NCBI RefSeq assembly: GCF_002943525.1
Contig: NZ_CP025394.1
Coordinates: 2,356,001 to 2,420,000, forward strand
Length of the DNA: 64,000 nucleotides
Direction of reading: 5' to 3'
DNA from: Kitasatospora sp. MMS16-BH015
Lineage (GTDB): Bacteria > Actinomycetota > Actinomycetes > Streptomycetales > Streptomycetaceae
Shown: positions 1 through 64,000 of the stretch, one piece after another
Numbering within the stretch: position 1 is the stretch's first letter
How the letters are laid out: each line of letters opens with the position of its first letter
The notes under the pieces: model-generated
What the model saw: the letters and a program-made list of their open reading frames with translations, nothing else
Told to the model about the DNA's origin: nothing
Databases searched by the model: none
Made by a program: the position numbers and the translations under genes

Positions 1-34
1 CAGAGGCATGTTCGATCAGTACTACGACCTGTAG
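1..34 (+). CDS. C-terminal end of a truncated CDS
   Basis: The first bases read in one frame as RGMFDQYYDL followed by TAG at 32-34, and a hairpin-rich spacer begins right after. This is consistent with the last codons of a gene that starts outside the window. Too little is present to name a family, and a chance open frame cannot be excluded. Confidence 0.35.
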   Translation, partial: RGMFDQYYDL

Positions 35-42
35 GACCCCCT

Positions 43-114
43 CTGACCTGCAGAAACGCAGGTTGATCTCTCATCGTTTCCGCAGGTCAGGCAGGGCCCT
101 GACCTGCGGAAACG
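43..114. repeat. Three copies of a 16-mer (direct and inverted), terminator-like
   Basis: CTGACCTGCRGAAACG occurs at 43-58 and 99-114 on the plus strand and inverted at 75-90. Copies 1 and 2, or 2 and 3, can pair into a long hairpin just downstream of the possible stop at 34. There is no T-run, which is usual for actinobacterial terminators. It could equally be a small intergenic repeat family; a weaker relative lies near 9711-9755. Confidence 0.6.
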
Positions 115-529
115 CGCAGGGAGGGGTCGGCCGCAGTACCTCTGGGGCTCGCGATGTGAAATGAGTGTGCAATGGGCAGGGGCAGATCGAACTCACGATG
201 ACGCCTTCTTGCCCGTGCCGGCACTGGGAAGTACGCCATCTCGCTACTCACAGTAGCCATCACTCCGGGGCTTCCGACGCAACGGGTTCGATCTCTTACC
301 GGCACTGCGCCTCCTCAGGCGAGGTGTCACCCGGGCTCGCCAAGCAGCGGAGCCTGCCGTCGTCGGGCCGCGCCGGTTCAGCAGGCCACTGATCGGGATT
401 CCGGCCGGCGCGGAGGTCAGCAGCTGCACCGTCGAGAGCGTCGCGTGGTCGTCTGGATGAACCGCCCAGTGGATCGGACGATGGAGGACAGCCGCATGGG
501 GGACTTGCGGTAGAGCGCTTTCCGCCAGG
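115..529. other. Stretch without a supported gene
   Basis: No frame here has a ribosome-binding site, good actinobacterial codon use and recognisable content together. Flanking pseudogenes suggest decayed DNA. Confidence 0.5.
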
Positions 530-850
530 TGGTCTGGGCCAGGCACGGGGCGGACAGCGCGGCGCGGGACCGCGACTGGCCGAGCGGACCTGCTCGTAGC
601 CGGTCAGGGCGAGGAAGGCCGGGGCTGGCCGTAGGACTTCATGCCGACGAGGCGGACGTCCTTCTCGGAGCGGAAGAGCTCGTTCACGCCGTGTGGGTAG
701 ACGGTGCCGCAGGAGTACTGGTTGGGGTCGATCAGCGGGGTCAGCTCAAGCTGGGCCTGGAGGCGGTCGTCGAGGCCGAGGCGCAACTCGGCGAGGAAGG
801 ACAGATCCGGACGCAGGCCGGCTCGAAGCGCACCATGTACGCCTTCGCTT
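530..850 (-). pseudogene. Remnant of FAD-dependent oxidoreductase (arsenic-cluster flavoprotein type)
   Basis: Reading the minus strand from about 850 gives GLRPDLSFLAELRLGLDD, then LIDPNQYSCGTVYPHGVNEL and SEKDVRLVGMKSYG. This looks like the C-terminal third of flavin-binding oxidoreductases found in actinobacterial arsenic-resistance clusters. At about 604 the frame shifts and continues as APAFLALTGYEQVRS, the expected end of that family. The FAD-binding N-terminus is missing, and an NTF2-like fragment abuts the other side. No arsenic transporter lies nearby. The family assignment is from memory of the motif. Confidence 0.6.
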
Positions 851-865
851 TCCGCGAAGTCCGCG

Positions 866-1024
866 TCAGGACCGGGTTCCGCAACATCCGCACCACACTG
901 CCCTGCCCTGCGGCCGATGCGGGGTCTCGGACCGGTAGTCGGTGGTGAAGCAGTCGGCGACCCGTCGCGGGTCGTGCGAGTTGATCGCGTCCTTGAGCCG
1001 GTCGATCGGGGCGTTCGTGGTCAC
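866..1024 (-). pseudogene. Truncated SnoaL/NTF2-like protein
   Basis: A GTG start at 1024 follows a good GGAGG ribosome-binding site. The first 36 codons (TTNAPIDRLKDAINSHDPRR, then VADCFTTDYRSETPHRP) match the usual N-terminus of small NTF2/SnoaL-like proteins, which are about 120-150 residues long. After HRPQ the reading becomes unrelated and stops at 52 residues, so roughly two thirds is missing. The break adjoins the flavoprotein remnant, so a deletion probably joined the two genes. Confidence 0.6.
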
Positions 1025-1135
1025 TGCGACCTCCTGGTTCCGCGGATTGTTGCGCGCTGGGCGCGGTCTGAATGTGCGCTCTGCGCCGGGCGCCTCACCA
1101 GGTTTGTGGCGTGGCGCCCGGCAGGATTTCGCCGC

Positions 1136-1558
1136 TCAGGAGGACGGGGTCGTCGCGTCTTCGCCACCGGGCCTGGTGAAAGAGGCGGCCTGGGCCACGA
1201 GTGCGGCGATCTCGGGGTGCTCCGCGAAGTGGCGAGCCTGTACCTGCTCGATCTTCGTCTTGATCTCAGGGTCGGCGGAGTCCGTGATGTCGAAGGCCTC
1301 GAACCGCGCGAGGTAGCCGATGCCTTCCAGTTCGAGGCGGACGTGCGCGGGGTGGTTCAGGTACTGGTCGTAGCCGTCGAGGTCTTCGATCACGAACACG
1401 GCTCCGTAGTCGAAGCCCCCGGTGGGGTGCGGCCCGACCACGTACGACTTCACGGCGGGACAGGTCTCGCCGACCTGGCGCAGCAGGTCGAGGCAGGCCT
1501 CGAGCTGCTCCTCGCTCAGGTCGGGCTTGGGCGTCAAGCGGTTGATGTGGAAGATCAT
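1136..1558 (-). CDS. Stress-responsive alpha/beta-barrel (Dabb) domain protein
   Basis: A 140-residue protein beginning MIFHINRLTPKPDLSEEQLE. The pattern of a short beta strand, helix, a central KSYVVGPH strand and a FDYGAVFVIEDLDGYDQYLN stretch ending HPAHV is typical of the dimeric ferredoxin-like Dabb family. Members act as stress proteins or small cyclases/hydratases; no activity can be assigned here. The start was set by a strong GAGGAG site; the open frame extends 30 codons upstream without one. It is divergent from the TetR gene at 1867, and a perfect palindrome at 1791-1809 lies between them, so that regulator probably controls it. Confidence 0.8.
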   Translation of the reverse strand: MIFHINRLTPKPDLSEEQLEACLDLLRQVGETCPAVKSYVVGPHPTGGFDYGAVFVIEDLDGYDQYLNHPAHVRLELEGIGYLARFEAFDITDSADPEIKTKIEQVQARHFAEHPEIAALVAQAASFTRPGGEDATTPSS

Positions 1559-1790
1559 GGCCTTCTCCTCAAAACTCGGTACGGCACCGTCTTGTCTGTG
1601 GATTCCTGCGTCCCGGGGGGCCCGTACCGGCCCCCCGGGGGGGTCCAAGCGTTCCCCCGTGCGACCTGCATGATCAGGCCAGCCGGGCAGGCAGCTCGCC
1701 GCCGTGCGCCGCCCCGGGCGGCACTTGTCGGCTCTTCATCGCCAGGACACGACGCTAGTCAGGCGATCGTTCTTTAAGCAGGAGGAGATT

Positions 1791-1809
1791 TACCTGACAC
1801 TGTCAGGTA
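1791..1809. promoter_or_regulatory. Perfect palindrome, likely TetR operator
   Basis: TACCTGACA-C-TGTCAGGTA is a perfect 9-bp inverted repeat around one base. It lies between the divergent Dabb gene and the TetR gene, 58 bp before the latter's start. Size and symmetry fit a TetR dimer site, so autoregulation plus control of the Dabb gene is inferred. Confidence 0.65.
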
Positions 1810-1866
1810 TTCAGACAGTCGTAAGCCGCTTCGATCCCCGTCGGGCCGGCACCCTAGGATCGCCGC

Positions 1867-2616
1867 ATGTCCGCAGACGCGTCCGCGACGGTCCTGCCAT
1901 CCCTGCGCCAGCGACGCCGGGCCGTCGCCACCCAGGAGATCGTGGCCGCCGCCGAGAGCCACCTCGCCGAGCACGGGTTGCACGCCCTGTCCCTGAGAGC
2001 GGTCGCCCGTGGCCTCGGTATGACCGTGCAGGGGCTCTACCACTATTTTCCGAACCGGGACGCCCTCGTCACGGTTCTCGTCGCCAAGGCGTACGAGGAC
2101 CTGGCTGACGCCGTGACAGCGGCTGTCGACACGATGACGGACGAATCCGCCGCTCTGCGGTTCCTGGCCGCCGCCGAGGGCTACCGCCGATGGGCCGTCA
2201 CCCACCCCGAACGATTCCAGCTGCTGTACGGGGCGCCGTTGCGGCACTACGAAGCACCGGCCGAGGGTCCGACCGTTCTGGCGATGCGCCGGGTGGGCGA
2301 GGTCTTCCAGCGCGAGTTGTTCGGCGGGTTCACCACGTCACAACTGGCCGCGGCCGACACCCGGGTCCTCTCGTCGGCCCTCCGGGCGGACCTGGAACGC
2401 TTGATTCCGCACGGCCCGGGCACTCTGCCGCCTCCGGCGGCCGCTCTCCTCGTCAGCGCATGGGGGCACATGCACGGCATGGTCGTCCTCGAAGTCTTCG
2501 GACACACCACCTTCATCGGCGAACACCAGGCCGAGATCTTCCACATGGCGATGCGGGACCTGGTCGAGGACGTTCATCGCCGGATCACCGCACCGCCCCA
2601 CGCCGAGCCTCAGTGA
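1867..2616 (+). CDS. TetR/AcrR-family transcriptional regulator (WHG-type C-terminus)
   Basis: 249 residues. The N-terminal helix-turn-helix (about 20-65) contains the signature LSLRAVARGLGMTVQGLYHY followed by FPNRDALV. The C-terminal half has the YRRWAVTHPERFQLLYG stretch and a WGHMHGMVVLEVFGH segment, as in TetR proteins with a WHG-type ligand domain. Such proteins are usually repressors released by a small molecule; the ligand is unknown. The palindrome 58 bp upstream and the divergent Dabb gene make a local two-gene regulon likely. Confidence 0.9.
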   Translation: MSADASATVLPSLRQRRRAVATQEIVAAAESHLAEHGLHALSLRAVARGLGMTVQGLYHYFPNRDALVTVLVAKAYEDLADAVTAAVDTMTDESAALRFLAAAEGYRRWAVTHPERFQLLYGAPLRHYEAPAEGPTVLAMRRVGEVFQRELFGGFTTSQLAAADTRVLSSALRADLERLIPHGPGTLPPPAAALLVSAWGHMHGMVVLEVFGHTTFIGEHQAEIFHMAMRDLVEDVHRRITAPPHAEPQ

Positions 2617-2779
2617 GAAACACGGACGACCCACCACGATTGCCGGACCGCTCCGAGCTCCAACAGGCGGCCGCGCCGGAGCTACGGAACTGGCCACCCA
2701 TCTGACGGTCGATGCCCGAGGTTGAACTCGCCTTGTCGTAGGTGCTGACGGACCTTGATCCCTGCGGTACGACATCGGA

Positions 2780-3530
2780 GTGCGATACGCGCAGGGGGGC
2801 GGGTTCACTGCCCAGGAGCAACAGCGTCGGGAACGGGTACGCCTGGAGGCCGCAGAGCGGTTTGAACGGGGAGACGGCAACAGGCTGATCGACGCTGACC
2901 TCCGGGTCACGGTGCGGTCGGTGGACAGGTGGCGCCAGGCCTGGCGGCAGGGCGGTTCGGCTGGCCTGGGGGCGAAGGGGCCGCAGTCCCCGCCCCCGCT
3001 CGGCACACGGCAGTTCGCCCTGCTGGAGCGGGAGCTGGAGAGAGGGGCCGCTCCCTCACGGGTGGGAGGACCAGTGATGGACGCTGGCGCGGATCAAGAT
3101 CCTGATCGGCCGCCGGTTCCACGTCTCCTACACAGTCCAGGGCGTGTGGAAGCTGATGCGTCGCAACGGCTGGTCGTGCCAGCAACCGGTCCGCCCGGCG
3201 ATCGAGCGAGACGACGGGGCGGTCGAGGTGTGGAAGAAGGAGGTGTGGCGGCAGGTAAGAGCCTAGCGGCGGAGCTCGGGGCCTGGCTGGTCTTCGAGGA
3301 CGAGGCCGGGGGTCTCGATGACGCCGGCGCGGGCCCGCACCTGGGGACGCCGCGGGCGGACGCCTGTCGTCCGGGTGCGTGACCGCTCCCGTCGCCGGGT
3401 CTCGATCGCTGCCCTGACCTACTACAACCCGGCGAGCGCTCCCGGCTGATCTACCGGCCCCGGCTGGACGACAGCCAGGGCAGAAACAAGGGCCGCAAGA
3501 GCTTCACCTGGACCGACTACCGCGACCGAG
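2780..3530 (+). pseudogene. IS630-family transposase, multiply frameshifted and truncated
   Basis: The first frame encodes MRYAQGGGFTAQEQQRRERV and a helix-turn-helix with RVTVRSVDRWRQAWRQGG, the usual N-terminus of actinobacterial IS630 transposases. After about 3050 the homology moves to another frame (HGWEDQ, an in-frame TGA, then WTLARIKILIGRRFH). It shifts again to reach LVFEDEAG, which carries DDE-domain residues, then SMTPARARTWGRRGRTPVVR and KSFTWTDYRD. It ends there without the C-terminal catalytic part. No terminal inverted repeats were recognised. A dead element. Confidence 0.85.
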
Positions 3531-3580
3531 CGGCGCCGCCGGGTCCTGCGGTCGTCCTGCGGCGGAGTCGCCCGGGGCTC

Positions 3581-4177
3581 TCAGCGGTTGATCGAGATGG
3601 CGAAGGGCGTGAATCCGCTGGATCGGATCACGTGCGGGACGAACAGGATCGCGGCCTCCGTGGCGCGGGCGGTCTCGATCCCGCCGAGGTCCGTGATCCA
3701 CTCCTGCTGCCAGCCGAGGTCGGTGAGCAGTTCACGGACGGTCCGCTTGGCCTGCGGGTCGTCGCCAGAGAGGAAGGCGGTCGGCGTCTGGGCCAGCGCG
3801 GCGGGCGCGGTCATCACGGGGAAGAGCATCGTGTTGAGCGTCTTGACGACGCGCGTTTCGGGGAGCGCTTCCTGGAGTTGCTCGGCCAGGCTCGAGCCGG
3901 GGTAGACCAGGTCGGCGGGCAGCCCGTCCGGTCCGTCGACGGTGGCGTTGGAGACGTCGACGAGGATCTTGCCCTGCAGCTCCCCGCGCAGCGCGGTGAG
4001 CCGTTCCAGCGAGCCGGCGCCCGGGGTGGCGTTGATGACGATCTGCGCCGTCCTGGAGGCGTCGGCGGCGGCGCCCGGCTCGCGGTCCACCGTGGTCACC
4101 TCGTGGCCTGCCCGGGTGAGGGCCTGGGCGAGGTTGCCGCCGACGCGGCCGTTTCCGAGAACGGCGATCGTGGTCAT
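3581..4177 (-). CDS. NADPH-dependent F420-reductase-like oxidoreductase (NAD(P)-binding)
   Basis: 198 residues starting MTTIAVLGNGRVGGNLAQAL, a Rossmann GxGxxG fold like the coenzyme-F420/NADP reductase-like family. The central IVINATPGAG and ILVDVSNATVD segments and the VVKTLNTMLFPVM stretch fit that family, whose members range from F420:NADPH oxidoreductases to uncharacterised NADP-binding proteins. The ATG at 4177 gives the natural N-terminus; the frame stays open upstream only as a shadow of the next gene. It lies 41 bp behind the IMPase-like gene on the same strand and is probably co-transcribed with it. Confidence 0.85.
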   Translation of the reverse strand: MTTIAVLGNGRVGGNLAQALTRAGHEVTTVDREPGAAADASRTAQIVINATPGAGSLERLTALRGELQGKILVDVSNATVDGPDGLPADLVYPGSSLAEQLQEALPETRVVKTLNTMLFPVMTAPAALAQTPTAFLSGDDPQAKRTVRELLTDLGWQQEWITDLGGIETARATEAAILFVPHVIRSSGFTPFAISINR

Positions 4178-4218
4178 GTTGTTCTGTTCCTTCCGTACGT
4201 GCAGGGTGTGGTGGGTGG

Positions 4219-5052
4219 TCAGCGGGAGAGCGTGGTGACGGCCGCGGCGTGGACGCCGGGCGCGGCGGCCAGGAAGCTCTCGCTCTGCGGGGTCCAGGGG
4301 CGGCCCTGGGCGTCGGAGATCCGCCCGCCGGCCTCGGTGACGAGCAGGGCTCCGGGCAGCAGGTCCGCGCGGGCGCCGGCGAACTGCCAGAAGGCGTCGA
4401 TCCGGCCGGCGGCCACGTTCAGCAGGTGCAGGGTGGCAGGCACTGCGACGCGGACGACGAGCGCGTCGAGGAGCATCGCGGTGATGGAGGAGCCGATGCG
4501 CCGGACGACCTCCTCGTTCTCGTCCGGCCGGGCCTGGCTCGTGGCCACGAGGCCCAGGCCGAGGTCGGTGGTCCGGGAGACGTGCAGGGGGCGGCCGTCG
4601 AGGTGGGCGCCGGCGCCGGCGAGCGCGGTGTAGGTCTCGCCGGTCAGCGGCAGGTGGACCGCGGTGAGCACCGGCTGGTTGTCGCGCACGAGGGTGGCGG
4701 TCACCGCCCAATCCGGCAGGGCGTGCAGGTGGTTGACGTTGCCTTCGGCCGGGTCCACGACCCACCACTCGCCGGAGGGCAGGGCCCCGCCCGCGAGTTC
4801 GTCCTCCACGAAGCGGGCGTCCGGGCGGAGGCGGGTGAGGGCGGGGCGCAGGGCCTCCAGGGCGGCGTCGTCGTTGGCGGCGAGCGCGCTCATCAGCTCT
4901 TCCCGGGTCCGGTAGGGGACCACGTCTCCGAAGCGCTCCCGCAGCACGGCCCCCGCCGCGCGTACGGCGTCAGCGGTGTGTGCAAGCAGGTCGGTGTCGG
5001 GCACGGCGTCGGCGGTCGCGGCGACTTCGACCGTCTGGATCGTTTCGGACAT
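4219..5052 (-). CDS. Inositol-monophosphatase-family protein with altered metal motif
   Basis: 277 residues. The layout follows the Mg-dependent IMPase fold: FVEDELAGG supplies the first acidic cluster, WVVDPAEGNVNHLH is the position of the canonical DPxDGTxN motif, and ARADLLPGALLVTEAGG resembles the C-terminal D-x-x-x-G-x-L-x-x-x-A-G-G site. The second Asp and the Thr of DPxDGT are replaced (AEGN), so phosphatase activity is uncertain. First gene of a probable two-gene operon with the F420-reductase-like gene, with a LysR gene further upstream on the same strand. The ATG at 5052 is the natural start. Confidence 0.8.
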   Translation of the reverse strand: MSETIQTVEVAATADAVPDTDLLAHTADAVRAAGAVLRERFGDVVPYRTREELMSALAANDDAALEALRPALTRLRPDARFVEDELAGGALPSGEWWVVDPAEGNVNHLHALPDWAVTATLVRDNQPVLTAVHLPLTGETYTALAGAGAHLDGRPLHVSRTTDLGLGLVATSQARPDENEEVVRRIGSSITAMLLDALVVRVAVPATLHLLNVAAGRIDAFWQFAGARADLLPGALLVTEAGGRISDAQGRPWTPQSESFLAAAPGVHAAAVTTLSR

Positions 5053-5152
5053 GGTGGTGCTCCCGTCTGAGGAGGGGTGATCAAGCGGACCAGGCGAACC
5101 GTGCTCCGTTCGCGCCTGCATTTCGAAGGTAGAAGGGCCGGGCATTAACTTC

Positions 5153-5193
5153 AACTGCATGTAAAGCACTGCTGGGATGACTCCCATGCAACT
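5153..5193. promoter_or_regulatory. Inverted-repeat motif shared with the LysR gene promoter
   Basis: TGCATG at 5156-5161 and CATGCA at 5185-5190 form an inverted pair about 100 bp upstream of the IMPase-like gene. On the minus strand the second arm reads AGTTGCATG, and the LysR gene at 6568 starts within AATTGCATG. This suggests that the LysR protein binds both promoters. Confidence 0.45.
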
Positions 5194-5419
5194 GAATCTG
5201 CAGCCTCCTCGCCGTGCTCGGTGAGCTCCCGGAGGAGGACGCACGACGAGGGATCGGGCCGTGGCCGGGTGCGCGCCGGGACCGGTCAGCAGCCCGGTGC
5301 CGGGTGCCAGCACGACCGGCGGCGATCAACCGTCCCGGTGCCGACGTCCGTGTGAACAGGCCCCCCAGGGGCCGGCCGGAGCGAGCGGAACCACGGTAAG
5401 CGCCCGGCTCGCCCGGCGG

Positions 5420-5640
5420 CTGGGCGTGTGCTTGCCCGCCTCGGGCCGGTGCTCCCAGAAGTCATGGGTGTGGCCGAGAGCGGGCAGGACGACCTGGTGC
5501 CCGCGGGACAGCACAGGCAGCAGGTCGTCGGTCGGGTTCACCGGCGGTGCGGAGAAGTCGAGTTCGCCACCGATGAGCAGAGTCTCGGCCGCGCCGGGCC
5601 GGACCGTTCGGCATTCGGCGCCGTCGGGCCCATTGCCCGG
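5420..5640 (-). pseudogene. C-terminal remnant of an alpha/beta hydrolase (TAP-like)
   Basis: The minus strand reads VRPGAAETLLIGGELDFSAP, then NPTDDLLPVLSRGHQVVLP and ALGHTHDFWEHRPEAG. This is the final strand-Asp and loop-His part of secreted alpha/beta hydrolases (LLIGGELD and LGHTHDFW carry the Asp and His). The nucleophile domain and N-terminus are absent and no start is present. It sits directly downstream of the LysR stop codon. Confidence 0.6.
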
Positions 5641-5647
5641 CGGAACG

Positions 5648-6568
5648 CTACTGGCCAGCGGCGTCCGGAGTGGTGAACAGGTCCTGCAGGGTCTGAGTCG
5701 CCAGGTCGAGCAGCCAGGTGTGGGCGGGGTCGTCGTCGTAGCGCTTGTGCCAGAGCAGGTAGAGAGGTACGGGTGGCAGGTCGAACGGCAGCGGCAGCGT
5801 GGTCAGGCCCAGTTGCTCGCGGGCGGAGCGGGTGACCGCGTCGGGGAGGGTGACCACGACGTCGGTGTCACGGGCGAGCTGCAGGGCGGTGTCCGTCGCG
5901 GGGGCGGAGACGGTGACACGGCGCTCGTGGCCGAGGGCGGCCACGACATCGTCGACCCGGTCGCGCAGGCTTCCACGCCGGGAGACGGTCACGTGATCGG
6001 CCGCCGCGTACCGCTCGACGGTCACCGGTCCTTCGGTGAGCGGATGGCCCGCCCGGACAGCGAGGATGATCCTGTCCTGGCCGATGAGACGGTGATGGAT
6101 GTCGGACTGAGAGGGCGGTCCGTCACTGGAGGCCACATCGACCTCGCCACGACGCAGCTCAGGGGTGTCGTGGCCGGGCTCGACCGTCAGGCGCATCTTC
6201 ACCCCCGGGGCCTGGCGGCGCACCGCGGCGACGAGGGCAGTCCCGCAGGCGGTGGTGAGGGCGTCGTGCAAGCGAATGGTGAACACCCGCTCCAGGCTCG
6301 CCAGGTCGAGGTCCGGACGGGCGGACAGCAACTGGTGCGCCTGCTGCACCAGGGCGTGGACCTCGGTGCGCATGGCCAGCGCGCGGGGCGTGGGCGTCAT
6401 GTGGCGTCCGGTGCGGACCAGGATCTGGTCGCCGGTGGCTTTGCGGATACGGCCCAGCGAGCGGCTCATCGCCGGCGCGGTGACGTGGAGCCGGTCCGCG
6501 GCTCCGGCCACGCTGCCCTCTTCCAGCAGCGCGTCCAGGGCGGTGAGCAGATTCAAATCCAATTGCAT
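5648..6568 (-). CDS. LysR-family transcriptional regulator
   Basis: 306 residues from MQLDLNLLTALDALLEEGSV. The winged helix-turn-helix covers about 1-60 (AADRLHVTAPAMSRSLGRIR), followed by an effector-binding domain with VFTIRLHDALTTACG and GEVDVASSDG. Substrate-domain details do not identify a ligand. An ATG nine codons upstream (6595) is possible, but neither start has a clear ribosome-binding site. The 8-bp inverted repeat TGCATGAC/GTCATGCA at 6564-6598 overlaps the start region and points to autoregulation. Confidence 0.88.
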   Translation of the reverse strand: MQLDLNLLTALDALLEEGSVAGAADRLHVTAPAMSRSLGRIRKATGDQILVRTGRHMTPTPRALAMRTEVHALVQQAHQLLSARPDLDLASLERVFTIRLHDALTTACGTALVAAVRRQAPGVKMRLTVEPGHDTPELRRGEVDVASSDGPPSQSDIHHRLIGQDRIILAVRAGHPLTEGPVTVERYAAADHVTVSRRGSLRDRVDDVVAALGHERRVTVSAPATDTALQLARDTDVVVTLPDAVTRSAREQLGLTTLPLPFDLPPVPLYLLWHKRYDDDPAHTWLLDLATQTLQDLFTTPDAAGQ

Positions 6569-6598
6569 GACAGTAACTATAGGAGTAGAAGTCATGCA
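6564..6598. promoter_or_regulatory. Inverted repeat at the LysR gene start, probable autoregulatory site
   Basis: TGCATGAC (6564-6571) and GTCATGCA (6591-6598) are perfect inverted arms 19 bp apart that flank the two candidate start codons. LysR sites are normally dyads of this kind, and half of it recurs near 5185. Confidence 0.5.
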
Positions 6599-6811
6599 CT
6601 TTTTGTTAATAGTTGAGGGCTCTGGCTTGGCGATGCGGGGCCGAGAGGAACACCCAACACCGGCCTGCTTCTACCGAATTCCGTCGCCGCCGCTAAAGCG
6701 GCCGTCGCTCGCCCGGCGGCCTGCGTCAATCGGGGATCGGGTCAGACCCTCGAGCGGTGCCGCCTCATGATCATCTTGACGCTACGGACAGCAGTCTGCG
6801 GCCCCGCGCCC

Positions 6812-6961
6812 CTACTCCTCAGCGGCGACAACGGTTTCGCCGTCCTCCAAGCGCTGGCGGATGCCGGCGTACTTCTCGGGCCCCCACTCGGGCGAGGCGG
6901 CCAGCTCCGCCTCCACCCAAGCGTCTATGCTCTTGCCCAATTCCTCATCGTACGCGTCCAT
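6812..6961 (-). CDS. Small hypothetical protein (49 residues)
   Basis: A strong GGAGG site eight bases before the ATG at 6961 opens a 49-codon frame beginning MDAYDEELGKSIDAWVEAEL and ending LEDGETVVAAEE. It is acidic and probably helical, with no cysteines or membrane segment. Codon use is typical of the region. A single-domain acidic protein of this kind could be an antitoxin-like or regulatory partner, but no partner gene adjoins it and no function is assigned. Confidence 0.65.
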   Translation of the reverse strand: MDAYDEELGKSIDAWVEAELAASPEWGPEKYAGIRQRLEDGETVVAAEE

Positions 6962-7269
6962 GCGACTACCCTCCGGCAACACCTCAGGTCAAGACTGCCT
7001 GGTTGTGACAAGTCATCGGCACCAGCTGATGGCCCGTCAGAATTCGGATGCGCCTGCACGGCCCTGCGGCACCGACTCCACGGATGCACGCCGCAGTCCC
7101 CAGTGGCGACCGATCCGCTCACGGTGTCGGCCCGTGGGGTGCGCGACCGGGGGCGCAACGCGCTGTCGTCGGGCGTAATGGAGGAACCGGCCCGGTGAAC
7201 GGGACCGGGGCTTCGGACTGACCGAGCCGGTGCCGAGCGTCCGTGGCGGGGCAAGGAGGGTGAGCAGGG

Positions 7270-8505
7270 ATGACTGGTGGGCGGCCGTCCGGTGCAGCGG
7301 GACCGGGCCGGTCGGAGGGGCACGGTGAAGGCCTGTTGTGGGCGCTGCTCGATCAGGCCCATGGGCTTCCGCCGCGGCTGGTCGCTCCGCTGGTCGCCGA
7401 GGCGGTGAGCAGGTTCGGCGGCCGTGACCCGGCGTTGCTGTTGCAGGACTACGGGCAGCTGGTGCTGGTGCCGCTGCCCGGCCGGGGGCTGGCCGCCGGG
7501 GTACCGGTGCGGATCGAGGGCTCGCCCGCGGGTGCGGCCTTTCTGCGTGGTGCCCCCGTCGAGGTACCGCAGACGGACGGGGTGCGGGTGTACCTGCCGC
7601 TGCTGGGCGGCAGCGACGAGGTGGGGGTACTGGCTCTCACGCTGGACGATGTCGGTGAGGACGGTCGGCGGCTCCTTCGCCGACTGGCCGCCTTGGTGGC
7701 GGATCTGCTGGTCACCAAGCGCGGCTACACCGACCGGATCTTCCAGGCCCGGCGCATGGAGCCGATGAGTGTCGCCGCGGAGATCCAGTGGTCGCTGCTG
7801 CCACCGCTGTCGATGACCGTCCCCCGGGTCGCCGTGGCGGGCATCCTCGAACCCGCTTACCAGGTGGCCGGCGACAGTTTCGACTACGCGCTCAACGACG
7901 ATGTCCTGCACGTGGCAACGATCGACGCGATGGGTCACGGGCTGGACGCCGCGACCATGGCGACCGTGGCCATCGGTGCGTACCGGCACGCCCGGCGGGC
8001 CGACATCGGGCTGGCGGAGATCTACGCGTTCATGGACCGGGCCATCGCCGAGCAGTTCGGGCCGGACCACTTCGTCACCGCGCAGATGATGCGCCTGGAC
8101 ACCGTGACCGGTCACCTGCAGTGGGTCAACGCCGGCCATCCTCAGCCGCTGCTGATCCGTGACCACGTCGTCGTCGAGCGGCTGGAGAGCGAGACCACAC
8201 TGCCGGTGGGGTTCGGTGGCGAGGTGCCGGTGATCAGCGAGCGGGTGCTGCGGCTCGGTGACCGGGTCCTGTGCTTCACCGATGGTCTGGTCGAGGAGCG
8301 GGAGGCCGGCGGGGAGCAGTTCGGGGAGGAGCGGCTCATCGAGTGGGTCGACCGCGTCGAGCGTTCGCAGGACGGGGTGCGGGCCGTGGTGCGGGCGCTC
8401 TCCCACGTGTTGAAGGAGAAGCGGGGCGGGCGCACGAGTGACGACGCCACCCTGTTCCTGATCGAGTGGCGCGGAGGCCCTGGCACCCCGCCGGGGCTCT
8501 CGTGA
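7270..8505 (+). CDS. PP2C-type serine phosphatase (SpoIIE domain)
   Basis: 411 residues. The N-terminal 150 residues look like a sensory, GAF-like region without transmembrane segments. The SpoIIE/PP2C domain follows (about 170-400) with the metal-binding ATIDAMGHGLDAATMA, VNAGHPQPLL and LCFTDGLVEER, and ends in a TSDDATLFLIEW strand. In actinobacteria such enzymes dephosphorylate anti-anti-sigma proteins in partner-switching cascades. No anti-sigma kinase or STAS protein is adjacent. A GGAGG-type site precedes the ATG. Confidence 0.92.
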   Translation: MTGGRPSGAAGPGRSEGHGEGLLWALLDQAHGLPPRLVAPLVAEAVSRFGGRDPALLLQDYGQLVLVPLPGRGLAAGVPVRIEGSPAGAAFLRGAPVEVPQTDGVRVYLPLLGGSDEVGVLALTLDDVGEDGRRLLRRLAALVADLLVTKRGYTDRIFQARRMEPMSVAAEIQWSLLPPLSMTVPRVAVAGILEPAYQVAGDSFDYALNDDVLHVATIDAMGHGLDAATMATVAIGAYRHARRADIGLAEIYAFMDRAIAEQFGPDHFVTAQMMRLDTVTGHLQWVNAGHPQPLLIRDHVVVERLESETTLPVGFGGEVPVISERVLRLGDRVLCFTDGLVEEREAGGEQFGEERLIEWVDRVERSQDGVRAVVRALSHVLKEKRGGRTSDDATLFLIEWRGGPGTPPGLS

Positions 8506-8632
8506 CCGGCCGGATCGGCCCGACGCGGGCGGAGTACCGTAGGAATATCGGGGGTAGCCCGAGCCGTCGCTCCCCCAAGGACCGGTCCTCGCTCAGCGGG
8601 CCCGGTCTGTGTCTGCGGATAGGTGGCGAGCC

Positions 8633-9124
8633 GTGTCGGAAGAAACCGGTGCTTCGCATCCGGGGCTTCTGCCCGACCGGTTCCGACAGGCGGCGAAGCC
8701 GGGGACGGTCTTGTTGCGCCTGGAGACCACACAGTCGCGCGAGGGTGTCCTCGACGGGGCGTGGTGGCCGCGTTCACGGGATGTCGGCGCCGAGCTGCCC
8801 GGGCTGATCGAAGCCTTGACCGAACACCTCGGCCCCGTGGCGAGCGTCGGCCTGGACGCGCAAGCCTGGGACGATGTCCCGGCCCGGCTGGTCGTCGGCG
8901 GGCGGTCGGTGCACATCGACCAGTACCCGGTCGGCGACAGCACGGTGATCATCACCCGTGGCGACCGCGATCACTTCAGCCTGCTCGTCGTGCCCCCGCA
9001 GGCGAGCCGGGAGGCGGCCCTGGCCGCGATGGCGCACGCGATCGAGGCCGGCGCAACCGACTCGGCAGGGCAGATCCTCATCGCCACCGGCATCGGCTCC
9101 GAACCACCGGCCGAAGCCACCTGA
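8633..9124 (+). CDS. DUF5994-like protein
   Basis: 163 residues from a GTG at 8633 that follows an AGGTGG site; the frame can be opened eight codons earlier (8609) without one. VLLRLETTQSREGVLDGAWW followed by PRSRDVGAELPGLIEALTEH, and the later HIDQYPVGDSTVIITRGDR segment, match my memory of the actinobacterial DUF5994 family. Function is unknown. It lies 130 bp behind the SpoIIE gene and may be read together with it and the next small gene. Confidence 0.75.
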   Translation: MSEETGASHPGLLPDRFRQAAKPGTVLLRLETTQSREGVLDGAWWPRSRDVGAELPGLIEALTEHLGPVASVGLDAQAWDDVPARLVVGGRSVHIDQYPVGDSTVIITRGDRDHFSLLVVPPQASREAALAAMAHAIEAGATDSAGQILIATGIGSEPPAEAT

Positions 9125-9173
9125 GAGACCAGCACCGCAGGTCCTCGGACAGACAAGGAAGGCGGGACGAGAG

Positions 9174-9422
9174 ATGTCCGTCTACGTGAAACTCTCAACC
9201 GAGACCCGGGCACCGGCAGAACCGTCGAAGGGACCGTTGGACCTGCAGTACGAGGACGGCGCGGACGACGGCGTCACCTTCGAGTACGACCTGCATCCGA
9301 GCGGCGCGCTGCGGATTCTGCGGGTCTTCGAGGACACCCCGCACCGGGTCGAGGCGTGCTTCAGCTCCGGAGCGTGGCTTCAGGTCGCCGGCACCTACCT
9401 GCGCAGCGGCTCCGAATACTGA
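9174..9422 (+). CDS. Small hypothetical protein (82 residues)
   Basis: An ATG at 9174 preceded by an AAGGAAGG site opens an 82-codon frame (MSVYVKLSTETRAPAEPSKG to TYLRSGSEY). It is acidic, predicted mostly beta, with one cysteine, and resembles small uncharacterised actinobacterial proteins found near DUF5994 genes. The spacing of 49 bp from the upstream gene suggests one transcript. Confidence 0.65.
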   Translation: MSVYVKLSTETRAPAEPSKGPLDLQYEDGADDGVTFEYDLHPSGALRILRVFEDTPHRVEACFSSGAWLQVAGTYLRSGSEY

Positions 9423-9832
9423 CGGCGGGTCGGGTCCGGTGTTGCCATTCGCCGGAGACGACGCCAGTATCCGGTGCCGGCCTGCGAAGTGCCTTCGGTA
9501 ACCTCCGGGCTACTCTCGGTCCGGCCCGAACCCGGCATGGCCGCGATGCCATCGTCTCCGCGCGTTTTCACGATCAGTAGCGCTGCGCAGCCCAGACGGT
9601 GGGGCAGCCGACTCGATCTCGTGGTCTCCGCTCGGCGCTTCTCGCTGCATCTCATCGTCATCGCCGCCGCGTGTACACCGGCTGTGAAATGATCTTCCTT
9701 GAGACTCCTGTTTCCGCGGGTCGGCAATTCGCTGAACTGCGGAGACGCCAGGTCGCCGGCTCGCCCGGACTGCTCCAGGCGCGGTCATCGACGGGTGGGG
9801 TGAAGGGGGCGCCGCCACTCGGCACCCATAGT
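9423..9832. other. Stretch without a supported gene
   Basis: No convincing gene. A hairpin-like pair at about 9711-9755 (GTTTCCGCGGGTC and GAACTGCGGAGAC) is a weak relative of the 16-mer repeats at the left edge. A minus-strand AALLIVKTR reading near 9590 resembles AVLLTVKAR near 16980, possibly traces of one repeated element. Confidence 0.4.
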
Positions 9833-9847
9833 GGATACAGTGTTGCT
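9833..9847. promoter_or_regulatory. TetR box, copy 1 (autoregulatory)
   Basis: GGATACA-G-TGTTGCT, an imperfect dyad lying 34 bp upstream of the TetR start at 9881. The wider segment TGGATACAGTGTTGC recurs at 15761-15775, between the esterase gene and the hydrolase operon. Confidence 0.6.
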
Positions 9848-9880
9848 GTTATGGTGCCGACCGGGGAGGTGGACGTTTCA

Positions 9881-10570
9881 GTGGCAGCAGCTGGTCCTAC
9901 GCGAGCGACGACGACATCGGGCCGAGGCCCGGGGCGTCCGCCCGTGCCGTTGGAGCGCATTGTCTCCACCGCCCTGCTGGTCGTGGACGAGGAGGGGGCC
10001 GACGCCCTCTCGATGCGGACGCTGGCCCAGCGCCTGGGCTCGGGCACGGCGACGCTGTACCGGCACTTCGACAACCGGACAGCGCTGGTCGCCCATGTCG
10101 TGGACCGCATGTTCGGCGTCGTGGAACTGAACGGCGGGGAACTCCTCGCGATGGGCTGGCAACAGGCCCTGCGGACGGTCGCGCACACCATGTTCGAGGC
10201 CCTGGCCCGGCACCGGAACGCGGCGCGCCTGATGGTCGAAGAGATTCCCATGGGGCCGAACGCCATGGCGCTGCGGGAGCACTGTGTCGCGGCGCTGCTC
10301 GACAACGGCTTCCCGCCACGACTGGCCGCGCACGCCTTTGCCACCCTCGCCCGCTACGTGCTCGGATTCGCCATACAGGTCAACGGCCATGGCGACGGCG
10401 GGCAGCGCGACGACGCACACCTGTCCGGTGTCTTTCAGGGCGTCGATCCGGCCTTGTTCCCGGCAACGGCCACCGTCGCCGGGTCGATGCCCGTTCCGAT
10501 CGAGGACGAGTTCTCCTTCGGACTCGAACTCCTGCTCAGCGGGCTTGCCCACCTGCGCGACGAGGTCTGA
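9881..10570 (+). CDS. TetR-family transcriptional regulator (TetR_C-type ligand domain)
   Basis: 229 residues from the GTG at 9881, which has a GGGGAGG site; an ATG at 9851 lies inside the operator and has none. The helix-turn-helix contains LSMRTLAQRLGSGTATLYRH followed by FDNRTALVAHVVDRMFG, typical of the TetR_C subfamily. The later FATLARYVLGFAIQ and EDEFSFGLELLLSGL segments belong to the ligand domain. It converges on the flavocytochrome operon (stop at 10611). The same box lies upstream of itself and of that operon, so it is inferred to repress both. Confidence 0.9.
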   Translation: MAAAGPTRATTTSGRGPGRPPVPLERIVSTALLVVDEEGADALSMRTLAQRLGSGTATLYRHFDNRTALVAHVVDRMFGVVELNGGELLAMGWQQALRTVAHTMFEALARHRNAARLMVEEIPMGPNAMALREHCVAALLDNGFPPRLAAHAFATLARYVLGFAIQVNGHGDGGQRDDAHLSGVFQGVDPALFPATATVAGSMPVPIEDEFSFGLELLLSGLAHLRDEV

Positions 10571-10600
10571 CCCGGGTGGTCGAGGTCTGACCCGGGTGGT
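10561..10600. repeat. Perfect 20-bp tandem duplication over a stop codon
   Basis: CGAGGTCTGACCCGGGTGGT is present twice head to tail (10561-10580, 10581-10600). The first copy contains the TGA of the TetR gene, so the stop codon and flank are duplicated. Confidence 0.9.
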
Positions 10601-10610
10601 CGGCGGTTCG

Positions 10611-11960
10611 TCAGCGGAAGGCGAAGTGCTCGGCGTGGAGATGCTGCCGGGGGACGCCCTGGCGGTGGAGGGCGCGACTGAGGTCTTCGACCATCGAGGC
10701 GGGGCCGCAGAGGAAGACGTGCGTGTCGGGGGTGATCGGTCCGGCCACGGCCTGGATCCTTTCGGCGGTCAGGCGGCCGTGGCTGCGGCTGAAGGTCGGG
10801 TGGAGCCGCAGCTCGGGGCGGTGTGCTGCCGCAGCGGCGAGTTCCGGGAGGAACGGTGCCTCTTCGGCGGTGGGGGCGCAGTAGAAGAGGTCGGTTTGGG
10901 CCGGCACTGCCCCGGAGTGGGTGAGCCAGCCGAGGAAGGGCGCGATGCCGATGCCCCCGGCGATCCAGATCTGGCGGGGTCCGCCGAGGGTGTGGTCGAA
11001 CATGCCGTAGGGGCCCTTGAGGGTGGCGGGGTGTCCTTCGCTCAGCTCCCGGTAGAGGCCGCGTGTACCGCGGCCCAGGGCACGGATGGTGAGGCGTACC
11101 GAGCCGTCGGCCCGGGCGCCGGCGACGCTGAAGGGGTGTTCGTGCCAGCCGCCGACCCGCAGGTAGACGAACTGGCCTCCGGTCACGGGAAGCGTCGTCT
11201 CGCCGGTGGGCGTGAGGGTGAGGTCGAGGACGTCGGGTGTCGGGCGCTCGACGCGGTGGACGGTGTAGTCCGCCCGGGGTTCCCGGTGCCGCAGCACCAG
11301 TTCCTCGTAGGCGTAGGCGGTCATGCCGATGGTGGCCATGGTGACGTAGATCGCCAGGAGGGGCGTGGATCCGTTGATGACGAGATCGAGGTACCAGCCG
11401 TGCAGCAGCGCCGACAGGAGCAGCAGGCCGGTGAGGCGGTGCAGGAACAGCCAGCGCTGGTAGGGCAGTCGGAGGATGCGGCCGACCTGGCCGAGGGAGA
11501 TGAGGACGAGCAGCAGCAGGCCGATGGCGGAGCCGGCGCCGAGGAGATGGCCCATCCCTACCGACGCGGTCGGGTGGGCGTAGCCGTACGGGCTCCCGTC
11601 GAAACCGGAGAAGAAGTGGAGGAGCAGGTGGGGGGTGAGCAGGAGGATGGACCACACGGCGTACCGCTTGTGCCGGCGGTACATGCGGTCCAGGCCGCCG
11701 AACCACTGCTCCAACCACATCAGGCGGGTGGCCAGCACCAGGGTGCAGGACATCAGGTAGGCGGACAGGACGCCGGCGAACTCACCGGCGAAGTAGACGG
11801 CGCTGAGGTGCTCGGGCCTGAGCCGGTCCCAGGCCAGGTAGAGCATGACCGCTCCGGTCGTGACCGACAGCGGGCCGATGTGGCGCTTCTTCAGGCGCGC
11901 GTCCAAGGGGGCGCGCGCGATCCGGATGGCGTAGATCGCTATCACGATCAGGACGGGCAT
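10611..11960 (-). CDS. Ferric-reductase-like transmembrane flavocytochrome
   Basis: 449 residues. The N-terminal half is membrane embedded with about six helices and histidines spaced as in haem-binding ferric-reductase domains (HKRYAVWSILLLTPHLLLHF; FLHRLTGLLLLSALLHGWYL). The C-terminal half is a ferredoxin-reductase module: HPFSVAGA for FAD, ALGRGTRGLYREL, the GGIGIAPFLGWL nucleotide site and the LCGPASMVEDL terminus. It would move electrons from NAD(P)H across the membrane. It is the last gene of the minus-strand operon, and a reductive partner for the FAD hydroxylase or metal reduction are both possible. Confidence 0.85.
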   Translation of the reverse strand: MPVLIVIAIYAIRIARAPLDARLKKRHIGPLSVTTGAVMLYLAWDRLRPEHLSAVYFAGEFAGVLSAYLMSCTLVLATRLMWLEQWFGGLDRMYRRHKRYAVWSILLLTPHLLLHFFSGFDGSPYGYAHPTASVGMGHLLGAGSAIGLLLLVLISLGQVGRILRLPYQRWLFLHRLTGLLLLSALLHGWYLDLVINGSTPLLAIYVTMATIGMTAYAYEELVLRHREPRADYTVHRVERPTPDVLDLTLTPTGETTLPVTGGQFVYLRVGGWHEHPFSVAGARADGSVRLTIRALGRGTRGLYRELSEGHPATLKGPYGMFDHTLGGPRQIWIAGGIGIAPFLGWLTHSGAVPAQTDLFYCAPTAEEAPFLPELAAAAAHRPELRLHPTFSRSHGRLTAERIQAVAGPITPDTHVFLCGPASMVEDLSRALHRQGVPRQHLHAEHFAFR

Positions 11961-11996
11961 TGTCTGACCCTTCGGAGGTCGGCTGGTCTTCGGTCC

Positions 11997-12341
11997 TCAG
12001 GCGAGCAGGGCCGCGAGGTACGAGGCGACAAGCACCGCGCACACGGCGGCGGGCGCGACTCTGGCAACCGGGTCGCCCTTGCGCAGGTGTACGACCGCAG
12101 CTCCGGCGAGCAGGAGGAGCAGCCCGGTCCCCGCGAGGGCGCCGAGCGCCGGCACGGCGGGGCCGAGCGCCACCCCGGCGACTCCTGCCAGTTGCAGCAC
12201 ACCGATGCGGCGGTAGGCGGCGACGGAGAAGCCGGTCTCGGCGGCCAGCTCGCGGGCCTTCGGCAGCGCGAGGGTGTTGAGCACCCCGCTCGCCCCGAAG
12301 ATCAGGGCGATGGCGCAGGCGAGGGTGACGGTGAGGATCAC
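11997..12341 (-). CDS. DoxX-like membrane protein
   Basis: 114 residues with four predicted membrane helices, beginning MILTVTLACAIALIFGASGV (GTG start) and including GVLNTLALPKARELAAETGF and RRIGVLQLAGVAGVAL, as in DoxX-like/DUF4267-type small membrane proteins. The GTG at 12341 follows GGAG; an upstream GTG at 12416 would add 25 residues without a site. It lies 82 bp behind the FAD hydroxylase and 36 bp before the flavocytochrome. DoxX-like proteins often accompany redox enzymes, but no reaction is known. Confidence 0.75.
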   Translation of the reverse strand: MILTVTLACAIALIFGASGVLNTLALPKARELAAETGFSVAAYRRIGVLQLAGVAGVALGPAVPALGALAGTGLLLLLAGAAVVHLRKGDPVARVAPAAVCAVLVASYLAALLA

Positions 12342-12423
12342 GAGGTGTCTCCAGCGTGGCGGTGGCGTGGCGGCGCGGGCGTAGGGTGACGGCCCGAGGG
12401 CGCGCGGGGTCGTCACGGGCCCG

Positions 12424-14010
12424 TCATCGGATGTGTCGGGCGGTCGAGCCGCTCGGCTGGGGCATGGCGCGGCTCGCTGTCTGCGGCGCCATCGCCCGCA
12501 CGGCGGCTCGTGTGGTGGTGAGGAAGTCCCGGGTGGCGATGTGCCCGAGGTAGCCGTCGGGGCGGATCAGCAGCAGCGTGTCGCCGGTCAGGCCGTAGGC
12601 GGTGCGCAGCGTGTCCCTGGGGTCGGAGAAGGCGAGGTCGTCGCCTGCGGCCGATCCGAGGGTGAGTCGCTTCAACTCGGCGCCCGTCGTCGGCCAGTCG
12701 AGGAGTTCGAGGTCCCGGGCGGCGCCGGGGCCGTAGGCGATGGCGGTGAAGTGCGGCCCCTTGAAGAGGTCGAACAGCCTGGTCTCGGTGCCGTCGGGGC
12801 CGAGCAGCCGGGCGTCCGGGGCGCGGTCGCCCACGTGCAGCGTGCCGCTGCCGGCGCCGGCAGCGGGGGCGAGCGGGCCGCCGTAGTAGGTCAGGGAGAG
12901 CTGCTGCTCGTCCTTGCCGCGCTTCATACTCGAGGGGTCGAGCTTGGCGATGCCGCCCCACTTCTCGGTGGACAGCCCCAGGACTCCGGCGGCGATCGGC
13001 TGCCGCTCGGCCTCGTAGGTGTCCAGCAGGGCCGGGTCGGCACCGGCGAGGACCTGGCCGAGCTTCCAGCCGAGGTTGTAGCCGTCCTGCATGCCGGTGT
13101 TCAGGCCCTGAGCGCCGGCCGGGGTGTGGACGTGCGCCGCGTCGCCGACGAGGAAGACCCGTCCGCGGCCGTAGTGCTGCGCAAGACGGATGTTGGGCCG
13201 GAACACGGACGTCCAGTGGATCTCGTGCAGCTGGATGTGCCGGTTGCGGGTGTGGGAGTGGATCCGGTCGATGACGGCGCCGATCTCCTGGGGCGGCTCC
13301 TCCTCGGGCGTGAGCCGGATCATCCACTGGAACATGTCGCTGCCCGGGAGTGGGCAGGCGGCGATGAGCTTGCCACCGAGGCCGGGCCACATGTGCCACC
13401 GGTTGCGGGTCAGGCCGCTGACGGAGGCGTCCACGATCAGCACGCGGTCGGCGTCGTCCGTCGTCCCGGCGAAACCGATGCCGAGCTGCTTGCGCACCGC
13501 ACTGGACCCGCCGTCGGCTCCCACGGCATAGCGGGCGACGATCTCCTCGGCCCCGTCCGCGCCCACCACCTTGGCAGTCACCGTGTCCTCGTCCTGCGTC
13601 AGCTCGGTCAGTGCTCTGTCGAACTCGACCTCGCAGCCGAGCTCACCGAGCCGGGCGTGCAGGGCGCGGTCGGTGCGGAACTGCGGGATCAGCCAGGTGT
13701 TCGGGTACGGGACGTCCGGGGTCGCCTCTTTGGTGGGGAACATCTTCCACGGCACGCTGAGGGGTCCGGCATGGAGCCCGAGCTTGGGATAGAGGTCGCC
13801 GCCGGCCAGCACGTCGTCGAGAGCGCCGAGGTCTTCGAGGAGTTCGAGGCTGCGGGGCTGGATGCCCTTGGCGCGCGAGCCGTCGAAAGCGTGGGGGGAC
13901 CGGTCGACGATCCGGACGTCGAGTCCGCGGCGGACGAGGTCGATCGCAAGGGCGGAGCCCGAGGGGCCGGCGCCGACGATCAGGACGTCGATGGTCTGCG
14001 GGTTGTTCAT
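12424..14010 (-). CDS. FAD-dependent aromatic hydroxylase (phenol-hydroxylase/PHBH family)
   Basis: 528 residues. The Rossmann motif is at about 8-27 (VLIVGAGPSGSALAIDLVRR). The second FAD motif (VFLVGDAAHVHTPAGAQGLN, then TGMQDGYNLGWKL) is complete. The C-terminal 110 residues resemble the thioredoxin-like tail of phenol hydroxylases and polyketide hydroxylases (LFDLFKGPHFTAIAYG). It would use NAD(P)H and oxygen to hydroxylate an aromatic or polyketide-like ring. Start codon and upstream stop overlap as ATGA (14007-14010), showing translational coupling with the preceding hydrolase. The substrate is not deducible. Confidence 0.88.
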   Translation of the reverse strand: MNNPQTIDVLIVGAGPSGSALAIDLVRRGLDVRIVDRSPHAFDGSRAKGIQPRSLELLEDLGALDDVLAGGDLYPKLGLHAGPLSVPWKMFPTKEATPDVPYPNTWLIPQFRTDRALHARLGELGCEVEFDRALTELTQDEDTVTAKVVGADGAEEIVARYAVGADGGSSAVRKQLGIGFAGTTDDADRVLIVDASVSGLTRNRWHMWPGLGGKLIAACPLPGSDMFQWMIRLTPEEEPPQEIGAVIDRIHSHTRNRHIQLHEIHWTSVFRPNIRLAQHYGRGRVFLVGDAAHVHTPAGAQGLNTGMQDGYNLGWKLGQVLAGADPALLDTYEAERQPIAAGVLGLSTEKWGGIAKLDPSSMKRGKDEQQLSLTYYGGPLAPAAGAGSGTLHVGDRAPDARLLGPDGTETRLFDLFKGPHFTAIAYGPGAARDLELLDWPTTGAELKRLTLGSAAGDDLAFSDPRDTLRTAYGLTGDTLLLIRPDGYLGHIATRDFLTTTRAAVRAMAPQTASRAMPQPSGSTARHIR

Positions 14011-14912
14011 GAGTCGAGCCTTTCGGTGCGTGCGGACACGAACGGGACGAGCTGGTCGGCGACGTCGCGAGGCCGTTCGAACGGGGCCATGTGCCCGCAC
14101 TTGGTGATGACGTGATGCTTCCGCGGCTTCAGCAGGGCACGCGCCGTGTCGGTGTGCACCGGCGGCGTGACGGTGTCCTCGTCGCCCCACAGCAGCAGCG
14201 TCGGAATGCCCAGCGCCCCCGTCCGCCGGAAGAGGTCGTCGCGGCCGGCGAGAGGCAGGTGCTGCAGGGTGTCGAAGACCGCGTACAGCGAGCCCTCGAA
14301 GCGGAGGGTGCCGAGGACCATCTCGGTCAGTTCCGCCCCGAGCTCGGGGTCCCGGACGTTGTGCCCGAGATGCCCCTGGAGCAGCCGGAGGCCGCGACGG
14401 CGGACGACCACCCCGGCCAGCAGATCGCTGCGCAGCAGCCGGTCGGGGGAGGCCAACCGCGATTTGGCGAGACCGGCCGGGCCGACGATGGTGAGCGTGG
14501 ACACCTGCGAGCGGTACCGGTCCGCGTACGTCATGGCGACGAGCGCGCCCATGGAGGTGCCGACCAGGTGCAGGGGCCGCTCCGTCAGGCCCAGCCGGTC
14601 CGTCAGCTCGGCCAGCTGACGGGTGAACAGCGTCTCGTCGTAGCGCGCCCGTACCCGGTCGGAGTAGCCGCGGCCGTAGGCGCTGCAGGTCAGCGTGCGC
14701 AGCCCGCGGGCGTGCAGCTCGGTGACCAGGCCGTCCCAGTAGGACAGCGGGATGGTCAGACCGCCCGCCATCAGGACCACCTCCCCGTCCTCGGGCCCCG
14801 TCAACTCGTAGTGGGTGACGCCGTCGGACAGCTCGACGAAACTGCCGCGCAGCGCCTGGCGCGAGTCGGCGGTGAGCTTGAGGTCCTCACCCGGGGCGAC
14901 GAAGTACTTCAT
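14007..14912 (-). CDS. Alpha/beta hydrolase
   Basis: 301 residues with a full triad: nucleophile in HLVGTSMGALVAM, acid in LLLWGDEDTVTPP and base in KCGHMAPFERP. The oxyanion segment is VVLMAGGLTIPLSYWDGL. The fold resembles meta-cleavage-product hydrolases and lactonases, though general esterases look the same. It overlaps the FAD hydroxylase by four bases and starts 12 bp behind the first hydrolase, so it is a core part of the five-gene operon. Confidence 0.88.
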   Translation of the reverse strand: MKYFVAPGEDLKLTADSRQALRGSFVELSDGVTHYELTGPEDGEVVLMAGGLTIPLSYWDGLVTELHARGLRTLTCSAYGRGYSDRVRARYDETLFTRQLAELTDRLGLTERPLHLVGTSMGALVAMTYADRYRSQVSTLTIVGPAGLAKSRLASPDRLLRSDLLAGVVVRRRGLRLLQGHLGHNVRDPELGAELTEMVLGTLRFEGSLYAVFDTLQHLPLAGRDDLFRRTGALGIPTLLLWGDEDTVTPPVHTDTARALLKPRKHHVITKCGHMAPFERPRDVADQLVPFVSARTERLDS

Positions 14913-14924
14913 GGCACGGGCCTC

Positions 14925-15758
14925 TCAGTTCGCGGGGGTGCCGGCGCAGGAGCCGAGGAACTTCGCGATCGCCTCCGCGGCCCACCGCGGTTCCTCTTCC
15001 GGCAGCAGGTGCCCGCCGTGGGGGTGGACGAGCTCCTGGGCGCCGGGGATGTCGCGGGCGAAGTGCTGGCCGTCGATGCCCGCGCTGCGCAGCACCAACG
15101 TGGGCACCGTGATGCGGGGGATCTGCGCGCTGCGGTCCGGCTGGTCGGTGTTGCAGAAGTCGACGAAGGCCGAGCGGTTGCCGGGGCGGCTCATGAGCTG
15201 GTGGGCGCGGTCCACCATGGCGTCGTCCACGATCTGCGAGTGCGGCCCGACGGCCTCGCGCAGGCTGCGCTCGACTGCCCCGCGCGGCATCACCCGCCTC
15301 AGCAGGGGCCGCACCAGCGGGTTGCGGGTCAGGCGCATCCCCGCGGGCACCGTCTTCTCCGGGTAGCCGGTGGCGTTGACCAGCACCAGGCCGGTCAGCC
15401 GCTCCGGATGGTCCAGTGCGACGTTCCAGGCGACGTTGCCGCCGAGGGAGTTGCCGGCCAGCGCGTAGCGCGGCACTCCCAGTGCCGCCACGAAGCCCGC
15501 CACCGTCGCGGCGTACGCCGGGATGCGGTAGTCGCGGTCCGCGCGCGGGCCCGTCAGTCCGAACGCCGGCAGGTCGGGACGGATGACATCGAACGAATCC
15601 GACAGCAGATCCGTCACGGGGTCGAAGTGCTGGAGGGATGAGGCGCTGCCGTGCAGCAGCACCAGTGCCGGGCCGTGCCCGGCGCGCTTGTAGTGGATCG
15701 GCAGGCCGTCCACCTCGACGAACCGGGAGTCGGGCTGGGGCTCAGACCAGTAGCTCAT
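14925..15758 (-). CDS. Alpha/beta hydrolase, first gene of operon
   Basis: 277 residues starting MSYWSEPQPDSRFVEVDGLP. The triad is visible: LAGNSLGGNVAWNVAL (nucleophile Ser), RSAGIDGQHFARDIPGAQ for the acid region and HPHGGHLLPEEEP (base His). The HYKRAGHGPALVLLHGSASS segment is the oxyanion loop. First gene of the operon running to 10611. The start ATG at 15758 immediately adjoins the TetR box, so the leader is very short or absent. Two different alpha/beta hydrolases in tandem with an FAD hydroxylase suggest ester or ring-product cleavage steps in one pathway. Confidence 0.88.
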   Translation of the reverse strand: MSYWSEPQPDSRFVEVDGLPIHYKRAGHGPALVLLHGSASSLQHFDPVTDLLSDSFDVIRPDLPAFGLTGPRADRDYRIPAYAATVAGFVAALGVPRYALAGNSLGGNVAWNVALDHPERLTGLVLVNATGYPEKTVPAGMRLTRNPLVRPLLRRVMPRGAVERSLREAVGPHSQIVDDAMVDRAHQLMSRPGNRSAFVDFCNTDQPDRSAQIPRITVPTLVLRSAGIDGQHFARDIPGAQELVHPHGGHLLPEEEPRWAAEAIAKFLGSCAGTPAN

Positions 15759-15761
15759 AAT

Positions 15762-15776
15762 GGATACAGTGTTGCC
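15762..15776. promoter_or_regulatory. TetR box, copy 2 (divergent promoter of hydrolase operon and esterase)
   Basis: GGATACA-G-TGTTGCC, a 5-of-7 dyad four bases upstream of the operon start codon and about 95 bp before the divergent esterase. It matches the copy at 9833 in 14 of 15 positions. Confidence 0.6.
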
Positions 15777-15868
15777 GATAAGGTGCGGTGTCAAGTGAAA
15801 GCCCTTGGCGCGGGCGCGGCGCCCCACCCGGCCGACTCCGCACGACGACCTCGAAAGGTGTGCAGCAC

Positions 15869-16885
15869 ATGACACTCCGACGCGTTCTCGCCGGACTGGG
15901 CGCCGCGGCAACCCTCGGCGCTGCTGCGGCGATCAGCAGACGGCGCCGCGCCCTGGCGGCAGTCCCCCGCGAGCTGCGGCACCCCGTGCTCCTCCTCCCG
16001 CTGAACTTCGGCAACCCGCTCACCCTGGCCGTCGCCCGCCGCCTCGTGCCCTTGGCGGGAGCCGCCGTGCGGCCCGGCGTCCGCGTCGACCGGCGCACGC
16101 TGCCGGCCACGGCCGACGACCTCCCCGTCGAGGTGCTCACCTACCGGGCACCGGGCCGAGCGCCGCGCGCCGCGCTGCTCTGGATCCACGGCGGAGGACT
16201 CGTCATGGGTGCCGCCCGGCAGGAGAACACCTGGTGCAGCCGCGTGGCCGACGAACTCGGCGTTCTGGTCGTCAGCGTCGACTACCGCCTCGCACCCGAG
16301 AACCCGTACCCCGCAGCTCTGGACGACTGCTTCGCTGCGCTCCGCCGGCTTCACGCCGGTGCCGCCGCCCTCGGCATCGATCCCGCCCGCATCGCCGTCG
16401 GAGGCGAGAGCGCCGGAGGCGGACTTGCCGCCGCCGTCGTCCAGCGCGCCCACGACTCAGGGGTGCCGGTCCGGTTCCAACTCCTCGTCTACCCCATGCT
16501 CGACGACCGCACGGCGCTACGCGTCGACCCTCCCCACAGCGCCATCCACACGTGGACCCCGGACTCCAACCGCTTCGCCTGGACCTCCTACCTCGGGCGC
16601 CCCCCACAGGCCCGCGACGATCGCCCCTACCTCGCGGCGGCACGGCGCAGGAGCCTCGACGGGCTGCCGTCCGCGTGGATCGGCGTGGGCGACCTCGACC
16701 TGTTCCACGACGAAGACGTCGACTACGCCCGACGCCTGAGCGAATCCGGCGTCGCCTGCGAGCTGCGGGTCGAACCAGGCATGTACCACGGTGCTGACGC
16801 CTTGCTCGACGGCAGAGCACCCTCGATGACCGCTTTCCGCACTGCCGCCCTCGACGCGCTGCGAACTGCCCTGACAGAGCCCTGA
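15869..16885 (+). CDS. Alpha/beta hydrolase-fold esterase (HSL family)
   Basis: 338 residues. The N-terminus has a hydrophobic, Arg-rich stretch that may be a membrane anchor or weak signal. The catalytic part shows the hormone-sensitive-lipase hallmarks LLWIHGGGLVMGAARQ (oxyanion HGGG), VGGESAGGGLAAAV (nucleophile), IGVGDLDLFHDED (acid) and EPGMYHGAD (base). It is expected to hydrolyse short-chain or cyclic esters. The ATG at 15869 has an AAGGTG site; an in-frame GTG at 15788 is less likely. It is divergent from the hydrolase operon across the shared TetR box. Confidence 0.88.
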   Translation: MTLRRVLAGLGAAATLGAAAAISRRRRALAAVPRELRHPVLLLPLNFGNPLTLAVARRLVPLAGAAVRPGVRVDRRTLPATADDLPVEVLTYRAPGRAPRAALLWIHGGGLVMGAARQENTWCSRVADELGVLVVSVDYRLAPENPYPAALDDCFAALRRLHAGAAALGIDPARIAVGGESAGGGLAAAVVQRAHDSGVPVRFQLLVYPMLDDRTALRVDPPHSAIHTWTPDSNRFAWTSYLGRPPQARDDRPYLAAARRRSLDGLPSAWIGVGDLDLFHDEDVDYARRLSESGVACELRVEPGMYHGADALLDGRAPSMTAFRTAALDALRTALTEP

Positions 16886-17079
16886 CCGCCTCGAAGACGG
16901 TCACCGAAGACCGGGCCGTACGACGCAAGCCGCCGAGTGCAACGATGTCGCGCCTTCACGGTCAGTAGCACCGCGTCGCTCCGCTGGTCGAGGAGCGGGG
17001 TCGACGCCCACTTGACCGGCGGCTCGGTCACCTTCCGTCCGAGCCCGTCCTCCGCCGCGCGGCGGGACGCGGAGGTCGG
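16886..17079. other. Intergenic spacer with possible element trace
   Basis: No supported gene. A minus-strand reading AVLLTVKARHRC near 16960-16990 resembles a reading near 9590 and may be a remnant of a shared repeated element. Confidence 0.3.
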
Positions 17080-17715
17080 TCAGACGAGGTCGGGGAGGGG
17101 GCGCCGGGCGACCTCGTGGGCGTCGGCCGGCGGGACGCCCAGCATGCGCAGGACCATCTCGGCGAGCTTCACCGCGGCTTCGTCGCCGTCCACCTCGGGC
17201 CGGGCGAATCGCAGCTCCACCAGGGACAGCAGAGTGCCGCCCAGTGCGGACAGGGCAACCACCGGGTCGGCGGCGGTGAAGCGGCCGGAGGCCATGCCCA
17301 CCTCGACGTCCCGCAGTGCCCGCCGGGCCAGGCCGTTGTCCGAGTGGATGTGGCCCAGGCCCCGGCGGCGCAGCACCTGCATCAGCTCCGGGTGCGATTC
17401 GGCCATCCGCGCGCTGAGCCGGAAGCCCGCCGCGACGAGCTCCGCGGGGTCGTCGATCCCGGCCAGCTGCCCGTCGAAGGCCTGGCCGTACTCCTCCAGC
17501 GCGTCCTGCACCGCGGCCTCGAACAGCTCCGTCTTCGAGTCGAAGTGGTTGTAGAACGAGCCGAAGCCGACGTCGGCGAGCTCGGCGATCGCCTGGATGC
17601 TGACGCTGGTGTCCCCGGTCTCGGCGAGTATCCGGCGCGCCGCCCGGACGAGAGCTCCGCGCGTCTCGGCGCGACGCCGCTCGAACCGGTTGCTGGGCGG
17701 GGCTGACGTAGGCAT
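17080..17715 (-). CDS. TetR-family repressor of the ring-cleavage cassette
   Basis: 211 residues. The helix-turn-helix reads VSIQAIAELADVGFGSFYNH followed by FDSKTELFEAAVQDALEEYG. A C-terminal domain with MAESHPELMQVLRRRGLG and DPVVALSALGGTLLSLVEL follows. It is divergent from the dioxygenase gene at 17853, and the 137-bp gap contains two near-identical dyads built on GATGA-TT-TCATC. It is inferred to repress the cassette until an aromatic compound or its cleavage product binds. Confidence 0.9.
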   Translation of the reverse strand: MPTSAPPSNRFERRRAETRGALVRAARRILAETGDTSVSIQAIAELADVGFGSFYNHFDSKTELFEAAVQDALEEYGQAFDGQLAGIDDPAELVAAGFRLSARMAESHPELMQVLRRRGLGHIHSDNGLARRALRDVEVGMASGRFTAADPVVALSALGGTLLSLVELRFARPEVDGDEAAVKLAEMVLRMLGVPPADAHEVARRPLPDLV

Positions 17716-17756
17716 ACGCCGAGTCTAGCCGTGGAGACGATGACGATCGCATCACT

Positions 17757-17824
17757 GATGATTTCATCATTTTCCTGCCGTGGGGACCTTGACGAAGGAA
17801 AGTCTCACACTTGATGATTTCCTC
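17757..17824. promoter_or_regulatory. Twin operators of the ring-cleavage TetR
   Basis: GATGATTTCATC (17757-17768) is a perfect 12-bp palindrome. GATGATTTCCTC (17813-17824) repeats it with one change. The second copy begins 18 bp after a TTGACG -35-like hexamer (17789) and so lies where the -10 of the dioxygenase promoter would be. Confidence 0.65.
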
Positions 17825-17852
17825 ATTACGGCAATGCTGCTTGGAGGACACC

Positions 17853-19007
17853 ATGTCCGAAACTCGCGTCGACGCAGTCGCCGTCCCGGATGCCAGGACA
17901 GCGCACCAGGACCTGCACAGCGAGCACGGCGCCCTGCGCGGCGAACATCCCGGGCGATCCCGCAACCCCGTGATCAAGGTGGCCGACCTGGCCTGGCTGG
18001 AGTTCGAGAAGCCCGACCTGGACCGGGCCGAGGTCTTCGCCCGGGACTTCGGCTTCGGTGTCGCCGCCCGGAGCGAGAGCGAGCTGTGGCTGCGGGGCAC
18101 CTTCGCCGGCTCACCGTGCATGGTGATCCGGCGCGGCCGGACCTCCCGCTTCATCGGCCCGGCGTTCCGCGCCGCCGAGCGGGCCGACCTGGAGCGGCTG
18201 GCCCGGGCGACGGACAGGTCCGTACGGGACGCGGACGTACCCGGCGGTGGGAGGGTGGTCGACCTGCTCGACCCCTCCGGCTTCCCGGTCCGGGTCGTGC
18301 ACTGCGGGGAGGACCTGCCGGCGCTGCCCGAGCAGCGGCCGCTCCTGCTCAACTTCGGCACCGATCACCGCCGCACGAACGTCGCCCAGCGGCCGCCGCG
18401 CGAACCCTCCCGCATCCAGCGCCTGGGGCATGTGGTCCTGGAGACACGGGTGTTCGGGCGCGCCCTCGACTGGTACCTGGACACCCTCGGGATGATCGTG
18501 TCCGACTTCCTGTACCTGGACGGCCGGCGCGGGAGCGGCCCGACGATGGCGTTCATCCGCTGTGACCAGGGCAGCCGGGCCGTCGACCACCACACGCTGG
18601 CCATGCACCTGGGCCCGGCCAACGGCTACGTCCACTCCGCGTACCAGGTGACCGACCTCGACTCGATCGCCGCCGGTGGCGAGTACCTGGCCGAGCGCGG
18701 CTACCAGCGCAGCTGGGGCATCGGCCGGCACATCCAGGGCAGCCAGCTCTTCGACTACTGGCGCGACCCGGACCGCTTCATGCTGGAGCACTTCGCCGAC
18801 GGCGACCTGTACTCCTGCGACCTGGAGCCCGGCTGGGCACCCATGTCGACCAGCGGGCTCGCCCAGTGGGGGCCTCCCGCCACCCGTGACTTCCTCGGCG
18901 CGAGCCCCTCCCCGCAGCGGGTCCGCGACGTGATCCAGGCCCTGCGGGGCGACAACGAGCTGGACCCGGCACGCCTGCTGGGCCTGCTCAAGGCCGCCAA
19001 GTCCTGA
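17853..19007 (+). CDS. Extradiol ring-cleavage dioxygenase (VOC fold)
   Basis: 384 residues after a GGAGG site. Two glyoxalase/VOC halves are present (about 42-165 and 190-335). The C-terminal half carries the likely iron ligands: His193 (LGHVVLETRV), His261 (YVHSAYQVTDLDSI) and Glu312 (FMLEHFADGD), matching the 2-His-1-carboxylate layout of catechol 2,3-type enzymes. It would open a catecholic ring using oxygen. First gene of the cassette, with an FAH-family protein and an MhpA-like hydroxylase directly downstream. The N-terminal 40 residues are a disordered extension. Confidence 0.85.
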   Translation: MSETRVDAVAVPDARTAHQDLHSEHGALRGEHPGRSRNPVIKVADLAWLEFEKPDLDRAEVFARDFGFGVAARSESELWLRGTFAGSPCMVIRRGRTSRFIGPAFRAAERADLERLARATDRSVRDADVPGGGRVVDLLDPSGFPVRVVHCGEDLPALPEQRPLLLNFGTDHRRTNVAQRPPREPSRIQRLGHVVLETRVFGRALDWYLDTLGMIVSDFLYLDGRRGSGPTMAFIRCDQGSRAVDHHTLAMHLGPANGYVHSAYQVTDLDSIAAGGEYLAERGYQRSWGIGRHIQGSQLFDYWRDPDRFMLEHFADGDLYSCDLEPGWAPMSTSGLAQWGPPATRDFLGASPSPQRVRDVIQALRGDNELDPARLLGLLKAAKS

Positions 19008-19035
19008 ACCCCGACTTCCTTACGAAGGTACTGAC

Positions 19036-19986
19036 ATGAGCACCAATGTCCTGCGCACCGCCGACGGGTGGTGGGTCCTCCGGGGCGACCGGGCCGTCCC
19101 CGTCGACACGAAGGCCGCCACCACCGCCGAGCTGATCGCCGACCGGGCGGCCGTGCGCGAGGCCGCCCTCTCCGGGGAGGCGGGCACGCCCGTCGCCGAG
19201 CTGGTCGTCCTCTCGCCGGTGACCACTCCCTGCCGGGTGGTCGCACAGATGGTCAACTACCGCAGCCACGCCCGCGATTCGGGCTTCACCGGCGACATCC
19301 CGCCGGCCTTCTTCCGCAAGGCGTCCGGGTCGGTGAGCGGCCCGGGCGAGCCGATCGTCCGGCCCTCGCACGTGAAGTTCCTCGACTACGAGATCGAACT
19401 CGGGCTCGTGATGGGCGCACCGCTGCCCGTCGGCACCGTGGTCGAGGAGCGCGAACTGCCTTCGTACGTAGCCGGGTTGGTGATCACGAACGACGTCAGC
19501 GCCCGTGAGGTGCAGCTGACCAAGACGCAGTTCTACGAGAGCAAGTCGTACCCGACCTTCACCCCGACCGGGCCCCGCCTGGCGCTGCTGGAGCCCGAGG
19601 ACTTCGCCCACCTGCTCGACCTGCGACTGCGGCTGTCGGTCAACGGCGAGCTGCGTCAGGACCGCACGCTCGCCGACATGATCGTCCGCCCGGCCCAGGC
19701 ACTGACCCTGCTGGCCCGGTTCCAGACCCTCGACCCCGGCGACCTGCTGCTCACCGGGACACCCGGGGGCACGGCCCTCAAGGCCCCGCCCAAGGCGGTC
19801 GAGAAGATCGGCGCGCTGCTGCCGCCCGCCGTGAAGTGGAAGGCGTTCTTCAAGAGCCAGGCCCGCAACCCGCACTACCTGCACACGGGTGACGTGATCA
19901 CCGCGACGATCTCGACCGCGGACGGCCGGATCGACCTCGGTGAGCAGCGCACGCCCGTCACGGACCCGAAGCAAGACCCGAGGTGA
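19036..19986 (+). CDS. Fumarylacetoacetate-hydrolase-family protein
   Basis: 316 residues. The family core is evident: RVVAQMVNYRSHARDSGF, FFRKASGSVSGPGEPIVRPS, the metal-binding LDYEIELGLVMG, and GPRLAL plus LLTGTPGGTAL. FAH-family enzymes hydrolyse or hydrate acylpyruvate-type products, including those from meta-cleavage pathways. It lies 28 bp behind the dioxygenase, so hydrolysis or hydration of the ring-opened product is the natural inference. An ATG with an AAGG-type site begins the gene. Confidence 0.88.
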   Translation: MSTNVLRTADGWWVLRGDRAVPVDTKAATTAELIADRAAVREAALSGEAGTPVAELVVLSPVTTPCRVVAQMVNYRSHARDSGFTGDIPPAFFRKASGSVSGPGEPIVRPSHVKFLDYEIELGLVMGAPLPVGTVVEERELPSYVAGLVITNDVSAREVQLTKTQFYESKSYPTFTPTGPRLALLEPEDFAHLLDLRLRLSVNGELRQDRTLADMIVRPAQALTLLARFQTLDPGDLLLTGTPGGTALKAPPKAVEKIGALLPPAVKWKAFFKSQARNPHYLHTGDVITATISTADGRIDLGEQRTPVTDPKQDPR

Positions 19987-19993
19987 GCCACAG

Positions 19994-21613
19994 ATGACCG
20001 CCGATCAGGCCGGCCTCCGGGGCGCCGCCCCCGGGCCCGCACCGACAGACCCCGCACCCGTCGTGATCATCGGCGCCGGGCCGGTGGGCGTGACCGCCGC
20101 CCTCCTCCTCGCCCGGCGCGGAATCCGCACCGTCGTCCTGGAACGCCACCAGGACGTCTACCCGCTCCCGCGTGCCGTCGCCACCGACGACGAGGTGCGC
20201 CGCATCCTCCAAGCCGCAGGCGTGGGCGAGGAGTTCGCCACGATCACCCGCCCCGCGAACGGACTTCGGCTGCTGGACGCCCGGCACCGGGTGATGGCCG
20301 AGTTCCGGCGCTCCGGGCACGGCCGGCACGGCTACCCGCAGACCAGCATGTTCGACCAGCCCGAGCTGGAGCGGCTGCTGCGCGACGCCCTCGCCCGCCG
20401 CCCGGAGTGCGAGCTGCGGGGCGGAGTCGAGGCCACCGGCGTCAGCCCGGAGCCGGTCGGCCCCGTGCGCGTGACCTACCGCGACGAGGACGGTGAGCAC
20501 CAGCTGTGGGCCGAGGCAGTGCTCGGCTGCGACGGCGCGGGCAGCCTCACCCGGGCCGCCATCGGCGCCGAGTGGGAGGACCTGCGCTTCGAGGAGCGCT
20601 GGACCGTCGTCGACGTCCGCACCAAGGCCGACGTCCGCTGTTGGGAGGGCGTGGACCAGGTCTGCGACCCGCACCGGCCGGCGACGTTCATGCGCGTCGG
20701 CGAGGACCGCTACCGCTGGGAGTTCCGGCTGCAGCACGGGCAGCCACCGGTGCGCGAACTGATCGCCCCGTGGCTGCCGCCCTCGTACGACGGGGAGTTC
20801 GAGGTCGTACGGGAGACGCAGTACACCTTCCGGGCGCGGGTGGCCGACCGGTGGCGCAGCGGACGGGTCTTCCTCCTCGGCGACGCCGCCCACCTCACCC
20901 CGCCGTTCGTCGGGCAGGGGCTGTGCGCGGGCCTGCGGGACGCCTACAACCTCAGCTGGAAGCTGGCCCGCGTCCTGGGCCAGGGCGGCGACGAGCGGCT
21001 GTTCGACACCTACGAGAGCGAACGCAAGCCGCACGCACGGCATGTGATCCGGCTCGCGGTCGCCATGGGCTGGGCGATGACCGGCGGCCAGGACGGCGCC
21101 GCCGCACTGCGCCGCAGCGTCCTGGCCGCCGCCTGCCGCATACCCGGCCTCACCACGGCGGTGGGCCGCGACCTCAGCCCACCGCTGACCGCCGGGCCCC
21201 TCGTCCGGCGCCGCCTGCGCAGGAGCCTCGTGGGCACCCACTGCCCGCAACCCTGGGTGGCGCCCGACGGCCGGCGCAGCCGCCTCGACGACCTGCTCGG
21301 CGACGGCTTCACCGTCCTGACCGCCACCGAACCCTGGCCCTCGCTGCGTGCCCTCGCCCGCGGGCTCGGTGTCCAGGCGGTCCCCGTGACCGACCTCCGG
21401 GACGACGGCACGCTCGCCGCCTGGCTGCGCGCCGGCCGGGCGGACGCCGTCCTGCTGCGCCCCGACCGCGTCGTCATGGACCTCGTCCCCGCCGGGAGGG
21501 ACGACTTCACCGACACCGCCGCCTGGGCCTCCCTCCTGCACACCACGCGCAGCCCCGACCCATCCCCACCACGGACCGTAGCGAACAGCCTGCCGAGGAG
21601 CGCCGGACGATGA
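19994..21613 (+). CDS. FAD monooxygenase, MhpA-like aromatic hydroxylase
   Basis: 539 residues. FAD site 1 is VVIIGAGPVGVTAALLLARR (about 24-43). PLPRAVATDDEVRRILQAAG is the usual sequence of 3-(3-hydroxyphenyl)propionate hydroxylases. FAD site 2 is GDAAHLTPPFVGQGLCAGLR, then DAYNLSWKL. The C-terminal tail is thioredoxin-like. It would ortho-hydroxylate a phenolic acid to give a catechol for the adjacent dioxygenase. An ATG with GAGGTGA stands 7 bp behind the FAH gene. The actual phenolic substrate is not shown by sequence. Confidence 0.87.
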   Translation: MTADQAGLRGAAPGPAPTDPAPVVIIGAGPVGVTAALLLARRGIRTVVLERHQDVYPLPRAVATDDEVRRILQAAGVGEEFATITRPANGLRLLDARHRVMAEFRRSGHGRHGYPQTSMFDQPELERLLRDALARRPECELRGGVEATGVSPEPVGPVRVTYRDEDGEHQLWAEAVLGCDGAGSLTRAAIGAEWEDLRFEERWTVVDVRTKADVRCWEGVDQVCDPHRPATFMRVGEDRYRWEFRLQHGQPPVRELIAPWLPPSYDGEFEVVRETQYTFRARVADRWRSGRVFLLGDAAHLTPPFVGQGLCAGLRDAYNLSWKLARVLGQGGDERLFDTYESERKPHARHVIRLAVAMGWAMTGGQDGAAALRRSVLAAACRIPGLTTAVGRDLSPPLTAGPLVRRRLRRSLVGTHCPQPWVAPDGRRSRLDDLLGDGFTVLTATEPWPSLRALARGLGVQAVPVTDLRDDGTLAAWLRAGRADAVLLRPDRVVMDLVPAGRDDFTDTAAWASLLHTTRSPDPSPPRTVANSLPRSAGR

Positions 21614-22335
21614 CCAGGCCGGAGCCTTTCACGACGCCCGATCCGCAGGCCGTCGCGAGCAGCCGCATCGCGGGCAGGACCACTCCCCCAAGGCCGCCGC
21701 CGACCGCTTCGCCCAGCTCGAACCCACCGTCCTGATCGCCGCCGACGGCTACCACCACCGGCCTGCCCAAGGGCATCGTCCACGGCCACGGCGGCGTCCT
21801 GCTGGAGCACTTCAAGACCCTCGGCCTGCACTCCGACCTCGGCCCCGGCGACCGCCTGTCCTCGGTCCGCGTCGTCGGCTGCACCGGCTCGGCCCTGCCG
21901 GCCTCCGCCTACCCGTGGGTCCGCGACCACACGGCACCCGCTACCGCGACGCCTACTTCTCCACCCATCCTGGGGTGTGGCGCCACGGCGACTGGATCAC
22001 CCACACCTCCCACAGCTCGGTGATCGTCCACGGCCGCTCCGACAGCACCCTGAACCGCAACGGCGTACGCCTGGGCAGCGCGGACATCCACGACGCGGTC
22101 GAACGCCTCCCCGAGATCACCGAGGCCCTCGTCATCGGCGCGGAAGAGCTCGACGGCGGCTGCTGGATGCCGCTGTTCGTCGTCCCGGCACCAGGAGTGA
22201 CGCCGGACGACCCGCTCCGAGAAAAGCAGGGCGCCCCCGCCGAACAGGTCGTCAACCCGGCCGCCGTGGACGCCCCTGACCTCCTCGACCACTACGCCCG
22301 CCTGGGCGCCGAGCGCCGGAGCTCTCGCCACGGGC
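21610..22335 (+). pseudogene. Acetoacetate-CoA ligase with internal deletions
   Basis: It begins MTRPEPFTTPDPQAVASSRI, overlapping the hydroxylase stop as ATGA. Blocks typical of acetoacetyl-CoA synthetase follow in changing frames: KAAADRFAQLEPTVLIAADG; TGLPKGIVHGHGGVLLEHFK plus TLGLHSDLGPGDRL; RVVGCTGSALPASAYPWVRD; YRDAYFSTHPGVWRHGDWIT; and GRSDSTLNRNGVRLGSADIH up to LFVVPAPGVTPDD. The sequence then jumps to EQVVNPAAVDAPDLLDHYAR, the normal C-terminus. The whole is about 720 bp, against about 2 kb for an intact gene, so at least four blocks were deleted. It was probably once the fourth gene of the cassette. Confidence 0.85.
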
Positions 22336-22417
22336 GGCTGACGCGACTCACTTCGCCTCGACGAGGGTGATGACGAAGTGGTCGGCGGCCGCAGGGCCCA
22401 CCGGCGCCGGCTGTGGT

Positions 22418-22423
22418 TATAGT
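22418..22423 (+). promoter_or_regulatory. TATAGT -10 element for a leaderless response-regulator mRNA
   Basis: TATAGT ends seven bases before the GTG at 22431, the spacing expected if transcription starts at the start codon. No good -35 was seen. Confidence 0.45.
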
Positions 22424-22430
22424 GCCGCAG

Positions 22431-23117
22431 GTGCGAGTACTGGTGGTCGAGGACGATGCGGATCTGCGCTTCGCCGTGGTCGGGGCGCTGCGCGGTGCCG
22501 GGCTGGCCGTCGACGAGGCGGCGGACCTGCCGGTGGCGGACGAGGCGCTGTTCGTGACCGACTACGACTGCGTCGTGTTCGACCGGATGGTGCCGTCCGG
22601 GGACGCCCTGGACTACGTACGGAAGCTGCGCGGCGCCGGCGGTACGGCGCCGGTGCTCTTCCTCACGGCCCGCGACACCGTCACGGACCGGGTGGAGGGA
22701 TTCGCCTGCGGAGGCGACGACTACCTGGTCAAGCCGTTCGCCGTCCCGGAGCTGGTGGCCCGGGTCCACAGCCTGTGCCGACGGGCCGGCACCGTCCGCC
22801 CGCCCGTGCGGCACTTCGGCGACATCGAGATCGACACGGCCCGGCGCCAGGTCCGCCGGGGCGGCGTACGGCTGGTCCTGACCGTCAAGGAGTTCGCCGT
22901 CCTCGAAGTGCTGGCGGCCCGGGCGGACGAGGCGGTGCCCCGGTCCGAACTGATCGAGAAGTGCTGGGACGAGATGGCGGAGCCCAACTCGAACGTCGTC
23001 GAGGTGCTGGTGTCGCAGCTGCGCCGCAAGCTGGGCGACCCCTGCCCGATCCTCACCGTGCGCGGGCTCGGCTACCGGCTCGTGGCCGACGGGACCGGGC
23101 CCGGGGCCGGTCGGTGA
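22431..23117 (+). CDS. OmpR/PhoB-type response regulator
   Basis: 228 residues from the GTG at 22431 (MRVLVVEDDADLRFAVVGAL); the frame can be opened from 22413, but the promoter position favours the shorter form. The receiver domain has the acidic pair at 8-9, phosphoacceptor Asp51 in CVVFDRMVPSGDAL, Thr in LFLTARD and Lys101 in YLVKPFAVPEL. A winged-helix DNA-binding domain follows, with LTVKEFAVLEVLAARADEAV and VVEVLVSQLRRKLGD. The sensor kinase starts 11 bp later, so this is a cognate pair; target genes are unknown. Confidence 0.93.
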   Translation: MRVLVVEDDADLRFAVVGALRGAGLAVDEAADLPVADEALFVTDYDCVVFDRMVPSGDALDYVRKLRGAGGTAPVLFLTARDTVTDRVEGFACGGDDYLVKPFAVPELVARVHSLCRRAGTVRPPVRHFGDIEIDTARRQVRRGGVRLVLTVKEFAVLEVLAARADEAVPRSELIEKCWDEMAEPNSNVVEVLVSQLRRKLGDPCPILTVRGLGYRLVADGTGPGAGR

Positions 23118-23127
23118 GCCGGCTGGG

Positions 23128-24396
23128 ATGCTGACCGCCGAAGCCCGCATCCGCAGACTGCGGTGGCGCCTGACGGCGCTGTTCGCGCTGACCAGCGCCC
23201 TCGCCCTGGCCGGCCTGGCGGGGTTCGCGATCTACAGCGACAGCAACGCCCGGCGCGACCAGCTCGACGACAGGCTGCGGTTGCGGGGCACGGCGACTGC
23301 CAAGCTGATCGTCTACGACGACCAGGACAGGCTCGACATCCAGTCGCTGCTCGACATCGTGGGCACCGAATGCCCCCAGGTGACCATGGTCACCGTCACC
23401 TCCGACACGCCTGCCATCGCGTACGCGCCGCCCAAGCCCTGTATGCACGCCGCGGAGGCGGACGTCCGCCGGCTCGCCACCACGGCCGTCGCGCAGCACA
23501 GCGCGGTGTCCGCGGACGGCCACACCGCGGACGGCCGACCGGTGCGCCTGTTCGCCGCGCCTTTCGACGGACCGAGCGGAGAGAGCGCGGCCGGCGCGGT
23601 GGTGCTGGCCGCCGACGCCTCCGGCAGCCAGGCGCAGCACCAGCTGCGGCTCGTCCTGATCATCGGCAGCCTGGTGCTGGTGTCGGTGTCGGGCCTGGCG
23701 GGGCACCTGCTGTCCGGCCGTGCGATCCGGCCGGCGCTGACTTCGCTGCGGCAGCAGGAGGAGTTCCTCGCCGACGCCGCCCACGACCTGCGCACTCCGG
23801 CCGCCACCCTGCGTGCCCTGGCCGCGACCGCCCTGCACGAGCAGGCCGGGCATCCGCAGCCCGCCGCGCGGACCAGCGCACTGCAGCGCACCGAGCACCT
23901 GGCGGCCCGGATGGGCGACCTCATCGACGGCCTGCTCACCAGGGCCAGGCTCATGGCCGGTGTCGCCACACCCGTCCGGGAGCCGCTGCGCCTGGACCAG
24001 TTGGTCGAGGCGGTCGTCGAGGACACCGACACCCAAGGGCACCGGGTCACCGTCGTGACCGAGCGGGCCGTGGTCGTCGGCGATGTGGACCTGCTGCACC
24101 GGGCGGTGGCCAACCTACTGGGGAACGCGCTCGCCCACGGCCACGCCCCGGGCGTGCCCGCAGAGGTCCGTCTCGCCGTGACCGGCGACGGGACCGTCAC
24201 GGTCGACGACAGCGGCCCCGGCGTGCCGCCGGAGCTCGCCGGTTCGCTGTTCGAGCGCCACCGCAGCGGCTCGGGCTCCTCCGGGCTCGGCCTGTCGATC
24301 GCCTCCTGGGTCGCCCACGTCCACGGCGGCTCCCTGACCGTGGCCACCAGCCCCACGGGCGGCGCCCGTTTCGTCCTCCGGCTCGCCACCTCCTGA
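23128..24396 (+). CDS. Sensor histidine kinase
   Basis: 422 residues. TM1 is at about 15-36 and an extracytoplasmic domain of about 130 residues holds two cysteines (ECPQVTM and KPCMHAAE) that could form a disulphide. TM2 is at about 174-195. The H-box is EEFLADAAHDLRTPAATLRA with His219. The catalytic domain has VANLLGNALAHGHAP (N-box), DDSGPGVPPE and SGLGLSIASWVAHVHGG (G boxes). The stimulus is unknown. Paired with the response regulator immediately upstream. Confidence 0.92.
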   Translation: MLTAEARIRRLRWRLTALFALTSALALAGLAGFAIYSDSNARRDQLDDRLRLRGTATAKLIVYDDQDRLDIQSLLDIVGTECPQVTMVTVTSDTPAIAYAPPKPCMHAAEADVRRLATTAVAQHSAVSADGHTADGRPVRLFAAPFDGPSGESAAGAVVLAADASGSQAQHQLRLVLIIGSLVLVSVSGLAGHLLSGRAIRPALTSLRQQEEFLADAAHDLRTPAATLRALAATALHEQAGHPQPAARTSALQRTEHLAARMGDLIDGLLTRARLMAGVATPVREPLRLDQLVEAVVEDTDTQGHRVTVVTERAVVVGDVDLLHRAVANLLGNALAHGHAPGVPAEVRLAVTGDGTVTVDDSGPGVPPELAGSLFERHRSGSGSSGLGLSIASWVAHVHGGSLTVATSPTGGARFVLRLATS

Positions 24397-24567
24397 GACG
24401 CCGCGGGCGGGGCCGCCTCACCGAATCCTCAGGTTCCCCGGGGCAGACTTCCCCGAGGTTCCGGAACAGCACACAACGAGCGAGGGACGGTCACACCGGC
24501 GTCGGCGTCCTCCACGTTCTCCACCGCTGAGCCATCGGCTCTTGAAACAACGGGATGGGTTTGCGCC

Positions 24568-25560
24568 ATGGAACTGGAGTTCCGTCATCTGAGGATGATC
24601 CGGGCCATCGCAGACACCGAGAGCGTGACCAAAGCAGCGGATCGTCTGGGACTTGCCCAATCAGCGCTCTCCACCCAGCTGAAGAGGATCGAGGCCGCGG
24701 TCGGCGGGCGCCTCTTCGAGCGGGGCCGGAAAGGCGTTCAACCGACCCCGCTGGGCGTCCTGGTCCTGGAACGGAGCCGGGTGCTGCTGCCGGCGATGCG
24801 CCAACTCCAGGAGGACGCGCTGCGCTTCGCGAGCACGGTGGGCGAGAACGGCGCACTACGCCTGGGGGCGACGCCCGGCTCCTTCCTCGGCCCCTTGGTG
24901 GCAGGGCTCGATGCGGCACGGCCCGGCCTGGTGGCAAGCACCCGATCCTCGACCTCGGTCTCGGAGTTGGTGGATCGGATCGCGGGCGGGCGGCTGGATC
25001 TCGCGCTCACCGGGTGCTGCGGGCACGGGAAGGCGGTGGACGACGGACGCCTGGCCTGGCGGGAGATCGCCGTCGACCCGGTGTTCATCCTGCTCGCCGA
25101 GGGCCATCCGCTGGCGCGGGAGCGGGAGTTGCGGCTCGGGCAACTCGTGGACGAGCGCTGGGCGCTGCCGTCCGGGGAGAGCTGCTGCGGCGAATGCCTC
25201 GCCGCCGCCTGCGTGCGCGCGGGCTTCCTGCCCCGATCGGTCTACGAAACCGATGCCGCGTCATGCCTCCACCTCGTCCGATCACAGCGAGCCGCAGCCC
25301 TGTGCCGGGCGACCTTCCTTGCGCCGCCCGGGTTGGAACTGATCCCCCTGGCAGCCTCCGAGTTGAGCTGGCGCCACCTCCTCCTCTGGCATGCGCCCAC
25401 CCTGGCTCCCGGACTGACGGCCATGCTGCTCCGTCACGCCATGGCGGTGCACGCCGAAGCCGTGGCGCACAGCCCGGTGTACGCGGCCTGGCTGCGAGGA
25501 CAGGAGGACGTGACCGCGCGACCCGGAGGACACCGCACTCCCCCACCGCCGGAGCGATGA
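24568..25560 (+). CDS. LysR-family transcriptional regulator
   Basis: 330 residues. The N-terminal winged helix-turn-helix reads MELEFRHLRMIRAIADTESV, then AADRLGLAQSALSTQLKRIE. The effector domain includes SSTSVSELVDRIAGGRLDLA and a cysteine-rich SGESCCGECLAAACVRAGFL run with four cysteines in ten residues, which is unusual and might be redox-active or metal-binding. It points toward the NRPS-like gene 140 bp downstream of its stop (to the leader ORF), so control of that gene is possible but unproven. An upstream CGGGATGGG site is weak. Confidence 0.88.
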   Translation: MELEFRHLRMIRAIADTESVTKAADRLGLAQSALSTQLKRIEAAVGGRLFERGRKGVQPTPLGVLVLERSRVLLPAMRQLQEDALRFASTVGENGALRLGATPGSFLGPLVAGLDAARPGLVASTRSSTSVSELVDRIAGGRLDLALTGCCGHGKAVDDGRLAWREIAVDPVFILLAEGHPLARERELRLGQLVDERWALPSGESCCGECLAAACVRAGFLPRSVYETDAASCLHLVRSQRAAALCRATFLAPPGLELIPLAASELSWRHLLLWHAPTLAPGLTAMLLRHAMAVHAEAVAHSPVYAAWLRGQEDVTARPGGHRTPPPPER

Positions 25561-25700
25561 CCTCGCCGGGGCCGGACGCACCCTGTCCCCCGCGTTACGG
25601 CCACGTACATCACGTCGAAGCGGGAGTCTCTTGACATGTCCCCAACCATCCCTGCCCCGGGCTAGGGTTCCGGCATCCCCCACACCCCGAGGAGACCCCA

Positions 25701-25793
25701 ATGCTCCTACACCACATGGCAGTTGCCGCCCGCATGCGCCATGCGCGGCGGGCGCGGCCGGTGGGTGGCGCACGTCCTCGGCGGAGGCGCTGA
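25701..25793 (+). CDS. Candidate leader ORF, arginine-rich (30 residues)
   Basis: GAGGAG, seven bases before an ATG, opens MLLHHMAVAARMRHARRARP and ends in four arginines and a stop at 25793. It lies 80 bp before the NRPS-like start and is the only place in this leader with a strong ribosome-binding site. An Arg-rich short ORF ahead of a biosynthetic gene could be an attenuation leader sensing charged tRNA-Arg. It could also be a chance frame. Confidence 0.4.
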   Translation: MLLHHMAVAARMRHARRARPVGGARPRRRR

Positions 25794-25872
25794 GCGCGGA
25801 CCGGAGTTCTTGCCCAGTGCCTCCTGCCACGTGTCCCACCGGGGTCGCCCGCATTTCAGAAAGAGGTCGGTG

Positions 25873-28800
25873 ATGACGATCAACCCATCCGTCGCGGCGC
25901 ATCCTCTGCGACATCGGCTGCGGGAGTGGAACGCCGCCTGGAAACGCGGGGAGGTCATGGGAGAGCGGGTCGCGCGCGAGCTGCACTTCGGATCGCTGCT
26001 GGACCTGCTGCCCGCCGATCCCGGCGCGTGCGCCGTCGCGGCGCCGTCCGCGCGCGGGCGCAGCCCGCTGTCCTACCCGCGGCTGCACGAATTCCTGGGG
26101 GGCGCCGGGCCGTTCGACGACCTCGGGCTGACCCCGGGGGATCGGTGCGCGATCGCGATCCCCGAAGGCCCCGAACTCGCGGTGTGCCTGCTCGCGGTCG
26201 GCACGCGCTGCGCCGCCGTGCCGATGAACCCGTGGAACCCCGAAGGGGAGGTCGCCACGGACCTGGCCGAGACGGCGGCGAAGGCGCTGATCGTCCCGGT
26301 CGGCACGGACTTCGACCACCTGCGGCGCGCGGCGCGGACGGCCGGGGTGGAGGTCGTGGATCTGTGCCCCGACCCGTCGGCGGCCGGACTCTTCACCCTG
26401 GCGGTCGACGGCCGGGCCGCCGCCGCGGCCGGCCTGCCCGCCGCCCGGCAGGCCGGGCGGCGGATCAACGGTCCGGAGGACATCGCGCTGGAGCTGTTCA
26501 CCTCCGGCACCTCCGGCCGCAAGAAGCGGGTGCCGATCCGGCTGCGCGATCTGGTCGTCGGCGCGTCCTGCATCGCCGCCGCGCTGGAACTGGGCCCGGA
26601 GGACCGCGGGTTCAACATGATGCCGCTGTTCCACGCCGGCGGCATCGTGCGGAACCTGTTCGCCCCCTTGCTCGCGGGCAGCTCCATGGTCTACTCCGAC
26701 GGGTTCGACCCTGCGGCGTTCTGGGACGAACTCGTCGGCGGCGGGGGCTTCACCTGGTACTACGCCTCACCCACCATGCACGACGGCATCCTGCACGAGG
26801 GCCGGGCGCGGACGGCCACGGCCCGGCTGCGCTTCGTCTGCAACGCCGCCGGCGACCTGCTGCCCTCCACGGCCGCGCGGCTGCGCGAGCGCTTCCAGGC
26901 CGCCGTCCTGCCCGGCTACGGCATGACCGAGTGCATGCCGATCGCGATCCCGCCGCTGGACTACCGGCTGGAACGCCAGGGCGCGAGCGGTCTGGTCCTG
27001 GGCCCCCGGGTGCGGATCCTCGACGAGCGGGGGCACCAGGCCCCGACCGGTGTCGACGGCCGGATCATGATCAGCGGCGTCCCGCTCGCGCGCATCGTCC
27101 AGGACGAGCCCGGGCCGGGCGAACCGCCGGTCCCGGCGGGCTGGTTCGACACCGGCGACCTCGGCCGGTTCGACGAGGACGGGTACCTCTACGTGGTCGC
27201 CCGCGCCAAGGACGTCATCAAACGCGGCGGAGAGACGATCGCGCCGGCCGAGATCGAGGACGTCGTGGTGGCGCACCCGGACGTGCGCGCCGCGCTGGCC
27301 TTCGCGGTCCCGCACCCGGTGCTGGGGGAGGTGGCCGGCTGTGTGGTCGTGCCGCACGCCGACCGGCGGGTCGACCTGGACGGCCTGGCCCCGGTCCTGT
27401 CGGCGAAGCTGGCCCCGGCCAAGTGGCCGATGCTCCTGGTCTACATGGACGACCTGCCCAAGGGCCCGACCGGGAAGGTCCTGCGCCTGCGGCTCGCCGG
27501 CCGGCTCGGGATCGACCAGGTCGACGAACGGACACCCGCGCGCCGACGCCTCCACGAAGCCATCTGCCCGCCGGTCGGCGCCCCGCTCACCGACTCGATC
27601 CCGGCGGAGCCGGTGGTCATCGAGCCGGACGAGCTGGTCGCCGCGATCCGCTCGTCCTGGCCGGCCGCGACGGACGTGTACGTCAGCTGCGATCCGGGCT
27701 CCGGCGTACTGCGCGCCGCGGTCGAAACAGCCGGGGCGGTCGGCTGCCCCGGCACAGCCGTGCCCGACGGCGACGCCCTCCGGGAAGCACTGCGCAGCGT
27801 CGTCCACGACTACCTGCTGCCACGCGCGGTGACCGTGCTCGAAGCCTTCCCCCGGCTGGCCGACGGCGAGCCGGACCGCGAGCAGCTCCAGGCCCTGACC
27901 GCCAGCGACCACCGACCCGAGGCCGGGGCCGGCGACGAGATCGAGGCGCACCTGCTCGCACAGTGGCGGACGCACCTCGGCGCGGACCGGGAGATCGACC
28001 TCGACAGCGACTTCTTCGACGACCTGGGCGGGGCCTCGCTCACCGCCGTGCAGATCATCGCCGAGCTCCGCACGCACTACGGCATAGCGCTGCCGCCGAC
28101 CGCCGTCTTCCGCCACCGGAGTGTGCGGGCCCTGGCGGCACTGGTCCGAGCCGGGGTCGCGGACCTCGGGGCCGACACCGAAGACGCCGGCCGCCCGGCG
28201 GCGCCGCTGCCCGGCGGACCGGCGCCGAGGCCGCAGACGGCGGTGGCGGCGCTGCTCACCCAGCTGGTGCCGCTGGCGCTGCTGCCGGCGGCTCTGCAGC
28301 TGGGACAGTTCGCGGCCTGGATCACGTTCTGGTGGTACCTGCGCGGCGACCTCGGACTCAGCGGCCTGTGGGTGATGTTCGCGGCCCTCGGGGCCGCCGT
28401 CGCCACCCGCAAGGTGGTGGCCCCGATCGCGGCGATCGGCCTCAAATGGGCCCTGGTGGGTCGGTACTGCCGGGGTGTCGCGCCGCTGTGGGGCCAGGCC
28501 TACCTGCGCTGGTGGCTCGCGCACCAGGTCCAGACCACCGTCGGGTTGGGCGTGTTCGGGCTCTCCTACCCGCTGACCGCGCTGTACTACCGGCTGATGG
28601 GGGCCCGGGTCGGGCGCCGGACCCGGATCGCGGCGACCGCGGACCTCGGCGAGTTCGACCTGCTCACGATCGGCGACGACGCGGTCGTCGACGAGGGCGC
28701 GATCGTGCGCCCCTTCGGTTTCGAGGGCGGGGCCATGAGCCTGCGGCCGATCCGCCTGGGCGCCGGCTGCTCGATCGGCACCCGCTCCACGGTGGTCCCC

Positions 28801-30570
28801 GGTGCGGACCTCCCGGCCGGCACCGAGCTCGCGCCGCTGGGCACCTCGACGAACCCGCGCTCACTCGACCAGGGCACCCGGGTGCTGTCCCGCGCGCTGG
28901 TCTACTCCCCGCCGTCCTGGCTCAAGGGCCTGGGCACGCTCATCAAGGGCGCCGTGACGGCCGGGGCCTGGATGCCGATGATCCTGCTCATCCACGCGCT
29001 CATGTCCACCATGGTCACGCGCGGCATCCACCTGCACGGCCCGGCGGACCTGCTGGTGCAGATGATGTCCCTGCAGCGCCTCCTGCGGGCCGTCACCGTG
29101 CTGGCCGTCTCGACCGTGACCGCACCGTTCCTGTACCTGGCCGGCGTCATCCTCGTGAAGTGGACCGTGATCGGCCGCTTCCGGGCCGACGACGACATCA
29201 CCAAGGCGTGGCCGAAGTTCGAGCGCTGGCTGGTGTGGAGACTGCTCCCGGACGGCGGCCTCGGCGGCGCCGGCCGGATCCTCGGCGCGAACTTCGCGGC
29301 GATCAGCGTCGTCCTCCGGCTGCTCGGCGCCAAGGTCGGCAAGCGCATCTACTGGCCCGGCTCCGGCCACGTCATGACCGAGTACGACCTGTTCGAATGC
29401 GGCGACGACGTGACGTTCGGCTCCCGCTCGACCTACCTCATGACGGACGCGCACGGCTCGCGACCGATCCGGATCGAGGCGGGCGCCAACGTCGCCGACC
29501 GCTGCGTCCTGGCCCCCGGGGTGATCGTGGAGCGCAACGCCGTCCTCGGCTCCGGGACCTACGCCCCGACCGGGTTCACCGCCCCGGCCGGCTCCACCTG
29601 GATCGGCCAGGACGGCCGCCTGCAGCCGATCGAGCTCGAACCGGCGACGCCGCGCCGGGCCGAGGCCGACACGCTGCGCCCGTACGCCCAGGCCATGTAC
29701 CACCGCCAGGCCCCGTACCGGGTCTGGCCGCTGGCCGCCCACATCGGGTTCAACCTCGCCAACGCCGTCTGGGCCGCGCTGTACCGGGCGGCCCCGCTGA
29801 GCGGCGCGCTGCTGATCACCTGGGAGCTACTCCGGGTCTCCCACGGCAGCCCGCACAGCACCGCAGCCCTGCTGGCCCTGACGCTGCTGCTGTACATCCC
29901 GCTGCACCTGGTCGGCGCCCTCGGCGCCACGGCCGTCGTGGTGGCCACCAAGCGCCGGATCATCGGCGGCCTGCGGACCAGCGGCGAGCACTTCTGGACC
30001 CAGGACTCGTACTGCCAGCGCTGGAAGATCCACACCGTGATCTCCTCGCTGACGGGCAACTGGTTCGGCGGTCGCAACCTGCTGGACTTCCTCGGCGGCT
30101 CCGCCTACCTCGTCTGGTTCTTCCGCTACCTGGGAGCCCGGATCGGGCGCGGCGTGTGCCTGTACCCCAACGGCGCCGACCCGATGATGGAGGAGGCCGA
30201 CCTCACCACGATCGGCGACGGCGCCTGCATCGACCAGGCCGTCCTGATAGCCCACCTCAACACCCGCGGCGAGTGGACGATGGGCACGATCGAGATCGGC
30301 GCGGGCGCCTGCCTGCGGGCTCAGTCCCGGGTCATGATGATGGGCTCGGTCGCCGAGGGCGCCACCCTGCTCGAGGGCACGCTGCTGCTCGCGGGTGACG
30401 CGGCCCTGCCTTTCTCGGTCTGGGACGGGTGGCCCGGTCAGGCGATCGCCGGCGGCGCACTCGAGCACCGGGTGGGTACGGCCGGCACTGGCGTCAGCAC
30501 GGGCACTGGCACTGGCACTGGCACTGGCACCGTGGACGCGGAGATCGCGAGCGAGCACCACTTCGCTTGA
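25873..30570 (+). CDS. Pls/PosA-like membrane NRPS: A-(degenerate A_C)-T-[TM-LbH]x3
   Basis: 1,565 residues. The adenylation domain (about 30-560) has P-loop LFTSGTSGRKKRVP near 207, GYGMTECMPI near 348, WFDTGDLGRFDEDGYLY near 425, KRGGETIAPAEIED near 450 and catalytic Lys in LPKGPTGKVLRLRL near 535. About 590-680 looks like a second A C-subdomain ending FPRLADGEPDREQL, with no catalytic Lys. The carrier domain has DDLGGASLTAVQII (phosphopantetheine Ser near 721). Three membrane blocks (about 787-880, 1030-1100, 1284-1362) each precede a left-handed beta-helix acyltransferase-like domain (about 909, 1151, 1421 onward). This is the architecture of epsilon-poly-lysine synthetase, which is about 250 residues shorter. 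Product unknown; homopolymer synthesis is inference. The start has an AGAGG site. Confidence 0.85.
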   Translation: MTINPSVAAHPLRHRLREWNAAWKRGEVMGERVARELHFGSLLDLLPADPGACAVAAPSARGRSPLSYPRLHEFLGGAGPFDDLGLTPGDRCAIAIPEGPELAVCLLAVGTRCAAVPMNPWNPEGEVATDLAETAAKALIVPVGTDFDHLRRAARTAGVEVVDLCPDPSAAGLFTLAVDGRAAAAAGLPAARQAGRRINGPEDIALELFTSGTSGRKKRVPIRLRDLVVGASCIAAALELGPEDRGFNMMPLFHAGGIVRNLFAPLLAGSSMVYSDGFDPAAFWDELVGGGGFTWYYASPTMHDGILHEGRARTATARLRFVCNAAGDLLPSTAARLRERFQAAVLPGYGMTECMPIAIPPLDYRLERQGASGLVLGPRVRILDERGHQAPTGVDGRIMISGVPLARIVQDEPGPGEPPVPAGWFDTGDLGRFDEDGYLYVVARAKDVIKRGGETIAPAEIEDVVVAHPDVRAALAFAVPHPVLGEVAGCVVVPHADRRVDLDGLAPVLSAKLAPAKWPMLLVYMDDLPKGPTGKVLRLRLAGRLGIDQVDERTPARRRLHEAICPPVGAPLTDSIPAEPVVIEPDELVAAIRSSWPAATDVYVSCDPGSGVLRAAVETAGAVGCPGTAVPDGDALREALRSVVHDYLLPRAVTVLEAFPRLADGEPDREQLQALTASDHRPEAGAGDEIEAHLLAQWRTHLGADREIDLDSDFFDDLGGASLTAVQIIAELRTHYGIALPPTAVFRHRSVRALAALVRAGVADLGADTEDAGRPAAPLPGGPAPRPQTAVAALLTQLVPLALLPAALQLGQFAAWITFWWYLRGDLGLSGLWVMFAALGAAVATRKVVAPIAAIGLKWALVGRYCRGVAPLWGQAYLRWWLAHQVQTTVGLGVFGLSYPLTALYYRLMGARVGRRTRIAATADLGEFDLLTIGDDAVVDEGAIVRPFGFEGGAMSLRPIRLGAGCSIGTRSTVVPGADLPAGTELAPLGTSTNPRSLDQGTRVLSRALVYSPPSWLKGLGTLIKGAVTAGAWMPMILLIHALMSTMVTRGIHLHGPADLLVQMMSLQRLLRAVTVLAVSTVTAPFLYLAGVILVKWTVIGRFRADDDITKAWPKFERWLVWRLLPDGGLGGAGRILGANFAAISVVLRLLGAKVGKRIYWPGSGHVMTEYDLFECGDDVTFGSRSTYLMTDAHGSRPIRIEAGANVADRCVLAPGVIVERNAVLGSGTYAPTGFTAPAGSTWIGQDGRLQPIELEPATPRRAEADTLRPYAQAMYHRQAPYRVWPLAAHIGFNLANAVWAALYRAAPLSGALLITWELLRVSHGSPHSTAALLALTLLLYIPLHLVGALGATAVVVATKRRIIGGLRTSGEHFWTQDSYCQRWKIHTVISSLTGNWFGGRNLLDFLGGSAYLVWFFRYLGARIGRGVCLYPNGADPMMEEADLTTIGDGACIDQAVLIAHLNTRGEWTMGTIEIGAGACLRAQSRVMMMGSVAEGATLLEGTLLLAGDAALPFSVWDGWPGQAIAGGALEHRVGTAGTGVSTGTGTGTGTGTVDAEIASEHHFA
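30502..30530 (+). repeat. Hexanucleotide tandem repeat (GGCACT), in frame
   Basis: About 4.8 copies of GGCACT near the 3' end of the NRPS-like gene encode a TGTGTGTGTG tail. Changes of copy number would keep the frame, so only the length of a flexible tail would vary. Confidence 0.8.
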
Positions 30571-30572
30571 TG

Positions 30573-30618
30573 CCCGCTCATCCCGGGACAGGACTCACCC
30601 TGTCCCGGGATGAGCGGG
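30573..30618. terminator. Perfect 20-bp stem hairpin
   Basis: CCCGCTCATCCCGGGACAGG pairs exactly with 30599-30618 around a six-base loop, starting two bases after the NRPS-like stop codon. No U-tract follows. It is a strong intrinsic-type terminator for actinobacteria. Confidence 0.85.
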
Positions 30619-30821
30619 AGGAGGGGCGCGGGGTCGACAGGAAGGGACCACCCCTGGCGACAGCGGCGATGGTCAGGGCGGCGGTCAGGAAGAAGCCACC
30701 CCCGCCGACGACGGCGATGGCCCTGCCACCCCCGAGCCCATGCCCACGCCGGCGGTCGACCAGTCCACCGAGGCGGCCCCGCTGCCAGTTCGACCGGGCC
30801 GGTTGCCGGCGAACTGGCACA

Positions 30822-31200
30822 CACCGGTGCCGGCTCCGCCACCGAGCACACCGCCGTCCTGAGCGAGCTGGTCGACGGGCTCCGGCTCGACGAGTTCCTC
30901 CTGACGGATCAGGACTGGGGCGGCCCGATCGGGCTCGGCGCGGCGGTGTCGCGGGCGGATCGCGTGGGCGGATCGCGTCCGGGGGATCGTGCTGGGCAAC
31001 ACCGCGTTCTGGCCCGTCGAACCGCCGGCGGACCGGGCGTTCGGCCTGGTCATGAGCAGCCGCCCCGCTCAGCGCCGCATCCCAGAGGAGAACCTCCTCG
31101 TGGAACGGTTCCTGCTCGGCAGGTCCGGTCCCGACCTGACCGCGGCCGAGGCCGACCACTACCGCCTAGTCCAACCCACGGCAGAGGCCCGCTGCGGCCT
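30822..31200 (+). pseudogene. Alpha/beta hydrolase (haloalkane-dehalogenase-like) broken by a 13-bp duplication
   Basis: Frame one gives TEHTAVLSELVDGLRLDEFL, then LTDQDWGGPIGLGAAVSRAD. QDWGGPIG is the nucleophile elbow (Asp type) of haloalkane-dehalogenase-like hydrolases. After a 13-bp tandem duplication at 30953-30978 the frame shifts to VLGNTAFWPVEPPADRAFGL, then SSRPAQRRIPEENLLVERFL and GPDLTAAEADHYRLVQPTAE. The N-terminus and the C-terminal histidine region are missing. Neighbouring DNA to 31640 also looks decayed. Confidence 0.8.
30953..30978. repeat. 13-bp tandem duplication causing a frameshift
   Basis: GGGCGGATCGCGT is present twice head to tail (30953-30965 and 30966-30978) inside the hydrolase pseudogene. 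Removing one copy restores ADRVRGIVLGNTAF in frame. Confidence 0.85.
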
Positions 31201-31647
31201 CGCGGTCGCACCTCGCGCCGCTCCGTGCTTGCCGAGGCCCCCCACCTACCCCTGCACCGCCTCGTCACCGCCCTCGCCGAAGCCGAGCACCGGGGCGAGA
31301 GCCACCCTGCACAAGGGTCCGGGCCCCGCCGCCTCGCTGCTCGCCGACCGGATCACCGCCGCCGGCCTGTTCGCCCGGGTCCGCGCACTCCGCCGCCCGG
31401 CCGACCGTCTGACCGCTCACCGAGCACCGAGCACCAGCGCCCGCATCCCGGCTCTCGTGAGGAACCCGCCACATGAGTGCGTCTACCCCCGCCCCTCGTA
31501 CGCTCGCCGCCCGCTGACGAGGAGCTGCTCCGGGCCGCCCTCGAAGACACCTCCTGGGGCGGCTGTGTGCCGAGCCGAGCCACACCGACACCCCGCTGCT
31601 GACCGTGCTCGGCCTGCGGCACAAGAGCCCACCCGGGCAGCTGAAGC
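31201..31647. other. Decayed region, no intact gene
   Basis: Open plus-strand frames run through here but none keeps recognisable homology. A short frame from an ATG at 31472 (MSASTPAPRTLAARR) ends at once. A run reading EELLRAALEDTSWGG follows, then LLTVLGLRHKS in another frame, which suggests a further unrecognised pseudogene. Confidence 0.45.
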
Positions 31648-31681
31648 CGAGGGGCCCGCAGGCAGACCTGCGGGCCCCTCG
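31648..31681. terminator. Hairpin, 15-bp perfect stem, four-base loop
   Basis: CGAGGGGCCCGCAGG pairs with CCTGCGGGCCCCTCG around CAGA. It lies 19 bp beyond the GntR stop codon on the minus strand. Confidence 0.8.
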
Positions 31682-31699
31682 TGGCGTCCCCGGAGGGCG

Positions 31700-32479
31700 T
31701 CACTGCTCCTCGGTCAGGTGGGCCGTGAAGCTGAAGCGGTCGCCGCGGTAGAGGGAGCGGACGCATTCGACCGGCGCGCCGGTGTGGTCGCGGGTGATGC
31801 GGTTGAGGAGGAGCATCGGGAGGGCCGGGCTGGTGCCGATGAGTTGGACCTCGCGGGGGGAGGCGAGGACGGTCTCGATGCGTTCGTCGGCGTCCGCGAA
31901 GGTGGTGCCGTGGGTGCGGAGGTGGGCGTAGAGGGAGGTGGCGGGGTCGAACTCGGCCTGGAGGGAAGGGAATCGGGCCACCGAGAGGTAGGTGCTCTCC
32001 AGGCCGACCTGTTCGTCGTCGGCGAGCAGGAGGCGTTCGAGGTGGTGGACCGGGGCGCCCGGGGGGATGTGCAGGGCGGCGGCCAGGGCGGGGGTGGCGG
32101 GGAGTTGCTCGAAGACGACCGGGCGGCGGCCGGGGCGGCGGCCCTGGCGGCGGACGCCCTCGGTGTAGCTGGCCAGGGTGAGGGGCTGGACGAGCTTGGG
32201 CTGCCCGGCCACCGAGGAGCGGCCGCTGCGCTGGACCCGGCCTTCGAGCCGGAGCTCGCGGATCGCCTGGCGGACCGTCATCCGGGAGACGCCGAACCGG
32301 TCGGCGAAGACCCGTTCGGTGGGCAGCGGGGCGCCCGGCCCGAGTTCGTCCAGGACGGCGTCGATCTTCTGCTTGACCTGGAAGTACTTCGGCGGCTCGC
32401 CGTGGTCCGGCACCCCGGCGCGGGCCGCCGCCAGCGGCGGCGGGGAGGGGGCTGGGGCCGGAGGGAGATCGCTGGTCAC
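31700..32479 (-). CDS. GntR/HutC-family regulator, DasR-like
   Basis: 259 residues. The winged helix (about 28-95) reads LPTERVFADRFGVSRMTVRQ followed by AIRELRLEGRVQRSG. The UTRA domain includes LTLASYTEGVRRQGRRPGRR, HHLERLLLADDEQVGLESTY and a terminal VECVRSLYRGDRFSFTAHL. These blocks track DasR, the N-acetylglucosamine-responsive repressor of Streptomyces, from memory. The site upstream of the neighbouring phosphoesterase (35074-35093) resembles the DasR box. A GTG start follows a TACGCT -10 by seven bases, so the mRNA is probably leaderless. Ligand specificity is not proven. Confidence 0.85.
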   Translation of the reverse strand: MTSDLPPAPAPSPPPLAAARAGVPDHGEPPKYFQVKQKIDAVLDELGPGAPLPTERVFADRFGVSRMTVRQAIRELRLEGRVQRSGRSSVAGQPKLVQPLTLASYTEGVRRQGRRPGRRPVVFEQLPATPALAAALHIPPGAPVHHLERLLLADDEQVGLESTYLSVARFPSLQAEFDPATSLYAHLRTHGTTFADADERIETVLASPREVQLIGTSPALPMLLLNRITRDHTGAPVECVRSLYRGDRFSFTAHLTEEQ

Positions 32480-32486
32480 GGGTGCG

Positions 32487-32492
32487 AGCGTA
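32487..32492 (-). promoter_or_regulatory. TACGCT -10 element, leaderless GntR gene
   Basis: On the minus strand TACGCT lies seven bases before the GTG at 32479, and no ribosome-binding site is present. Confidence 0.45.
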
Positions 32493-32527
32493 GCCGAGGC
32501 CCTGGCTGGGCCTCGGCCGTACGCACG

Positions 32528-32602
32528 GGAGAGCGGTGAGCCGGGGAGCGGTGGGCTGGAGAGCGGTGAGCCGGAGAGCGGTGAGCCGGAGAGCGGTCAG
32601 CT
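32528..32602. repeat. Five 15-bp tandem units over the phosphoesterase stop
   Basis: Units of GGAGAGCGGTGAGCC start at 32528, 32543, 32558, 32573 and 32588. Units 1, 3 and 4 are identical. The last unit contains the stop codon complement (32597-32599) of the phosphoesterase gene. Confidence 0.9.
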
Positions 32603-35032
32603 GCCGAAGGTCAGGCCCAGGTCGTCCAGGTAGCCGTCGTCGTCCGTGCCGCCGCTGCGGGTGAAGGAGACCGCGAAGCGGACCGCGGCGGTGCCGGTCG
32701 GGACGGTGCCGGTGGCCTGCTCGCGGAGCAGCACGGTCTGGTTGTTCCGCTGGGCCGGGGTGACGGGGGCCAGGGTGGCGGTGCCGAGGGCGGCGCCGCT
32801 CGCGTCGAGGAAGGTCGCGACCACCCCGGCGCTGTCACCCTGGGTGCTGTAGCCGCCGATCCAGCCGGAGAGGCTGTACGGCAGCGTGCCGGTGGCGATC
32901 CGCGCGGACTGGCCGGAGACGTCCACGGTCTGGGTCATCTGGGCGGAGGCGTACGGGCCGCCGTCGAAGAAGGCGCCGCCCGGGGTGGCCGGGGCCTGCG
33001 GGCCCTGGGCGGTGGTGGGGTACGAGGGGGCGCCGTAGCAGACCTGCTGCGGCTGGTTGCTGGTGGCCGTCCAGCCGGAGGCCGGGTGGCCGCCCGAGCC
33101 GGTGCCACAACTACCGTTCTCGGCATCGGAGTTGGCGATCGGAACGGTGTAGAGCGAGCCCGAGTTCACGGTGTAGGTGAAGGTGGTGGTGCCGCTCGCG
33201 CCGGTGGCGTCGGTGGCCGTGGCGGTCACCGTGGCGGTGCCGGCGGCGGTCGGGGTGCCGGAGATCAGGCCGGTGGAGGAGCCGATCGAGAGGCCCGCGG
33301 GCAGGCCGGCGGCCGTCCAACTCAGGCTCTGGGCCGGGTCGGAGTCGGTGGCGGCCAGCTGGAGGGAGGTGGCGGTGCCGGTGGTCGCGGTCTGCGCGCC
33401 CGGGCCGGTGACGGTGACGGTGTTGCCCGGCTGCGCGCCACCGGTGAAGACCTCGTTGAACGGGGTGGCCCACTTGTCGTTGTTCGTCATGGTGGCCAGG
33501 CCGAGCGCCCCCTCGATCACCCGGGCGCTGCTGTAGTGGTCGTACCGGTTGGCGTCCTGGTACCCGGCCTTGACCGTGCCCTGCGAGCCGATCGCCAGCG
33601 TCATCACCTGGTTGGTCTGGCCGGGCCCGAAGCCGCCGGGCGAGCCGGCGCCGTCCTCGTCGAAGGTGAGCAGCAGCAGTGACTTCTGCTGCGTCCAGGC
33701 CGGGGAGTTGAAGAGGGTGGGCAGGGTCTGACCGAGCCAGGTGTCGCCCGGGCCGATGCCGCAGTCCTCCATGTCGTAGCAGGAGTCCGGGTCGAACCAG
33801 ACGAAGTTCGGGGTGGTGGCGGCCGACTTGAGGTCGGTGTTCAGGAACTGCGTCATCGGCTGCCAGTGCGCCTGGCAGTAGGCGTTGTCGTTCTTCATCT
33901 TCGCCGCGTAGTAGAACGGCACGTCGTCCGGGGAGTACTCGCCGCTGCCGGTGGTCTGGCAGTTGCTGGTCTGGGTCTGGGTGTACTGCTTCCAGGTCTT
34001 GCCGACGGCGTCCAGGTTGTCGCCCAGGCCGTTGTTGGTGGCGGTGCAGGCCGTGCTGGTGATGCAGTTGGCGTTGCCGCCGCCGACGGCCTGGCTGCTG
34101 CGGCCGTAGGAGTTGCCGAAGGCGATCTGCTCGTAGTTCGGGTCCGAATTGTGGGTGCCCGCGTGGTAGTTGGTGAAGAGCGAGCCCATCGGCACCAGGG
34201 TGTTGTTGATGTACGGCGCGGCCGAGTTGCCGATGATGCCGGCGCCGCCGTCGGCGGTGTTGGAGCTCGCCGAGTAGTTGTTGTTCTCCATCATCACCAC
34301 GAAGACGTGGTCGTAGGCCGGCACGGTGGAGGCCGGGACGGCCAGGGTCGGGGCGGTGACCGGGGTGTCCAGGGTGAGCGAGAGGTCGTCGGCCAGGCCG
34401 TCGTTCTGGGTGCCGGTCATGGTGAAGTCGACGGTGGTGGTGATCGAGCGCGTGCCGGCCGGTACGGCGGTGGTGGTGCTGCGCTGGACGAACTTGGTGA
34501 CGCCGCCCCGGTCGGCGGCCAGGGCCGGGGCGATCGAGGAGGTGCCGAGCGAACTCCCGTTGGCCGCACGGTAGGTGAGGGTGACGCCGGCGGCGTCGTT
34601 GTAGCTGCCGACCCCGCCGAGCCAGGCCGAGGCGGTGGAGTGCACGCCGCCCGCGTCGATCGCGGCGGCGGCCGAGGAGACGTCGGTGGTCTGGGTCATC
34701 TCGGAGGAGCCGCGCGAGCCGCCCTGGAAGTACGCGCCGCCCTTGGTCGGCGAGCCCGGGGTGCTGGTGGCGGCCCCGGTGGGCACGCCGTAGCAGTTGA
34801 TCACCGGGTCGCCGGAGACCAGCTGCCAGCCGGGCACGGTGGTCTCCTCCCACCCGCCCGGGCTGCACTGCGAGGTCTCGGCACCGCCGTTGAGCAGCAG
34901 GTTCGCGCTCTGGATGGCGGCCGCGGCGGGCAGCGGCGCAAGCGCGGCGGCCGAGCCGGCCGCCAGGGCGGCGAGGGTCAGGAGGAGGGTGGTGCGGCGG
35001 GGGCGCGGTGCGGCAGATCGGTTTCCGCTCAC
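32597..35032 (-). CDS. Secreted phosphoesterase / phospholipase C-type enzyme with beta-sandwich flanks
   Basis: 811 residues. The GTG at 35032 with a GGAAGGA site gives a signal peptide (RRTTLLLTLAALAAGSAAAL, then APLPAAAA). An N-terminal beta-sandwich (about 40-180) is followed by a phosphoesterase/acid-phosphatase domain (about 190-550) with YDHVFVVMMENNNYS, HNSDPNYEQIAFGNSYG, VWFDPDSCYDMEDCGIGPGD and LLLTFDEDGAGSPGG, the metal-binding Asp/Glu/His pattern of PF04185 enzymes. A He_PIG/Ig-like spacer (STGLISGTPTAAGTATV) follows. The C-terminal sandwich (NSDAENGSCGTG, QMTQTVDVS) repeats the N-terminal one. Exported, probably for phosphate-ester scavenging. Confidence 0.87.
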   Translation of the reverse strand: MSGNRSAAPRPRRTTLLLTLAALAAGSAAALAPLPAAAAIQSANLLLNGGAETSQCSPGGWEETTVPGWQLVSGDPVINCYGVPTGAATSTPGSPTKGGAYFQGGSRGSSEMTQTTDVSSAAAAIDAGGVHSTASAWLGGVGSYNDAAGVTLTYRAANGSSLGTSSIAPALAADRGGVTKFVQRSTTTAVPAGTRSITTTVDFTMTGTQNDGLADDLSLTLDTPVTAPTLAVPASTVPAYDHVFVVMMENNNYSASSNTADGGAGIIGNSAAPYINNTLVPMGSLFTNYHAGTHNSDPNYEQIAFGNSYGRSSQAVGGGNANCITSTACTATNNGLGDNLDAVGKTWKQYTQTQTSNCQTTGSGEYSPDDVPFYYAAKMKNDNAYCQAHWQPMTQFLNTDLKSAATTPNFVWFDPDSCYDMEDCGIGPGDTWLGQTLPTLFNSPAWTQQKSLLLLTFDEDGAGSPGGFGPGQTNQVMTLAIGSQGTVKAGYQDANRYDHYSSARVIEGALGLATMTNNDKWATPFNEVFTGGAQPGNTVTVTGPGAQTATTGTATSLQLAATDSDPAQSLSWTAAGLPAGLSIGSSTGLISGTPTAAGTATVTATATDATGASGTTTFTYTVNSGSLYTVPIANSDAENGSCGTGSGGHPASGWTATSNQPQQVCYGAPSYPTTAQGPQAPATPGGAFFDGGPYASAQMTQTVDVSGQSARIATGTLPYSLSGWIGGYSTQGDSAGVVATFLDASGAALGTATLAPVTPAQRNNQTVLLREQATGTVPTGTAAVRFAVSFTRSGGTDDDGYLDDLGLTFGS

Positions 35033-35073
35033 GGCGGGGCGTCCTTCCAACGGGGGGTCGGGCACACGGGGCT

Positions 35074-35093
35074 CGATTGGGCTAGCCCAATCG
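35074..35093. promoter_or_regulatory. Perfect 20-bp palindrome, dre-like operator
   Basis: CGATTGGGCTAGCCCAATCG is a complete dyad 42 bp upstream of the phosphoesterase start. Its central 16 bases match the published DasR consensus ACTGGTCTAGACCACT in 12 positions. The DasR-like GntR gene lies just beyond the phosphoesterase gene. Confidence 0.65.
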
Positions 35094-35321
35094 ACGCACC
35101 ACGGAGTCTGAGCCCACCGGCGGGCCACCACGGGTCCGCCGGCTGCACAGCCGGCGTCGAGCGAGCGAACGGCAGCCGCCGGGCGGACACGAACTTCGCC
35201 CCGCGAACCCGGGCCCCCGCTGCGAGAGACCGGCTGGTGGCGTGGAACGCTCGGGAGCCGGCGACCTACCAGGCGGTGGACCCACCCTGGAAGGCGGGTC
35301 GACCACCCATTTGGAGGGGAT

Positions 35322-36113
35322 GTGCCGCAGCGGACAGCACCGCCGGACGGTGAAGCGCAGCGTCGACTCGTCGAGTACCTGCGGGCCAGGGACTTCCAGG
35401 GGCCGGCGTGGGAGCTGTTCATCGGGCAACTCACCGCCTTCGGGCGGAACTACCTGCACAAGAGCATCTGCAACAGCCGAATCTTCAAACAGTGTCTGGC
35501 ACAGGGCCGACCGGTCGGCACCTCTCCGGATCGGGAGTTCCTGCGGGAGCACCGGGCCGCGCGCGAGATGCTGGTCATGGACGTGCTGGCCGCGACCGCC
35601 ACGCAGTTCCGGGAGAACGCCTTACGTGGCGGGGCATGGCAACCAAGCCTCGGAAGCTCCCTGCGGTCTTACTACGTGGGGGCGTTGGTGCTCGAATTCC
35701 CCAATGCCTACCGCCGATGGCTCACCCGGTGGCGGTCCGAGGACGGACTGCACCTCTTCGCCTGGCAGGACCTGCTGGAGCTGGAGCGACTCGACGGCCG
35801 GATGTTCATCCTGCCCGCACCTCACGACCCTGCCCATCAAGTGGCCGTGTCGGACCTGTTGGAGCGAACCCTGGCCACCGGCGACGACGAGATACGGAAG
35901 ATCGCCGAGCTACGCAAGCTCGGCTGGGAGTGGGACGAGGTCGGCGCGAAGCTCGGCAAGAGCGGCAACGCCGCGAGCGAGAAGTGGCGCCGCTTCTGCG
36001 CCGGGATCCGTCAGCAGCACGGCAGTGCGGCCCGTCAGATCAGCGGACAGGCCGACTCCGTTCCGACTCGGGGGGCTTGGCCATCCGGCGGATGCACAGG
36101 TGAGGAGGACTGA
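35322..36113 (+). CDS. Sigma-factor-like protein
   Basis: 263 residues from a GTG at 35322, four bases behind GGAGG. The middle segment GGAWQPSLGSSLRSYYVGAL, then FPNAYRRWLTRW, resembles actinobacterial proteins I remember as annotated sigma-like. Near the C-terminus EIRKIAELRKLGWEWDEVGA, then KLGKSGNAASEKWRRF, has the form of a sigma region 4 helix-turn-helix. Regions 2 and 4 are weakly conserved, so it may be atypical or not a true sigma factor. The downstream membrane protein starts directly after its stop, as sigma and anti-sigma pairs do. Confidence 0.65.
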   Translation: MPQRTAPPDGEAQRRLVEYLRARDFQGPAWELFIGQLTAFGRNYLHKSICNSRIFKQCLAQGRPVGTSPDREFLREHRAAREMLVMDVLAATATQFRENALRGGAWQPSLGSSLRSYYVGALVLEFPNAYRRWLTRWRSEDGLHLFAWQDLLELERLDGRMFILPAPHDPAHQVAVSDLLERTLATGDDEIRKIAELRKLGWEWDEVGAKLGKSGNAASEKWRRFCAGIRQQHGSAARQISGQADSVPTRGAWPSGGCTGEED

Positions 36114-36114
36114 C

Positions 36115-37272
36115 ATGCGTACGCCCCCCATGGACAGCCAGGCCCGACCGACCCTGAAGGGGATGGAAGCCGTCACCGGCGATGCCCTGGATCTGCTCCG
36201 CCGCCTGGAGCAGCAGCAGCCCGACCCTACGGGTCAACGGGCCCGGTGGATCGAGGTGTTGGGAGACTTCCACGACGCCCCAGGGGCCACCCCGAGCCCC
36301 GAGTCGATCGCAGAGGTACTGGAGTTCTTGGAACTGCTGGAGCTCTCCTTGCTCGCCCGCGACGTCGAGGAGGAGAACGAGGAGGAAGAAGAAGAGGACC
36401 AGCCACCTGCCGGAGACGGCCCACCAGCCCCACCGCCCACCGGTCCGGTCGCCCCTTCGAACGACGACGGCCTACGCGAGCGGATTCGCGCAACGCTCGA
36501 CGCGCTGGAGACATCGTCCCCCTTCGCGCCCCTGCCGGAACCACCGGATCTGTTGAGCGGCACCTCGGAACTGGCCGGGCTGATGGAGATCCGCCGCCAG
36601 CTGGAGCAGGCACAGAGCGCCGTCCGAGAGGCACAAGAAGAGGTGAACAAAAGGGAGTTGGTCACGCTCCAGACCTCGTACTCCCGGGACTCGATGCACG
36701 CAGTCGTCCGTCAGATCGAACTGGAGGAGAAGCGGCTCGCGCTGGAGATGCATCGCCTCGACCTGGCCGAGCGGGAGGCCGAGCGCCGACACCGGCTCGA
36801 CCTCCGACGCCTCGACCTCGAGGCCGACGCACAGCGGTCCGAGCTGGCACGGTACGCACGGGTGGGCGAGCACGAGCGGCGACGGGAGCAGCTCCAGCAG
36901 CGCAGGGCAGCCGGCCAGCAGATCACCGTCCGGTTCGTAGCGGGGGCTGCCGCGCTCACGGTGGCGGCTTGGCCCGGCCTACGTGTGGCCGACACGAGCC
37001 TCGCCTTCCTGACTGTGGCGGCCGCCCTGTTCCTGTTGACCGCACTCGCGATCGTCCGGGGTGGGGCGGACCAGCGGAACCGACTCGGGGGGCTCCCCGG
37101 AGCGAAGGTGGGCCGGGCGATGGCTCTGCTGCCGGTGGCGGGGGTGCTGGTCACGGCCTCGGCGCTGGCCTCGTTCGCCTCGGTCCTGCTGCCGGGGACG
37201 CGGCGCGAACAGCTGGGCGACTACGCGCACCGCACCCTGGGCACCGCCGAACGCCTCCTGCTCGGCCCGTGA
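36115..37272 (+). CDS. Acidic coiled-coil protein with two C-terminal membrane helices
   Basis: 385 residues; ATG at 36115 with GAGGAGG, one base after the preceding stop. After a helical N-terminus comes an acidic run (EEENEEEEEEDQ near 85-95) and a proline-rich linker. A long charged coiled coil follows (about 155-275: LMEIRRQLEQAQSAVREAQE, then KRLALEMHRLDLAEREAERR), with two hydrophobic segments at about 278-322 and 338-362. No enzymatic motif. The pairing with a sigma-like gene suggests a membrane-bound partner or anti-sigma role, which is inference; the absence of a zinc-type ZAS motif argues against a classic anti-sigma factor. Confidence 0.75.
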   Translation: MRTPPMDSQARPTLKGMEAVTGDALDLLRRLEQQQPDPTGQRARWIEVLGDFHDAPGATPSPESIAEVLEFLELLELSLLARDVEEENEEEEEEDQPPAGDGPPAPPPTGPVAPSNDDGLRERIRATLDALETSSPFAPLPEPPDLLSGTSELAGLMEIRRQLEQAQSAVREAQEEVNKRELVTLQTSYSRDSMHAVVRQIELEEKRLALEMHRLDLAEREAERRHRLDLRRLDLEADAQRSELARYARVGEHERRREQLQQRRAAGQQITVRFVAGAAALTVAAWPGLRVADTSLAFLTVAAALFLLTALAIVRGGADQRNRLGGLPGAKVGRAMALLPVAGVLVTASALASFASVLLPGTRREQLGDYAHRTLGTAERLLLGP

Positions 37273-37277
37273 TCCCC

Positions 37278-37310
37278 GGTCGGGGCGGCAACCCCGCCGC
37301 CGCCCCGACC
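37278..37310. terminator. 12-bp stem hairpin between convergent genes
   Basis: GGTCGGGGCGGC pairs with GCCGCCCCGACC around nine bases, six bases after the coiled-coil gene and 18 bp from the stop of the convergent small membrane gene. Confidence 0.7.
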
Positions 37311-37327
37311 GCAGTCACCGGCCGGGG

Positions 37328-37540
37328 TCACCGGCCGATCAGCTTGTGCAGCACCGGGACGCTGGTGCCCGTGGCCGTCACCCCCGCCAGCAGCGCGACC
37401 GCCACGGCATGCTGCCCGAGGTAGGTCAGGCAGCCCACGATGATCCCCAGGAACAGGCCCAGGGCGAGGATCACCACCGTCCGGAGGTCGAGCAGCGGGC
37501 CCTGCTCGGGCGGGGTACCGGCACCCGTGGCCGTCGTCAT
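37328..37540 (-). CDS. Small membrane protein (70 residues)
   Basis: MTTATGAGTPPEQGPLLDLR followed by two predicted helices (TVVILALGLFLGIIVGCLTYL and AVAVALLAGVTATGTSV) and a short HKLIGR tail. The ATG at 37540 has a GGGAG site; longer forms from 37552 or 37576 are possible. No family is recognised. It could be a holin-like or small stress membrane protein, but nothing around it decides. Confidence 0.65.
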   Translation of the reverse strand: MTTATGAGTPPEQGPLLDLRTVVILALGLFLGIIVGCLTYLGQHAVAVALLAGVTATGTSVPVLHKLIGR

Positions 37541-37622
37541 CACGTCTCCCATCACCAGCGCTTCACCAGCGGACACCCACCGTGTAGGTGCGGCGGCCGG
37601 CCCGGTTCCACGGGTGGCGGGG

Positions 37623-37805
37623 TCACAGCCCCGGGAGGGTGTCCTGGTCGCCGGGGAGGACGCGGGTGGGGTCCTCGGGGTCGCGGCAGGTGGGGCCTAG
37701 GCGGAGGAGGCGGGATTCGGGGTCGTGGAGGGGGCGGTGGCAGCGGCGGCAGAGGACCGGGGGTGCCTTGGGGGTGGTGGGGAGCGGGAGGGGGGCCGGG
37801 TGCAT
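37623..37805 (-). CDS. Small zinc-finger-like protein (DUF6011-like)
   Basis: 60 residues with the motif VLCRRCHRPLHDPESRLLRL followed by GPTCRD. The CxxC plus later GPTC is typical of small actinobacterial proteins that mention a putative zinc site, probably DUF6011-like. The ribosome-binding site is weak and the ATG lies 12 bases after the stop of the SpoIIE-type gene, so it probably relies on translational coupling. Function unknown. Confidence 0.6.
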   Translation of the reverse strand: MHPAPLPLPTTPKAPPVLCRRCHRPLHDPESRLLRLGPTCRDPEDPTRVLPGDQDTLPGL

Positions 37806-37817
37806 GGGGAGAGTCTG

Positions 37818-38927
37818 TCAGGGGGCGGGGGTGAGGGCCAGGACGGCCAAGTCGTCGGTGAGCGGGGAGGAGTGGCGGCGGACGTCCTGGTCGAGGAAGG
37901 CGACCACGGCCTCGGGGTCGGTGCCCGGGAGGGTGGTGAGGCGTTCGGTGAGGGGGTAGAAGGCGCCGGCCCGGTCGCGGGCCTCGCTGATGCCGTCGGT
38001 GTAGAGCAGCAGGGTGTGGCCAGGGGCCAGGGCGAGGCTCAACGTCTCGGCCGGGGCGGCGGCCAGCTGGCCGAGGCCCAGGGGGAGACCCTCCGGGCAG
38101 GAGACCAGGGCGGCCGACCCGGGGGTGAGCAGGACGGGTTCGAGGTGACCCCGGTTGACCAGCTCGCAGCTGGTGGAGCCCGGCCGGTGCTGCAGCAGCA
38201 CGGCCGTCACGAACAGCTCCTCGTCGCCGCGCTCCGCCGCGGCCCGCAGCACCTGCCGGTCCAGCTGCTCCGCCAGCTCGGCCAGCCCGGCCGTCTCGTG
38301 CGCCACGGCCCGGAAGGCGCCGAGCACGTCGGCCACGATCCGGACGGCGTCCAGCCCCTTGCCCCGGACGTCGCCGAGCAGCACCCGGGTGCCGTACCGG
38401 GTCTCGCACAGCTCGTACAGGTCGCCGCCGATCGCCACGTCGGCGACCGCGGGCCGGTAGAGCCCGGCCGTCCGCAGCCCGCCGACCCGGCCGGGGACGG
38501 GGCGCAGCACCGTGCGCTGCAGGGTCTCCACCACGGTGCGGACCCGGACCAGGTCGCGCTCGCGCCGCACCCGCTGCCAGGAGAGCGCGGCGCCGAGCAC
38601 CCCGGCCAGGGCCGTGGAGACGTACACCCAGACGTGGTGCTGCTCGGAAACGTGGCCGACCCGCGCCGCGAGCAGGAGCTGCAGCCCGATCGCCAGCAGG
38701 GTGCCGGCGCCGACCGCCGCCGGGCCGAGCGCGAAGGCGACCACCACCGGCAGGGCGGTCAGCAGGAAGCCGGCCGCGACCGTGTCCGGGAGGGCGTACT
38801 CCAGGACCAGGTCGACGGCGATCAGCAGCAGCGGCAGTGCGAGCACCCAGCGCGGGGCGGTGGCGCCCTGCGACGGGGTGAGGTTGCGCCGCGCGGCGGC
38901 GGTGGTGGACGGGGCAGGCGAGGACAA
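37818..38927 (-). CDS. Membrane-anchored PP2C/SpoIIE-type phosphatase
   Basis: About 369 residues if the TTG at 38927 (eight bases after GGAGG) is the start; the frame continues upstream to 38975. Three to four membrane helices occupy about 27-120 (WVLALPLLLIAVDLVLEYAL; LLTALPVVVAFALGPAAVG). The phosphatase domain has VADVAIGGDLYELCE, VLLGDVRGKGLDAVRIVADV, LVNRGHLEPVLL and LLLYTDGISEARDR, with a C-terminal PLTDDLAVLALTP. A signalling phosphatase with a membrane sensor; its phosphoprotein target is not adjacent. Confidence 0.88.
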   Translation of the reverse strand: MSSPAPSTTAAARRNLTPSQGATAPRWVLALPLLLIAVDLVLEYALPDTVAAGFLLTALPVVVAFALGPAAVGAGTLLAIGLQLLLAARVGHVSEQHHVWVYVSTALAGVLGAALSWQRVRRERDLVRVRTVVETLQRTVLRPVPGRVGGLRTAGLYRPAVADVAIGGDLYELCETRYGTRVLLGDVRGKGLDAVRIVADVLGAFRAVAHETAGLAELAEQLDRQVLRAAAERGDEELFVTAVLLQHRPGSTSCELVNRGHLEPVLLTPGSAALVSCPEGLPLGLGQLAAAPAETLSLALAPGHTLLLYTDGISEARDRAGAFYPLTERLTTLPGTDPEAVVAFLDQDVRRHSSPLTDDLAVLALTPAP

Positions 38928-38997
38928 GGTGGGGACCTCCTGCCTCCATGGTGGCCGGGTTCGGGCCGACCGCACGGCGGCGAAGGTCCCCGATCGG

Positions 38998-39075
38998 ACG
39001 GGGCGAAAGACCCTGTTCAGCCGACGGGACGAAGGACCCGGTTCAGCCGGAGGGACGAAAGAGCCGGTTCAGCCG
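38998..39075. repeat. Three imperfect 26-bp tandem units over the P450 stop
   Basis: Units start at 38998, 39024 and 39050 (core GACGAAAGACCCGGTTCAGCCG with changes). The third includes the stop-codon complement of the P450 gene (39069-39071), and each unit contains TTCAGCCG. Confidence 0.85.
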
Positions 39076-40286
39076 AGCGTGATCGGCAGGCTCTGGTAGC
39101 CGCGCAGCACCCAGCGGTCCCGCCGGGTGGGGGCGCCGGCCCGGGCCAGGGCCGGGAAGCGGCGCAGCAGGGCCGGCATGGCGAGGGTGGATTCGAGCCG
39201 GGCCAGCTGGGCGCCGAGGCAGAAGTGGGCGCCGCCGCCGAAGCTGAGCGGGCGGCTGTCGCGCCGGGTGGGGTCGAACCGGTCCGGGTCGGGGTAGCGC
39301 TGCGGGTCGCGGTTGGCGGCGCCGATCAGCAGGAAGGACATCCAGCCGTACGGCGCCTCCAGGTCGCCGATCTTCAGGCCGTTGCCGAGCGAGACCCGGG
39401 AGGTCACCTGGACGGGCGAGTCGTAGCGCAGCACCTCCTCGGTGTAGCCGGCCGGGTCGACCGCGCCCGAGCGGACCCCGGCCAGCGCCCCGGGGTGGTC
39501 GAGCAGCAGCGAGAGCCCGTTGCCGAGCAGGTTGGTGGTGGTCTCGAAGCCGGCCACCAGCAGCAGCACCAGGTTGGCCAGCAGCTCCCGGCCGGAGAGC
39601 CGCCCCGGGTCGGCGGCGGCCACCTGGACGAGGGCGCTGACCAGGTCGTCCTGCGGCCGGGCCTGCCGCTCGCCGGCCAGCGAGGTGAAGTAGTCGGAGA
39701 GCTCGTCGGCGGCGCCGTCGGCCTTGGCCAGCTCGTCCTCGGGGGCGATCGGCTCCAGCGCCGCGGTGAGGTCGGCGGCCAGGCCGCGGAAGAGGTGGCG
39801 GTCGGCCGTCGGCACCCCGAGCAGTTCGCAGATCACGGTGACCGGCAGCCGGTAGGCGAAGGTCTCCATGAAGTCGACCTCGGCGCCACCCGCGCCGAGC
39901 TCGGCCATCTCGTCCAGCAGGCGGTCGACGGCGGCCGCCACGGCCGGCTCCAGGGCCGCGACTCTGCGGGCGGTGAAGACCGAGGCGATCTGCGAGCGCA
40001 TCCGGCTGTGGTCGGGCTCGTTGCGCTCCAGCAGCGAGAGGCTGAGCAGCAGCTTCGAGGAGTGGTCGTGGAAGCCCTCCTCCCACCGGCTGCGCAGCTC
40101 GGCGTCGGCCACCCGGAAGGCGCCGTCCCGGAGCACCTCGTTGACCTCGCGGTAGCCGCTCACCATGATGATGCCCTCGCCGGCCGGCGTGACGGCCCCG
40201 AGCTCCTGCGCCCGCCGGTACAGCGGGTACGGGTCCTCCCTGCCGCCCGCTGTCATCAGCTGTTCTATGATCGCGGCACTGTCCAT
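39069..40286 (-). CDS. Cytochrome P450
   Basis: 405 residues. The I-helix oxygen-binding motif is LVAGFETTTNLLGNG (about 243-257), the K-helix ExxR is EEVLRYDS, and the haem-binding loop is FGGGAHFCLGAQLARLE with the axial cysteine. The RRDRWVLRGYQSLPITLG tail is normal for bacterial CYP107/105-like proteins. The ATG at 40286 has GGAGGGGG; a GTG at 40292 is less likely. No ferredoxin gene is adjacent, so it would use a redox partner from elsewhere. Substrate unknown. Confidence 0.95.
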   Translation of the reverse strand: MDSAAIIEQLMTAGGREDPYPLYRRAQELGAVTPAGEGIIMVSGYREVNEVLRDGAFRVADAELRSRWEEGFHDHSSKLLLSLSLLERNEPDHSRMRSQIASVFTARRVAALEPAVAAAVDRLLDEMAELGAGGAEVDFMETFAYRLPVTVICELLGVPTADRHLFRGLAADLTAALEPIAPEDELAKADGAADELSDYFTSLAGERQARPQDDLVSALVQVAAADPGRLSGRELLANLVLLLVAGFETTTNLLGNGLSLLLDHPGALAGVRSGAVDPAGYTEEVLRYDSPVQVTSRVSLGNGLKIGDLEAPYGWMSFLLIGAANRDPQRYPDPDRFDPTRRDSRPLSFGGGAHFCLGAQLARLESTLAMPALLRRFPALARAGAPTRRDRWVLRGYQSLPITLG

Positions 40287-40369
40287 GACCACTGCCCCCT
40301 CCGTCGGTCCGTCGCCGTGTTACTACCCGGTACGCGGCCGGTTATGACGGGCCGGAGGAGACCCGAGCG

Positions 40370-40981
40370 ATGAGCACCACCGAGAGCGTGCCCAAGCGGC
40401 GGCGCCGCAGCTGGATCCTCCTCCTGGCGGCCGTGGTGGTGCTGGCGGGCGGGGTGGCGGCGGCGGTGCTGCTGCTGCGCGGGCCGGCCAAGCCGACCGT
40501 GCCGGCCGCCCTGGTGCCGCTGATCGAGCGGGCCGCCAAGACCTGTCCGGCCGTCTCCCCCTCGCTGCTCGCCGGGCAGCTGTACACCGAGTCGCGCTTC
40601 GAGGCCAAGGCCGTCTCCTCGGCGGGCGCGATGGGCGTGGCCCAGTTCACCCCGGACACCTGGGCGGAGTTCGGCGTGGACGGCAACGGGGACGGGGTCA
40701 AGGACGTGTACGACCCCGCCGACGCCATCCCGGCCCAGGCCAGGTACGACTGCTACCTCGCCAAGCAGACCGCCTCGGTGCCGGGCGACCCGACCCGCAA
40801 CATGCTCGCCGCCTACAACGCCGGCCCGGGCGCGGTGGCCAAGCACCAGGGCGTGCCGCCGTTCGCGGAGACCCAGGGGTACGTCACCAAGGTCGAGAAG
40901 TACGCGGCCGAGTTCCGGTACCTGGACACCACGGCGTCGGGCAGCGCGAGCCCGTCCGGGCGGGCGAGCGCCAAGCCCTGA
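40370..40981 (+). CDS. Membrane-anchored lytic transglycosylase (SLT domain)
   Basis: 203 residues. A basic N-terminus and TM helix at about 15-36 are followed by a goose-lysozyme/SLT fold: SPSLLAGQLYTESRFEAKAV with catalytic Glu74, SSAGAMGVAQFTPDTWAEFG, DPADAIPAQARYDCYLA and NMLAAYNAGPGAVAKHQG. It cleaves peptidoglycan outside the membrane. It is divergent from the P450 gene across an 83-bp gap. A GGAGGAG site precedes the ATG. Confidence 0.92.
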   Translation: MSTTESVPKRRRRSWILLLAAVVVLAGGVAAAVLLLRGPAKPTVPAALVPLIERAAKTCPAVSPSLLAGQLYTESRFEAKAVSSAGAMGVAQFTPDTWAEFGVDGNGDGVKDVYDPADAIPAQARYDCYLAKQTASVPGDPTRNMLAAYNAGPGAVAKHQGVPPFAETQGYVTKVEKYAAEFRYLDTTASGSASPSGRASAKP

Positions 40982-40987
40982 GGGCTC

Positions 40988-40993
40988 TACGCT
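40988..40993 (+). promoter_or_regulatory. TACGCT -10 element, leaderless ArsC-like gene
   Basis: TACGCT is seven bases before the ATG at 41001 and no ribosome-binding site is present. Confidence 0.5.
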
Positions 40994-41000
40994 GGGCGGC

Positions 41001-41354
41001 ATGGAGATCTGGATCAACCCGAAGTGCAGCAAGTGCCGCACGGCGATCAGCGAGTTGGACGCGGCCGGGATGGGCTACACCGTGCGGCGGTACCTGGAGG
41101 ACCCGCCGAACACGGCGGAGATCGAGGACATCCTGGCGCGGCTCGGCCTGGAGCCCTGGGAGATCACCCGGGTGGACGAGCCGATCGGCAAGGAGCTGGG
41201 CCTCAAGCAGTGGCCGAAGGAAGCTGCCGAGCGCAGGCGCTGGATCGCCGCGCTGGCCGAGCACCCGATCCTGATCCAGCGCCCGATCATCACCGCCGAC
41301 GACGGCCACGCGGTGGTGGCCCGTACGCCGGAGGCGCTGAAATCCGTGCTCTGA
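41001..41354 (+). CDS. ArsC/Spx-family thioredoxin-fold protein
   Basis: 117 residues, MEIWINPKCSKCRTAISELD. The thioredoxin fold starts with a Cys9-x-x-Cys12 pair and continues VRRYLEDPPNTAEIEDILAR, then a QRPIITADDGHAVVARTPEAL C-terminus with the cis-Pro IQRPII loop. This suits glutaredoxin-dependent arsenate reductases or Spx-like proteins. No arsenic transporter is nearby, so a general redox or arsenate reductase role is equally open. Confidence 0.88.
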   Translation: MEIWINPKCSKCRTAISELDAAGMGYTVRRYLEDPPNTAEIEDILARLGLEPWEITRVDEPIGKELGLKQWPKEAAERRRWIAALAEHPILIQRPIITADDGHAVVARTPEALKSVL

Positions 41355-41379
41355 CGCCGGGGGCGCCGAGCTCCGTGCG

Positions 41380-41850
41380 CTAACTGCGCGTCATCCGGCG
41401 GGCCTCCTCGCCCGGGCGCCAGGAGCGGATGACCAGCTGGTCGTCCTCCACGGTGGTGAGCACGGCCTCGGTGAGCTCCAACCGGAAGGCGTGGTACGGG
41501 CCGGGCGGCAGATCGCCGTAGTCGGCCTCGTAGGCCATCAGGTCGACCGGGTCGGTCAGCTCGACGGCCCGGCCGGCCAGCTTGGCGTCGCCGCCCTTCA
41601 TCGCCTCGTCGCCCGGGTGGGCGTGCAGCGCGAACCGGCCGTCCCGCTGGAGGTCGCGGGCCTTGAGCGCGCCGTGCATCGACCCGATGGTCAGGTCGGC
41701 GCCGAGGAAGGCCACCTCGGTGCCGCTCACCCGGGGCGAGCCGTCCTTGCGCACCGTGGCCAGCACGTGGTGCTTGTGGGCCTCGAAGCAGGCCCGCACC
41801 AGCGGGGCCAGGTCGGGTGCCTGCTGCTCGAAATCCTGCCAAGTCGTCAT
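41380..41850 (-). CDS. Pyridoxamine 5'-phosphate oxidase-family protein
   Basis: 156 residues, MTTWQDFEQQAPDLAPLVRA. The flavin-binding split-barrel core reads HHVLATVRKDGSPRVSGTEV, GALKARDLQRDGRFALHAHP and DPVDLMAYEADYGDLPPGPY. In actinobacteria many such proteins bind FMN or F420 and act as redox enzymes. It is divergent from the DUF1697 gene; CAGACT motifs lie seven and six bases before the two start codons. Confidence 0.85.
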   Translation of the reverse strand: MTTWQDFEQQAPDLAPLVRACFEAHKHHVLATVRKDGSPRVSGTEVAFLGADLTIGSMHGALKARDLQRDGRFALHAHPGDEAMKGGDAKLAGRAVELTDPVDLMAYEADYGDLPPGPYHAFRLELTEAVLTTVEDDQLVIRSWRPGEEARRMTRS

Positions 41851-41857
41851 GGGGCCG

Positions 41858-41863
41858 AGTCTG
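41858..41863 (-). promoter_or_regulatory. CAGACT -10-like element before the PNPOx gene
   Basis: On the minus strand CAGACT ends seven bases before the ATG at 41850, consistent with a leaderless mRNA. Confidence 0.45.
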
Positions 41864-41886
41864 CCAGGAGGCTGTGACAGATGCGG

Positions 41887-41892
41887 CAGACT
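41887..41892 (+). promoter_or_regulatory. CAGACT -10-like element before the DUF1697 gene
   Basis: CAGACT ends six bases before the GTG at 41899. It mirrors the element of the divergent gene at 41858. Confidence 0.45.
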
Positions 41893-41898
41893 GGCCGG

Positions 41899-42444
41899 GT
41901 GACCACCTACATCGCGTTTCTGCGGGCCGTCAACGTCGGCGGCCGGACGGTGAAGATGGAGCGGCTGCGGGCGCTCTTCACCGAGCTGGGGCTCGGCGGC
42001 GTCCGCTCGTACATCCAGAGCGGCAACGTCTTCTTCACGACGGAGGAGGCCGACCGGGCCGCGCTGACCCGGCGGATCGAGGAGCACCTGGCGGCGGAGC
42101 TCGGGTACGAGGTGCCGGTGATGCTGCGCACCGTCGAGGAGGTCGAGGAGCTGGTCGCGGCCGACCCGTTCGCCGGGGTGGAGGTGACACCGGAGGTACG
42201 GCTCTGCGTGGTGTTCCTCTCCGAGCCGCTGCCGGCGGAGTACACCTTCCCGGTGGTCTCGCCCAAGGGCGACTGGGAGATCATCGGGGGCACCCCGGGT
42301 GCGGTGTTCACCGTGATGCACCTCAAGGACGGCCGCCTCGGTGGCAATCCGGCGGCGGCCTTCCCCAAGTCGTACCGAGGAAGCGGGACTTCGCGCTTCT
42401 TCCACACCACGGTGAAGATCCTGGCCGCCGCCAAGAAGGGCTGA
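41899..42444 (+). CDS. DUF1697-family protein
   Basis: 181 residues beginning MTTYIAFLRAVNVGGRTVKM (GTG start; an ATG at 41881 would add six residues but lies within the -10 region). The family marks are GLGGVRSYIQSGNVFFTT, KGDWEIIGGTPGAVFTVM and HLKDGRLGGNPAAAFPKSYR. Members have no known biochemical role; the fold suggests nucleic-acid or nucleotide binding. Short spacing to the divergent PNPOx gene. Confidence 0.88.
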   Translation: MTTYIAFLRAVNVGGRTVKMERLRALFTELGLGGVRSYIQSGNVFFTTEEADRAALTRRIEEHLAAELGYEVPVMLRTVEEVEELVAADPFAGVEVTPEVRLCVVFLSEPLPAEYTFPVVSPKGDWEIIGGTPGAVFTVMHLKDGRLGGNPAAAFPKSYRGSGTSRFFHTTVKILAAAKKG

Positions 42445-42454
42445 CCTCCGGGGC

Positions 42455-43186
42455 TCAGACCGTCGGGGTGCCCCAGAGGCCGCTGGTGCAGCGGGCGTAG
42501 GTGGCGCGCCAGTGCGGCCACTGGCGGGCGGTGGTGTCGTCGCAGTCGGCGATCAGGCGGTCGATCTGCTCCTCGTCCACGCCCTCCAGGAGCCAGACCA
42601 GGGCGTCGGCCGGGGCCGGGCCGTCGGCAGCGGCCAGCAGGTCGAGCAGCTCGGGCAGGGTGCCGATCCGGGAGCCGGGGGCGAAGACGCCGGCCATCCG
42701 GGGCAGCAGCTGGCGCTCCTCGATCCGCAGGTGGGTCTCCAGCCGGGCGGCCAGCTCCTCCACCGCGTAGGCCACCGGCCAGGCGCTGGCCGGGTCCCGG
42801 GTGGCGATCCGCACCAGGGTGGTGACCCGGGTGAAGGAGTGGTCCAGATTGTGGTGGTCCGACTCCAACCAGTTGAGCAGCAGCCGCAGTTCGGGCGCGA
42901 AGCGGCGCAGCAGCGGCCAGAGCCGGGTGTCCTGCTGCTCGTGGTGGCAGGTCAGCATCGCGGTGATGAAGTCCCAGTGCCGCTGGAGCGCCTCGGCGGC
43001 GACGGTGTCCTCGGGCTGGAGCAGTCGCAGGGCGTTGGGCAGCCGGGCCAGGTCGCGGCGGAGCGCGGCGTGCACCAGCTGGAGCCCGGCGAAGGGCATC
43101 GGCTCGACGGCCGGCTGGACGTCGCGCTCCCGCACCGACTGGGCGGGCACCACGGGGGACTCGACGGGCAGCAGGTAGGTCGGCAT
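42455..43186 (-). CDS. Hemerythrin-like HHE-domain protein
   Basis: 243 residues. Metal-ligand-like histidines and acidic residues recur: QLVHAALRRDLARLPNALRL, AMLTCHHEQQDTRLWPLLRR, LESDHHNLDHSFTRVTTLVR and LETHLRIEERQLLPRMAGVF. This is the HHE cation-binding pattern, suggesting a non-haem di-iron or oxygen/nitric-oxide sensing role. A C-terminal domain (about 180-243) is rich in Trp and is seen in actinobacterial members. It ends 10 bp from the convergent DUF1697 gene. Confidence 0.85.
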   Translation of the reverse strand: MPTYLLPVESPVVPAQSVRERDVQPAVEPMPFAGLQLVHAALRRDLARLPNALRLLQPEDTVAAEALQRHWDFITAMLTCHHEQQDTRLWPLLRRFAPELRLLLNWLESDHHNLDHSFTRVTTLVRIATRDPASAWPVAYAVEELAARLETHLRIEERQLLPRMAGVFAPGSRIGTLPELLDLLAAADGPAPADALVWLLEGVDEEQIDRLIADCDDTTARQWPHWRATYARCTSGLWGTPTV

Positions 43187-43366
43187 CGCACTCTCTTCAC
43201 AAGCTGGTGGCGGCTGAGCCTGCGCGGGGCCCCGCTCTCACTGCGGGCCCCGGGCTCGGTCTCCAGGGTGACGACAGCTCATCAGAGTCGAATCAATGTC
43301 TGATTGACGTGCAGGTCAGAGCCCTGCGGATGGGTCGGGCGCCCACCGGCTGTCGGAACATGGTTC

Positions 43367-43372
43367 TACGCT
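43367..43372 (+). promoter_or_regulatory. TACGCT -10 element, leaderless SRPBCC gene
   Basis: TACGCT ends six bases before the ATG at 43379, and no ribosome-binding site is visible. Confidence 0.5.
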
Positions 43373-43378
43373 GCGGCT

Positions 43379-43828
43379 ATGACAGACACTCACGAACGGC
43401 CCCTCGCCTACCGCCTGCTGATCGCCGCCCCGCCGGAGCGGGTCTGGGCCGCCCTGACCACCTCCGAGGGCACCCGGGCCACACTCTACGGCTGCTCGAT
43501 CGACTCCACCTTCGAACTCGGCGCCCGGGTCGAGTTCTTCGGCGAGGACGCCGAGGGCCGGCGGGTGGTCCAGGTGTACGGCGAGATCACCGCGTACGAG
43601 CCGCTGCAGGTGTTCGGCTACCGCCAGCACCCCGGCCCGGGGCACAACGAGCGGCACGCCGAGACGCACTGCCGGATGACCCACACCCTGACGGCGGTCG
43701 AGGGCGGCACCGAGCTGGCCCTGGTGGTCGACCAGTGGACGCCGGGCAACCCGGCTTACCGGCACGCGGCGGAGTCCCACCCCGAGTCGGGCTACCTGGA
43801 CGGGATCAAGAAGTACGCGGAGTCCTGA
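43379..43828 (+). CDS. SRPBCC (START/AHSA1-like) protein
   Basis: 149 residues starting MTDTHERPLAYRLLIAAPPE. The order RVWAALTTSEGTRATLYGCS, FELGARVEFFGEDAEGRRVV, VYGEITAYEPLQVFGYRQHP and MTHTLTAVEGGTELALVVDQ matches AHSA1-type ligand-binding beta-barrel proteins with a C-terminal helix (SGYLDGIKKYAES). They bind hydrophobic ligands or act in stress responses; no ligand is identified. An upstream GTG at 43304 is less likely given the -10 at 43367. Confidence 0.85.
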   Translation: MTDTHERPLAYRLLIAAPPERVWAALTTSEGTRATLYGCSIDSTFELGARVEFFGEDAEGRRVVQVYGEITAYEPLQVFGYRQHPGPGHNERHAETHCRMTHTLTAVEGGTELALVVDQWTPGNPAYRHAAESHPESGYLDGIKKYAES

Positions 43829-43868
43829 GCGGCCCGCACCGCGGCGGCGGCCCGTCCGTCCGCGGCGG

Positions 43869-44897
43869 TCAGTCCGTCTGCGGGCCGGAGAGGTTCTTGG
43901 TGAGCCACTCCAGCGTGTTGGGGATCATCTTCTTGAAGTCCGAGGTGAGATGCTTGCCGCCGGGCTGCTCGTAGTAGTCGATGGTGAGCGGCGCGGCGGC
44001 CTTGGCCAGCCAGGCCTTGACCAGCTTGGTCTCGTAGGCGTTGGCCCCGCCGGAGGTGGCGAGCATCCGCACGTCGGCCTTGCTCTGGCTGACCAGGATG
44101 TCGGGGCTGTTGGCCAGGCGCTCGGTCTCGTGGCCCTTCCAGAGCGGGGAGTCCGGCACGAAGTAGCCGTCGATCGGGACGGCGGCCTTGAACACCTCGG
44201 GGTGCTGCATGGCCAGCTTGGCGCTGCAGAACGCACCGGTGGAGGCCCCCATCACGCCCCAGCCGTCCCGGCCCTTGACCGTGCGGAAGTTGGCCCGGAC
44301 GAAGTCCGGGATGTCCTCGGCCATCCAGGTCTCGATCTTGGGCTGGCCGGGGATGTCGCTGCACTCCAGCGCCTTGGACTCGTTGGAGTCCAGGTTCTGC
44401 ACCGGCATGATCATGATGAACGGGTGGGCGGTGCCCTGCTGCGCCATCGTCGCGTCGGCCTCCTGGATCGGCAGCTGGTTGTCCGTCCAGGTGTTGTAGC
44501 CCGCGCTCTGGCCGCCCGCGTACAGGGTGAGCACCGGGAAGCCGTACTTGGCGTACTTGGGGTCGTTGTACTGCGGCGGGAGCCAGACCCAGACCTTGCC
44601 GCTCACGCCGGACTTCTTGCCGGTGAGGGTGGTCATCAGGATCGGGCCGGCGCCCGTGGTGCGGGCGGTCTTGAAGTCGGCGGCCGGGCCGGTGGGCATC
44701 AGCACCTTGGAGGGCTTCGGCGGCGGGGTGGAGCTCTGCGCGGCCGAGGGGCTCTGCGCAGCGGCCGACTTGCCGGCCTTGGCGTCCGCGGCCGGGGTGC
44801 TGGGGGTGCTGCCGCAGGCCGAGAGGGTGCCCGCCAGGGCGAGGGCGGCGGCTCCGAGGAGGAGGGCACGGGAGCGGGTCTGCGACAGCGGCTGCAC
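43869..44897 (-). CDS. Lipoprotein esterase (esterase D / mycolyltransferase-like fold)
   Basis: 342 residues with a lipobox (LALAGTLSACGST) after a basic start and a proline-rich linker. The catalytic domain has VWVWLPPQYNDPKYAKYGFP, WGVMGASTGAFCSAKLAMQH (nucleophile Ser in GAST), AAVPIDGYFVPDSPLWKGHE and a QPGGKHLTSDF histidine. This layout belongs to putative esterase/D-type alpha/beta hydrolases (PF00756). It is exported and lipid-anchored; the natural substrate is unknown. GTG start with GGAGAA ten bases before. Confidence 0.87.
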   Translation of the reverse strand: MQPLSQTRSRALLLGAAALALAGTLSACGSTPSTPAADAKAGKSAAAQSPSAAQSSTPPPKPSKVLMPTGPAADFKTARTTGAGPILMTTLTGKKSGVSGKVWVWLPPQYNDPKYAKYGFPVLTLYAGGQSAGYNTWTDNQLPIQEADATMAQQGTAHPFIMIMPVQNLDSNESKALECSDIPGQPKIETWMAEDIPDFVRANFRTVKGRDGWGVMGASTGAFCSAKLAMQHPEVFKAAVPIDGYFVPDSPLWKGHETERLANSPDILVSQSKADVRMLATSGGANAYETKLVKAWLAKAAAPLTIDYYEQPGGKHLTSDFKKMIPNTLEWLTKNLSGPQTD

Positions 44898-45120
44898 GGT
44901 GACTATCTTCTCCGACCGAGATCACGCCCGGCCGACCGGGCGGTGGCCCCTGGGGTGGGGCGAGGTGAATCCTATGACGTGAAGGTCGGGAATCCCGGTT
45001 GCGGTCAACGGTGCGAAAGTGCGGGTACCCGCCGATCGGCGGGGGCCGGACGGCGGCTTGGAGACTCCTCCAACTGCCCGGCGGGGCCCCGCCGGGCGAT
45101 CATGAGAGCCAGACCCGGAA

Positions 45121-45150
45121 CCGCACCCACCGCACCCACCGCACCCACCG
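45121..45150. repeat. 9-bp tandem repeat in the SDR leader
   Basis: CCGCACCCA occurs three times (45121-45147) plus a partial copy, ending just before the GAGGAG ribosome-binding site of the SDR gene. Confidence 0.8.
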
Positions 45151-45166
45151 CGCCGAGGAGCCGAGC

Positions 45167-45907
45167 ATGTCCGAGCAGATCGCCGTCGTCACCGGAGCAG
45201 GCACCGGAGTGGGGCGGGCCGTCGCCGTGGAGCTGGCCGCGGCCGGCTGGCGGGTGGTGCTGGCCGGGCGGCGGCCCGGGCCGCTCACGGAGACGGCGGA
45301 GCGGGCGCCGGGAGCGCTGGCGGTGCCCACGGACGTGACCGATCAGACAGCGGTCGAGGCCCTCTTCGCCACCGCCGCCGAACGGTTCGGCCGGGTCGAC
45401 CTGCTCTTCAACAACGCGGGCAGCTTCGGCACCCCCGTGCCGGTGGACGAGCTGGCCCTGGCCGACTGGCGGGCGGTGGTCGACCTCAACCTGACCGGCG
45501 CCTTCCTCTGCGCCCAGGCCGCCTTCCGGCAGATGAAGGCCCAGCGCCCGCAGGGCGGCCGGATCATCAACAACGGCTCGATCTCGGCCCACGTGCCGCG
45601 CCCGCACAGCATCGCCTACACCGCGACCAAGCACGCCGTGACCGGCCTGACCAAGTCGCTCTCGCTGGACGGCCGCCCGTTCTCGATCGCCTGCGGCCAG
45701 ATCGACATCGGCAACGCCGCCACCGAGATGACCGCCGGGATGGCCGCCGGCGTGCCGCAGGCGGACGGCCGGATCGCCCCCGAGCCGACCATGGACGTGG
45801 CCGACGTGGCCCGCACCGTCCGGCACATGGCCGAGCTGCCGCTGGGGGCCAACGTGCAGTTCGCCACCGTCATGGCCACCACCATGCCGTACATCGGCCG
45901 GGGCTGA
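45167..45907 (+). CDS. Short-chain dehydrogenase/reductase
   Basis: 246 residues. NAD(P) site [24 protein letters not shown] motif [15 protein letters not shown], catalytic Ser in [13 protein letters not shown], and the [11 protein letters not shown] active-site Yxxx[21 protein letters not shown] forms the substrate loop. An oxidoreductase of the classical SDR type; substrate unknown. GAGGAG site nine bases before the ATG. The 3' end carries a 71-bp-period duplication that includes its stop codon. Confidence 0.93.
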
Positions 45908-46029
45908 GGCATCGGCGCCGAGCCGGTTGCGCTGAACCGGCCGGGCCCGGGCCGCCGGGGCCTGGCCGGCCGCGCTGAGGCATCGGCGCCGAGCCGGTTG
46001 CGCCGAGCCGGCCGGGCCCGGGCCGCCGG
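45904..46029. repeat. 55-bp direct repeat (71-bp period) over the SDR stop
   Basis: 45904-45958 and 45975-46029 match in 53 of 55 bases. The first copy starts with the CTGA that holds the SDR stop codon. Confidence 0.85.
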
Positions 46030-46037
46030 CCGGCGGG

Positions 46038-46247
46038 CTACTCGTCGTGGGAGTGCCGGTAGCGGTGGCCGTCCAGCCGGTAGACGCTGGTGGTCGGCCA
46101 GTACTCCCCCGCCTCCGGGCGCGGCAGGTCGCGGCGGAGCGGCAGCCGGAGCGAGGGCGGCGGGGCGGCGGCGCGGACGCGTTTGGCCGCGCCGTCCCAG
46201 CGGCCGCCGTGGAGCTGCAGGGTCAGGACGGCGGAGGTGGTGGTCAC
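46038..46247 (-). CDS. Small hypothetical protein (69 residues)
   Basis: GTG start at 46247, MTTTSAVLTLQLHGGRWDGA to EYWPTTSVYRLDGHRYRHSH. Codon use fits the genome and a simple beta-rich domain is plausible. No family is recognised and the ribosome-binding site is weak. Confidence 0.55.
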   Translation of the reverse strand: MTTTSAVLTLQLHGGRWDGAAKRVRAAAPPPSLRLPLRRDLPRPEAGEYWPTTSVYRLDGHRYRHSHDE

Positions 46248-46364
46248 CCCGCGATGCTGTCAGCGGGGTGCCACCACGATCCGGGCCGCGGCCGGTGATC
46301 CACTCCTTCGAGCGGTTTCGGACCGAGGGCCGTGACCGGGCGGCCGTCTCGGCTGCGGGCCGGG

Positions 46365-48077
46365 TCAGTTCCGCCAGGTGTCGTTCAGGGCGAGCATCCC
46401 GCTGGCCGGGACGGTGCCGGTGCGGTTCGCCCCGGACTCCCAGGTGACGGCGCCGCTCGCGTCCTTGCGGAGGTACTTGTACTGGAAGGAGCTGCCGGCC
46501 GCCATGGTGACGTCCAGCTTCCAGACCGGGTACGCGGCCGAGGAGAGCGGCAGCGCCTTGGTGGTGTCCCAGCCGCCTAGCGCCGCGCTGTCGCCGACCA
46601 CGTAGATGTTCTGGCCGAAGCTGGTGGTGGCGTTGACAGCGAAGGAGGCACCGTGCGCGGCCGTGGCGCTGCCGGGCGCGCCGACGTACAGCGCGACCGA
46701 ATCGCCCGCGCCGATCGTGGCGGTGAACTTGCCGTCACTGCCGACGGTGTAGCTCGGGCCGGTGCAGCCGCCGCCCGCCGGGTCGCCGTGCTCCACGTCG
46801 CAGTAGGAGCCGGCCGGCAGCGAGGTCTGGAAGGTCTGGGTGAGCGCCGAGGCCTCGTGGTTGATCGCCAGGTAGCCCTTGCTGCCGCGCCCGAAGCCGA
46901 TCGCGTTGGCGCCGTTCGACCACCAGTTGGTGACCCCGGTGCCGGCCACCGCGTTGCGGAAGCCCACCATGTTCGCCACCTGCTGCCAGGCGTGCACGCA
47001 GTTCCAGCCGTTGGTGTAACAGGCTTTCACCGTACCGCCGTTGGGCGGGCCGTCGTCGGTGTTGGTGAAGGAGTAGCCGGAGTAGACGTTGGGCGAGCCG
47101 TACGGGAAGGCCAGCATGAAGACGTTGGCCAGCGTGTAGGTGTTGCCGTAGGTGTAGTTGAGGGTGGAGCCGTTGCGCTCGGTGTCCCAGTTGTCGACGA
47201 AGGTGCGGGCCTGCGCGCTGGGCAGCAGGCCGGAGCCCCAGTTCGACAGCGAGGCGATCGTGCCGCCGTTGAAGGCGCTCTTGAGCCAGGTGCCGGAGCG
47301 GAACTCGTCCACGTCCCCGGTGCCGGTGTACTCGGTGGGCTGGATCGGCTCGCCCGCGCCGTAGATGACCTCCTGCACCCAGTACGTGTTGGGGTTGCTC
47401 ATCTTGGCCTTGATGGCGGCCAGGTCGGTCGCGGCGATGTGCTTGGCGGCGTCGATCCGGTAGCCGTCCACACCCAGACTGCCCAGGTCGTTCAGGTAGT
47501 TGGCGATGGTCTGCTGCACGTAGGCGCTGCCGGTGTCCAGGTCGGCGAGGTTGACCAGCTCGCAGTTCTGCACGTTGGAGCGGTCGTTGTAGTTGGTGAT
47601 CGGCTGGCGGCAGGAGTGGAAGTCCTGGTCCTGGTAGTAGCCGGGGTAGTTGTACTTGGTGTACACCGTGCCGCCGGTGCCGGTGCCGGAGCCCGCGCTC
47701 ATGTGGTTGATCACCGCGTCGGCGATCACCTTGACGCCCGCCGCGTGGCAGGTGTTCACCATCGACTGGAAGGCGGCGCGGTCGCCGAGGCGACCGGCGA
47801 TCCTGTAGCTGACGGGCTGGTACGAGGTCCACCACTGCGGGCCCTGGATGTGCTCCTGGGCCGGGGAGACCTCGACGAAGCCGTAGCCCTTCGGGCCCAG
47901 GGTGTCGGTGCAGGCCTTGGCCACCGAGGCGTAGGTCCACTCGAAGAGGGTGGCGGTGACGTCCTTGGCGGCGGGCGGGGTGGCGTGAGCGGCCGGGGCG
48001 AAGGTGAGCCCGGTGCATATCGAGAGCGCGGCGACGGCCGCGCGGGCGCGCCGAAGGCGGGCGGGGGTGGTGACCAC
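46365..48077 (-). CDS. Secreted alpha-amylase (GH13) with C-terminal CBM20
   Basis: 570 residues; GTG start with a GGAG site and a signal peptide ([19 protein letters not shown]). GH13 motifs: [20 protein letters not shown] (nucleophile Asp), YWVQEVIYG (acid Glu) and [10 protein letters not shown]. The C-terminal starch-binding CBM20 ([20 protein letters not shown] to [13 protein letters not shown]) is intact. It cuts internal alpha-1,4 links of extracellular starch. CTTGCTGGAAAC repeats upstream (48140-48159) resemble a maltose-responsive operator, and a related motif sits before the pullulanase-type gene. Confidence 0.95.
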
Positions 48078-48139
48078 GGTGTCTCCAGGGCGACGGCAGG
48101 GGTGGGGGGTTGCCGAAGAAAGATCCTGCAAACCAGACT

Positions 48140-48159
48140 GAAACTTGCTGGAAACTTGC
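48140..48159. promoter_or_regulatory. Direct repeat GAAACTTGC x2, possible MalR-type operator
   Basis: GAAACTTGC occurs at 48140-48148 and 48151-48159, one helical turn apart, about 63 bp before the amylase start. The segment CTTGCTGGAAAC differs by one base from a motif upstream of the pullulanase-type gene. Confidence 0.45.
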
Positions 48160-48348
48160 AGTGCGCCGAACTTACGAGCGCGCGCCGGGCCCGTCAAGCT
48201 CTCCCGCGCAACGGTTCGGCCTCGGGCCCGCGCGAGGTGGGGGCGTCCGGTTCGGGCGACGAAGCGCCGAGGTGCCGGCCACACTCGCCGCGAAGGGCGC
48301 CGAACTGGCGAAGACCATCCCGACCGTGGGCTGACCGGCAGCACGAAA

Positions 48349-48379
48349 CGGGGCCCGGCGTCCAAGACGCCGGGCCCCG
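48349..48379. terminator. 14-bp stem hairpin between amylase and metalloprotease genes
   Basis: CGGGGCCCGGCGTC pairs with GACGCCGGGCCCCG around CAA, beyond the metalloprotease stop (48422) on the minus strand. Confidence 0.85.
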
Positions 48380-48421
48380 CTCACCTGTCGATCACGGTGC
48401 CACCCCCTGCGGGGCGGTGGT

Positions 48422-50758
48422 TCAGCTGGTCGTGACGGCGGTGTCGTCGATCACGAAGCTGGTCTGGAGGGAGGAGTCCTCCACACCGTTGAACTTGATG
48501 GTGACGCTCTGGCCGGCGTAGGCCGAGAGGTCGATCGAGCGCTGGGTGTAGCCGGTGGCCGCGTCCACGTTGGAGTAGGTCTTCAGCGCGGTGCCGTTGG
48601 CCGAGACGGTGAGCTTGTCGTACTGGGTGGTGCCGGTCTCGGCGGTGTCGATGTGGAGCCAGAAGCTCAGGGTCGCCTTGCAGCCGGCCGGGATGGAGAC
48701 GGTCTGCGAGAGCGAGTCGGTGTGGGCCGAGCCGTAGCCGTTCAGCCAGGCCTTCCAGGAGCCGCCGTGGGCGGCCTGGGAGGCGCTGTTGTCGACCACG
48801 CCGGCGGTTGCCGTCCACGGGGCGGCGGTGCCGGTCTCGAAGCCCGGGTTGCCGAGCAGCTGGGTGCCGGTGCAGCCGCCGCCACCACCGGTGTTGACCG
48901 TCCAGGTGAAGGAGGCCGAGCCGGTCTTGGCCGCGGTGTCCTTGGCCGTGACGGTCACGTTGTAGGTGCCGGTGGCCGTGGCGGTGCCGGAGATCAGGCC
49001 GGTGGAGGCGTTGATCGAGAGGCCGGTCGGCAGGCCGGTGGCCGAGTAGGTCAGCGCGCCGGTGCCGCCGCTGGCCTTGATCTGCAGGCTGGCCGCGGTG
49101 TTGACCTGGGTGGTCTGCGAACCCGGGTTGGTCACGGTCGGCGAGTTGCTCACCACGGACCCGACGTTGACGGCGGCCCAGGTGTTGGCGACCGCGGTGG
49201 CCTCGACCCCGCCCGCGCCGTACAGGTCGTTGGCCGCGTTGATGGTCGCGGTCCGCGCGGCGGCGTAGTTGGTGGTGGAGGTCATGTAGGTGGAGAGCGC
49301 GCGGTACCAGATCTGCGCGGCCTTGTCGCGGCCGATGCCCGTGAGGGTCGAGCCGTTCGAGGTCGGGGAGTTGTAGTTGACCCCGTTGATGGTCTTCGCG
49401 CCGCTGCCCTCGGCCAGCAGGTAGAAGAAGTGGTTGGCCACGCCGGAGGAGTAGTGCACGTCCTTGTTGCCGACCGTGGAGCTCCAGTAGTCGGCCGACT
49501 GGCCGTCCTTGGAGGGCTGGTCCATGTAACGGAGCGGCGTGCCGTTGCCGTTGAGGTCGATCAACTCGCCGATGAGGTAGTCGGGGTTGTCCTTGGGGTT
49601 GTTCGCGTAGAACTCCACCATGGTGCCCATGATGTCCGAGGTGGCCTCGTTGAGACCGCCGGACTCACCCGAGTAGTTCAGGTTGGCGGTGGCCGCGGTG
49701 ACGCCGTGGCTCATCTCGTGGCCCGCGACGTCGATCTCGGTCAGCGGGTGGGTGTTGCCCGAGCCGTCGCCGTAGGTCATGCAGAAGCAGGCGTCGTCCC
49801 AGAACGCGTTGGTGTAGTTCGAGTCGTAGTGCACCCGGGAGTACGCGCCGACACCGTCGTTGCGGATGCCGTTGCGGTTGAAGGTGTTCTTGTAGAAGTC
49901 CCAGGTCATACCGACGCCGTAGTGGGCGTCGACCGCGGCCGACTCGCTGTTGCTGGCCGAGCCGTTGCCCCACACGTCGGTGGACTTGGTGTACAGGGTG
50001 CCGTTGCCGGACGTCCCGTTGTTCATGTTGGTGGTGTAGCCGCCACCGCGGGTGGTGTCCTTCATCTGGTACGTCGAACCCGACAGCGTGGTGCCGATGG
50101 TGACCTGGCCGACGAAGACACCGGTGCCGGTGCCGGTGTTGATGCCCTCGTTCTTGAAGAGCACCGCGCCGGTCTTGGCGTCCGTCACCACGTGCAGCTT
50201 GCTCGGGGTGCCGTCCGACTCCTTGCCGGAGACGACGGTCTCCCAGGCCAGGGTCGGGGTGCCGTTGGCCGCGTAGACCACCAGGCGCGGGGCGGTGTCC
50301 AGCGCGGCGCCGGACTCGGCGGCCAGCGCGGCGGCCTGGGCCTTCGGGGCGGCCAGCGCGGGGGTGGTGTTGATGTTGACGAGCTGGGCGTTGCTCGCCT
50401 TGTCCACGCCCTTGATGACGCCGCCGGCGGTCTGGTGCACGATCATGTCGCCGCCGAGCACGGGCAGGCCGGCGTAGGTGCGCTCGTAGCGGAAGTGCTT
50501 GGTGCCGTTGGCGTCGGCGATGACGTCCTTGACGACCAGCTTCTCCTGGCTGCCGAGACCCAGGCTCTGCGCGATCGAGGCGCTCTGCTGGCCGGCGTCG
50601 GCGATCAGCGCGGCGCGGTTGGCCACGGCGGCCTGCTGCGCGGCCACGGTCTGCGGAGCCGAGGGCGAGGCACTGGCGATGACCGGGATGCCGGTCACCA
50701 GCAGGGCGGTGGTCGCGGCCAGAGCGGCCATGGTCACCCGAGGTGTGTAGCGGGACAT
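48422..50758 (-). CDS. Secreted M4 thermolysin-type metalloprotease with C-terminal binding domain
   Basis: 778 residues, ATG with AAGGAG. Signal peptide (VTMAALAATTALLVTGIPVI), FTP/PepSY-type propeptide (about 45-225), then catalytic domain with VAGHEMSHGV (HExxH near 347), GLNEATSDIMG supplying the third ligand, and HYSSGVANHFFYLLA. The C-terminal part has a He_PIG-like spacer (STGLISGTATATGTYNVTV) and a P-domain-like sandwich (LGNPGFETGTAAPW to SFVIDDTAV). An extracellular protease; the spacer is near identical in style to the phosphoesterase at 32597. Confidence 0.94.
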   Translation of the reverse strand: MSRYTPRVTMAALAATTALLVTGIPVIASASPSAPQTVAAQQAAVANRAALIADAGQQSASIAQSLGLGSQEKLVVKDVIADANGTKHFRYERTYAGLPVLGGDMIVHQTAGGVIKGVDKASNAQLVNINTTPALAAPKAQAAALAAESGAALDTAPRLVVYAANGTPTLAWETVVSGKESDGTPSKLHVVTDAKTGAVLFKNEGINTGTGTGVFVGQVTIGTTLSGSTYQMKDTTRGGGYTTNMNNGTSGNGTLYTKSTDVWGNGSASNSESAAVDAHYGVGMTWDFYKNTFNRNGIRNDGVGAYSRVHYDSNYTNAFWDDACFCMTYGDGSGNTHPLTEIDVAGHEMSHGVTAATANLNYSGESGGLNEATSDIMGTMVEFYANNPKDNPDYLIGELIDLNGNGTPLRYMDQPSKDGQSADYWSSTVGNKDVHYSSGVANHFFYLLAEGSGAKTINGVNYNSPTSNGSTLTGIGRDKAAQIWYRALSTYMTSTTNYAAARTATINAANDLYGAGGVEATAVANTWAAVNVGSVVSNSPTVTNPGSQTTQVNTAASLQIKASGGTGALTYSATGLPTGLSINASTGLISGTATATGTYNVTVTAKDTAAKTGSASFTWTVNTGGGGGCTGTQLLGNPGFETGTAAPWTATAGVVDNSASQAAHGGSWKAWLNGYGSAHTDSLSQTVSIPAGCKATLSFWLHIDTAETGTTQYDKLTVSANGTALKTYSNVDAATGYTQRSIDLSAYAGQSVTIKFNGVEDSSLQTSFVIDDTAVTTS

Positions 50759-51283
50759 GCTGACTCCTTTTCCGACCGGTCGCGGGGTGCACGAGCGGTG
50801 GAGAGAACCTGGGCCGCGGGGTTGCGGCGCAGCGGGGGCCCCCAGCCGCCTGTGCGCGGAGGGGTGCGGTGCATTAAGGAGCGGTGCAGAATGTGCGATG
50901 CGCCGAACTTGCGCTGGATCAGCTGCGCCGGGGGTGGGGGACCTCTCATCCGCAGCCGGTGGAATCGTGGCAGCAAACAACCCGTGAATGACAGATGCAT
51001 GCCATGGATTGGCCAATAAACGTCCGGCGCCGGGCAAAGCTCACGGGCCGCTGCACCAAGCCCCGGCCAAGACTTCCCCCCGCCCGGGCCAACGCTCCGT
51101 CAAGAGCCGTCCGCCCAGCTCCGACCCGCCTGACCTGCCCACGGACCGGACGATCGGTCGGGCGCCGGCGAGGAGCTCCCCGCGTAGACCGCCACCCTCC
51201 CGACGCCACCCCTCAGCAGCGCCCCCGGCTACCCGTATGTCACCTCAGGCCGCTTTCGACCGACTGTTTTCAGCCATAACAGG
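50759..51283. other. Intergenic region, no supported gene
   Basis: About 520 bp between the metalloprotease start and the terminator of the pullulanase-type gene. Presumably contains the metalloprotease promoter; no confident motif was found. Confidence 0.5.
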
Positions 51284-51313
51284 CCTGGGCCCCGCCGGTC
51301 GGCGAGGCCCAGG
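51284..51313. terminator. Hairpin downstream of the pullulanase-type gene
   Basis: CCTGGGCC and GGCCCAGG flank an inner CGCCG-GT-CGGCG pair with one mismatch. It starts 19 bp beyond the stop at 51332 on the minus strand. Confidence 0.75.
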
Positions 51314-51331
51314 AGTTGTGAAGAACCTGCG

Positions 51332-54300
51332 TCAGCCCTGAACGAAGATCGCGACAGTCCGGCCCGGGACGGTAAAGCCGCCGGTCACCGCGTCGAAGGC
51401 GGACCGCTTGACCGTCTGGTCACTTCCCGCCAACTGGATCGGATGCAGACTCTGTCGAGTTCCGGCCAGGCCCGGCACGGTCTGGGTCTGCGCGGTGGGC
51501 GTCGCGTTGAACACCACGGTGAGCCCGCGCTCGGCCCCGGCCAGCCCGGTGCCGTCCAGGTGCAGGGTGATCACCCCCGGGGTCTCCCCCGCCGTGCCGG
51601 AGAGCGGGTAGCTCAGCCGGCGCTGCACCTCGGCGGCGCTGCCCAGCGAGAACAGCGGCGAGGACTGCCGGATGCCCAGGTACTCCTGGTACATCGCCGA
51701 GGCGGCCTGCTCATCCGCGCAGCCCACCGTCAGCCGGGGGTCGGCCAGCAGCTTGGCCGCGGTGGGCCACATCGAGCCGTTGTCGGCCTTCATCGGCAGG
51801 CCGTGCGCCCAGCCGTTGCCCTGCGCACAGTCCCAGTGGACGGCGTTGAACCAGTCGCCCGAGTCGAAGGAGTTGCTGTCCAGCGACTTGGAGCGGAGCA
51901 GGTCGCTGCCGGCCTGGGCGAAGCCCGGGCCCTGGCCGAGGGCGGTGAGCGAGAGGCCGAGCGCCTGCATCCGGGCCCGGTCGGCGGGCGAGGTGGCGGT
52001 GGGCAGCTTGTAGGCGAGCGCGTCGAACAGGTCGGTGTTGTCGTGCGCGTCCAGGTACTCGACCGCCTCGCCGGGCTGGGCCGCGTAGCCGGTCGGGGCG
52101 CCGTTGTAGTCCACGCCCGCGCCGGTGACGGCCTTGCCCGCGCTGTCGGTGAAGGCGTATCCGGCCAGGTTGCCGGCCAGGCCCACCTTCAACTGGTCCA
52201 TCTGGTGCAGCAGCCGGGCCTTCTGCTCCTCCGGGGTGCCGTTGTCGGCCGAGCCGTTCGGGTCGGTGTACAGCCCGGAGGCGAAGCCCTGCCGGGGCGC
52301 CGAGGAGAGCATGAAGTTGCCGCCCCGGCCGGCGTCCCGCAGCCGGTCGTCGAAGGTGGCGATCCCGGTGCCGGCCATGTTCTGCTGGGTGGCCTGGACG
52401 AACCGGGCGTCGTTCGCGACGACCCCGAAGTTCCAGCCCTCGCCGTACAGGAAGAGGTCCTTGCCCTCGACCCCGTCCTTGGCCTTGGTCAGCCCGCGCA
52501 GGGCGGACTGCACGTCCAGCATGGTCCGCTTCGGGTCCAGGCCCATCAGGTCGAAGCGGAAGCCGTCCACCTTGTACTGCTTGGCCCAGGTGGTCACCGA
52601 ATCGACCACCAGCCGGTTCATCATGGCATGTTCGGGCGCGGTGTCGGCGCAGCAGCTGTCCGTGGTCACCTTCCCGTCCGCGCCGAGCCGCTGGTAGTAG
52701 CCGGGGACGACCTTGTCCAGCACCGACTTGTCGCTCTGGCCGGAGGCGGCGGTGTGGTTGTAGACCACGTCCAGCACCACCCGCAGCCCTGCCGCGTGCA
52801 GGGCCTGCACCATCTGCCGGTACTGCAGCGTGCGGGCGTCCGGATCGGTGGCGTAGGCGCCGTCCGGCACGGTGTAGTGCAGCGGGTCGTAGCCCCAGTT
52901 GTACGCGTCCTGGGCCTGCACGGCCTGCAGGCACTCCTGCTGCTTCGGGCTGTCGGCCGCCAGGGCGGCCAGGTCGCAGGCGGGCAGCTGCTGCTTGTCC
53001 CGGGGCGGGATGGAGGCGATGTCGAAGGTGGGCAGCAGGTGCACGGTGGTGACACCGGCCTTGGCCAGGTCCTTCAGGTGCTGCATGCCGGCCGAGCCGG
53101 ACTGGGTGAACGCCAGGTAGCTGCCGCGCTGTGCGGCCGGCACGGTGGTGTCGGCCACCGAGAAGTCACGGACGTGCAGCTCCTGGATCTGCTGCTTCGT
53201 CGCCGGGATCGCGGGCGGGGTGGCCTGGGTGTCCCAGCCGGCCGGCTTGAGCGAGCCCTCGGCCAGATCGGTGATCCGGCTGCGGGTGGAGTCGGCGTTG
53301 AGCGCCACCGAGTAGGGGTCGGTGACCAGGTTGGTCACCGTCTGCTGCACGCTCGGCGCCCAGACCCGCACCTGGTAGACGTAGTACTTCCCGGCCGGCC
53401 CGGCGGAGTTGAGGCTCCACACGCCCGAGCTGTCGTCCCGCTTCATCGCCACCGTGGTGGGCGTGCCGCCGGTCGGGGTGTCGTAGAGCTGCACCGAGAC
53501 CTGCTGGGCGGTGGGCGCCCAGAGGGCCAGCGACGCACGACCCCGGTTGACCACCGGCCCCAGCGTGGTGGCGGCGGCCTTCGCGGCGTACAGGTCGTCC
53601 AGCACGCCGGGCAGTTGGACGCCCGTGGCGGCGAGCAGCGCACCGCTGGGCAGGTGCTCGGTGAAGACCACCTGGCCGCGCAGCGCGGTCTTTACCCGAC
53701 CGGTGTCGCGCGGGTCGACATGAAAGGCTCGGTAACCGGCCAGGTGCGGGTACTCGGCCTTCTCCGCGTCGGTGAGAACGCCCGGATTCAGCCGGAGCCA
53801 CTGCCCGGGCTCGCTCAGCACGCCCTTGTCCAGACTCAGCCCGCCCGCCGGGTCGTAGAGCAGCTGCGCGCTGGTGCCGCCGGCCAACGCCGCGTCACCC
53901 GCGCCGTACCCGGCCGGAACGACCACCGTGGTGGCGTCGATCCACTGGGCACGGGCGGTGGAGAGGTCGAGCTGGGCCGAGGCGCCGGCCGTCTCGGGCA
54001 GCAGATATCCCTCCTGGCCGCCGAGAATCCACACCTCGCGGCCGCTGGTGGCGAAATCCAGCGACTGGTCGTTCGGCAGATCCTTGTCGTTACCGTTGTG
54101 CAGGATGTAGCTGAGGCTGGTCGCCCCGGGCGCCAGCGGCACCTCGAAGACGTCGCCGAAGCCGTCCTTGCGCGCGGGCTGGAGCGGCGCGCCCCAGTCG
54201 GTGGGCGTGGCGGCGCCGGTCCAGTCGTGCAGGCCCCAGCCGTCGTACCTGCCGTCGGCGCGGTGGTAGTGGATGACGGCCTTGCCCTCGGGCACCGGCA

Positions 54301-56806
54301 CCACCGGGTCGGGGTCGGTCAGGTGGACGGCCAGGTCGCCCTCCTTGAGCCAGATCTCCCCGGTCGCCCCGAGGTCGATGTGCCGGTCGGCGGCCACGTC
54401 CTTGGTGCCGTTGTTCTCCACGATGAAGCCGAGGTCGGCGGCGCCCTCCTTCAACTTCACGTAGGCGAAGGCCCCGTAGGCGTCCCGCCCGGTGAAGCCG
54501 TGCCCGTCCGGCCAGTTGGTGGACTCGCCGTCCGCCAGGTCGCCCCAGGCGTAGAGGTTCCAGCCGTCGTAGTCACCGTTCCTGCGCTGGTAGTGCACCA
54601 CCGCGTACGGACGGCTGCTCGCGCTCGGCACCGGCTTGGGGGCCGGCGCACCGGTGGTGAAACTGCCCGTCACCGAGCGGAGTTGACCGCCACTGGCCTG
54701 CACCACGGCCTTGTACGTGACCACCGTGCCGGGGGCCACCCCGGTCAGGTCCTGGGTCACCCGGTAGTCCCCGTTGTCGGCGCTGCCGAGCTTGACCCAC
54801 GGGCCGTTGCCCACCTGCGCGGCGAAGGACACCCGGTCGTATCCGCCGCCGGGCACCTGCGCCCCCACGGTGACCGGCCCGGTCGAGCCCTCGGCGGGCG
54901 CCCGCAGCGTGATCGCGGGCGCGGCGGCCGTCTTGGCCAGCTTCGCCGCCGCCCGGTAGACCACGGCGCTGCGCGGCGGCACGGTGACGGCCAGCCTGGC
55001 GTCGGCGCCGGTGGTGAGCTGCGGCCCGGCGGCCGGGTAGATCGGCGCGAAACCCATCTGTGCGCTGTACGTGGGCAGTTGGACGCTCTGCGCGGTGGCG
55101 GCATTGTTCACCGCGACCAGGTACTCGACCTGCTGCTTGGCGTCGATCCGGGAGAAGGCGTACACCCCGGGCCCATCGGCGGCGTACCGCTCGACCTGGG
55201 CGCCGTCGGCCAGCGCCGGGTTCTCCTTGCGCAGTTGGGCGAGCCCGGCGATGCCCTGGTAGAGCGCGCCGCCCTGCCCGTACCGGTCGGCCGAGCCGGG
55301 CGTGCCGCCGATCACCGGATCGGCGTTGTACGAGGCCGTCTTGGAGGCGAACATGTCCTGCCGGGCGTCCTTGTCGCCGCCCGCGCCGGTGAAGCCCTGC
55401 TCGTCGCCGTAGTAGATCACGGGCTGACCGCGCGTCAGGAATTGCAACTCACTGGCGAGTTGGTCCCGCTGTACCAGCTCCGCCGGGCTCGCCGAGGGGT
55501 TGTCGGCGCGCAGGAAGGAGCCGAACCGGCCCATGTCGTGGTTGCCGGTGAAGGTCGGCAGCTCGTAGGCCGAGGTGTCGGCGCTCGCGTAGCGGTAGTC
55601 CTGGGCGTAGAGGTCGGCCAGCTGCTTGGCCGAGCCGTTCTGCGAGACGTAGCCGCGGGCGGCCTGCTGGAACGGGAAGTCCAGGGTGGCCTGGAGCTTG
55701 CCCCGGGTCACGTACGGGGAGGTGATCGCCGGGTCGCCGGAGTAGACCTCGCCGAACATGAAGAAGTTCTTGTTGCCCTGCTTGGCGGCGAACTGCTTGA
55801 GCGCGGGCGCCCACTGCTGCCAGAAGGCCATGTTCACGTGCTTGACGGTGTCGATCCGGAAGCCGTCGACGCCGGTCCTGGCCACCCAGTCCTGGTAGAC
55901 CTGCTCGAAGCCCTTCACCACGGCCGGGTTCTGGGTGTCCAGGTCGTCCAGGCCGGAGAAGTCGCCCTCGGTGGCGGATTCGCCGGCGAAGGTCGAGTTG
56001 CCCCGGTTGTGGTAGAGCGCAGGGTCGTTGAGCCAGTCCGGCGTCTTGGCGTGCGCGTCCGCCGGCGTCCGGTACACCGGGCTGTACGGGAAGGAGTCGG
56101 CGGTGATCTTCGGCCACTTGGCCCGGGCGTCGGCCAGCGCCGTCTCGTCCACCGGGCGGCCCTCGGCGTCCAGGGTCGGGTAGGCGCCGGTGGAGCGGTA
56201 GTCGTACTTCTGCTCGCTGTAGTCGAGCACGTCGGCGGTGTGGTTGGTGATGACGTCGAAGAAGACCTTGATGCCCTTGGCGTGCGCCTTGGCGATCAGC
56301 TCCTTGAGCTGGTCGTTGGTGCCGAAGTGCGGGTCGACCTGGGTGAAGTCGGTGATCCAGTAGCCGTGGTACCCGGCGCTGGCGTCGGCGCCGGTGCCCT
56401 GGACGGGCTTGTTCTTGAAGATCGGCGCCATCCAGATCGCCGTGGTGCCCAGGCCCTGGATGTAGTCGAGCCGGTCGATCAGCCCCTGCAGGTCACCACC
56501 GTGGTAGAAGCCCTTGTCAGTGGGGTCGAGCCCGTTGTCCAGCCGGCTGCCGGTGACGCCGCCGGTGTCGTTGCCGGTGTCACCGTTGGCGAAGCGGTCC
56601 GGGAGCACGAAGTAGAACTGCTCGCGGGTGAGGTCGTGCCGGGCGGCGGTGGAGGCGAGCGCCGCGTCGGTGGGCGGGGTCTGCCGGGTGGCGGCGGCCG
56701 TGGGCGCGGCACCGAGGGCGGCCGCCAGCAGGGCGGCGGCGAGCGGGGCGGCGGCTCTGGCGTGGCGGCTGGTGCTGCGTGGTCGGCGGTACGGCTCTGC
56801 GGCCAC
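51332..56806 (-). CDS. Secreted amylase-pullulanase fusion (two GH13 modules)
   Basis: 1,824 residues, GTG start with GGGAG and a signal peptide (PLAAALLAAALGAAPTAAA). The first GH13 module (about 55-640) has FFDVITNHTADVL, GFRIDTVKHVNMAFW (nucleophile), FMFGEVYSGD (acid) and TFTGNHDMGRFG. Then come a beta domain and two pullulanase-associated domains (YDGWNLYAWGD; YDGWGLHDWTG). The second module (about 1180-1800) has NWGYDPLHYTVPDGAYATDP, VVLDVVYNHTAASG, GFRFDLMGLD, LYGEGWNFGV and EYLDAHDNTDLFD, a pullulanase type. Both centres look intact, so alpha-1,4 and alpha-1,6 bonds would be cut by one exported enzyme. Confidence 0.94.
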   Translation of the reverse strand: MAAEPYRRPRSTSRHARAAAPLAAALLAAALGAAPTAAATRQTPPTDAALASTAARHDLTREQFYFVLPDRFANGDTGNDTGGVTGSRLDNGLDPTDKGFYHGGDLQGLIDRLDYIQGLGTTAIWMAPIFKNKPVQGTGADASAGYHGYWITDFTQVDPHFGTNDQLKELIAKAHAKGIKVFFDVITNHTADVLDYSEQKYDYRSTGAYPTLDAEGRPVDETALADARAKWPKITADSFPYSPVYRTPADAHAKTPDWLNDPALYHNRGNSTFAGESATEGDFSGLDDLDTQNPAVVKGFEQVYQDWVARTGVDGFRIDTVKHVNMAFWQQWAPALKQFAAKQGNKNFFMFGEVYSGDPAITSPYVTRGKLQATLDFPFQQAARGYVSQNGSAKQLADLYAQDYRYASADTSAYELPTFTGNHDMGRFGSFLRADNPSASPAELVQRDQLASELQFLTRGQPVIYYGDEQGFTGAGGDKDARQDMFASKTASYNADPVIGGTPGSADRYGQGGALYQGIAGLAQLRKENPALADGAQVERYAADGPGVYAFSRIDAKQQVEYLVAVNNAATAQSVQLPTYSAQMGFAPIYPAAGPQLTTGADARLAVTVPPRSAVVYRAAAKLAKTAAAPAITLRAPAEGSTGPVTVGAQVPGGGYDRVSFAAQVGNGPWVKLGSADNGDYRVTQDLTGVAPGTVVTYKAVVQASGGQLRSVTGSFTTGAPAPKPVPSASSRPYAVVHYQRRNGDYDGWNLYAWGDLADGESTNWPDGHGFTGRDAYGAFAYVKLKEGAADLGFIVENNGTKDVAADRHIDLGATGEIWLKEGDLAVHLTDPDPVVPVPEGKAVIHYHRADGRYDGWGLHDWTGAATPTDWGAPLQPARKDGFGDVFEVPLAPGATSLSYILHNGNDKDLPNDQSLDFATSGREVWILGGQEGYLLPETAGASAQLDLSTARAQWIDATTVVVPAGYGAGDAALAGGTSAQLLYDPAGGLSLDKGVLSEPGQWLRLNPGVLTDAEKAEYPHLAGYRAFHVDPRDTGRVKTALRGQVVFTEHLPSGALLAATGVQLPGVLDDLYAAKAAATTLGPVVNRGRASLALWAPTAQQVSVQLYDTPTGGTPTTVAMKRDDSSGVWSLNSAGPAGKYYVYQVRVWAPSVQQTVTNLVTDPYSVALNADSTRSRITDLAEGSLKPAGWDTQATPPAIPATKQQIQELHVRDFSVADTTVPAAQRGSYLAFTQSGSAGMQHLKDLAKAGVTTVHLLPTFDIASIPPRDKQQLPACDLAALAADSPKQQECLQAVQAQDAYNWGYDPLHYTVPDGAYATDPDARTLQYRQMVQALHAAGLRVVLDVVYNHTAASGQSDKSVLDKVVPGYYQRLGADGKVTTDSCCADTAPEHAMMNRLVVDSVTTWAKQYKVDGFRFDLMGLDPKRTMLDVQSALRGLTKAKDGVEGKDLFLYGEGWNFGVVANDARFVQATQQNMAGTGIATFDDRLRDAGRGGNFMLSSAPRQGFASGLYTDPNGSADNGTPEEQKARLLHQMDQLKVGLAGNLAGYAFTDSAGKAVTGAGVDYNGAPTGYAAQPGEAVEYLDAHDNTDLFDALAYKLPTATSPADRARMQALGLSLTALGQGPGFAQAGSDLLRSKSLDSNSFDSGDWFNAVHWDCAQGNGWAHGLPMKADNGSMWPTAAKLLADPRLTVGCADEQAASAMYQEYLGIRQSSPLFSLGSAAEVQRRLSYPLSGTAGETPGVITLHLDGTGLAGAERGLTVVFNATPTAQTQTVPGLAGTRQSLHPIQLAGSDQTVKRSAFDAVTGGFTVPGRTVAIFVQG

Positions 56807-57110
56807 TGCGGGCTCCCGTCTGGAGTTGTCACTGCGTGAGGGGGCACCCCCGGCCGAAGGCTGGGGGCGGTGGCTGGACGCTAGTGGGTGAAAAATGTTT
56901 CAGCAAGATACTGAAATCGTTGCAAGCGAGGTCTTGACCGAACCGTTGCGCAGCGGCCAGAGTCGTCCCGTGGCCGGGTGGCCCGCCGCGACCTGACCGC
57001 GTGCGCGGGCCCCCGCCTCGACCGGCCGTCCGTAGGCGAGCCACAATGGACTCCATGCCAGAATCCGGTACCCACCGCGCGAAGCCCCTAGTACCTCGGG
57101 GGGACAGCTG
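56807..57110. other. Promoter region of pullulanase-type gene
   Basis: No gene. It contains GTTTCAGCAAG at 56897-56907 and an inverted TTTCAG/CTGAAA pair, compatible with the regulator site suspected upstream of the amylase gene. Confidence 0.5.
56897..56916. promoter_or_regulatory. Inverted-repeat motif related to the amylase operator
   Basis: GTTTCAGCAAG (56897-56907) is one base shorter than GTTTCCAGCAAG upstream of the amylase gene, and TTTCAG/CTGAAA arms enclose seven bases. Confidence 0.4.
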
Positions 57111-57159
57111 GTGAAGAATCCACTACCGCAGGATGAGCAGGCGGCCACGGGTCGTCTGG

Positions 57160-57165
57160 CAGACT
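57160..57165 (+). promoter_or_regulatory. CAGACT -10-like element before the PAP2 gene
   Basis: CAGACT lies eight bases before the ATG at 57174, which favours that start over a GTG at 57111. Confidence 0.4.
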
Positions 57166-57173
57166 TCTCGTCC

Positions 57174-58163
57174 ATGGGGGAACCGACCGAGATCCGTACA
57201 GCGAGCGCCGATCGCGCCGAAGCGGCTCGCGGGGCAGGTTCCGTCCAGGATGCGGGCCGTCCGGCCAGGCAGCCCGACGGAGCCACCCGCGCCGCCCAGT
57301 CGAAGCGCGCAGCGCTGCGCAGCCGCGTCCGCGAGCAGCGGCGCAGCCCGGCCCGGCCCCGGCTCCTCTTCGAGCTGGCCCTGATCGGGATCAGCTACTG
57401 GCTGTACTCCCTGGTGCGGAACGCGGTGCCCGAGCAGGCCGTGGTCGCGCAGAAGCACGCGAGCTGGATCTGGCGCTTCGAGCAGTTCCTCGGCGTCGAC
57501 GTGGAGCGCGCGATCAACCACGGGGTGAATTCGGTCACCTGGCTGATCGTGGGGATGAACTACTACTACGCGACGCTGCACTTCATCGTCACCATCGGTG
57601 TGCTGGTCTGGCTCTACCGCCGGCACCCCGGGCGGTACGCGGCGGCGCGGTCGGTGCTCTTCGTCACCACGGCGATCGCGCTGGTGGGCTTCTACTTCTT
57701 CCCGCTCGCCCCACCCCGCCTGATGACCGACGGCGGCTTCATCGACACCGTGGCCATCCACCACACCTGGGGCTCCCTCGCCTCCGGCGCCGGGGCCCAG
57801 GTCTCCAACCAGTACGCCGCGATGCCCTCGATGCACATCGGGTGGTCGCTCTGGTGCGGCCTGACCATCTTCTTCCTGGCCCGGGCCCCCTGGGCGCGGG
57901 CGCTCGGCCTGCTCTACCCGCTCTGCACCCTGCTGGTGATCATCTCCACCGCCAACCACTTCTGGATGGACGCGGTGGGCGGCATGGTCTGCCTCGGCGT
58001 CGGCTTCACGGCGGCCCGGCTGCTGTACCACCGCTGGGTCTTCCAGCTGCCTCGGTACCCCGGTGGGCTGGTCGCGGAGCCCCCGATGACGGTCCCCGAG
58101 CAGTGGCTTGTCCAGGGGCGCGGGGAACTGCGCGAGGTCGGAAGAAGCGGTCCGGTCTCCTGA
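57174..58163 (+). CDS. PAP2-superfamily membrane phosphatase
   Basis: 329 residues from 57174 (or 350 from a GTG at 57111). A charged, disordered N-terminus of about 70 residues is followed by six helices. The phosphatase signatures are QYAAMPSMHIGWSLWCGL (central SMH motif) and STANHFWMDAVGGMVCLGVG (NHxxxD), as in inositol-phosphoceramide-synthase-like PAP2 proteins. It would dephosphorylate or transfer lipid phosphates at the membrane. The last 18 codons are read from a repeat element (58113-58134), so the C-terminus is recently acquired sequence. Confidence 0.88.
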   Translation: MGEPTEIRTASADRAEAARGAGSVQDAGRPARQPDGATRAAQSKRAALRSRVREQRRSPARPRLLFELALIGISYWLYSLVRNAVPEQAVVAQKHASWIWRFEQFLGVDVERAINHGVNSVTWLIVGMNYYYATLHFIVTIGVLVWLYRRHPGRYAAARSVLFVTTAIALVGFYFFPLAPPRLMTDGGFIDTVAIHHTWGSLASGAGAQVSNQYAAMPSMHIGWSLWCGLTIFFLARAPWARALGLLYPLCTLLVIISTANHFWMDAVGGMVCLGVGFTAARLLYHRWVFQLPRYPGGLVAEPPMTVPEQWLVQGRGELREVGRSGPVS

Positions 58164-58265
58164 CCACCCGAGCCAGTTGCACTACTCAGGGGCGCGGAGT
58201 ACTGCGCGCAGTCGTAAGACTCCAGACCGGAGCCTTCCGCACGCGCGCAGTTCCCCGCGCCCCTG
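58113..58265. repeat. Three copies of a 22-bp element (two direct, one inverted)
   Basis: CAGGGGCGCGGGGAACTGCGCG lies at 58113-58134 (inside the PAP2 coding end), a two-mismatch copy at 58187-58208, and a perfect inverted copy at 58244-58265. Copies two and three can pair as a terminator between PAP2 and the convergent GlnE gene. This element is frequent in Streptomyces genomes from memory. Confidence 0.85.
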
Positions 58266-58272
58266 ATGGTTG

Positions 58273-61200
58273 CTACCCGTAGAAAAGGTGCTCCACCACC
58301 GCCCGGGCCCGGCGGGTCGTACGGCGGTAGTCGTCGACGAGTTCGCCCGAGTGGCCCGGCGCGTAGCCGAGGTAGCGGGCCACGCCCGCGAGTTCGCGGG
58401 GGTCGGCGGGGAAGCTGTCCCCGGGGCGCCCCCGGACCAGCATGACGGCCGAGCGGACCCGCGAGGCCAGCTCCCAGGCGGCGTCCAGGACGGCCGCGTC
58501 CTCGGGGTCGACCAAGCCGGCGGCCGTGGCGGCGGCCAGGGCCGGGCGGGTGCGAGTGGTCCGCAGGCCGGGGACCTCGTGGCCGTGGCGAAGCTGGAGG
58601 AGCTGGACGGTCCACTCCACGTCGGCCAGGCCGCCGCGGCCGATCTTGGTGTGGGTCGTGGGGTCGGCGCCGCGCGGTAGGCGTTCGGATTCGATCCGGG
58701 CCTTGATCCGGCGGATCTCCAGCAGGTCCTTCTCGGGCACGCCCGTGCCCGGGTAGCGGAGCGGGTCGATCAGGCGGCGGAAGCTCTCGCCGAGCTCGGC
58801 GTCGCCGGCGACGGGCTCGGCGCGCAGCAGGGCCTGGCTCTCCCAGACGTGCGACCAGCGGCGGTAGTAGGCCTGGTACGAGGCGAGGGTGCGCACCAGC
58901 GGGCCCTGCCGGCCCTCGGGGCGCAGGTCGGCGTCGACCAGCAGCGGGGGCTCGGGCGAGGGGGCGGCCAGCAGGGTGCGCAGCTGGTGGCAGACGGCCT
59001 GGGCGGCCCGGGCGGCGTCGGCCTCCAGGGCGCCGAGCACGGGGTCGTGGACGAAGAGCACGTCCGCGTCGGAGCCGTAGCCGAGCTCGTGGCCGCCGAA
59101 CCGGCCCATCGCGATCACCGCGAGGCGGGTGGGGAAGGCGCCGTTGGTCCGTTCCCAGTCGGCGATGCAGGCCGTGAGCGCGCCCTGGAGGGTGGCGGCG
59201 TTGAGCGCGGTGAGGGCCTCGCCGGCCACGTCCAGGGCCTCGCCCGGCTCCTCGGCGAGCCGGCCGAGCACGTCGGCGGCCGAGGTGCGGAAGAGCTCGC
59301 GGCGGCGGACCGCGCGGGCGGCGGCCACCCCGGCCTCGGCGGTGGCGGCCCGGCCGACGGCGGCCCGGATCTCCTGTTCCAGGGCGGCCCGGCCGCGCGG
59401 GCGCAGGCCCGCCGGGTCGCCCAGCATGGCCACCGCCTCGGGGGCGCGCAGCAGCAGGTCGGGGGCGAGCCGCCCGGCGGAGAGCACCCGGGCCAGCTGT
59501 TCGGCGGCGGCGCTCTCGTCGCGGAGCAGCCGCAGGTACCAGGGGGTGCGGCCGAGCGCGTCGGAGACCTGGCGGAAGCCGAGCAGGCCGGCGTCCGGAT
59601 CGGCCGAGTCGGCGAACCAGCCGAGCAGCACCGGCAGCAGCGTGCGCTGGATGGCGGCCTTGCGGCTGACCCCGGAGGCCAGCGCCGTGAGGTGGCGCAG
59701 GGCGCCGGCCGGGTCGGCGTAGCCGAGCGCTTCGAGCCGGGCCTTGGCGGCCTGCGGGCTGAGCCGGGTGTCGGGCAGCAGCCGGGTGTCGGGCAGCGGC
59801 AGCTCGGCGACGGCGTCCAGCAGCGGGCGGTAGAAGAGCTTCTCGTGCAGCCGCCGCACCTCCACCGCGTGCCGCTTCCACTCCCGCTGGAGGGCGAGCA
59901 CCGGGTCGGTGCGGCCGCCGGCGGCGGTCAGGCCGGTGTCGTTGATCTCCGCGGCGAGCGAGCGGGAGAGCCGGCGCAGGTCGGCCTCCTCGCGCGGCAT
60001 CAGGTGGGTGCGGCGCAGCCGGTGCAGCTGGATCCGGTGCTCCAGGGCCCGCAGGAAGCGGTAGGCGGATTCCAGCGAGGCGGCGTCGGCCCGGCCGACG
60101 TACCCGCCGGCGCTGAGCGCCTCCAGGGCCTCCAGGGTGTTGGGGCTGCGCAGGGACTCGTCGGTGCGCCCGTGCACGAGCTGGAGCAGCTGGACGGCGA
60201 ACTCCACGTCCCGCAGGCCGCCCGGGCCGAGCTTGAGCTGGCGGTCCAGCTCGGTGGCGGGGATGGCGTCCACCACCCGGCGGCGCATCTGCTGCACGTC
60301 GGTGACGAAGTTCTCCCGCTCGGCGGCCTGCCAGACCAGCGGGGAGACGGCCTCGGCGTAGGCGGCGCCGAGCTCGGCGTCCCCGGCCACCGGGCGGGCC
60401 TTGAGCAGGGCCTGGAACTCCCAGGTCTTGGCCCAGCGCTGGTAGTAGGCGAGGTGGCTGGCGAGGGTGCGCACCAGCGGGCCGTTGCGGCCCTCGGGGC
60501 GCAGGTTGGCGTCCACCGGCCAGATGGTGCCCTCGCCGGTGGTGTCGGAGCAGAGCCGCATCATCCGGGCGGCCAGCCGGGTGGCGGCCTTGAGGGCCGC
60601 GTCCTCGGCCACGCCCTCGCGGGCCTCGGCCACGAAGATCACGTCCACGTCGGAGACGTAGTTGAGCTCCCGCCCGCCGCACTTGCCCATCCCGATCACG
60701 GCCAGTCGGCAGGCCGCGGCGGCCTCCGGGTCCTCCTCGGCGGCCAGGTCGAGCGCGGTCTGCAGGGTGGCCCCGGCCAGGTCGGCCAGTTCGGCGGCGG
60801 CCTGCGGCAGGTCGGTGGTGCCGCTCAGGTCGCGGGCGGCGATGGCCAGCAGGCTGCGGCGGTAGGCCAGGCGCAGCGCGTCGGCCCGGTCGCCGGGGGC
60901 CGCCTGGCGCACCAGCTCGGCCAGCTGCCGGGTGAAGTCCTGCGGGCCGGGGTGCAGGTCGTGCACGCCGAAGGTGACCAGGGCGTGCCAGTCGGCGGGC
61001 CGGCGGGCCAGGTGGTCGCCGAGCGCGGCGGAGGCGCCGAGCACGCCGAGCAGCCGGTCGCGCAGTGGCTTGGAGCCGGTCAGGGTGTCGCGCAGGGTCT
61101 GCCGTTCGGGCTCGGGCAGCGCCTCAAGGAGGCGGGCCAGGCCGAGCAGGGCGAGGTCCGGGTCGGCGGTGGTGCCGAGCGCGTCGAGCAGCACCGGATC

Positions 61201-61329
61201 GGTGGCCAGCCCGTGCAGGCCGGGCCCGTCCAGCAGCCGCAGCGCCGTCTCCGGGTCGGTGAAGCCGCGGCGCACCAGCCGCACCCCCAGGCTGCTGGTC
61301 CGGCTGCCGCCCCGACCGTCCACTGGCAT
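58273..61329 (-). CDS. glnE: Bifunctional glutamine-synthetase adenylyltransferase/deadenylase
   Basis: 1,018 residues, ATG with GGAGG. Two nucleotidyltransferase halves are visible: VIGMGKCGGRELNYVSDVDV (about 212-231) and VIAMGRFGGHELGYGSDADV (about 745-764), each with the G-S/D-D-x-D catalytic pattern and helical linkers. PEGRNGPLVRTLASHLAYYQ and PEGRQGPLVRTLASYQAYYR repeat in both halves. The protein attaches AMP to or removes it from glutamine synthetase in response to nitrogen status. Length and domain order fit the actinobacterial family, but no glnA gene is adjacent in the window. Confidence 0.97.
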   Translation of the reverse strand: MPVDGRGGSRTSSLGVRLVRRGFTDPETALRLLDGPGLHGLATDPVLLDALGTTADPDLALLGLARLLEALPEPERQTLRDTLTGSKPLRDRLLGVLGASAALGDHLARRPADWHALVTFGVHDLHPGPQDFTRQLAELVRQAAPGDRADALRLAYRRSLLAIAARDLSGTTDLPQAAAELADLAGATLQTALDLAAEEDPEAAAACRLAVIGMGKCGGRELNYVSDVDVIFVAEAREGVAEDAALKAATRLAARMMRLCSDTTGEGTIWPVDANLRPEGRNGPLVRTLASHLAYYQRWAKTWEFQALLKARPVAGDAELGAAYAEAVSPLVWQAAERENFVTDVQQMRRRVVDAIPATELDRQLKLGPGGLRDVEFAVQLLQLVHGRTDESLRSPNTLEALEALSAGGYVGRADAASLESAYRFLRALEHRIQLHRLRRTHLMPREEADLRRLSRSLAAEINDTGLTAAGGRTDPVLALQREWKRHAVEVRRLHEKLFYRPLLDAVAELPLPDTRLLPDTRLSPQAAKARLEALGYADPAGALRHLTALASGVSRKAAIQRTLLPVLLGWFADSADPDAGLLGFRQVSDALGRTPWYLRLLRDESAAAEQLARVLSAGRLAPDLLLRAPEAVAMLGDPAGLRPRGRAALEQEIRAAVGRAATAEAGVAAARAVRRRELFRTSAADVLGRLAEEPGEALDVAGEALTALNAATLQGALTACIADWERTNGAFPTRLAVIAMGRFGGHELGYGSDADVLFVHDPVLGALEADAARAAQAVCHQLRTLLAAPSPEPPLLVDADLRPEGRQGPLVRTLASYQAYYRRWSHVWESQALLRAEPVAGDAELGESFRRLIDPLRYPGTGVPEKDLLEIRRIKARIESERLPRGADPTTHTKIGRGGLADVEWTVQLLQLRHGHEVPGLRTTRTRPALAAATAAGLVDPEDAAVLDAAWELASRVRSAVMLVRGRPGDSFPADPRELAGVARYLGYAPGHSGELVDDYRRTTRRARAVVEHLFYG

Positions 61330-61469
61330 CGCCCCTCCAGACGTGTGTTCCCGTCAGCAGCGTACGTTCCCCGGCCCCGTCGGCGACCGACGCCGCGTCA
61401 CCTTCGGCGCGCCCGGCCGTTAGGCCCGTGGACCATCCGGAGGACGCGGGCCCGCTAGGCAGCCGTCGG

Positions 61470-61561
61470 CCTCCGTCGGGAGGACGCGCACTCGCTCGCC
61501 TCCGCCGGGAGGACTCGTGCCTCCGTCGGGAGGACTCGTGCCTCCGTCAGGAGGACTCATG
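61470..61561. repeat. 21-bp tandem units multiplying an RBS and start codon
   Basis: CCTCCGTCGGGAGGACTCGTG-like units begin at 61499, 61520 and 61541, with a diverged copy at 61470. Each of the three intact units carries GGAGG, four bases, and GTG, GTG or ATG, all in one frame (7 codons apart). Confidence 0.92.
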
Positions 61562-62671
61562 CCCACTCGCCTCCCCTCCCTCACCGGGCTGCGCTGCTGG
61601 GCCGCGCTGCTGGTGGTGCTCTACCACCTCTCCCGCCAGGTCGGCCCGGTGCCCTGGCTGACCCCGGTGGTCTGGTACGGGCGCAGCGGCGTGACCTTCT
61701 TCTTCGTGCTCTCCGGCTTCGTGCTGGCCTGGACGTACCACGGCACGGCCGCCCCGGCCCGGGTCTTCTACCGCCGCCGGCTAGCCCGGATCTGGCCCCT
61801 GCACGCGCTCACCACCGGGATCTCGCTCGCGGTGTACGGGGCGATGGGGGCCGTGGTGCCGGTGACCGCCGGGCTCTGGTCGCTGCTGCTGGTGCACCCC
61901 TGGGCCCGGGAGTACACCATGGGCGGCAACCCGGCGGGGTGGTCGCTCGGCGACGAGGGCTGGTTCTACCTGCTGCTGCCGGCGCTGCTGCCGATGGTCC
62001 GGCGGCCGGTGCGGGTCGCGCTGCTCTGCTGCCTGCTCGGGCCGGTGCTCTGGCTGGCCGGCTCGGAGGTGGCCGATCCGGGGCTGCGCAGCTGGCTGCT
62101 GGACTACCAGCCGCTGCTGCGCACCCCGCAGTTCCTACTCGGGGTGGCCCTCGGGGTGGGGCTGCGCCGGGGCCTGCTCCCCCGGCTGCCGCTGCTCCCG
62201 GCCGGGCTGGCGGTGGCCGGCTTCCACCTGGCGCTGGTGCCCTGGCACACGGCGGTGCCCGACGCGCTCTGGTACGGCCCGTACTCGGCCGCCCAGCTGC
62301 TGGCCGCCCCGCTGTTCGGCTGGCTGGTGCTGGCCGCCGCCCAGGCCGACCTGCGCGGGCCGACCCGGCTCGGCGCCCGCCCGTGGGTGCGGCTGGGCGA
62401 CTGGTCCTTCGCCTGGTACCTGACCCACGAGGTCGTGATCCGCTGCTGGCTGGCCCTGCTCGGCCGCCCGTGGCCGGCCGCACTGAGCTGGGCGGCGCTG
62501 CTCCCGCTCACCCTGGCGGTGGCCGCGGCGCTCTACCGCTGGGTGGAGCGGCCCTGCGAGCGGCTGCTGCGCGACGCGCCGCTGCCGCACCACCCGGGTC
62601 GGGCGGTGCGGCAGCGGCGGGCTGCGGTGGGCGGCGGTCAGTCGTCCATCGAGTCGTCCAGGTTGACGTAG
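61559..62671 (+). CDS. Acyltransferase-3 family membrane protein (OafA/YrhL type)
   Basis: 370 residues if started at the ATG 61559; GTGs at 61538 and 61517 add 7 or 14 residues. About ten helices, with the family's RSGVTFFFVLSGFVLAWTYH (the typical SGF segment), YRRRLARIWPLHALT (arginine-rich cytoplasmic loop) and WSFAWYLTHEVVIRCWLALL near the end. It would transfer acetyl or longer acyl groups to a surface carbohydrate or metabolite. The C-terminus is long and basic. It overlaps the convergent secreted-protein gene by 34 bp (62638-62671). Confidence 0.88.
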   Translation: MPTRLPSLTGLRCWAALLVVLYHLSRQVGPVPWLTPVVWYGRSGVTFFFVLSGFVLAWTYHGTAAPARVFYRRRLARIWPLHALTTGISLAVYGAMGAVVPVTAGLWSLLLVHPWAREYTMGGNPAGWSLGDEGWFYLLLPALLPMVRRPVRVALLCCLLGPVLWLAGSEVADPGLRSWLLDYQPLLRTPQFLLGVALGVGLRRGLLPRLPLLPAGLAVAGFHLALVPWHTAVPDALWYGPYSAAQLLAAPLFGWLVLAAAQADLRGPTRLGARPWVRLGDWSFAWYLTHEVVIRCWLALLGRPWPAALSWAALLPLTLAVAAALYRWVERPCERLLRDAPLPHHPGRAVRQRRAAVGGGQSSIESSRLT

Positions 62672-63855
62672 GCGTAGAAGACGCCGAGGTCGTAGCCGTC
62701 ACCCTGGGTGTCGAACATGACCTTGATGTCGGTGTCCCCGGAGCGCAGGAACGGCGAGATGTCCCAGCGGTTGGAGTCGTAACCGAAGTTGTTCCGGTTG
62801 TAGGGGTTGCGGGCGAACTGGTCGGACGGGGTCAGCTCCTCGATGGTGGAGTTGAACGCGTCGTTCGCCACGTGGTTGACGTCCGTGAACGGCGTCAGCG
62901 GGCCGTTGGTGCTCTTGATCGACAGCGTGTCGCCGTACCACCGCAGGTCACCGTCGTAGACCACGAAACCGAGCTTGCCCTGGACCTGGGCCTGGTCCTT
63001 CGGGGTCTCGAGGTCCGTCAGGTCGAACTCGTGCGGCTTGCTGTACGGCAGCTCGACCTGGAAGCCGTCCCACAGGTGGATGTGGCGGAAGGGCTTGCAG
63101 TCGTTCTGGTAGGCGATCACGATCGACCAGCCGCCCCAGCTGTGCGGCTTCACCACCGAGTCCATGTTGGCCACGGTGTAGGTGCCGTTGCCGCTCTGCT
63201 TGACCAGGTCGGTGATGTCGGCCGAGGCCTGGTAGCTGCTCTCGTCGTCGGTGGTGATGTAGCCGATCGAGGGCTGGTCGTTGGCGATGTTGCGGTACTG
63301 CTTCTCGCCCGGCAGCTTGAGGTAGACCTCGTCGATCTGGGTCTCCGGCAGCACGGTGTCGCCGATGCCGCGGGTACCGCCCCAGTACAGCCGGGCGTAC
63401 TTGACGTTGGAGCCGTCGATCAGCCCGAGGTCGGCGGAGCTGGCCGAGTAGATCTCGTCACCGAACGGGCCGATGCTGCCCGGGTCGATGTTGACGTACT
63501 TCATCGGGTAGTCGTTGTTGCGCAGGATCGTGCTGCCGGCACCCGTCCGGGCGTCCTCGCACTTCGGCAGCTTCGGGTCGAGCGGGGCCTTGGTCTCGTC
63601 ACAGGTCATCAGGCTGTTGCTGATCCTGGTGATCGAGCCGTGCATGTTCTCTTCGAACCGGGTGGTGAACGGGATCGGGTTGCTGGCGATGGTCGTCGCC
63701 CGGGTCTTGATCGGGCCGTACGGCCCCGGCCCGCGGGCATCGGCGGCCGGACCGGCCAGCAGTTGGGCGGCGGCGACGGCCAGGGCCGCGCCGGCGATGC
63801 CGAGCCGACGGGCGAAGCGTCGGGCGTCGGCGCCGCGACTAGCGGTGGAGAGCAT
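62638..63855 (-). CDS. Secreted protein of unknown function (DUF3344-like)
   Basis: 405 residues, ATG at 63855 with GAGAGGTG. A signal peptide (LGIAGAALAVAAAQLLAGPA) and a beta-rich mature part: KYARLYWGGTRGIGDTVLPE, SSYQASADITDLVKQSGNGT, HSWGGWSIVIAYQNDCKPFR and RHIHLWDGFQVELPYSKPHE. The ARLYWGGT and GGWSIVIAY pattern recalls the N-terminal DUF3344-type domain of larger actinobacterial surface proteins, but no repeat stalk follows, so it is short for that type. Four cysteines could form disulphides. Its 3' end overlaps the acyltransferase gene. Confidence 0.75.
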   Translation of the reverse strand: MLSTASRGADARRFARRLGIAGAALAVAAAQLLAGPAADARGPGPYGPIKTRATTIASNPIPFTTRFEENMHGSITRISNSLMTCDETKAPLDPKLPKCEDARTGAGSTILRNNDYPMKYVNIDPGSIGPFGDEIYSASSADLGLIDGSNVKYARLYWGGTRGIGDTVLPETQIDEVYLKLPGEKQYRNIANDQPSIGYITTDDESSYQASADITDLVKQSGNGTYTVANMDSVVKPHSWGGWSIVIAYQNDCKPFRHIHLWDGFQVELPYSKPHEFDLTDLETPKDQAQVQGKLGFVVYDGDLRWYGDTLSIKSTNGPLTPFTDVNHVANDAFNSTIEELTPSDQFARNPYNRNNFGYDSNRWDISPFLRSGDTDIKVMFDTQGDGYDLGVFYAYVNLDDSMDD

Positions 63856-64000
63856 GTGCACCTCTCGGTTCGAAGGGATGCCCCCATCGGACCACAACGC
63901 TGCGCAACACTCCCGTCACGTTCCGCCAACCGTGCTGCACTGGTACACGAACAGTCCTACGGTATGCCGAAACGCCGGCTGGCTACTGACTGACCGTCCG

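Follow-up and report, generated by a model that had tools for sequence, protein, structure and literature searches.

A Pls-like membrane synthetase of Kitasatospora with an acyl-CoA-ligase-type activation domain and a second adenylation subdomain that lacks the catalytic lysine

A gene of Kitasatospora sp. MMS16-BH015 raises the question of how a membrane synthetase comes to carry two consecutive C-terminal subdomains (Asub) of an adenylation (A) domain, the second without the catalytic lysine, and of what such an enzyme would activate. The gene occupies 25873–30570 of the window, the 64,000-nucleotide stretch of contig NZ_CP025394.1 analysed here, and encodes 1565 residues (P0001) in an unbroken frame, with its ATG at 25873 and a stop codon that ends at 30570; its GC content at third codon positions is 0.94. 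All features of the gene given below lie on the plus strand. Along the protein, an acyl-CoA-ligase-type core (Acore1) with its own subdomain (Asub1) is followed by an NRPS-type subdomain without the catalytic lysine (Asub2), a carrier (T) and a Pls-like C-terminal domain with a threefold repeat. Structure prediction gave two models with mean pLDDT values of 36.7 and 34.2, which are too low to use. Near the C-terminus, a GGCACT hexamer repeat (30502–30531) encodes a Gly-Thr run that does not occur in the three Novosphingobium relatives, and an inverted repeat with perfect 20-bp arms and a loop of 6 bases, located by repeat search right after the stop codon (30573–30618, plus strand), may act as a terminator.

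Two consecutive subdomains

The N-terminus and Acore1 span residues 1–456 (25873–27240), with the Pfam AMP-binding match (PF00501) at 83–406, and Asub1 spans residues 457–548 (27241–27516), with AMP-binding_C (PF13193) at 460–535. The A domain had been predicted to keep its catalytic lysine, and Asub1 indeed retains it as K535, T533, G534 and K535 being invariant in 4/4 sequences, those of Kitasatospora and of the three Novosphingobium loci (L045–L047). A linker of residues 549–580 (27517–27612) leads to Asub2 at approximately residues 581–676 (27613–27900), in which, by alignment and profile, the position of the A10 lysine is held by Glu666 (codon 27868–27870).

The original prediction took this second stretch for a catalytically dead Asub and proposed PF13193 as the check. 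That model has no match at residues 590–680, nor in residues 510–776 searched alone at E up to 1, so the Pfam family is negative as a test; it is overruled by dedicated Asub profiles, with which the claim of a dead second Asub holds. A profile of 21 Asubs, 14 of them from loci picked by resemblance to an Asub2-carrier query, six from Pls proteins and one from an AMP-binding match in the own genome, scores Asub2 at 35.3 bits in Kitasatospora and at 28.1–32.7 bits in the three relatives, and the best of 2000 shuffled sequences reaches 11.6 bits; the hhalign probability is 97.7. An alternative profile of 20 Asubs omits the 14 query-like loci and consists of eight own-genome AMP-binding matches, not all of which are surely NRPS, and 12 Pls Asubs, some of them also in the set of 21. 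It places the four real Asub2 sequences at 20.9–27.3 bits, above all 2000 shuffles (best 7.4), with an hhalign probability of 97.4. When 146 windows are slid along the synthetase, two peaks emerge, one at Asub2 (35.8 bits, from residue 571) and one at Asub1 (29.1 bits, from residue 441), and the best score outside the windows starting at 361–651 is 3.7 bits. Searched as a single sequence, Asub2 matches solved structures weakly, with a best whole-sequence E of 5.8e-05, to LgrA, over query residues 70–117 only. Judged by the profile scores, the stretch 581–676 is a real second Asub of NRPS type, beyond what chance would give.

The A10 region of Asub2 reads GEPDREQL in Kitasatospora, GEIDTDQL in L046 and L047 and GAVDTDQL in L045; the A10 lysine is thus absent in 4/4, replaced by glutamate in the first three and by alanine in L045. 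The profile match begins after A8 in three of the four sequences and at the last A8 residues in L045, and no A8 hinge motif is found. The LPxP motif, which the accessible part of PMC8097286 describes as the anchor of the linker between A and T in a normal module, is missing behind the A10 of Asub2 in 4/4, which makes ordinary docking between this Asub and the carrier doubtful.

Two local origins of Asub2 can be weighed at this point. Since Asub1 and Asub2 adjoin in one protein, the second might be a duplicate of the first. The two have no detectable similarity (hhalign probability 0.11; BLASTP E 17), whereas Asub2 matches the Asub profile at 97.7, and this dissimilarity contradicts a duplication of Asub1 so clearly that it is barely conceivable. 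The word tandem in the original prediction might be read as a duplication, which this lack of similarity does not bear out. Alternatively, Asub2 might be what is left of a second, formerly complete A domain in a two-module ancestor, whose core has decayed. Asub2 begins behind the A8 hinge or with its last residues and stops at A10, boundaries that fit a truncated A domain, but the linker of ~32 residues between Asub1 and Asub2 is too short for the remnant of a core, and no two-module ancestor is seen in the searches for relatives; such a history appears improbable.

The Pls-like part and the origin of Asub2

Pls and PosA are the synthetases of epsilon-poly-lysine and delta-poly-ornithine, and their product is a cationic isopeptide homopolymer. 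In these enzymes an A domain and a carrier precede a large C-terminal domain with a threefold repeat, and the Kitasatospora synthetase shares this order. Its carrier, residues 691–760 (27943–28152), matches PP-binding (PF00550) at 694–758 with E 2e-14 and has its serine, Ser722, in the motif LGGAS; this serine is invariant in 15/15 sequences. The C-terminal domain is composed of blocks C1 (residues 793–1010, 28249–28902), C2 (1011–1265, 28903–29667) and C3 (1266–1525, 29668–30447). The threefold repeat reads EFDLLTIGDD at residue 927, EYDLFECGDD at residue 1170 (C2, at 29380) and EADLTTIGDG at residue 1441 (C3, at 30193); the three copies belong to a repeat family, D1, of six copies, and mark the beta-helix blocks. 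Pfam detects the hexapeptide in two weak matches, both under cut-off, one of them at 1199–1229 in C2. A carrier followed by three membrane-plus-hexapeptide blocks had been predicted; the carrier and the threefold repeat are found, and the six transmembrane helices, arranged as three pairs in the Pls/PosA plan, are left unconfirmed, simple hydropathy giving four strong peaks in the C-terminal domain.

The relation to Pls is clear in plan and distant in sequence. The NCBIfam model for Pls/PosA, TIGR02353, collects 156.9 bits in three stretches, the best at residues 806–1124, and does not reach its curated cut-off of 423.1. The C-terminal domain is 22–28% identical to those of 11 canonical Pls proteins, which are themselves 28–94% identical to four reference Pls proteins among the matches listed. 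In a 15-sequence comparison, for which the incomplete L085 was dropped from the 12 Pls regions, 46 columns (carrier included) are invariant in 15/15, His1461 in C3 among them, and 58 columns that are invariant in the 11 canonical Pls differ in the synthetase, eight of them as gaps (carrier likewise included). In one Pls alignment the motif used to cut the regions matched in just 4/11 Pls proteins. The Pls-like C-terminal domain and the carrier uphold the Pls-type plan of the original prediction, and the low TIGR02353 score and the low identity make Pls-type a loose label. The same Kitasatospora genome encodes a separate canonical Pls at locus L074 (G000:C1:886000-893500), which scores 784 bits against TIGR02353.

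A profile of the whole synthetase, A domain included in the score, matches all 12 Pls loci, 11 of them at E 4.5e-82 to 1.8e-36 and the twelfth, the Pls of the own genome, at 2.6e-31. In three of the 12 (L075, L082, L083) the match runs unbroken through Asub, carrier and C1, from residues 576–577 to residues 984–986, implying that Asub2 stands at the place of the Pls enzymes' own Asub. The match starts at residues 621–638, inside Asub2, in eight other loci, and at residue 684, behind Asub2, in L085.

The reading favoured here, to which a probability of roughly 0.6 is given, is that the synthetase is a divergent Pls-like membrane enzyme in which the unit for amino-acid activation has been replaced by an acyl-ligase A domain and Asub2 persists as a non-catalytic spacer. 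Most simply, a protein that already had Asub, T and the membrane part would have acquired a complete ligase domain in front of them; the activating role would have passed to this domain, and the old Asub would then have lost its lysine. In the enzyme of today, Acore1 and Asub1 would adenylate a carboxylic acid without an alpha-amine and load it onto Ser722 of the carrier, which a phosphopantetheinyl transferase would have converted to the holo form; such a gene adjoins the synthetase in Novosphingobium. Asub2, as a folded spacer or a putative docking face, may preserve the ancestral connection of Asub, carrier and C1 after the exchange of the core. The C-terminal domain would then transfer the acyl group in the membrane, either to a further copy of the substrate, giving a polymer, or to another acceptor.

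Natural exchanges in NRPS offer a partial precedent. In the accessible part of PMC8097286, recombination maps place the exchange within Acore and the Asub-T interface is retained, much as the core would have changed and the Asub-T junction been kept in the synthetase. The difference is that the kept Asub of those exchanges, as far as that part of the source describes them, serves the new core, whereas here the incoming core would have arrived with an Asub of its own, and the retained one lacks the lysine.

A competing history derives Asub2 and the carrier from the last part of a general NRPS module, inserted as one cassette between the ligase and the Pls-like C-terminal domain in a three-way fusion. 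Kitasatospora Asub2 does score better with a profile of general NRPS Asubs than with one of Pls Asubs (34.5 vs 20.6 bits; in L045 30.5 vs 26.2 bits), but the comparison is biased toward the query, the NRPS set having been picked mostly by resemblance to it. The best carrier match also lies in an NRPS locus (140, against 125 for Pls carriers and 89 for those of the ligase-carrier loci of the genus described below; for the Kitasatospora carrier alone 120, 118 and 89, among the matches listed). In addition, many of the listed matches of the Asub2-carrier query fall in open frames that run to several thousand residues, as those of multimodular NRPS do. The collinearity of this part with the Asub-T-C1 of Pls, which requires no additional fusion, speaks against a cassette, and overall the three-way fusion is rather unlikely. 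The takeover of a Pls-like ancestor by a ligase is preferred, with one reservation as to Asub2 itself: since it is not nearer to the Pls Asubs, and the Asub tree, with a support of 0.18, does not separate a Pls from an NRPS placement, it is position and not similarity that argues for its being the ancestor's native Asub.

The rates at which the domains change fit a retained but non-catalytic part. Per-domain identities were calculated between Kitasatospora and L045 or L046 (L047 was left out), and are 71% for Acore, 70–73% for Asub1, 66% for T and 64–70% for C1–C3; Asub2 is 41–47% identical, as against 64–73% in the other domains. Between L045 and L046, Asub2 has a dN/dS of 0.16, a rough value at a dS of 1.0, which indicates purifying selection inside Novosphingobium; the corresponding values are 0.16 for T, 0.22 for Acore, 0.22 for C1, 0.11 for Asub1 and 0.17, 0.51 and 0.73 for the linkers. 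Under purifying selection and with its lysine lost in 4/4, Asub2 appears to be kept for something other than the catalytic residue, and its quicker drift between Kitasatospora and L045 or L046 is as would be expected of a scaffold.

Activation domain and likely substrate

The A domain had been thought closer to acyl- or aryl-CoA ligases than to a lysine activator, and two comparisons agree. Among the best 25 of 107 NCBIfam families, acyl-CoA ligases rank at the top, led by the FadD7 type with 255 bits, under its cut-off of 650, and the nearest solved structures are oxalyl-CoA synthetases (6qjz, E 5e-70; 5ie0, E 1.5e-65; 8aff, E 2.9e-52). The oxalyl-CoA synthetases AAE3 and Pcs60 are likewise complete ligases with both subdomains and the catalytic lysine; they are free-standing CoA ligases, whereas the A domain of the synthetase is fused to a carrier and a membrane domain. 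Oxalate itself is unsupported as the substrate. Of three oxalate contacts of AAE3, His214, Ser289 and His319, the first alone is kept (as His254) in the alignment with the solved structures, and the other two have become Ala326 and Pro356.

In A domains for alpha-amino acids, an Asp of A4 holds the alpha-amine of the substrate, as stated in the accessible part of PMC10522769. The corresponding stretch of the synthetase, by our placement of A4, is D244–D276 (FNMMPLFHAGGIVRNLFAPLLAGSSMVYS, around PLFH), and between these two residues neither Asp nor Glu occurs in 4/4. A profile alignment of Acore1 with Pls cores, with L081 and L085 left out, has a probability of 99.9 at 23% identity and leaves the Pls A4 motif itself unaligned, so that the absence of the Asp seen in Pls and PosA is read from the local sequence. 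A segment without an acidic residue makes an alpha-amino acid unlikely, and we infer as the substrate a carboxylic acid that carries no alpha-amine; oxalate is probably not the one.

These features bear on the view that the synthetase is an ordinary enzyme for a cationic homopolymer, poly-lysine or poly-ornithine, with a merely diverged A domain. Its Pls-like C-terminal domain would suit such a role, but Pls and PosA have an amino-acid A domain where the synthetase has an acyl-CoA-ligase-type domain whose A4 stretch is free of acidic residues and which is followed by an extra dead Asub. The TIGR02353 score far under cut-off and the 58 differing columns, eight of them gaps, also speak against an ordinary homopolymer enzyme, which is very improbable.

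The nearest relatives of the A domain within the genus occur at L093–L096, in 4/89 other genomes, with 39–40% identity. A ligase-carrier didomain is established in three of the four (L093–L095), with an A domain of the same type and a carrier directly behind it; these didomains differ from the synthetase in having neither a second Asub nor a membrane domain. Carriers at these loci match that of the synthetase less well than Pls or NRPS carriers do, in line with the favoured reading. L093 and L095 adjoin genes whose translations read as dapB-like and phosphopantetheinyl-transferase-like.

Distribution, gene gain and possible product

Relatives were sought with short peptide patterns in one genome per species across 84,980 species, a method that misses distant relatives. 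The scan returned eight stretches, four of which encode a relative, three full-length and one partial and distant at 26%. The full-length proteins belong to Novosphingobium olei, N. percolationis and N. sp. KCTC 2891 and are 65–66% identical over the whole length, so that within the searches made the layout with the dead Asub2 is found in four genomes from two phyla. Samples that overlap one another, queried with the C-terminal domain, yielded only the own genome in the phylum (1/396 at E up to 1e-20) and in the order (1/293 at 1e-40), and only genome G298 in the class of G298 (1/385 at 1e-40). At 1e-15, 7/70 genomes of the genus and 8/298 of the G298 family match, and the full-length matches are those of the own genome and G298 only. 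Loci fetched around the 1e-15 matches, from 11 of the 13 other genomes and with the own-genome Pls added, make up the 12 Pls loci, near-complete proteins of Pls layout being present in 11; of the seven partial-match genomes in the G298 family, G889 and G914 were not fetched whole. In the plasmid collection, none of 2685 matching records covers 80% of the query. Among the relatives searched, there is no intermediate that combines an exchanged core with a live second Asub.

The three Novosphingobium loci share one arrangement, in which two-component genes and a gene for a protein of 880–898 residues precede the synthetase and a phosphopantetheinyl transferase gene follows. The transferase is identified by Pfam ACPS in L046, its L045 counterpart is 62% identical, and that of L047 is read from the translation. 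The 880–898-residue proteins of L045 and L046 are 75% identical, with a counterpart in L047; the 880-residue protein of L046 (7275–9917) has the look of an outer-membrane protein on reading and no Pfam match. Two-component genes (22413–24396) and a LysR gene (24568–25560) lie upstream of the Kitasatospora synthetase as well. The two-component genes match those of Novosphingobium at 33% and 35%, which is taken as ordinary for such families and not as a sign of shared regulation.

The LysR gene has close orthologues in 2/69 other genomes of the genus (74% and 71%) and another at 57%, and in none of these 69 genomes is the C-terminal domain matched over its full length. In genome G096 (locus L098) the LysR gene is followed by a gene with an alpha-lytic-protease prodomain. 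Window DNA at 24555–25730 matches this locus at 76.6% by blastn and local alignment and then the match ends. What remains of the protease gene, at 25623–25730 (plus strand), is its upstream region and its initial ten codons, and the rest is absent; with G203 the similarity extends no further than 25583, just past LysR. The synthetase appears to occupy the place of a G096-type protease gene in Kitasatospora, as expected of a horizontal gain, and the 65% identity across phyla together with the very narrow spread makes horizontal transfer its likely history.

At 30610–31476, the translations of overlapping frames resemble, in pieces and with shifts of frame, a hydrolase of the haloalkane-dehalogenase type; there is no Pfam match, and this is perhaps a broken gene. 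A short frame at 21915–22370, also without a Pfam match, looks by its translation like the last part of an acyl-CoA synthetase and may be a truncated gene, and at 17811–21613 genes of glyoxalase-family, fumarylacetoacetate-hydrolase and FAD-binding monooxygenase type stand in a row, perhaps a set for aromatic breakdown.

The Pls-type polymer synthetases covered in the accessible part of PMC10522769 are all presented as having an amino-acid A domain that supplies a cationic polymer. The layout of the synthetase was not recognised in searches of the open-access literature, a scope outside which most subscription papers lie. A new product, as the original prediction allowed, is plausible from the domain architecture. 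It is possible, though doubtful at present, that the synthetase is the first membrane polymerase of the Pls type to use a substrate that lacks an alpha-amine, a natural chimera with a dead Asub that keeps the carrier positioned for a foreign ligase. If so, its product might be, for example, a polyester built from a hydroxy acid or a polyamide built from an omega-amino acid. A natural member of the Pls family whose A domain is of ligase type would demonstrate a membrane domain able to take other acyl groups. The retained dead Asub would be a natural experiment on a question that also concerns engineering, namely whether the connection of Asub, carrier and membrane domain must persist when the activation domain is exchanged.
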